DNA from: a virus
DNA: 24,472 bases
Direction: 5' to 3' (one strand)
IMG/VR virus record: IMGVR_UViG_3300028388_002687
Location: 1 to 24,472 of that record
Positions 1 to 24,472 of the stretch are shown piece by piece. The notes below the pieces were generated by a model. It saw only the letters and a program-made list of their open reading frames with translations. It did not search any database and was not told the origin of the DNA. A program made the translations under genes and the position numbers. The first letter of the stretch is position 1. The number at the start of each line of letters is the position of its first letter.

Positions 1-2
1 CC

Positions 3-83
3 GCCGTCGATCACACAAAGTTTCCCGCAAAGGTTCTGGCCGACTTACTCGACCTGGCCGACGATCTGGAATTTGAAGAATAA
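3..83 (+). CDS. C-terminal end of an unidentified protein (5' end outside window)
   Basis: The reading frame is open from the left edge and ends with TAA at 81-83. It encodes 26 residues beginning AVDHTKFPAK and ending in an acidic LEFEE tail. The frame is chosen because the other two forward frames either give an implausible peptide or run into the next gene. It ends 23 bases before the exonuclease start and lies on the same strand, so it is probably part of the same rightward operon. The fragment is too short to assign a family or function. Confidence 0.5.
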   Translation, partial: AVDHTKFPAKVLADLLDLADDLEFEE

Positions 84-106
84 CCAACCCCACGAAAGGA
101 AATATC

Positions 107-1294
107 ATGGGCATTATCGACACAAACAACCAAGCCGCACGGATCGCCGAGGGTGATCTCGCCGACGGCGTGCACTTCAATCTCGACGAGCACGTTTACC
201 ACGGCTTGCCGCGCCTGTCGGCGAGCGGGATCAACAACCTTTTGGTGTCGCCAGCAACGTTCTGGCACGATAGCTGGCTCAACCCCGACAAAAAGGACGA
301 GGACACGCCCGCCCGTGTGCTTGGCCGCGCCTACCATACGGCCCGCCTCGAGCCGCACAAATTCGACAAGCAATTCGTTTGCGAGCTCGACAAAGAGGAA
401 TATGCCGACGGCCTAATCACCGACACGTCGGTCAAGGCGGCGCTCAAGGAAATGGGCCAACCACAAACCAAGACGGGCGAAACCATGCTCGATCGGGCGC
501 ACCGATTGCGCGCGTGCGGATATGAGGGAAAATTGTATCAGCTCGACCTTGAGTATTGGGCCGCTGAAAAGGGCGATCGCACGCCGATTCCCGCCCAATA
601 CTGGCGCGACATTCAAACCGATATGGAACGCCTGCGCAGCAACCCCGAGATTGCCGACCTATTCACGGGCGGGGCCGCCGAGGTTTCGATCTTGTGGACC
701 TGCCCCGAGAGCGGCTTGCGCATGAAAGCCCGCGTCGACTACCTCAAGCCCGAAATGATAGTCGACCTCAAAACGTTTCAAAACTCGTCACGCAAGCGCC
801 TCGACCAATGTGTCGCCGACGCCTTTCGCTATAACCGCTATTATATCCAGGCGGCGGCGTATTGGGGCGCGGTTGAGCTTATCCGATCGGGCGACCTTGG
901 CGTCGTTGGTGACGCAACCGACGAGGAAATGGCGCTCTTGCACGGGATCCGCACGAATTTGCGCCCCATGCAAAGCTGGTATGTTTTCCAAGAAAAGGGC
1001 GGCGTGCCGAATTTGGTCGCATACAAGATCGGCCTTTTGAATGTGCACGCCAGCGCCGAGGTGAATGCGGCTGGTATCGACGACGAGACAATCGTGCAGC
1101 GTGCCCGCGACGCGGTGACAAACCCGTCGGGCCTCATGCTCAAGGCGCAAATGGAAATCAGGCACGCAAAAGAGCTTTTGGCGACATATCGCGAGGTCTA
1201 TGAGGACGGCGAGCCTTGGCAACCGATCACGCCCTTGCGCCACCTGGGCGACGATAGTTTCAACGGCTTTTGGCTCGACGAGGGTTTGAGCTAA
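107..1294 (+). CDS. RecE/Cas4-like PD-(D/E)XK exonuclease (DUF3799 type)
   Basis: This 395-residue protein is probably a DNA exonuclease that resects double-stranded ends to feed the annealing protein encoded downstream. The C-terminal half shows the nuclease core: an AEVSILW strand near 191-197, Asp211 in VDYL, the Asp220-Leu-Lys222 motif (DLKT) and a downstream Gln248...Tyr252 in QAAAYW. The N-terminal part carries the GRAYH block (73-77) common in phage DUF3799/exonuclease VIII relatives. An AAAGGA ribosome site sits at 95-100, seven bases before the ATG. The stop overlaps the next start (TAATG). The neighbours, an ERF annealer and an SMC-like ATPase, fit a recombination role. The family is clear from motifs; the polarity and substrate of the nuclease are inferred. 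Confidence 0.88.
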   Translation: MGIIDTNNQAARIAEGDLADGVHFNLDEHVYHGLPRLSASGINNLLVSPATFWHDSWLNPDKKDEDTPARVLGRAYHTARLEPHKFDKQFVCELDKEEYADGLITDTSVKAALKEMGQPQTKTGETMLDRAHRLRACGYEGKLYQLDLEYWAAEKGDRTPIPAQYWRDIQTDMERLRSNPEIADLFTGGAAEVSILWTCPESGLRMKARVDYLKPEMIVDLKTFQNSSRKRLDQCVADAFRYNRYYIQAAAYWGAVELIRSGDLGVVGDATDEEMALLHGIRTNLRPMQSWYVFQEKGGVPNLVAYKIGLLNVHASAEVNAAGIDDETIVQRARDAVTNPSGLMLKAQMEIRHAKELLATYREVYEDGEPWQPITPLRHLGDDSFNGFWLDEGLS

Positions 1295-1449
1295 TGCCGC
1301 GCGCGCCATACGACGGCAAAAAGGATGCCGAGGAAATTCTCGAGAACGTCATGCGGCGGCGCAACTGGACGGTTGAGACGCGCGACGATTTGGCGGTGGC
1401 GCTTGAGCGCATAGTCTCACGGGACCTCAACCCAAAGCGCGACAAGTAA
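1294..1449 (+). CDS. small hypothetical protein, 51 aa
   Basis: The ATG overlaps the last base of the exonuclease stop (TAATG), so the gene is probably translationally coupled. A GAGGG site lies at 1280-1284, nine bases upstream. The product starts MPRAPYDGKK, is highly charged and has no membrane segment. A central stretch (DAEEILENVM, then DDLAVALERI) looks like two amphipathic helices. I do not recognise the family. Its place between the exonuclease and a terminator suggests a small accessory or regulator of the recombination genes, but that is only context. Confidence 0.6.
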   Translation: MPRAPYDGKKDAEEILENVMRRRNWTVETRDDLAVALERIVSRDLNPKRDK

Positions 1450-1455
1450 AACAGG

Positions 1456-1481
1456 CGGGGGCCTTGCGGCCCCCGTATTTT
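1456..1481 (+). terminator. Rho-independent terminator after the 51-aa gene
   Basis: An eight-base-pair GC stem, 1456-1463 with 1468-1475, closes a four-base TTGC loop and is followed by TATTTT. It begins six bases after the 1449 stop. It should end, at least in part, the exonuclease transcript, so the ERF gene likely needs its own promoter in 1482-1534. Confidence 0.75.
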
Positions 1482-1505
1482 CTCACATTTCGGCTTTACT
1501 TATCT

Positions 1506-1521
1506 GTTACGGTAACGTAAC
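1506..1521. promoter_or_regulatory. candidate operator: inverted repeat upstream of the ERF gene
   Basis: GTTACG and CGTAAC form perfect six-base arms around GTAA. A second nested dyad, GTTAC-G-GTAAC, covers 1506-1516. The element lies between the terminator and the ERF ribosome site, where a promoter is expected. I see no convincing -35/-10 pair. Its role as a repressor or activator site is inferred from position and symmetry. Confidence 0.35.
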
Positions 1522-1549
1522 GATAGGGGGCAACATGAAAGGGCAAGAC

Positions 1550-2359
1550 ATGACCAGCGAAACCAAAACAAGCACCGCCGTCGCTGAGGCGCAACAGGGC
1601 GGCCAGGTCGCAAACGCTGCGCCGAATATGGACCCTATGGCGATCTGGAAGAGCATTGAGGCAATGGCCCTCAATCCCGACGTTGACGCGGCCAAGATCG
1701 GGGCCCTACTCGATCACCAAGAGCGGATCATGGACCGCGCGGCGCAACAGGCATTCACATTCGCCAAAAATTCGGCAATGGCGGCAATGCCAAAGATCAC
1801 CAAAGACTCCAAGATCGTGCACCCCGACAAGAACGGCGGCCCCGACAAGTTGATCGGGCGTTACAAAAAATACGAGGATTTGCGCAAGGTCATTGACCCA
1901 ATTTTGACAAGCTACGGCCTGCGTATCACGCACGAAACGGGATTTTCCGAGGCCATGAAAATGCCGACCGTTACTGCGGTTTTGTCATTCGTCAAAGACG
2001 GCATGGCGTGGACCGAGCGCGGCGGCGAAATGGTGTTGCCGTTTGATGCGACGGGCGCAAAGAGCGGCGCACAGGGCGCTGGCTCGTCCCTCACATACGG
2101 CCAGCGATACACGACTTGCGCCATTCTTGGCATTGTGATCGAGGCCGAGGACGACGACGGCAACGGTGGTGGTGTGCGATATATCGAAAAGGCCGATTGG
2201 CAAGAGGCTTTGATCGACGAGGGGCAACGCGCCGCGCTCAACGGCCCCGCCGCTTACGAGGCGTTTTTCAAGGGTCAAAGCGCAATGCGTCGCGGCTATC
2301 TGGTCGACTGTGGTGAGCATGAAAAGCTCAAAACCGCCGCCAAAAATCACCAATCCTAA
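1550..2359 (+). CDS. erf: ERF-family single-strand DNA annealing protein
   Basis: ERF proteins anneal complementary single strands and pair with an exonuclease in phage recombination. This 269-residue product has the family core: a helical N-terminal region (about 30-75), the KYEDLRKVIDPIL block near 107-119, and the diagnostic GSSLTYGQRYTTCAILGI segment at 178-195, followed by an acidic DDDG at 201-204. The ATG at 1550 is chosen because AAAGGG (1538-1543) precedes it by six bases. The sequence up to the start closely resembles that before the next gene (AAAAGGGCAAGA). An in-frame ATG at 1535, behind GGGGG with only four bases spacing, would add five residues and cannot be excluded. The gene follows a terminator and a palindrome and is 24 bases from the ATPase gene. 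Confidence 0.88.
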   Translation: MTSETKTSTAVAEAQQGGQVANAAPNMDPMAIWKSIEAMALNPDVDAAKIGALLDHQERIMDRAAQQAFTFAKNSAMAAMPKITKDSKIVHPDKNGGPDKLIGRYKKYEDLRKVIDPILTSYGLRITHETGFSEAMKMPTVTAVLSFVKDGMAWTERGGEMVLPFDATGAKSGAQGAGSSLTYGQRYTTCAILGIVIEAEDDDGNGGGVRYIEKADWQEALIDEGQRAALNGPAAYEAFFKGQSAMRRGYLVDCGEHEKLKTAAKNHQS

Positions 2360-2383
2360 ACCAAACTGAAAAGGGCAAGATCA

Positions 2384-3739
2384 ATGAAAATTATCGCTTT
2401 AGAAGCTGAAAACCTGAAACGCTTGACCGCCGTGCGGATTGAGCCCGACGGCAACCTTGTGCAAATCACGGGCCGCAACGGCCAAGGCAAAACCTCGGTG
2501 CTGGATTCTATCTGGTGGGCCCTGGCTGGCACGAGCAACGTGCAAACGACGCCAATTCGCAACGGTGAGGAACGGGCCACGATCACCCTCGACCTGGGCG
2601 AGCTCAAGATTACGCGCACCTTTATCGCCCAAGACAACGGCACATATACGACCTCGATCAAAGTCGAGAACGGAGAGGGCGCTCGCTTCCAAAGCCCGCA
2701 ATCAATGCTCGACAAGTTGCTGGGGCAACTCACATTTGACCCGCTGGCTTTTGCTCGCATGAAGGGCAGCGACAAGGTTCACGCGCTGCGGTCATTGGTG
2801 CCAAACTTCGATTTTTCCGCCGCCGAATCCGCGATCAAAGAGGCTTTTGAGGAACGCACGATCGCAAATCGCGACGCCAAGAGCGCGGCAAGCACCGTCG
2901 CTGCGATCGCCGAGGGTTTGCCAAACCCACTGCCCGAGCCCGTCGAAATGGGCGACTTGCTGGCCGAGCACCAAAAGGCTCAAGAGCACAACGAGGCGGT
3001 GCGCCAGCACGTCCAGCTCATAGAGACACGCCAACGCGATCTCGCGCACCTTGAGCGCGTCGCACAAGAGGCTCAAGAGCACGAGGCCCGTATCGAGGCG
3101 CAACTAGCCGCCGCCAAGCAAGAGACGGCCACCGCAAAGGGTGCTGTGCGCGACGGTGAAACGCTGTTGAAAGAGACCTCGGCGGCACCTGCCCCGATCG
3201 ACACGACGGCCATTTCGGCCCGCATGAAAGAAGCCGAGGCGGCTCAAGCGGTGTTTGCCAGGATCAAGGATCGTGACCGCGAGGCCGAGCGCGGCAAGAT
3301 TGCTCGGGAACGCGCCGAGGCGTTGACGGCTAACATTGAAAAGCTCAAGGCCGAGGCCCAAGCCGCAATCGCGGGTGCCGACCTGCCAATCGGCGAGGTT
3401 TCGGTTTCTGGCGGCGAGGTATTCTTGCGCGGGGTGCCATTCGAGCAGGCGAGCGACGCCGAGCAATTGCAAGCCTCGATCGGCATTGCGATGGCCCTAA
3501 ACCCAACCCTCAAGGTCATTCGGGTGCGCGACGGATCCTTGCTTGACGACGAGGCAATGAAAACGCTCGCGGCAATGGCCGACGAGAACGATTATCAGAT
3601 TTGGATTGAGCGGGTCGATAGCTCGGGCCAGGTCGGCTTCGTGCTCGAGGACGGTCACGTCAAGGGGCAAGAGATCGCCCAAGAGGAAACCCCGAAACGC
3701 AAATCAGCGATTGGGGGCGACGCGGCCAAAGCTGAATAA
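2384..3739 (+). CDS. SMC/Rad50-like AAA ATPase of the recombination module
   Basis: This 451-residue protein is an ABC-type ATPase of the Rad50/SbcC/SMC class as found beside phage annealing proteins. The N-terminus has a complete Walker A, GRNGQGKT at 30-37. A long, charged, Glu/Ala/Lys-rich stretch from about 130 to 300 is a predicted coiled coil. The C-terminal half-domain has a signature-like helix (ASDAEQLQASIGIAMA, from about 356) and a Walker B/D-loop region ending GSLLDDE (384-390). It is much shorter than Rad50 or SbcC (about 900-1300 residues), so the coiled coil is short. No SbcD-like nuclease is seen; the exonuclease upstream may be its partner. AAGGG at 2371-2375 supports the start. 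The precise role is inferred. Confidence 0.82.
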   Translation: MKIIALEAENLKRLTAVRIEPDGNLVQITGRNGQGKTSVLDSIWWALAGTSNVQTTPIRNGEERATITLDLGELKITRTFIAQDNGTYTTSIKVENGEGARFQSPQSMLDKLLGQLTFDPLAFARMKGSDKVHALRSLVPNFDFSAAESAIKEAFEERTIANRDAKSAASTVAAIAEGLPNPLPEPVEMGDLLAEHQKAQEHNEAVRQHVQLIETRQRDLAHLERVAQEAQEHEARIEAQLAAAKQETATAKGAVRDGETLLKETSAAPAPIDTTAISARMKEAEAAQAVFARIKDRDREAERGKIARERAEALTANIEKLKAEAQAAIAGADLPIGEVSVSGGEVFLRGVPFEQASDAEQLQASIGIAMALNPTLKVIRVRDGSLLDDEAMKTLAAMADENDYQIWIERVDSSGQVGFVLEDGHVKGQEIAQEETPKRKSAIGGDAAKAE

Positions 3740-3745
3740 GAACGT

Positions 3746-3787
3746 GCGGCCTCGCGTGCCTAGCCTGTAGGCCATACGCGCCGCCGC
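3746..3787 (+). other. imperfect RNA hairpin just after the ATPase stop
   Basis: Three collinear stems nest: GCGGC (3746-3750) with GCCGC (3783-3787), CGCGT (3753-3757) with ACGCG (3776-3780), and GCCTA (3758-3762) with TAGGC (3768-3772). There is a 2x2 internal loop, a CAT bulge and a GCCTG apical loop. It starts six bases after the stop codon. There is no T-run, so it is not itself a terminator. It could protect the 3' end of the mRNA or bind protein; the function is unknown. Confidence 0.45.
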
Positions 3788-3795
3788 ATAACTAT

Positions 3796-3832
3796 CCCGC
3801 CACGATCTGCTCGACACGTGGCGGGCCTTTTT
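3796..3832 (+). terminator. Rho-independent terminator of the recombination operon
   Basis: A nine-base-pair stem (CCCGCCACG at 3796-3804 with CGTGGCGGG at 3817-3825) with a 12-base loop is followed by CC and TTTTT. It ends rightward transcription between convergent gene blocks. On the other strand the same hairpin lies immediately after the fibre gene but lacks a T-run, so it would terminate leftward transcripts only weakly. Confidence 0.8.
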
Positions 3833-4808
3833 ATAGTTGCGCCTGGGATTGGCTGTATTGGCCGCAATAGCCGTGATCGACGGAAATCGGGAAATAATCG
3901 GCCCCATCCAAGAACGCGCTAGAGGCCGAGCGCAAAGCCGAGATTTGCGCATATGTTGACCCGCCTTGAACGTCCAGCCCAATGCCTTTGAGTGCCGCTA
4001 AGTCCTGATCGCTCAAGCCCTGTCCCGCAAAGCCCGAAACCTGCGCAAGTGCGGGCACTTGCATTTGCCCCTCGTGCCAAGTCACATCGCCCATAACGGA
4101 ATGCCCCGAGCTGCCAGCGCCTCGATTTAGCGCACCCTTGAAAAATAGGGGGGAATTGGCTTTCTTGGTCGAAGTGTAGAATATCGTCACCGTATCGCCG
4201 CGCATGTGAAAATATGACACGATACCCAACTCAACAGAAATTCCGAGCCGATCACCAACTTGCAGTGCGATATTCTGATAGCCAGGAATGACGATCGCCG
4301 CGCCGCCCTCATACACGCGCGAATAAATGTTTCCATTTACTTGATAGATTGCATATTCAATCGAGCTGTAAGAGCTGTTTTGATCGGGGTTGTCGTCAAG
4401 GCCACCCATTTCCCGAACTGTGCCCGTAACGCTCTCGACAAGCCAAGAAACGGCAAAATTTTCTGTGCTTGGGTCCTTAGATTGCTGTGATCGAAAAGAA
4501 CTATTCCAGCTATTTCCAGAGTTGGATTTTGTCGCGTCGACGCCAGAGACAATAACATTATTGCCCGCCTCGAGAGTGATCGGCGAGCTGGCCGCCGCAA
4601 TATCAAGCAAGTTTTTTGACGTGGCAAAGGCCCAATAGTGCGCGCCCTGGGTTAAGCCTTTTGGCTCGCCCTCGTATGTGCTTTGGGCTGCATCTAACAA
4701 GATAGTATTACCCGCCTGACTTGTGCCCATAACGCTGTGGCTCTGCCCTGCAATGTCTGGCCCGTCCAAGCTGTCATTCGCGATAACCGCGTGTTGATTG
4801 TGTCCCAT
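3831..4808 (-). CDS. putative tail fibre / receptor-binding protein
   Basis: This 325-residue protein is the last gene of the leftward block and has no enzyme motif. Its middle (about 50-230) is rich in Ser, Asn, Gly, Tyr and beta-prone strands, such as SSIEYAIYQVNG and GDTVTIFYTSTKK. This resembles lectin-like beta-sandwich domains of phage fibres. The pentapeptide HSVMG occurs twice, at 24-28 and 236-240, bracketing the beta-rich region. The start is the ATG at 4808, which overlaps the upstream stop as TGATG; a TTG one codon earlier is less likely. Base composition is more AT-rich than the capsid genes, which is common for exchanged receptor-binding genes. A fibre role is inferred from composition and position; a virion decoration protein is the main alternative. 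Confidence 0.5.
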   Translation of the reverse strand: MGHNQHAVIANDSLDGPDIAGQSHSVMGTSQAGNTILLDAAQSTYEGEPKGLTQGAHYWAFATSKNLLDIAAASSPITLEAGNNVIVSGVDATKSNSGNSWNSSFRSQQSKDPSTENFAVSWLVESVTGTVREMGGLDDNPDQNSSYSSIEYAIYQVNGNIYSRVYEGGAAIVIPGYQNIALQVGDRLGISVELGIVSYFHMRGDTVTIFYTSTKKANSPLFFKGALNRGAGSSGHSVMGDVTWHEGQMQVPALAQVSGFAGQGLSDQDLAALKGIGLDVQGGSTYAQISALRSASSAFLDGADYFPISVDHGYCGQYSQSQAQL

Positions 4809-5059
4809 CAAATACCCTCTTGCGTTAAAACTAGCGTCCCGTGGCCGCGCGCATAAAGGCGCTCACCATCTAAAAGCCGCCAGTGCATTTTTTCATGCCC
4901 AGAGATCATGTGCCCTCGAAAGCCGTGTGTTGGGTCCGACATTGCGACACAATACTCGCATTGTGACGCAACCCCAGATACAGAAAAAGAGAGGCCGAAA
5001 GGCCCCTGCGCAAACTGCTGCCACTGCTGGCCTAACTCGTTATTTTTGGTTTCAGGCAT
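4808..5059 (-). CDS. hypothetical protein, 83 aa
   Basis: The ATG at 5059 has a strong GGGAGGG ribosome site ending three bases upstream. The stop overlaps the next ATG (TGATG). The product has no membrane helix or signal peptide. It contains CEYC (two Cys near residues 34-37) and several His in the GFRGHMISGHEKMHW region, so a small metal-binding fold is possible but not shown. It lies between the lysis cassette and the fibre-like gene and could be a fibre chaperone or part of either unit. A slippery A-run at the end of the upstream gene would put this frame in fusion with it (see findings). I do not recognise the family. Confidence 0.6.
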   Translation of the reverse strand: MPETKNNELGQQWQQFAQGPFGLSFSVSGVASQCEYCVAMSDPTHGFRGHMISGHEKMHWRLLDGERLYARGHGTLVLTQEGI

Positions 5060-5070
5060 CTGCCCTCCCG

Positions 5071-5343
5071 TTATTTTTTTGTCAAAGCGGCCAATAGCTG
5101 CTTATGATTCTCTCTCATTTCCTCTCGCAAGTCGCGGAAATTGCTGTCAAGGCGAGTGATATGCCCGTCGAGATCGTCGCGGCGCACATATTTGTCTTTA
5201 ACATCGTCGATTCTCTTGTGCAAATCCCGATCTCCAATTGAAACCCGCGTCGCAAGGTTGCGAAAGGCGGCGATTAGGGCCGTCACGAGCGAAATCGTGA
5301 TCGTCAACCCAATTCCCGCGAGCCACTTCAATTCATCACCCAT
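5071..5343 (-). CDS. holin candidate: one transmembrane helix plus coiled coil, 90 aa
   Basis: The product starts MGDELKWLAG and has one clear hydrophobic helix at about 9-27 (IGLTITISLVTALIAAF), then a charged tail from about 30 to the C-terminal KK that looks like a continuous coiled coil. Basic residues after the helix suggest the tail is cytoplasmic. The start at 5343 overlaps the upstream spanin gene by eight bases. The gene follows amidase, inner spanin and outer spanin, so a holin or holin-regulator role is the best contextual guess. One-helix holins exist, but many phage TM/coiled-coil proteins of this size have other or unknown roles. The gene ends in a run of seven A just before TAA. 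Confidence 0.6.
   Translation of the reverse strand: MGDELKWLAGIGLTITISLVTALIAAFRNLATRVSIGDRDLHKRIDDVKDKYVRRDDLDGHITRLDSNFRDLREEMRENHKQLLAALTKK
5074..5080 (-). other. candidate -1 frameshift slippery site A-AAA-AAA
   Basis: On the minus strand the last codons before the stop are ACA AAA AAA TAA, which places A-AAA-AAA in the correct zero-frame phase for tandem -1 slippage. The -1 frame then reads ATA ACG GGA GGG CAG and enters the ATG of the 83-aa gene in frame with no stop. Use of the site is unproven. Confidence 0.25.
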
Positions 5344-5584
5344 TGACCACACCTCGACAAGCTCGAGCCTGCGCCCGTAAAACGCCATAATCGGCAATGA
5401 AATCACCGATCACAGAATTTTCGGGCAATTGGCTCAACTCGTCGGCGGCCTTGGCTTGCGTCTCTGCGTTGTAATCTTTTGGAATTGGGCATTCAAAATT
5501 TGCCGTTGCGCAACCGCTCAACAACGCTGTTGCGGTCAGTGTGAGTGCGAGCGATAGCCTCGCGCATTTTTGTTTGAGCATCAT
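5336..5584 (-). CDS. outer-membrane spanin (Rz1-like lipoprotein)
   Basis: The 82-residue product has a lipoprotein signal: basic KQKCAR, a hydrophobic stretch and the lipobox LLSGC with Cys25 as the lipidation site. The mature part is about 58 residues and would sit on the inner face of the outer membrane, binding the inner spanin to fuse the membranes at lysis. The gene starts inside the inner-spanin gene in another frame and overlaps it by 92 bases, the classic Rz/Rz1 arrangement. GAGGGGG lies seven bases before the ATG at 5584; a second ATG follows immediately at 5581. The mature part is less proline-rich than lambda Rz1. Assignment rests on lipobox, overlap and neighbours. Confidence 0.72.
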   Translation of the reverse strand: MMLKQKCARLSLALTLTATALLSGCATANFECPIPKDYNAETQAKAADELSQLPENSVIGDFIADYGVLRAQARACRGVVNG

Positions 5585-5708
5585 TCGCCCCCTCTGATTG
5601 TTTGACGCGCTCAACGAGGCGACCGTTTCGACGGCCAAGGAAAACCAAGGCCGCCACAAGTGCCGCGCTGATAAGCCACGGCCATAACTTTCGAGAAATC
5701 CATGCCAT
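5493..5708 (-). CDS. inner-membrane spanin (Rz-like)
   Basis: The 71-residue product has a short basic N-terminus, one membrane helix (about 10-25, WLISAALVAALVFLG) and a charged, helical periplasmic tail (from about 30 on) suited to a coiled coil. This is the layout of inner spanins, though it is shorter than most (about 100-150 residues). The ATG at 5708 overlaps the amidase stop (TAATG), and the 3' half contains the start of the lipoprotein gene in another frame. With that lipoprotein it would form the periplasm-spanning complex that completes Gram-negative lysis. The family cannot be proven from sequence, but the gene pair is characteristic. Confidence 0.7.
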   Translation of the reverse strand: MAWISRKLWPWLISAALVAALVFLGRRNGRLVERVKQSEGANDAQTKMREAIARTHTDRNSVVERLRNGKF

Positions 5709-6565
5709 TAACGCAGCTCGCGCTCGTGGTCGTCAATGCGAGCAACCTCGATCCGTTCGGCCTGCCACCGCGAATAGATGAACAGGCCAATCCCGACGGC
5801 GGCCAGCGCCCCCGAGGCCCAGGGCAGGTATTGCGCGAGAGGTTGAAGGGCCGAGGCCGCGCCTTGCACGCTGTCAGCGCCCCCGAGGACCGTCTCGGAT
5901 ACCTCGGCCACGATAGAGCCTGCGCACGCCAAAGTTCCACGCTGTGCCGTTCTGCGTTGCTTTTGGGTGGCGTCTAGGGTGCGGCTACCCTCAAGGGTGC
6001 GACGAGGGTATGCGTTGAGCGCCACGGCGGCCCCTCGCAGATAAGCACGGGCAAGCGCCTGTTGCTCGCGCCCCTCATCTGTCGCCTGTTGCCCTTTGGC
6101 GCTTGAGCCGAAAAACGGCTCGACCAAAATTGCGGGCGCGGCCCCTGAAATTAAAGACGCGCCGCCTCGATCGGACCCGCCAACCGTTTTGACGCCTCGA
6201 TCGCGCAAGCCGAGGGCGATAATCATTTCATCTTGTACGGCCTGCGCAAGACGCAACGAGAGGGCCGTGCCGCTCGAAAGCGTCTCGATCCCTGTCGCCG
6301 ACGGATTCGACGAGCCGTTGAAATGAAGCTCGATAGACGCATCCGCGCCCCAATTGTCGACCTCGGAATAAACACGCCGAATTTCGGTGCGGTAGCCGCC
6401 GCCCGCCACGCGCCGAAAAACGCGCAAATCAATGCCAAATTCGGGCGCGAGCCGCTCCATCATTTGAGCAAGTCGGCCATTCCAGACGTATTCGGTTTCG
6501 CCCGTGTCGCCCCGCACTGCCCCTTGAGATTGGGCGTTATGCCCCACAACGATTGCAAGTTTCAT
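5708..6565 (-). CDS. N-acetylmuramoyl-L-alanine amidase (Amidase_3 type) with C-terminal membrane helix; endolysin
   Basis: The 285-residue protein would cleave the amide bond between MurNAc and the stem peptide. Residues 1 to about 187 match the zinc amidase fold: His9 in VVGHN, Glu23 or Glu25, His81 in ELHFNGS and Glu149 in ILVEPFF are the expected zinc and catalytic residues. After a basic linker (about 188-210), a hydrophobic helix at about 248-264 (SGALAAVGIGLFIYS within it) is followed by a charged tail. No N-terminal signal is seen. The position, directly before the spanin pair, marks it as the lysis enzyme. A C-terminal membrane anchor is unusual for a phage endolysin (see findings). 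GAAGGTG precedes the ATG. Confidence 0.85.
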   Translation of the reverse strand: MKLAIVVGHNAQSQGAVRGDTGETEYVWNGRLAQMMERLAPEFGIDLRVFRRVAGGGYRTEIRRVYSEVDNWGADASIELHFNGSSNPSATGIETLSSGTALSLRLAQAVQDEMIIALGLRDRGVKTVGGSDRGGASLISGAAPAILVEPFFGSSAKGQQATDEGREQQALARAYLRGAAVALNAYPRRTLEGSRTLDATQKQRRTAQRGTLACAGSIVAEVSETVLGGADSVQGAASALQPLAQYLPWASGALAAVGIGLFIYSRWQAERIEVARIDDHERELR

Positions 6566-6582
6566 TCTAATACACCTTCTAA

Positions 6583-8466
6583 TTAGTTGGGATATGCGCC
6601 TGTAGCAAAGGTGCCATCATCCTCAATAATAGCGAGCGCTGGATTTGCCGCCACACCAACAACGCTATTGTCTGCGCCGTGCGCACCCACGTAACCTGCT
6701 GGTGGTGTCTGCTTGCTGCTTTTGATAAGCGACTGGAAGCTGCCTGTAACCCGTGCAATTTGGGATCGGATAAGGCCAGCAAACAAAGACACATTTCGCG
6801 CCCCGTTTTCCGAAAAGCCCACCCCGACTGTGCCACCAACAATGTTGAATGTGCTGTCTGTCACCGAGGATTCCACAAATAGGCCTTGATACGACGCGCC
6901 AATCCCGTGGATTTGGCTTACAAAATATCCAACACCGTCTTTCAAAACCATGTGGTTTACGTGACCGAATAGGCCCCAATTTGCAAACTCACACGCCTTT
7001 AGGTTTCCATCGCACCACAAAAGCTGCGCTTGGGGCTCGCCCGTGCCGTTTTCAGCGTAAAGATTTTTGATTGAAAGCCCCTGAATTAGGGCCGTCCCGC
7101 TGCCCGTGTAGCGCGTCGTGTCTGCTGAAAGAACGGGGCCAGCATTGTTTTGTGTTAGGATTTTCTGAATAGTCAACATCTTAATGTTGCGAACATCGAA
7201 AATAGGGTCGCCTGACAAAGTTCCGTAGGCATAGCCCGCGTCGCTATACGACGCATCTCCGCAAGAGTTAATATAGAGGCGATCATAACCAACATCGTTG
7301 CAGCTATCGCCGTCAAAAATGTGCGACTTTTTATTGCCGATAGAATGGTGAACCCCGAAATGTGCCTCCTGCACAAAGTCAAAATTTTCGCCAACTTCAA
7401 AGTTTGCAACCAGCATGTTGTTGAAGTATTCATGCAGGCTTTCCTGCCAGTTAATCCCTGTAACCCCCGCATTGGCCGAGCCTACAAACGCAACGTCTTT
7501 GATCCCACCACCAAACGGGCGGGGGAATGTGTTGGTCCCGTGATCGTAAGCAATGCCGCTGGTCGCCGTGAATTTGACAACCGCGCCGTCAATGTCAGTG
7601 CTCCAATTCGCACTGCCATATTCAGGGCGACCATTTAAGCGCCAACCCGTGCCAACAATAGGAACGCCAGCGGGATTTGTCAGGTGTGTAACCTCGACGG
7701 AAAGATCAATCAAAACGGAAAAGAAGCCCCCGAGCGCATTTTCAGCGGCGCACCAGTCGATCGCGGCCTGCACTTTGGCGGTTTCGTCGCCCGCGCCCGT
7801 TACGCCGAATTGCTTTAAGGAAATCAAGCCATTGTTTGAAACGGCCACGACGCCATCGGCACTAAGGTCATTTGTGACACTTTGAGCGCCCGTCTTGGCG
7901 CTGTTGGTTTCGTAAAAAAGGCCGTCCATGCTGAATTTAACGCCGTCACCTTGGGCGATTGCCTTGGTGGCGTTTGCAGGGTTTCGATCGGAAAAAGCGA
8001 TTGTTTTTGCGTCAAGGGCGGCAACATCATTCGCCAAATTCGACGCGCCAGAAATGACAAAGCCTGTGCCATTATACACGGCCTTATAAACCTCACCCGC
8101 AAGAATTTGTGAGGCCCCCACGGCCCCCACAACGCCCGCAATATTTGTTAAAATAGGCTTTTCGCCCAAGTTGTTGACGTTGATAACTGCGGCCCCATTA
8201 ACGTCGGCGTGAAATTCAATCCAAAGCGACATTTTGTCAGAGTAGCCGACATATTCGCTTGCGGTAGTGACCGCAAAAACGTCGCTTGAGCCGAGAGTCG
8301 TTAGCGCCTGGTTGTCCTCCGCATATTTCGCAATATCAGAACACATCGACCGCATAGCATTATTTACATCGCGGCGGGGCATCCCCTCTTGAATGCCGAC
8401 GGTTGAAACGCCGTCACCAACTGCGACATTGGAATCCGAAATTTTTTGATATTTGTTGACGCTCAT
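6583..8466 (-). CDS. tailspike-like protein with pectin-lyase beta-helix
   Basis: The 627-residue protein likely binds, and may degrade, a host surface polysaccharide. The N-terminus (about 1-150) has the GMPRRDVNNAMRSM block seen in many podoviral fibre and spike head-binding domains. Near 220 the segment LKQFGVTGAGDETAKVQAAI is the typical entry to a Pectate_lyase_3-type right-handed beta-helix, which the repetitive Gly/Asn/Ser-rich strands to about 560 support. The last 60 residues may be a trimerisation or cap region. No catalytic residues can be assigned, so depolymerase activity is inferred. ATGA overlap with the transglycosylase gene. The gene is visibly AT-rich: 7141-7200 has 20 G+C of 60, against 40 of 60 at 11041-11100, which suggests exchange. 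Confidence 0.75.
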   Translation of the reverse strand: MSVNKYQKISDSNVAVGDGVSTVGIQEGMPRRDVNNAMRSMCSDIAKYAEDNQALTTLGSSDVFAVTTASEYVGYSDKMSLWIEFHADVNGAAVINVNNLGEKPILTNIAGVVGAVGASQILAGEVYKAVYNGTGFVISGASNLANDVAALDAKTIAFSDRNPANATKAIAQGDGVKFSMDGLFYETNSAKTGAQSVTNDLSADGVVAVSNNGLISLKQFGVTGAGDETAKVQAAIDWCAAENALGGFFSVLIDLSVEVTHLTNPAGVPIVGTGWRLNGRPEYGSANWSTDIDGAVVKFTATSGIAYDHGTNTFPRPFGGGIKDVAFVGSANAGVTGINWQESLHEYFNNMLVANFEVGENFDFVQEAHFGVHHSIGNKKSHIFDGDSCNDVGYDRLYINSCGDASYSDAGYAYGTLSGDPIFDVRNIKMLTIQKILTQNNAGPVLSADTTRYTGSGTALIQGLSIKNLYAENGTGEPQAQLLWCDGNLKACEFANWGLFGHVNHMVLKDGVGYFVSQIHGIGASYQGLFVESSVTDSTFNIVGGTVGVGFSENGARNVSLFAGLIRSQIARVTGSFQSLIKSSKQTPPAGYVGAHGADNSVVGVAANPALAIIEDDGTFATGAYPN

Positions 8467-9257
8467 AGCGATAGCCCTTTGTTTTGGTTGAAAGTCGGCA
8501 TTGAGCGCAACTTATCAAGAATTTGAGATAAATCAATTTGACCGCCCGTGCCCACTGGTGGCGGGGCAACTGGCCGACCTTGATCGAGATTTGAAAGAGC
8601 CGCGCCCACGCCCGCAAGGCGGTCTTGCATAGTGAGCGGCGCGGGGGCCTGCTGATCCTGTGTGCCGCCCTGTGGTGCTGACTGCCCCGAAATTCGAGCC
8701 AGCGCCGCTTGGAAAGCGTCTTGAGGCACCGTTGCGGCTTGCGTCTCTTGCGGCGCGGCGCGCGTTGCGGGCCCTGCGCCGCCGACCAACCCGTCGGCCT
8801 TTTGCATCCAGATATTTGCAAACTCGCCCGCCGTCATATTCATGTTGCCGCCATTAAGGCGAACCGCGTCGGCCCCAACAATATCGACGGCCCGTGCGTT
8901 TGGGTCACGCAAGAGGCGAGACGCGCCGCCCCCGCCTTGTTGGTGGGCAAGGTAAAGCTCGCCCGCTGTCGGCTCGCGACCAAGAACGCCACGCAATCGG
9001 GAGGCATTATCCCGCGCCAGGCGAGCCCCCGCATCGGCTGCTTGTGCGGGGTCAAAACGATTTTCGAGACCATAATCCCGAGCCGTCGCGTCGATAAACT
9101 GATAAAGTCCGCCCGCGCTCGATCGGGGGTTTTGCGCGCGAGGGTTTCCACGAGATTCAATGTGAGCAATCGCCCGCATTGCATTTGGGTCAATGCCGTA
9201 ACGATTGGCCGCTGCGACGATAGTTTGGTCAATGTCGGGTGTGAATGAAAATCCCAT
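8463..9257 (-). CDS. virion-associated lytic transglycosylase (SLT domain)
   Basis: The 264-residue protein carries a soluble lytic transglycosylase domain at about 8-115: catalytic Glu34 in AHIESRGNP, the SSAGGLYQFIDATA block at 46-59 and ELYLAHQQGG near 100-109. It would open the peptidoglycan locally during DNA entry. No signal peptide is present, and the gene sits among ejection-type proteins rather than in the lysis cassette. The C-terminal part (about 160-264) is Ala/Gln/Pro-rich and holds QDRLAGVGAALSNLDQGR at 211-228, which recurs at the start of the 405-aa protein encoded at 11732-12949. The stop overlaps the tailspike start; two bases separate its ATG from the upstream stop. Confidence 0.85.
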   Translation of the reverse strand: MGFSFTPDIDQTIVAAANRYGIDPNAMRAIAHIESRGNPRAQNPRSSAGGLYQFIDATARDYGLENRFDPAQAADAGARLARDNASRLRGVLGREPTAGELYLAHQQGGGGASRLLRDPNARAVDIVGADAVRLNGGNMNMTAGEFANIWMQKADGLVGGAGPATRAAPQETQAATVPQDAFQAALARISGQSAPQGGTQDQQAPAPLTMQDRLAGVGAALSNLDQGRPVAPPPVGTGGQIDLSQILDKLRSMPTFNQNKGLSL

Positions 9258-9259
9258 GC

Positions 9260-11731
9260 TTACCTCGTAAGTGCTTGAGCAATAGCGGCCTCGCCACCTT
9301 GCATGATTTGAACGATCTCGCTTGGCTCGTAACCCGCCTCGGCCAAACGTCGCAAAATTGCGGCGCGATTGTCGGCCTCGGGTCGGGTGCCAACCATCGC
9401 AACGGGCGGCATTGTGGCCGCGCCGACTTGCTGCGACGTGCGCTCGGCAATCGTGCGGCCTTGCTGCATCCGCTCACCCAATTCACCAAAGGCGTTGAGT
9501 TGTTGAACGCGAGGTCCGACATTTCCCGTCTCGGTCAACGTGCGGGCAAGATATGCGCGAATTTCGTCCATTGCTTGCTCTTGCGTCTGGCCGCCAGCTT
9601 GAGCCACGCGACCAGCCATGCTCGATAGCGTGCCCGTGACGCCCTTGTCGATCAATTCGCCAGATACGCCGCCAGGGACAAGCTCGCGCAATGCTTGCTC
9701 GGTTTGAAGGCGTGGCGCGGTCTGCGACCCTGCGACGATACGCATAGAAAACGCCTGCTCGGCCTCGTCTAGCATCCCAAAGAGCCGTTGAGCCTCGTCG
9801 GGGCCAAGGATCGAGGCCACCTTTTCGCGGGCCGCTGGGGCCGTGAGTTGGCGCAAGGGTGCGAGAACCGATTGCGGGTCGCTGTCGGTGCGCGTTAATC
9901 CTCGGCGCACGTTTGCCATTGCGTCGTCGATCGAGCTGCGCAAGCCCTGGCGCACGCGGGCCAATTCTGTTTCGCCCAAGCCGTCGAGGGCCTCGGCCAT
10001 TTGCTCGCGAGTAAATTGAGGCCGTAACATATTGCGGCCAAGCTCGACCGCGTTGCGCGAGGCGATCGCGTCGCCCCCCAACTGCAAAGCCTCGCGATAT
10101 GCGGGCACGGCCTCGCCGAGGGCGTCGCGTAAAGCTCGAGCTTGAGACGCGGCGCGCACGCCTTGGGGTGTCATAACCCCAAACGGGTTTTTCGAGTTTT
10201 CGGCGATCGTGTCCAAGCCTTGCTTGAGCGCGTTGATCTGGCGCACGTCTGGCATTTGATCAAATACGACCTCGCCCGCGTCCGAAATGGACGCTCGAAT
10301 TTGTTGGTTGCCAACCCCAAGATCGCGCATTTGCGCATTTGCCTCTCGCACGGCGGCTTGCAAGTCTGTCGGATCCACACGGCGCATTGCCGCCTCGATA
10401 TTGCGGCCCGCATCGCTGGCATAATCAATCGGCGACGCAAACGCGGCCTCGTATGCCTCGCGGCGAGGTGTGGCCGATTCCTGCATGATCTCGCGCATTG
10501 TTGCCCGAGGGCCTTGCGGTGCGCCAAGAACGTCGTCGAGCGTTGCCGTAAAGCGTCCGCTTGCGCCCTCTACAATTTCCTCGACGCCTTGCCGTGCGAT
10601 TGCCGCGCTCTGGCCTGGCGCATTTGCCACGGCATCAAGCAAGCCCCGCGTTGAGGGGCCAAGGTTGCCCAAAGCTGCGCTGTCGCCCGCTGCGGCGATA
10701 TTTGAGGCCGCATATGGCGCATCTGCGCGCACCCGATCGGCCACGAGGCCCGCAACGTCCTGTTGCATTCCCAACTCGCGAGCGGCGGCACGAGCACTTC
10801 GCCCCGCCGCTGCGTTGTAAAGCGTGCGACCGAGGCCACCAAGGGCAGGAATTGCCGCGCCGATACCGCCACCGAATGCCGCGCCCCATAGGCCGCCCGC
10901 TTGGGCGTTGTCGAGCCGTGAACCTTCCTCACCCTGCCCTGCACCATAGATCGCGCCCTCGGCACCGCCGAGTCCAACGCCCGCCAGCAACCCGCGCCCG
11001 ACCTTTGAAAGCGTCGAGCCCGCGCCGATCACTCGGGGGGCATTTGCAATCGCGATTGGTGCCGTCGTGAGAGCGCCGCCAACCTGCGCCGCAGTGGCGC
11101 GGCCAGGGTAGGCCGTCGCATACGTGTCGCGCATTGTGTCGACTTTTTCGTTTGCCTCGTCACCGCCGACCAAACCGAAAGCCTCGTCGACGTAAGAGCC
11201 AACAAAAGGCAAACCCGTCAAGAAATTAGCGGCCAAGCCGCCGCGTCGAATGTTAGCGTTTTCGGGCATAGAAAGGGTTAGGCGCATATCGTCGCGAGCC
11301 ACGCCGCTCAAGTCGCCGTCGTCGAGCATTTCCTCGACCTGCGATTGGTCGGAAATGTTGCGACCTGGGCTCGTGTAAACCAAAGCCCCGCTGTTGGGGT
11401 TGCGCAAAACAACGCCCTCGCCAATGACCTTGACGGCCTCGGAAAAGCCTCGCTCGGCATATGCGTCGATCGAGCGAGGGCCGCCGTGGCGCGTTGGTTG
11501 CAAAAGTGCGGCGGGAATTTCAACACCACCTTGAGACGGCGCGGCGAGCGCGGGGGGCAATCGGGCCGCCATTGGGGCCTCGGGCTGTTGTGGGGCGGCT
11601 TGCGGTGCCTCGGGGGCGGCTTGCTGGCGCTGGGCTTGGATCATGCCCGCAATGCGCTGCGCGCCCGCCCGATCACCCGCCGCATGGGCATTACGCAAGG
11701 CTTCCATGAGTTGCTCTTGTGTAAACTCCAT
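9260..11731 (-). CDS. large internal virion / DNA-ejection protein candidate, 823 aa
   Basis: This is the largest product in the window. The N-terminus (FTQEQLMEALRNAHAAGDRA) resembles a short helical motif at the start of many phage ejection proteins, followed by a Gln/Pro/Ala-rich linker. Residues about 160-310 hold several Gly/Ala-rich hydrophobic segments (for example GLLAGVGLGGAEGAIYGAG) that could insert in membrane. The rest is mainly charged helix. The position between the transglycosylase and the 405-aa protein matches podoviral ejection clusters, whose proteins leave the capsid and form a conduit across the envelope. No enzymatic motif is seen. The function is inferred from composition and context. 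Confidence 0.62.
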   Translation of the reverse strand: MEFTQEQLMEALRNAHAAGDRAGAQRIAGMIQAQRQQAAPEAPQAAPQQPEAPMAARLPPALAAPSQGGVEIPAALLQPTRHGGPRSIDAYAERGFSEAVKVIGEGVVLRNPNSGALVYTSPGRNISDQSQVEEMLDDGDLSGVARDDMRLTLSMPENANIRRGGLAANFLTGLPFVGSYVDEAFGLVGGDEANEKVDTMRDTYATAYPGRATAAQVGGALTTAPIAIANAPRVIGAGSTLSKVGRGLLAGVGLGGAEGAIYGAGQGEEGSRLDNAQAGGLWGAAFGGGIGAAIPALGGLGRTLYNAAAGRSARAAARELGMQQDVAGLVADRVRADAPYAASNIAAAGDSAALGNLGPSTRGLLDAVANAPGQSAAIARQGVEEIVEGASGRFTATLDDVLGAPQGPRATMREIMQESATPRREAYEAAFASPIDYASDAGRNIEAAMRRVDPTDLQAAVREANAQMRDLGVGNQQIRASISDAGEVVFDQMPDVRQINALKQGLDTIAENSKNPFGVMTPQGVRAASQARALRDALGEAVPAYREALQLGGDAIASRNAVELGRNMLRPQFTREQMAEALDGLGETELARVRQGLRSSIDDAMANVRRGLTRTDSDPQSVLAPLRQLTAPAAREKVASILGPDEAQRLFGMLDEAEQAFSMRIVAGSQTAPRLQTEQALRELVPGGVSGELIDKGVTGTLSSMAGRVAQAGGQTQEQAMDEIRAYLARTLTETGNVGPRVQQLNAFGELGERMQQGRTIAERTSQQVGAATMPPVAMVGTRPEADNRAAILRRLAEAGYEPSEIVQIMQGGEAAIAQALTR

Positions 11732-12949
11732 TTAATTGCCCCCCAAATAAAGGTTGAGCAAATCGTCGTCGCTCATGTCTGTTGTCGCCGCTGGTGACTG
11801 GCCGCCACCATTTGCACGCTCAATCACACCCTTGAGCTCAAGCAATGCGGCGCGGAAATCGTCGGCGCTTTGTGCGGTATTGAGGCGAGCGATTGCGGCC
11901 TCGGCTTTCTGGCCCTCGATCTCGGTAATTTGCCCGCCACCCTTGAGGCTTTCAAATGCCTGCAAGAATGCTTGCCCCTGGATTTGCTGGATCCGCGACC
12001 GTGCACGGGCGGCATCGGGGGCGAGCGGCCCCATGTATTGAGTGATCGCGCCTGTTGTGCCGACCGCGCTGTCGAGGCCAGGGTCGGCCAATAGACCGTC
12101 GATCGTGGCGAGCATAGAGTCCGCTTGTGCGCTGCCCTTGTCTGCGCCCTCGACTTGCTCAACGACACGCCCCTCGGCCTCGGTGCCCGCCAATGGCACA
12201 ACGCGGGGGCGCTGGCCGCCACCTGGCGCGGGCTCCATGACGTGCGCGCCTGTCTCGTCGTAAACGAAAACGGTGCCCGTCGGGGCGTCGCCGAATTGGC
12301 TGGATTCGTCGCCCGTGTTGATTGTGATATTTTGCCCGCCGCCGCCAATGCTTGTAATCTTGCCGTCGGGGGCTTGCTGATATGCGCCCTCGGGCAACCC
12401 AAGTTGCGCCACCTCGGGCGCGGTCAATACGCGGTGCGAGGGGTCGGGTGCGCCTTGATAGATGACGGTGCCGTCGATCGGATTAACGAGCGTGCCGCCG
12501 ACATTTACGCCCGCAACGGGGGCGGGTGCTGGCGCGAATACCGTCGAGGAAATGACCTGTTGCGCCTGATCTGGCGGCAACGACATAAGCACGACCTGCT
12601 GCTCGGGCGTGAACCGATCAAGGACGCCGCTCGCCTGCAATTGCTCGCGAAATGCGATCGCGGGGTCGGGTTCTTTGAAAATGGTTTCGGCGATCAAGGC
12701 TTGCGCGGCCTGTGGCGGCATATTGGCAAGCATCTGACGTTGCTCGGGCGTAAAACGTGACAAGAGCGCGGGGTCGCTGAGGCTATCGCGCAATTCTTCA
12801 GCTTGGGTGCGCTGTCGGATACTGTCACGAACCCCGCTCAAATCAGCGACGCGGCCTTGATCGAGGCCCGCAAGGGCTTGCCCAATCCCGCCGAGGCGAT
12901 CTTGAAAGTCGGGGTTTTGAAACCGTGTTTTGAGTGCTGCAAAATCCAT
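11732..12949 (-). CDS. putative internal virion / ejection protein with duplicated N-terminal repeat, 405 aa
   Basis: The N-terminus has QDRLGGIGQALAGLDQGR at 16-33, nearly the same as the transglycosylase C-terminus. Residues 53-91 and 100-138 are two copies of a 47-residue-spaced helical repeat with LxRFTPEQ and PPxxAQ motifs. A Pro/Gly-rich beta middle (about 140-260) follows. The C-terminal domain (about 300-385, FLQAFESLKGGGQITEIEG) resembles a conserved domain of phage virion proteins that I know only by pattern. The gene abuts the 823-aa gene, and its ATG overlaps the upstream stop (TAATG). A DNA-ejection role is inferred from the cluster. Confidence 0.6.
   Translation of the reverse strand: MDFAALKTRFQNPDFQDRLGGIGQALAGLDQGRVADLSGVRDSIRQRTQAEELRDSLSDPALLSRFTPEQRQMLANMPPQAAQALIAETIFKEPDPAIAFREQLQASGVLDRFTPEQQVVLMSLPPDQAQQVISSTVFAPAPAPVAGVNVGGTLVNPIDGTVIYQGAPDPSHRVLTAPEVAQLGLPEGAYQQAPDGKITSIGGGGQNITINTGDESSQFGDAPTGTVFVYDETGAHVMEPAPGGGQRPRVVPLAGTEAEGRVVEQVEGADKGSAQADSMLATIDGLLADPGLDSAVGTTGAITQYMGPLAPDAARARSRIQQIQGQAFLQAFESLKGGGQITEIEGQKAEAAIARLNTAQSADDFRAALLELKGVIERANGGGQSPAATTDMSDDDLLNLYLGGN
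12536..12793 (-). repeat. two tandem copies of a 47-codon repeat inside the 405-aa protein gene
   Basis: Residues 54-91 and 101-138 align without gaps at an offset of 47. Shared positions include L-x-RFTPEQ (63-70 and 110-117), the Pro-Pro pair (78-79 and 125-126), Ala-Gln (82-83 and 129-130), Ile86/133, Thr89/136 and Phe91/138. The DNA copies have diverged, so this is an old duplication. Confidence 0.7.
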
Positions 12950-13995
12950 TATAGAGCCCCGTAATTTACGCTCAAAAGCCCGTCGGGCCCTTTTTGAACG
13001 GCTTTCTTTTTCTTAACGTCTTGAGCCATAACGCCCATGAGGGTTTTACCTTCAAACTCGGGCGCAACGCCGTCCTTGTATTTGTAAGTATAAATCGGCG
13101 TGCCGTCGTCCATTTCGCCGACCCGTTTTTCGTCCTCTTTGAGCCGCTCGTCGGAAAATAGCGACGCGACTTGCAAGCCCGCGCCAAGAATGCCCATGAG
13201 GCCAGGGCTTTGCGATTGCGTCGATTGCGACGAGCCGCCGCCCACCGCTGTTGACATAAGGCTGTTGAGCGCACCCGATTGAGCGCCTTGGTAGGCGGTG
13301 CCGAGCCCCTGTTGCGCTTGTGCAAGACCGAGCTGGCGGCCAAAGTTTTGACCGTATGCCGTATTCATCAAGTTTGCGGCTTGCAGCTCTTGGCCTCGAT
13401 CCGCTTGGAAAGCGTCTTGGCGCATCCCCGCACCCTGCAACGCTTGCCCGAAAGCCTGCGATCGTGCGCTTTGAGCCGCTTGCCCCGCCGCGAGGGCGCG
13501 ATCCTCGCCTTGCTGGAATGCCTGATTTTCGACTGCGCCGAGCCCTTGGGACAGGCCACGAGCCAAGTTTTGTTGGTGCAATGACGAGCCCGTCATGCCC
13601 GAACCTGCAAAAGTGCTGTTGATCGCGGGCATAATGTCGGCAATCGTGTTTTGCTTGACCTGATCGAAAGCCGCCGAGCGCAAATAAGGGTTTTGGGCGC
13701 GGGTCGTCGTGTCGACAAAGCCTTGGTCGAGCGTCGGCCCTTGGCGAGTTGTTGCGTCGAAATACGGGTCGGATTGCGTGCCCGCCTGCATTTGCCCCAT
13801 GAGGGTTTGCGCGACGCCAGGGGCATAGGCGGGTTGCCCCGTCACGCCCTGCAATGTCTGGCCCGCTTGGGCTAGTGCTTGCTGAAATTCTGGCGTGATC
13901 GTGCTCGCGGCGCGATCTTGGAACGTCTGAAACGTCGCCGCATCTGGAATCCAAGGCGTGACCGCGTTTGAGGTTGTTGTTTTCGATTTACCCAT
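12949..13995 (-). CDS. virion protein with C-terminal S74-like intramolecular chaperone segment
   Basis: Residues 1-275 are Gln/Ala/Gly-rich and helical with no transmembrane domain or enzyme motif. The last about 68 residues resemble the peptidase S74 (endosialidase-type) auto-chaperone: SDERLKEDEKRV at 281-292, IYTYKYK (301-307), LMGVMAQDV (319-327) and a final GLLSVNY block. Ser281 and Lys286 have the spacing of the known Ser/Lys cleavage dyad. In fibres this domain aids trimer folding and is then cut off. Here it sits on a non-fibre protein in the ejection region, so it may help assemble a tail or internal component. Two unrelated halves are possible. The function of the body is unknown. 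Confidence 0.68.
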   Translation of the reverse strand: MGKSKTTTSNAVTPWIPDAATFQTFQDRAASTITPEFQQALAQAGQTLQGVTGQPAYAPGVAQTLMGQMQAGTQSDPYFDATTRQGPTLDQGFVDTTTRAQNPYLRSAAFDQVKQNTIADIMPAINSTFAGSGMTGSSLHQQNLARGLSQGLGAVENQAFQQGEDRALAAGQAAQSARSQAFGQALQGAGMRQDAFQADRGQELQAANLMNTAYGQNFGRQLGLAQAQQGLGTAYQGAQSGALNSLMSTAVGGGSSQSTQSQSPGLMGILGAGLQVASLFSDERLKEDEKRVGEMDDGTPIYTYKYKDGVAPEFEGKTLMGVMAQDVKKKKAVQKGPDGLLSVNYGAL

Positions 13996-14416
13996 TTTCT
14001 TTAAGCTCCAAAATGACGTGTGTCTTTACCATGCCGAATTTCCGCAACACCTTTTCCCAACCTGGGCGGGTGACGGCTTCGAGCTTGGTGGAACCTAAAG
14101 AATGTGACCAAACGCGAATTGTCGCGAGTAATTGGCCTGCCCACTGCTCATAATCTCGCCCCGAACAATGCGAGATAACGCAAGTCTTTTTCGCATCATC
14201 CTGCAAAAAGGTCAACGCACAAGCCAAAACCTCGGCCCCATCAAGAACCACCCAAACCTGATAACCCTCGGCCATAATGTCGGAAACAAGTCGATTAGGC
14301 TCAAGAGAGCCGCCCGACCGATCGCAAAAGCTGGCGAGGTGTGGCGCAAGGCGATCTCGCCAATCGTCAAAATCTCTAGCCGTCACCGCCTCAATCACAA
14401 GTGCGCTGTTACCCAT
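13988..14416 (-). CDS. GNAT-like acetyltransferase-fold protein, 142 aa
   Basis: The pattern of strands and helices, and the C-terminal RPGWEKVLRKFGMVKTHVIL block (from about residue 117), resemble GNAT-fold proteins of phages, in which a Gly-Trp and a following hydrophobic strand close the fold. A clear acetyl-CoA loop (R/Q-x-x-G-x-G/A) is not visible, so it may bind a different ligand or be inactive. GAGGG lies eight bases before the ATG. Both ends overlap neighbouring genes (eight bases with the S74-like gene, 22 with the upstream gene), so it is embedded in the virion operon. Possible roles are modification of a virion or host protein. The family call is moderate; the function is unknown. 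Confidence 0.5.
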   Translation of the reverse strand: MGNSALVIEAVTARDFDDWRDRLAPHLASFCDRSGGSLEPNRLVSDIMAEGYQVWVVLDGAEVLACALTFLQDDAKKTCVISHCSGRDYEQWAGQLLATIRVWSHSLGSTKLEAVTRPGWEKVLRKFGMVKTHVILELKENG

Positions 14417-14802
14417 CCGGAAACCCTCAAATGATCTGCGTCGCTCGCAAACGCATAAAGTGACTGCCCGCGATTGAGCAAGATTTGCGACCCGAGGTCG
14501 AGCACGGTGCCGTCGGTCACGTTGGCCGCGTCAACAACCACGTTGGCCGCGCTTGGGGCTTCGCCGACATCCGCAATGCAGAAAGAGACGGTCACGATCG
14601 CGCCTCCCCCGCTGTGCGCCGCGTGCGATACATTCAGGGCGGAAACCTCAACGACTTCACCCTCGCCCGCCGTCACAATCGCTTGCGCTGCTGCCTCGGT
14701 TGTTGCCGTGATCGGCACGGGGGGGAATCCAAAGCGGCGAATTTCGGCGCGGCCTCGAGGGTCTTTTGCTAAAATCCTTGTCGTTGCTTTCTGATCTTTC
14801 AT
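14395..14802 (-). CDS. beta-rich hypothetical virion protein, 135 aa
   Basis: The ATG at 14802 overlaps the upstream stop as ATGA, which decides the start; a TTG seven codons earlier is less likely. After a basic N-terminus (MKDQKATTRILAKDPRGR), the rest is alternating hydrophobic strands with Gly/Ala/Asp turns and no membrane helix, consistent with a compact beta-sandwich. Its place between the gp10-like tail protein and the GNAT-like gene suggests a small virion component, such as a decoration or tail-completion protein. I do not recognise the family. Confidence 0.6.
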   Translation of the reverse strand: MKDQKATTRILAKDPRGRAEIRRFGFPPVPITATTEAAAQAIVTAGEGEVVEVSALNVSHAAHSGGGAIVTVSFCIADVGEAPSAANVVVDAANVTDGTVLDLGSQILLNRGQSLYAFASDADHLRVSGWVTAHL

Positions 14803-16379
14803 GCGATTCCGCTCGCCTCCCAATCAATTTGAAACCCGCTCGCCTTTTCCCACTCGGTGCCCTCGGGAATTGTGATGCGCAACGAATGAAACCGCGCGTC
14901 GCTAATAACAGGGCAAAACATCAAATGGCCTTGCGGCGAATTGGGCCCGTAAGACTTTGCGTCGCCGATATAGTCGCGCCCCGCAATTGTCGCCAGCAAG
15001 GCCCGCTCTGACGTTTCCACAATTGGCAAAACCGACCGAATAAACGATCGGTTGCCGACTTTTGGCTGAAAATCGCCAGTTTCAAACGTCGCTCGTAATG
15101 TGTTGCCTGTGAAATAAGATAACTGATTCGATTTAAATGCCGCCAACTCCCGCCCCTTGGCGGCAAAGGCATCATCGTCGAGGCTCAACCCGTCAATGTC
15201 GAGATCGTCGTCGTTTACAATCTCTCGATCGTCTCGGTCGATCGAAATGCCCAAAATGTTAGATTGCACCAACCAATCGGCGTCAAATTCTGCGGTTGTC
15301 CATTGATCTAGGCCCCAATTGTAAATGATTTGCCGCGAGTAAATCACTTGCACCCCATCGTCGTCGAATGAAGGGCCCACCGCGTCGAGATCGTCGTCGT
15401 CCAAAATGTCAGGATCCGTTGCATCTATCGGAACGTCGGCCTTTGCTTCGCGATAAGCGTTAAAGCTCCAAATAATAGAGCGGGCTTTCCAATTTACGGC
15501 GGCCTGCACTCTAGCCGCGTCGTTATCGTTCCTCGATTTGTTGAACCAATCCCAAATTTTATCTGAGCTGATAACTTCAACACTTGCCCCGTCGGTTCGA
15601 CAAAATCCGTCGTGCGCCAGAAAATAAACAAATCCGCCAACGCGGGCAATTGAGGTCGGTGCAGGGCATCCTCGCTCGTCCTCGATAACCTCTTTTGAGA
15701 ACACGGTCGGGCCGCCAGAATACCAAATTCGCGAAATGCCGTGGTTTTGAAAGATAACATCGAAAGAGCCGCCATAGATCGCCGTCACCTCACCAAACCG
15801 AGACGGCATGTCGACGAAACCGCTTTGCCGCGCAACGTCGGTCGTCCATGTCTCGTCGGGGTTGTTGTAAGCTGACCACCGCACGCGATAGGGGGCATCA
15901 ACCTCGCCCGCCTCGACAAGATTGCCAAGGAAAAGAAAATCGCCAACCACGTTGGCGGCTTGTGCTCGAGGCGGCGAACCCGCCCCCGCAATGAATGAAT
16001 TGTCAGCGATCGCCGACGGTAACTTGAAAAGCCCGCCGCGCTTTGTGGTTGCGAAAATAGAGTCGTTGAATTGATCGAATGACCAAAACTCACCAGATTG
16101 CAGCGCCAAGCCAAGGCCCGAGGCTGTCACGGCATCACCCCGAATGACATAAAGGTCGCTGTCAGTGCCAACGGCCACCATTTGCTCGCCGTTTGGCAAA
16201 TCAAATCGAAACGCACCGCGAATGTCGCCATATACGAAAACGCCCTGACCGACGGCCTCGCGAATTGGGTTGTAACTGTTGGGCAGGGCATAGACGTTAT
16301 TACAGGTCACGAGGCCAGGGTTTTTATAATCCGTGGCATCTGGCAAAAACTGGCCGAGGGGAATTTCCTGCATAGCCAT
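14799..16379 (-). CDS. tail / packaged-DNA stabilisation protein (P22 gp10-like), 526 aa
   Basis: The product begins MAMQEIPLGQFLPDATDYKN and is built almost entirely of beta strands with repeated aromatic and Asp-rich turns. This is as expected for the P22 gp10 / T7 tail-tubular-B class that plugs and extends the portal channel. Characteristic pieces are the N-terminal ALPNSYNPI motif and the central FLAHDGFC strand. Two acidic turns of the form DDDLDxxGxSxDDD occur at 328-341 and 390-403, 62 residues apart, perhaps equivalent positions in repeated blades or cation sites. The ATG at 16379 overlaps the upstream stop (TAATG). It follows the adaptor gene, as in other podoviruses. Medium-high confidence for the class. 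Confidence 0.7.
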   Translation of the reverse strand: MAMQEIPLGQFLPDATDYKNPGLVTCNNVYALPNSYNPIREAVGQGVFVYGDIRGAFRFDLPNGEQMVAVGTDSDLYVIRGDAVTASGLGLALQSGEFWSFDQFNDSIFATTKRGGLFKLPSAIADNSFIAGAGSPPRAQAANVVGDFLFLGNLVEAGEVDAPYRVRWSAYNNPDETWTTDVARQSGFVDMPSRFGEVTAIYGGSFDVIFQNHGISRIWYSGGPTVFSKEVIEDERGCPAPTSIARVGGFVYFLAHDGFCRTDGASVEVISSDKIWDWFNKSRNDNDAARVQAAVNWKARSIIWSFNAYREAKADVPIDATDPDILDDDDLDAVGPSFDDDGVQVIYSRQIIYNWGLDQWTTAEFDADWLVQSNILGISIDRDDREIVNDDDLDIDGLSLDDDAFAAKGRELAAFKSNQLSYFTGNTLRATFETGDFQPKVGNRSFIRSVLPIVETSERALLATIAGRDYIGDAKSYGPNSPQGHLMFCPVISDARFHSLRITIPEGTEWEKASGFQIDWEASGIA

Positions 16380-16963
16380 TAAACCACACTCCCCGACGGC
16401 ACCGCCTCGAGAGTGCCGCCATTCATTCGCCCCTTGAGGTCGGCGCGATTTGCCAAAGCGACGGCTTTTTGCGCCTCGCTGTCCCAAAACGGCAACGCCA
16501 CATTGTCACGAATAAGGCGAGCGTGGTGCGCGAGGGCGGTGTAAATATACGCCTGCACGCAATGCTCGAGCGCCGCGTTTGTGTCGCCTGCGTTGACGAG
16601 AGGGGCCAACTTGGCGAAATAAACGACCTTGATCTCGTGACCGTCCACTGGCGCGGGGTTGAGGTATAGAACCTCGTCGCCCGCAACGTAGTTTGTCGGG
16701 CAACCTGCTGCCGAGCTGGCGACCATGCGCTCGTGCGAGATCGGGGTCAAAAAAGAGCCGCCGACATTCCGAACCTGTTGCGCCTCGATAAAGTCGGCAG
16801 GCAAGGGCAACTCGCCGCCAATCGCCGCAATGGTGACCGTTTTTTCCATGCCGCGAATGCGCAAGGTGTCGTTGAGGTCGCTTGTCGCCAACTCGTAAGC
16901 CAGCTCGAAAGCGTTGCGACCCAATAGCTCGACGACTCGCGTTTTCAGTGTTCCAAAATTCAT
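16379..16963 (-). CDS. head-tail adaptor protein (tail tubular A / gp4-like)
   Basis: The 194-residue protein starts MNFGTLKTRVVELLGRNAFE. It has an N-terminal helical domain that opens with LKTRVVELLGR and a beta-rich middle containing LPADFIEAQQV and YLNPAP. This is the profile of podoviral adaptors that form a ring below the portal and receive the tail nozzle. The C-terminal part (about 130-175, NAALEHCVQAYIYTALAHHA) is helical. It is encoded directly before the gp10-like gene and after the capsid genes, the expected order. The start at 16963 is set by a TAATG overlap with the upstream stop. The exact family name is inferred. Confidence 0.68.
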   Translation of the reverse strand: MNFGTLKTRVVELLGRNAFELAYELATSDLNDTLRIRGMEKTVTIAAIGGELPLPADFIEAQQVRNVGGSFLTPISHERMVASSAAGCPTNYVAGDEVLYLNPAPVDGHEIKVVYFAKLAPLVNAGDTNAALEHCVQAYIYTALAHHARLIRDNVALPFWDSEAQKAVALANRADLKGRMNGGTLEAVPSGSVV

Positions 16964-17256
16964 TAGAAGCCCCCCGCGTGCACTTGGAACTTCGCCCAAT
17001 CGCCCGACGTTACTTTTTTGTAAATGATCTCGCGCACGGCATCACGATCGGACATATCGACGCCCGCCTCATTGCAAGCCGCCTCGAGCACAACCGTCGG
17101 AACGCGGCAAACATGGCGCATATCACCCGACCCAACGAGGCCACCGTCGCGCCGCGACTTTACGTCGTCGATAATTGGCTCAACGTCCTGCGTGCGGTTA
17201 ATGACGAGAGCGTCGTCGGTTGCCGTTAATGTGGTTTTCGCCTGTGATCCGTTCAT
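16963..17256 (-). CDS. hypothetical protein between capsid and adaptor genes, 97 aa
   Basis: The ATG at 17256 is preceded by AAGGGGCG, which decides this start over longer in-frame options. The product (MNGSQAKTTLTATDDALVIN at its start) has no membrane helix or signal peptide. The middle contains KSRRDGGLVGSGDMRHVCRV, and the end is a helical segment with WAKFQVHAGGF at the C-terminus. It resembles small conserved proteins next to podoviral head-tail genes, by pattern only. A terminator-like hairpin lies in its leader. A minor capsid or connector role is possible; I do not assign one. Confidence 0.6.
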   Translation of the reverse strand: MNGSQAKTTLTATDDALVINRTQDVEPIIDDVKSRRDGGLVGSGDMRHVCRVPTVVLEAACNEAGVDMSDRDAVREIIYKKVTSGDWAKFQVHAGGF

Positions 17257-17281
17257 ATCGCGCCCCTTGTGCCTGAAATAG

Positions 17282-17312
17282 AAAAGCCGCCCCGAGATAT
17301 ACACGAGGCGGC
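17282..17312 (-). terminator. leftward terminator after the Lys/Ala-rich gene
   Basis: On the minus strand a nine-base-pair stem (one G-T pair), 17312-17304 with 17294-17286, is followed by TTTT then CTATTT. It begins 24 bases after the stop of the Lys/Ala-rich gene and lies in the leader of the 97-aa gene. Since downstream genes have no obvious new promoter, it probably terminates only a fraction of transcripts. Confidence 0.65.
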
Positions 17313-17335
17313 CCAATCCGTCTAACGCAACCGTT

Positions 17336-17716
17336 TTAGGTGCGTTTTACCTTACGTTGTGCCACCAGCTCGTCGGCCTCGGCCTTTGGCAGGTTCTTGG
17401 TCGCGCCTTTGACCATTTTGCCTTTGGAAGTGTGTACATTGTCGATCATGCAAACCACCTCGTCGAGCTCTGAATTTTGCGCATCCAATTCGGCTTGGCG
17501 CTCGGCCTCGGCCTCTTGACGCTCAACCATTTCGGCGCGCAATTTTTCTTGTTCCTCGGCGCGGATTTTCTCGCGCAAGGCATCCACATCAACGGGCTTG
17601 TCGATGGATTCCGTTGGCTTGTCTTTGTCGAGGCTTTTGTCGGCGGTTGCCGCCTTGGCCTCTGTTTTTGCCGTGTCGGCGGTTGCCGCCTTGGCTTTTT
17701 CGTCGTCTTTTGCCAT
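17336..17716 (-). CDS. Lys/Ala/Glu-rich small virion-associated protein, 126 aa
   Basis: The product starts MAKDDEKAKAATAD. Its first about 85 residues are Lys/Ala/Glu/Asp-rich with a duplicated KAATAD block and then a charged helix (REKIRAEEQEKLRAEMVERQ and onward). A short C-terminal module (HTSKGKMVKGATKNLP, then EADELVAQRKVKR) resembles small C-terminal domains of phage head proteins. A disordered N-terminus with a folded tail fits a capsid-associated or head-completion protein. GAGGG sits nine bases before the ATG. The gene is flanked by hairpins, one after the capsid gene and one after itself, so its expression is probably stepped down from the capsid gene. No firm family. Confidence 0.6.
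   Translation of the reverse strand: MAKDDEKAKAATADTAKTEAKAATADKSLDKDKPTESIDKPVDVDALREKIRAEEQEKLRAEMVERQEAEAERQAELDAQNSELDEVVCMIDNVHTSKGKMVKGATKNLPKAEADELVAQRKVKRT
17638..17695 (-). repeat. 22-bp direct repeat, 36-bp period
   Basis: Positions 17638-17659 and 17674-17695 are identical over 22 bases and lie 36 bases (12 codons) apart, in frame. They encode the two KAATAD-containing segments of the Lys/Ala-rich protein. Perfect identity suggests a recent slippage duplication. Confidence 0.85.
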
Positions 17717-17734
17717 TTTCAAAAGCCCTCGATT

Positions 17735-17769
17735 AAAAGGTTAAAGGGCGGCCCGTGATTAGGCCGCCC
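17735..17769 (-). terminator. hairpin after the major capsid gene, probable partial terminator
   Basis: An eight-base-pair GC stem, GGGCGGCC (17762-17769, minus strand) with GGCCGCCC (17746-17753), is followed by TTTAACCTTTT. It starts 17 bases downstream of the capsid stop. The interrupted T-tract suggests incomplete termination, a common way to make more capsid than downstream proteins; RNA 3'-end protection is another option. Confidence 0.55.
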
Positions 17770-17785
17770 CGTTTAGTCTAGGCGA

Positions 17786-18742
17786 TTAAGCCGCTTGGCG
17801 ATCGAACACGCCGCCGAGTTTTTTCTCGTTACCAACAACCAGGGTCGCTTGCGTAGAGATCAACACGGCGTCGGAAAGGCCTGTCTTGCCGAGCTTTTCT
17901 TGCTTGGTCGCGATGTAGGTACCCACGCGCACGGTGTCGTCGTCAGTCACGATCACGTCGCTTGCGCGCATGTGACGGTGCGGCACGAACTCGACGCCCT
18001 TTTTGTCGGTAAAGTCGGTGATATACACGTCAATGTAGCTCGTGACTTTGCCCGCGTCCTTCATTTCGCGACGCGGTGCGTTGCCAGTGAAGCCCGAGGC
18101 GGTGCTTTGCAGGGAGGCCGAAAGGTAAACGGTCGTTGCCATTGCGCCCTCGGTCCACATTTGCTGCATAACGTCTTTAAGGTTTGCCTCGGTGAACGTC
18201 GCCAGCGTGCCGTCGGTGCGCGCATTTGAGCCGTCGCCTGTAGGGTCAACGCCACCAACACCCGCAACCGTGTTTGTCTTGATCCACGCGGGCAGTCCCG
18301 CGAGGCGGTTTGCGACCGTCGCGCCGTCACCAACAACCTTTGCTTGGTTTTGGAAAAACGAGCGTTCAATGTCGAGCTTGTGGGCTTTCAGCTCCTTGGC
18401 AATCTCGATCGCCATTTGCTTTTTGCCCTCGGCGGTGTCGCCGTTCTGCGCGGTGTCAGACAAGCGCACGGGATCCGCAAAGATTTGCACCATGTTGTTG
18501 TAACGCGGGCGAGGCGTGCGGGCTGTTGCCGCCACGTCGTCGCCTTCAACTTTGGCGTTGTCCTTTGCGGCGCGCAAGCCGTCGGCCAACCAATCGTGTT
18601 GGTGCTTTTTGGCTTTGACTTTTTTCGCCTTGGAAAAGATCGGTGTTTCGTCGGGCTCGAGCTTGTAAACCACCTTGCTCAAGTCCTCGCGCAAGTTGGT
18701 TGTGATCGAAACCGCCGTTTGGGTGTTGGCTGGAACTGCCAT
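17786..18742 (-). CDS. major capsid protein (DUF5309 / SU10-type, HK97 fold)
   Basis: The 318-residue product fits the DUF5309 capsid family: DLSKVVYKLEPDETPIFSK (about 20-38), HDWLADGLRAAKDNAKVEGD (49-68), RYNNMVQIFADPVRLS (about 80-95) and the helical KELKAHKLDIERSFFQNQAK segment (about 116-135) all fall in the family's order and spacing. It would form the icosahedral shell with the scaffold encoded just upstream. AGAAGGAA lies shortly before the ATG, a strong site as expected for the most abundant virion protein. A GC hairpin follows the stop. The length is normal for the family. The family call is from remembered motifs, not a search. Confidence 0.85.
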   Translation of the reverse strand: MAVPANTQTAVSITTNLREDLSKVVYKLEPDETPIFSKAKKVKAKKHQHDWLADGLRAAKDNAKVEGDDVAATARTPRPRYNNMVQIFADPVRLSDTAQNGDTAEGKKQMAIEIAKELKAHKLDIERSFFQNQAKVVGDGATVANRLAGLPAWIKTNTVAGVGGVDPTGDGSNARTDGTLATFTEANLKDVMQQMWTEGAMATTVYLSASLQSTASGFTGNAPRREMKDAGKVTSYIDVYITDFTDKKGVEFVPHRHMRASDVIVTDDDTVRVGTYIATKQEKLGKTGLSDAVLISTQATLVVGNEKKLGGVFDRQAA

Positions 18743-18756
18743 TTTTTAGATTCCTT

Positions 18757-19728
18757 CTATTGGAAAAGCAGGCTTTCGAGGTCGTCGTCACCTGCGCTTC
18801 CCTTGTTGAGTTTGGCAAGAGCCTTGGCGTGCGCCTCGGCCTTGGGGTCGGTCTTGTTTTTCGTTCCCGCACTCAATTTCGGCTTGATCTCGGTCTTGCG
18901 CTTCAAAACGACGGGTTTTGCATCCAATTCGGAAACCCGCGCCGCGTCACGCAACAAGAGCAAGAGACGGTGATCGGTCACTTGCGCAATTTCTTCGGGG
19001 GTGAAGCCGTAACGATCCGAGGCCGATTTTACCATTTTGGCGTGATCGGCTTGTCGGACAGTTTCGTCTGCCCATTCTGGAATTGCCTTCTGTAGTAGCC
19101 CCGCTTCCCGATGCAATACCCGTTGAGTTTCCTCGGCGGTGATCGCTTCCAATAGCTGCGAGGCTTCGGTTTGGCGTGCGGTCTGTTGCTGCCAATTGCC
19201 GTATGCTTGCATAAATTGGTCGGGCTTACCTGCGAAATCCTCGGGGCGAGGTTCCTTCGCAGTCGGTAACGCATAATAGGCCAGCGCATTGCGCAACTGG
19301 TCGATCTCGGCGTCACGTTCTTGCTCAAATGCGCGGCGCTCGGCGGCCACGGCTTGAGTTTTTTGGGTGTAATCTTCCTGGCGCTGATAGCCCGCCAGCA
19401 ATTCAGATTCGGTGACTTCAAATTCTTTGCCGTCAACCTTGACAGTGTAAACTTGCTCGGTTTCTGCGTTTGGGTCGGCATCCTTCGCCGCCTTGTCAGC
19501 GTCCTCGACCTCCTTTTCGGCCTTGGCGGCCTTTTCCTCGTCGCTCAACTCGGCATCGGGGTCGTCGTCACCATCAAGCTCGTCACCATCAACTCCAGCC
19601 GCTTTTGCGGCATCTTTCGACGCGGGCTTGGCCTGCAATTCGGGGTCGTCGGCAAACATCGCGGCGGCCAACGCGTTGCCGTCGTCGTCATTGAAATCTG
19701 TTGTTAAGTCGTCTTGTGGAGTGCTCAT
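18757..19728 (-). CDS. capsid scaffolding protein
   Basis: The 323-residue protein is acidic and mostly helical. An Asp/Glu-rich, probably disordered N-terminus (about 1-90) is followed by the VDGKEFEVTESELLAGYQRQ block (about 98-117), typical of phage scaffolds, then a long coiled coil (about 120-250) and a basic C-terminus (KRKTEIKPKLSAGTKNK) that could bind the capsid protein. It is encoded directly before the capsid gene, 14 bases away, in the standard portal-scaffold-capsid order. The ATG overlaps the upstream stop (ATGA). No protease is visible nearby, so the scaffold may leave intact, as in P22; that is inference. Confidence 0.82.
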   Translation of the reverse strand: MSTPQDDLTTDFNDDDGNALAAAMFADDPELQAKPASKDAAKAAGVDGDELDGDDDPDAELSDEEKAAKAEKEVEDADKAAKDADPNAETEQVYTVKVDGKEFEVTESELLAGYQRQEDYTQKTQAVAAERRAFEQERDAEIDQLRNALAYYALPTAKEPRPEDFAGKPDQFMQAYGNWQQQTARQTEASQLLEAITAEETQRVLHREAGLLQKAIPEWADETVRQADHAKMVKSASDRYGFTPEEIAQVTDHRLLLLLRDAARVSELDAKPVVLKRKTEIKPKLSAGTKNKTDPKAEAHAKALAKLNKGSAGDDDLESLLFQ

Positions 19729-19952
19729 TCGGCTTGTTCCTCTGGTTCAATTTTGCTGTTTGCCCGAATTTTTACCATAAGGGCCTCAAGCCCCCATAGC
19801 ATATCGAGATTTTTTTGCCTAGATACGGCGTCGCCCGAGCTGGCCGTGGCCTTTTTGGTCAAATCAGCCTTGAGCTCGTCAACGGCCTCGATCGTGGCGG
19901 GGTCATTGAACACCCGCCCCAAGATCACGCTTGCCCGCTCTGAAACGCTCAT
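19725..19952 (-). CDS. small hypothetical protein between portal and scaffold, 75 aa
   Basis: The gene is coupled at both ends by ATGA overlaps with portal and scaffold, which supports it being translated despite its size. The product (MSVSERASVILGRVFNDPAT at its start) is acidic at the C-terminus (IEPEEQAE) and predicted helical throughout, with no membrane segment. It may be a minor head-assembly factor. I do not recognise the family. Confidence 0.6.
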   Translation of the reverse strand: MSVSERASVILGRVFNDPATIEAVDELKADLTKKATASSGDAVSRQKNLDMLWGLEALMVKIRANSKIEPEEQAE

Positions 19953-22060
19953 TGCGCGCCACCGAGTGCGGCGGCGTCTCGATCCTCGGCGTCGTTTTCG
20001 ATCTCGTTAATCGCCTTGGCCTCTTTGATCGCCACGTCGCTTTGCTTGATCTGCAATTCGGTGCGTTTGATCTCGAGTTGAGCGGCGGCCTCTTGCGCCT
20101 TGAACTCGGCAATCTCGCGCTCTAGCTGCAATTCCTGCGCCTTGAAATTGACGCGAGCCTGCGCCTCTTGCTGATCCGTCTGCGCCTTGACCATTGCCGC
20201 CTGCGCCTTGAGGCCCTCGGCCTGCGCCAATGCCATTTGCGCCTCGATAGCAGGGTCGGGCGGGGGCGGCCCATCTGGCGCGGGAATTGTTGCGGGGTCG
20301 GCCATATAGGGCTCGATCCCCTGCAATCCGAGCGTGCGGGCAATGCGCTTGAGCGTCTCAAATACATGCATGGGGGTCACATTGGGTGCGCCCGCCGCGA
20401 GAGCCTCTTTTTGCTGCGCCAGCATCCAGTTCAGGGCAGAAAGGCGAGCCTCTTTATCGCTGCGCCCCGTGCCAATCCGCACGGTCATGTCGGCGCGATC
20501 GCGCCACTCGATCGGGTTGAACTCGACCCATTCGCCCCGAATTTTAAGGGCAAGATCGCGCGTCGGACCTCGGCGCATGTCGGCGTGCATCTTGAGAAAC
20601 ACCTCGCGCAAGCCCGTCTCGGCAAAGGTGCGAATAATCACCTGCATTCGGCGCATTCCCGCGTCCATAATGCGGCCAACGCCCTCCGATCCGATTTGCG
20701 ACTTGCTCAACGTGTTGGCGTCGAGCCCTTGCGCATAGCGCGACGCGCCCGCATGGCGCTCAAGGTCCATGTCGGCGCGGTCCATGAGCGGCAAAGTGTC
20801 GCCGAGAACGCTCGGCGGCTTCACCCAATTGATTGCACCAGCGCCGCCCGTGCGGATTGGCCTACCAGGGTCGGGCGACGCAAGGTCGTTATAGGTGTTT
20901 TCTGTCGCCAATTCTTCGTTGACCTCGGGACGCGGATAATTGGTTTTATACATATTATCGAGCGTTTGACGCCAAAGCACGGTCTTGAGTTGTTGGATCG
21001 AGGCGGCCAGCTCGGCCACCGATTTGCCGACGTGTCGGTGTGGCACAATGTAGGGCGTCCATGCCGCGAAAGGCGTCGTTTCGACTTCCTCGGCGGCCCA
21101 CTCGCCGCTTTTCCACTTGAGAACCTCGCGCCCGTCGGCATTTGTCCAAACCTTGAGCAATCGCTCGCCGCCCTCATATTCGGCCATGACGTAAGCCTCG
21201 CACAACTCGAGGCGCTCGTCGGTTGTGGCGAAATCGTCGTCGTTGTCCTTGGTTTCGTGCCGAGACGTTTCGGCGCTCGTCTCAACCGCCTCGCCCAAAA
21301 TCTCGATTGATTCGGCGTGAAACCCCATTGCCTCGAGCTCGCCCTTGCTCTTTTTGGCGCGGTGCCCGCACGCGGGGCAACCGTCGAGCGTGACCTTTGA
21401 CCAACGCGGCGAGATAAAGAACTCATTTTGAGGAATTGGCTCGATCTCGTATTGCTTTTCAGTCTTGGTGCACCGAATGCGCACGTCGATCGGCATTGGT
21501 TGGCCGTCCTCGGCCATGATCGGGCTCGGGGTGCCGTCCTCGGCCAAGTCGACGCCCTCGAGGCGCTCTATCTCGTAATCGCCGTCGCGCTCAACGATCT
21601 GGGCATATACCGCCATAAATTCGTTGAGCGTCAAATCGTCGTATTCCTCGATCAAAACTCGCTCTTTTTCGACCCATCCGCAACGCACGTAGGCATTTTG
21701 CTCGATCAAGCCCTCTTTGAACCACGTCGAAAGCGTCGTGAAGGAATTGTTCTTTTCGCGGAAAAGGTGATGAATGATCGCCGTCTCTTGCTTGGCGGCG
21801 GCCTCGTCCTCTTGGCCGACGGGCGCGAACTCGACCAAATAGTCGTCGCTCGTGAAAATTTCCATCGCCTCGGAAAACACGGCCTCGACCGTATCCGCAA
21901 CATCGGTCGCCAGAAACTTTGACCGACCGTCTTTTTCGTCGCCGTATGGCTCGACCATGTAGCGGTCAAATAGACTTTCCCGGCTTTGGCGGGTCGTGTT
22001 TTGCAACGCGGTCGCAACGGGCGCGAGGGCCGCTTTTAATTTTTCTTCTGTGAGTTTCAT
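19949..22060 (-). CDS. portal protein (P22-like, 703 aa)
   Basis: This is the dodecameric ring through which DNA is packaged and ejected. It is large for a portal and close to P22 gp1 (725 residues). The N-terminal region (about 45-135, including STWFKEGLIEQNAYVRCGWV) and the FFISPRWSK segment with a following HR motif match this portal class. The C-terminal about 110 residues (PAIEAQMALAQAEGLKAQAA onward) form a long Ala/Gln/Glu coiled coil, as expected for a helical barrel inside the capsid. An odd CPACGH cluster occurs at 228-233. The gene lies three bases after the large terminase stop. The ribosome site is weak (GGTGTAAG). Confidence 0.86.
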   Translation of the reverse strand: MKLTEEKLKAALAPVATALQNTTRQSRESLFDRYMVEPYGDEKDGRSKFLATDVADTVEAVFSEAMEIFTSDDYLVEFAPVGQEDEAAAKQETAIIHHLFREKNNSFTTLSTWFKEGLIEQNAYVRCGWVEKERVLIEEYDDLTLNEFMAVYAQIVERDGDYEIERLEGVDLAEDGTPSPIMAEDGQPMPIDVRIRCTKTEKQYEIEPIPQNEFFISPRWSKVTLDGCPACGHRAKKSKGELEAMGFHAESIEILGEAVETSAETSRHETKDNDDDFATTDERLELCEAYVMAEYEGGERLLKVWTNADGREVLKWKSGEWAAEEVETTPFAAWTPYIVPHRHVGKSVAELAASIQQLKTVLWRQTLDNMYKTNYPRPEVNEELATENTYNDLASPDPGRPIRTGGAGAINWVKPPSVLGDTLPLMDRADMDLERHAGASRYAQGLDANTLSKSQIGSEGVGRIMDAGMRRMQVIIRTFAETGLREVFLKMHADMRRGPTRDLALKIRGEWVEFNPIEWRDRADMTVRIGTGRSDKEARLSALNWMLAQQKEALAAGAPNVTPMHVFETLKRIARTLGLQGIEPYMADPATIPAPDGPPPPDPAIEAQMALAQAEGLKAQAAMVKAQTDQQEAQARVNFKAQELQLEREIAEFKAQEAAAQLEIKRTELQIKQSDVAIKEAKAINEIENDAEDRDAAALGGAQ

Positions 22061-22063
22061 ATC

Positions 22064-23395
22064 TTACACCATGCTAAAGGACGGGCTCGCCAATGGCGCA
22101 CCATTACCACGTTTGCGCGTGGCTGTCAGTTTTGGGAATAATTCGGTGATTGCCCAGACAAGGGCGTCGACCCGATCGGGCGACCATCCTTGGTCCGATC
22201 GAGAAAAGTCGATCGTGACGGCGCACATTTGGTCGACCAACTCGGCAAATTCCTCGCAATGCGAGATTTTCTTGAGCTCATAGAGCGCCGCAACGGGCTC
22301 GGCCCGCGTTACCTTGCCGCGAGAGGCGTGCACGCCCTTGTATTTGATAAGGTTGTCTTGCGCACGCACCATGCTTTCGACCATTTCTCCGCCGTTATTG
22401 ATCTCTGCAACAATGCAATCGGCATCGAGTACGCGATAAAGGGCAACGGCGGCCTTTGCCCATTCCTCGGGTTTATATCGCCCGCTTTCGTCGGCCAGGA
22501 CATAGCCCCGATTATCAACGCCGAGCCCAACGGCAACGATTCCCGTCTCGTCCGACCCAGGCTTTGACGTGGCGGCGGGGTCGATCGCGACGACAATTCG
22601 TTTCATTTCGACGGGCCACTCGCCACTCGGGCCAAGGCTGGCGATCTTGACCCATTCCCGTTTCCACAACGCGGCCTCGTCGTCGGCCCCATAGTTGCCG
22701 TCGTAAAACCGTTTTTTGGCACGACTCGAGAGGCTCTTGAGGTCGAGCATGTAATCCTCGCTCAGGTTGGCGAGATTGTCAGTCGGGTTGATCTGAATAA
22801 AGCCGTAACGCTCGGCGGCGGCCATTTTCTCGCCGCTTTCGGGGTCAATGCCCTGCACGAAAACTTTGAATGTCCAATGGTGTGTCGTCGTCGGGTTGAG
22901 GTCGAGATAGAACTTTTGCGCCAGCTCTTTGCCGTTTCGCTTTGTGCAAACCTGCGCGAGACGCGACCGCAAGAGGGTAAAAGACGTGTAAGGCACCTCG
23001 CTCGCCTCATTGATGTAAATCGTCGCGTATTCGTTGCCAAGGATCCGCTCGACCGCATTGTCGTCGTTGAGGCCGCCGATCCAAATCTCGGATTTGTTGG
23101 GTAAAACATAGCACCCAAGCTGCGAATTGTATTTCGGGCACGGCACGTCGGGAAACTTGAGTTTCCACACCTTCGGAAATGTGTCTTTGACGATCGCTCG
23201 CACCGCTGCCCCCGCTGTGCGGCGCACAATCAAGTGCCTCGATCCGTCGGCAATCAAAGCCCGATCAATGACGCAAGAGACGGCCAGCGCGGTTTTGCCC
23301 GACCTCGAGCCGCCATACATGAGGCAAAATCGGCACGTCGTCGTGAGTAATTCAGAAACGGCGCGCTTTTGGCCTGGGTTGAAATCAAACGGCAT
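22064..23395 (-). CDS. terL: terminase large subunit (ATPase-nuclease packaging motor)
   Basis: The 443-residue protein has both terminase domains. The ATPase has Walker A GGSRSGKT at 28-35, Walker B TIYINE at 125-130 with Glu130 catalytic, and the coupling-type DLNP motif at 165-168. The RNase H-like nuclease has Asp272 (AIDPA), Glu331 (VAEIN) and Asp410 (DRVDALVWA), the three expected metal ligands. It docks on the portal encoded next and cuts the DNA concatemer. The ATG directly abuts the upstream stop, with only a weak ribosome site, so translation is probably coupled to the upstream gene. All key residues are present. Confidence 0.93.
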   Translation of the reverse strand: MPFDFNPGQKRAVSELLTTTCRFCLMYGGSRSGKTALAVSCVIDRALIADGSRHLIVRRTAGAAVRAIVKDTFPKVWKLKFPDVPCPKYNSQLGCYVLPNKSEIWIGGLNDDNAVERILGNEYATIYINEASEVPYTSFTLLRSRLAQVCTKRNGKELAQKFYLDLNPTTTHHWTFKVFVQGIDPESGEKMAAAERYGFIQINPTDNLANLSEDYMLDLKSLSSRAKKRFYDGNYGADDEAALWKREWVKIASLGPSGEWPVEMKRIVVAIDPAATSKPGSDETGIVAVGLGVDNRGYVLADESGRYKPEEWAKAAVALYRVLDADCIVAEINNGGEMVESMVRAQDNLIKYKGVHASRGKVTRAEPVAALYELKKISHCEEFAELVDQMCAVTIDFSRSDQGWSPDRVDALVWAITELFPKLTATRKRGNGAPLASPSFSMV

Positions 23396-23776
23396 TTAGA
23401 GCTCGTCCGCCACGGGGGCCAGCATGATAACCGCGCCCTCGATCTCGGTCGTTGCCTTAGCCTTGCCGTTGCTTTGCTCGTCGAGGTAAGTCGCGATAGC
23501 GATAAAGTCTTTGACGCCCATGCGGCGCACGGCCTTACCCATCGGCGTTGACGCCTGAAAGTGGTTTGTGCCGTTGGCGGCTTGGTCGAGAACTTGGAAA
23601 AGGATTGTGCGGGGCACGTCGCCGAGCTCTTTGTCGAGCTCCTTCAAAACGGCGGCTTTCTTGGGGCGGCCATTGGGGTTCCCGCTCTGACCCTTTTTGA
23701 AACCGAATTGATTGCCCTGCACAAATCGGCCCTTGGCGTCTTTGTCCTGTCGATTGGTGTTGTTGATAATGCTCAT
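23396..23776 (-). CDS. DUF5681-domain protein, small terminase subunit candidate
   Basis: The 126-residue protein has the DUF5681 signature, QFGFKKGQSGNPNGRPKK, in its N-terminal third (about 24-41). The rest is a short helical domain with an acidic end. DUF5681 proteins commonly sit next to terminase genes, and this one directly precedes terL, so it probably recognises packaging DNA. The ATG at 23776 is chosen because AAAGAGGCG lies just upstream; an in-frame ATG at 23824 has no ribosome site and falls in the proposed promoter. No classical helix-turn-helix was confirmed, so the small-terminase role is inferred from context. Confidence 0.68.
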   Translation of the reverse strand: MSIINNTNRQDKDAKGRFVQGNQFGFKKGQSGNPNGRPKKAAVLKELDKELGDVPRTILFQVLDQAANGTNHFQASTPMGKAVRRMGVKDFIAIATYLDEQSNGKAKATTEIEGAVIMLAPVADEL

Positions 23777-23823
23777 TTGCGCCTCTTTCACTGCCCACGG
23801 GGTGCGGGCTTGGTGATAGGGCA

Positions 23824-23852
23824 TATTTACGCCGAAAACGGTCTAAATTCAA
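23824..23852 (-). promoter_or_regulatory. possible sigma-70-like promoter for the packaging/head genes
   Basis: In the 76-base gap before the small-terminase candidate, minus-strand TTGAAT (23852-23847) and TAAATA (23829-23824) are separated by 17 bases. The -35 matches four of six consensus bases and the -10 three of six. It would start transcription near 23817 with a leader of about 40 bases. This is a weak match supported mainly by being the largest gap at this end of the leftward block. Confidence 0.28.
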
Positions 23853-24002
23853 TCAGGCGATCAATTGAGCGGCCACGGCGGCCCATAGCAAGGCGGTGAC
23901 GGCCAGCATTGCGCCAAACCGCCACCATACCCCGAGACGCCAAAGCCCCGCCGTCGCGCCCGTCGACACGCTGGCGAGAAATGTTGTTGCGACGACGAGC
24001 AT
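23853..24002 (-). CDS. small two-helix membrane protein, 49 aa
   Basis: The ATG overlaps the SSB stop (TGATG) and the frame ends with TGA at 23855-23853. The product has two hydrophobic helices (about 1-20, starting [20 protein letters not shown], and about 31-49, AMLAVTALLWAAVAAQLIA) joined by a short basic, Trp-rich turn (WRLGVWWRFG). The basic turn predicts a hairpin with both ends outside the cytoplasm. This is holin- or toxin-like in size and layout, but it lies beside replication and packaging genes, not the lysis cassette. There is no other plausible gene in this gap. Function unknown. Confidence 0.55.
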   Translation of the reverse strand: MLVVATTFLASVSTGATAGLWRLGVWWRFGAMLAVTALLWAAVAAQLIA

Positions 24003-24472
24003 CAGAACGGAATTTCGTCGTCGAGATCGGGTTGCACGCCAGTTTGGCCGCCCGAGTTACCCCCGTATCCGCCGCCATGCGAGCCGCTACCTTGGTCTCC
24101 GCCGCTTGAGCCGCCAGAATATCCGCCGCCGCCGTTATTTTGCTCGCGCGGGGCCATGAGGTCAGCACGCGGGCCAAAGCCTTGCACGACAACCTCGGTC
24201 GTGTAGCGATCAGCCCCCGATTGATCTTGCCATTTGCGAGTTTGCAATTTGCCCTCGACGATCACCGTCGAGCCCTTGCGAAAGCGGCGTTCGATCTCGG
24301 CCACAATGTGCGGCGTGAAAACGGCCACGTTGACCCATTCCGTTTTTTCCTTGCGCTCGCCCGTGTTGCGATCTTTCCAACTTTCCGAACACGCGACGCT
24401 AAAATTCGCGACCTTGTTGCCGTTTTGAAATGTCCGCACCTCGGGGTCGCGCCCGAGGTTGCCAATGAGTTG
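24002..24472 (-). CDS. ssb: single-stranded DNA-binding protein (5' end outside window)
   Basis: 156 codons plus stop are visible; the frame continues past the right edge, and the first residues seen ([20 protein letters not shown]) show that only a few N-terminal residues are missing. The OB-fold runs to about residue 110, including [28 protein letters not shown] and [18 protein letters not shown] Gly/Ser-rich disordered linker (about 114-145) leads to the acidic tip DLDDEIPF, the SSB motif that binds partner repair and replication proteins. A GTG within the frame is not the real start, since the conserved N-terminus lies upstream of it. Here SSB could protect strands for ERF annealing. Confidence 0.95.

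Follow-up and report, generated by a model that had tools for sequence, protein, structure and literature searches.

A short segment shared by a stand-alone transglycosylase and a predicted gp20-like ejection protein of one phage

Two proteins encoded in the ejection cluster of a single virus record, whose 24,472 bases constitute the window analyzed here, share a segment of 18 residues that is identical at 13 positions. One is a small stand-alone transglycosylase (TG), which carries the segment in the tail behind its catalytic domain, and the other is a 405-aa protein related to P22 gp20, which carries it close to its N-terminus. Taken together, BLASTP, the ranking of 18-mers and shuffled controls indicate that the match is real and that the two segments most likely descend from one short ancestral piece. 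Purifying selection acts on the gp20-like copy, and for the copy in TG the principal readings are a docking helix, which we regard as possible at somewhat short of even chances, and a relic of mosaic recombination, a tentative alternative that we rate lower.

Genomic setting and protein assignments

The window carries SU10-type portal, terminase and capsid genes, followed by an ejection cluster on the minus strand in the order gp7-like protein (348 aa), gp20-like protein (405 aa), an 823-aa protein occupying the gp16 position and TG (264 aa). The phage is short-tailed, with TG and the channel-type 405-aa protein probably being injected ahead of the DNA. The genes and domains concerned are:

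8463-9257, minus strand: TG gene (P0001), 264 aa; SLT domain PF01464 (E 2.6e-14), phrog_22520 (E 2.4e-49), phrog_342 (E 6.7e-15)
8784-9257, minus strand: SLT catalytic domain, TG residues 1-158, from AlphaFold2 and a fold match
8466-8783, minus strand: TG residues 159-264, a tail of low confidence; short helices predicted at 179-189, 210-221 and 243-251
9260-11731, minus strand: 823-aa protein in the gp16 position, lying between the two motif genes; phrog_5880 (E 1.5e-25), gp16-type N-terminus
11732-12949, minus strand: gp20-like ejection protein gene (P0002), 405 aa; phrog_2534 (E 1.7e-19)
11810-12163, minus strand: residues 263-380 of P0002, the gp20-like C-terminal domain; from tblastn and phrog_2534 ("released from the phage upon host infection")
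12949-13995, minus strand: 348-aa gp7-like protein whose end is an S74 chaperone (Peptidase_S74); matches phrog_4287 ("DNA ejection protein", E 1.8e-18); candidate common partner

AlphaFold2 predicts the SLT block of TG very well, to about residue 158, pLDDT exceeding 90 for most of it as far as about residue 155; its best fold match is phiKZ gp144 (3bkh). The profile phrog_342, an "internal virion protein with endolysin domain", matches TG residues 8-206 with profile positions 14-214 of 1235, and is outscored by other SLT families. As in T7 gp16 (phrog_342), an extended stretch of comparable length lies behind the SLT domain; unlike T7 gp16, TG is a separate 264-aa ORF placed after the 823-aa gene rather than a domain of a large gp16, and part of the gp20-like protein recurs in its tail.

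Searches with the 405-aa protein by tblastn recovered matches in 50 phage records, and the 40 matches listed span only about residues 251-390. Like P22 gp20 and T7 gp15-type proteins (phrog_2534) it possesses the C-terminal domain at residues 263-380, and as in P22 its gene lies between the gp7-like (phrog_4287) and gp16-position (phrog_5880) genes. Unlike in P22 gp20, the N-terminal half that bears the motif is covered by none of the 40 listed P22-type matches from the 50 records. By its sequence the 405-aa protein is thus P22 gp20-like in its C-terminal domain and a predicted ejection protein.

Several further features of the cluster were observed. Residues 1-37 of the 823-aa protein (11621-11731; MEFTQEQLMEALRNAHAAGDRAGAQRIAGMI...) are 56-70% identical to the starts of proteins in 14 records of Vibrio, Sodalis and Salmonella phages, the annotated ones under or beside gp16 or DNA transfer names; the rest of the protein is unlike these proteins, and residues 1-37 appear to be another short module, exchanged or conserved, at a protein end. 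The 405-aa protein repeats the pattern RFTPEQ..L...PP..AQ.(I)..T.F twice, at residues 65-91 and 112-138 (12536-12757). A related contig encodes a 553-aa gp7-like S74 protein (L003:2444-4102) with internal repeats that match parts of the 348-aa protein of the window. Adjoining the gp7-like gene is a small acyltransferase-like gene (13988-14416), with a weak match to phrog_25629 only; in phages BUCT555, PfAn1 and RHph_I3_18, annotated GNAT or acyltransferase genes occur beside or near an S74 or gp7-type gene. A separate search with a fragment of phage PfAn1 returned PfAn1 itself as the sole match.

The shared segment and the question of chance

The first-pass annotation had drawn attention to an 18-residue motif in the TG tail and at the start of the 405-aa protein, and its positions, strand and 13 of 18 identities are confirmed here:

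8574-8627, minus strand: TG copy, QDRLAGVGAALSNLDQGR, residues 211-228, from translation and BLASTP; overlaps the predicted helix 210-221
12851-12904, minus strand: gp20-like copy, QDRLGGIGQALAGLDQGR, residues 16-33 of the 405-aa protein, from translation, BLASTP and relatives
8505-8534, minus strand: TG residues 242-251, DLSQILDKLR, where the similarity resumes, from BLASTP; predicted helix 243-251

Both copies are encoded on the minus strand, and the plus strand at the same positions translates to unrelated sequence. BLASTP of TG against the 405-aa protein yields 30.8 bits (E = 3e-5 as a single comparison), aligning TG residues 210-251 with residues 15-45 at 20 of 42 columns identical and 11 gap columns; after the gap the similarity resumes with DLSQILDKLR in TG and DLSGVRDSIR in the 405-aa protein.

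Among the 300 pairs formed by 25 chosen genes of the window, the motif pair supplies the best 18-mer (13 identities; runner-up 10). When TG was shuffled 3,000 times the best 18-mer never exceeded 11 identities, and the same ceiling held over all pairs when all 25 window proteins were shuffled 60 times. The raw gapped Smith-Waterman score of the two proteins is 72, a value reached by 8 of 2,000 shuffles, and another pair in the window reaches 71; as the gapped score is unremarkable window-wide, the strength of the match sits in its ungapped core. Over 4,672 same-strand gene pairs from 101 loci, which are not independent, since some of the contigs are nearly identical to one another, 13 identities are exceeded by 17 pairs (15-18 of 18), located in 9 loci, and after the motif pair the next-best pairs have 12. 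These 17 pairs are unannotated and, as read from their sequences, seem to be neighboring tail-fibre-like paralogues.

Convergence or chance resemblance between flexible, helical linkers rich in Ala, Gly and Gln is an improbable explanation. The motif is certainly of low complexity, its three commonest residues making up 50-61% of the 18 positions; the attainment of the gapped score in shuffles, and a primase-like ORF that fits the motif pattern accidentally, speak for this explanation as well. Against it stand the ungapped core, unmatched in either set of shuffles, the DQGR and QDRL ends of the motif, which are not of low complexity, and the renewed similarity at DLS.

Selection on the two copies

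Viral contigs yielded two close relatives of the gp20-like protein, termed L002 and L003 (91% and 74% identity, respectively, in the best segment). The region of interest is:

12824-12949, minus strand: N-terminal 42 residues of the gp20-like protein, identical in the window, L002 and L003 (0 residue changes)

Across these 42 residues the three pairwise comparisons of the window, L002 and L003 show 12, 13 and 17 synonymous codon differences and not a single residue change, on account of which the gp20-like copy can be said to be under purifying selection. Within the 18 codons of the motif itself there are 3 silent differences from L002 and 8 from L003, again with 0 residue changes. Between the window and L002, dN is 0 in residues 1-42 as against a dN/dS of 0.10 in the remainder; residues 101-150 are likewise nearly unchanged (1 difference). 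Fisher p-values for the constraint on residues 1-42 are 0.0007, 0.0003 and 0.037, and are optimistic because the cut at residue 42 was set at the first difference.

When the TG copy is compared with the gp20-like one, differences affect 11.5 of 14.7 synonymous sites (pS 0.78) as opposed to 7.5 of 39.3 replacement sites (pN 0.19), and the longest exact run of DNA is 11 bases. A crude neutral simulation at this divergence leaves at most 4 of 18 residues identical, which implies that the residues were kept while the codons were randomized. With synonymous sites saturated and residues kept, the pair is no recent DNA repeat. The one known TG copy is compatible with either of two histories: both copies have been held at the protein level, or TG captured a gp20-like segment that had already diverged.

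Distribution of the motif

The TG copy is known from the window only; the L002 and L003 contigs end before the TG gene. A motif model run against 1,547 genes from 106 records gave, outside the window, L002 and L003, a best score of 6.0 bits (shuffles, 8.5 bits), and a best score of 6.1 bits in 2,244 further ORFs from Bradyrhizobium-type and prophage loci. Co-occurrence of the motif in other ejection clusters, which the earlier annotation had proposed to look for, was therefore not recovered in these genes and ORFs, none of which rises above the shuffled maximum. Within the window the model picks only two genes, the gp7-like and 823-aa proteins being without the motif.

Conservation in homologues is divided: both close relatives of the 405-aa protein retain the motif, while it is absent from L009, the TG homologue closest to that of the window (65-71% identity across the SLT part), and from the further stand-alone TG tails that were compared. 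Stand-alone forms account for 18 of 75 TG proteins, and among the 17 tails that could be tested, a redundant set, only that of the window has a segment in common with its own genome above the between-genome background.

Pattern scans were consistent with this narrow distribution, with the proviso that strict patterns and a small profile could miss strongly diverged forms of the motif. In viral contigs the strict pattern DRLxxhGxALxxLDxG retrieved 3 stretches, namely L002, L003 and the primase-like ORF, and the looser QDRLxGhGxAL retrieved 15, two of them L002 and L003; in genome contigs DRLxGhGxALxxLD retrieved 42. At E 1e-3 none of the ORFs in the 55 new pattern loci matched P0001, P0002 or P0003; 17 of the 55 sites have the motif in their longest open frame, and the recurring groups were Rhizobium, Pseudomonas and Sphingomonas. 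A genome scan with P0002 gave 49 pattern-matching stretches, none of which was confirmed. Searches with P0002 in 396 and 397 genomes of two alphaproteobacterial orders gave matches in 2 and 11 genomes; profile comparison identifies a gp20-like ORF in 11 of the resulting 13 regions, while none of the 13 has an SLT match and nothing in them exceeds 6.1 bits with the motif model. The three phage records obtained by tblastn with the 47-residue N-terminus (E 4-9) were read as chance. The motif thus appears, in the sequences covered, only in a small phage lineage, and there is no support for a general tag of phage injection proteins or for a module common to ejection clusters at large. Of the claim that the two ejection-region proteins share a common module, what stands is that both genes lie in the ejection cluster, that the segment exceeds chance, and that its gp20-like copy is constrained.

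The N-terminal region in wider gp20-like families

Immediately beyond the motif, the gp20-like protein shows a remote likeness to another family:

12674-12856, minus strand: residues 32-92 of the 405-aa protein, remotely like a Bradyrhizobium-phage-type module in the same gene position, from hhalign

The hhalign score for residues 32-92 is 36.1 (P 3.2e-5, probability 73%), with 60 column-shuffled controls at or below 19.6. Some of the Bradyrhizobium-type proteins have, directly before this module, a helix like FLDRLSQGFQSIGNGG, which is not conserved among them. Recognition of the motif as one instance of a common gp20-like N-terminal helix pair was considered and rejected: the alignment falls in the expected place and scores 16.16 versus a control maximum of 16.23. 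A combined profile of Bradyrhizobium-type proteins with L006 and L192 matches residues 32-93 and not residues 1-50 (14.5 versus a control of 15.6), and the L006 segment LLGGIGDALQTVD, similar by eye, is not significant (89 of 1,000 shuffles).

What the TG copy might do

We tentatively favor, at the somewhat less than even chances stated above, the view that both segments are copies of one module serving as a shared assembly or docking helix on a common partner. The module would comprise a helix, a linker and a second short helix, in all about 30-42 residues; it would be native to the gp20-like N-terminus and would also have come into the flexible tail behind the TG catalytic domain. Through it the gp20-like subunits may bind a common partner, be it the gp7-like protein, the scaffold or the gp20-like oligomer itself, and TG may rely on that helix to get into the capsid or to be seated, with its wall-cutting domain, on the ejected tube. 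That the shared piece binds one partner which TG and the gp20-like protein both require would be the most economical functional reading, and a shared function of the two copies is what we infer from their sequences. A comparable role is played in T7 gp16 by the stretch that comes after its transglycosylase domain and binds gp15: PMC8954989 describes a transglycosylase domain at residues 1-156, followed by residues 157-228 as a "molecular tape" cementing the gp15 tube.

Structure prediction is compatible with this picture in part. The TG copy coincides with a short predicted helix (210-221) within a poorly ordered tail, and helix 243-251 coincides with the resumed similarity. The AlphaFold model of the gp20-like protein is poor (mean pLDDT 51, with short helices at 13-18 and 22-27), lending no support to a docking surface, and was dropped as structural evidence on account of its quality. 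The Eisenberg moment of the first 14 motif residues ranks 140 of 251 and 129 of 392, and is near the bottom for all 18; the motif is thus not specially amphipathic, which counts against the simplest picture of a docking helix. The single TG copy, the lack of the motif in L009 and the failure of remote gp20-like profiles to match the motif itself weigh against the docking reading as a whole. Docking onto the portal, suggested at first along with a core, would be conjectural and is not supported here; for entry of P22 gp20 PMC4992974 points to gp7 and the scaffolding protein, loss of gp7 strongly reducing gp20 in virions and the scaffold being needed for entry of all ejection proteins.

Set against the docking helix is the possibility, a doubtful but substantial one, that recombination copied or captured a gp20-like N-terminal segment, originating in this phage or in a diverged relative, into the TG tail, where it is a tolerated linker without shared function, the gp20-like copy being constrained for reasons of its own. 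TG tails indeed vary freely among homologues, and the cluster has other duplications, as in residues 65-91 and 112-138 of the 405-aa protein and the repeats within L003's gp7-like protein; were the donor a diverged gp20-like gene, capture would equally give saturated synonymous sites with kept residues. On the other hand, a TG copy left free since an old duplication should have decayed, and the pattern scans of viral contigs yielded no donor of intermediate sequence.

Short segments common to the internal proteins of one phage have a precedent in the capsid targeting sequence of T4, which is N-terminal in several internal proteins and is cleaved off. A packaging tag of this kind, routing internal proteins into the prohead via the scaffold, would suit two proteins that are both predicted to be internal or ejected, and would accord with the dependence of P22 ejection proteins on the scaffold. 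However, unlike the T4 sequence, the segment occurs in only two window proteins and at differing positions, N-terminal in one and internal to a C-terminal tail in the other, while the gp7-like and 823-aa proteins lack it; such a tag is accordingly quite improbable, and the earlier proposal of a packaging tag for internal proteins is, in a general form, not supported. Least probable of all is a helix acting on membranes or lipids that TG and the gp20-like protein would each employ on its own in the periplasm, for which the short predicted helix in ejected proteins and the Gly/Ala-rich core may be cited, and against which the low helical moment and mixed charge argue.

Relatives provide a further perspective on the coupling of the two functions. 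A single ORF joins the SLT domain to the gp20-like C-terminal domain in L042:7626-9878, in L044:7236-9584 (L044/L045) and in Stenotrophomonas phage BUCT555, so that the two functions are physically coupled elsewhere. These fusions couple the same two domains as the window, which unlike them has separate ORFs; the motif model recognizes no motif in L042, L044 or L045, the best 18-mer identity being 5 in L042 and 7 in L044. Fusion and separation of SLT and gp20-like functions thus both occur among relatives. Fission of such a fusion as the origin of the motif is no more than speculation, none of the fused relatives covered by the motif model showing the motif and the 823-aa gene intervening. In its most specific form, which we consider unlikely though conceivable, the docking reading would have the stand-alone TG mimic the gp20-like N-terminal helix and occupy the same site, whether on the gp7-like protein, on the scaffold or on the ring of gp20-like subunits; the enzyme would then be borne by certain subunits or positions of the tube. 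If this mimicry were true, a hydrolase would be attached to the ejectosome without gene fusion.

Significance

The shared segment is real and slightly surprising, and is a variant on the known mosaic build of ejection proteins. According to PMC8954989, hydrolase domains swap between gp15 and gp16 homologues, and should the recombination reading be right, the present case would be a neat but ordinary instance of such mosaicism among ejection genes. The open-licence papers searched yielded no report of a shared segment of this type. The residue-level recognition and capsid entry of P22-like ejection proteins are poorly known, and a pair of proteins with one short constrained segment offers a small candidate for an ejection-protein contact.
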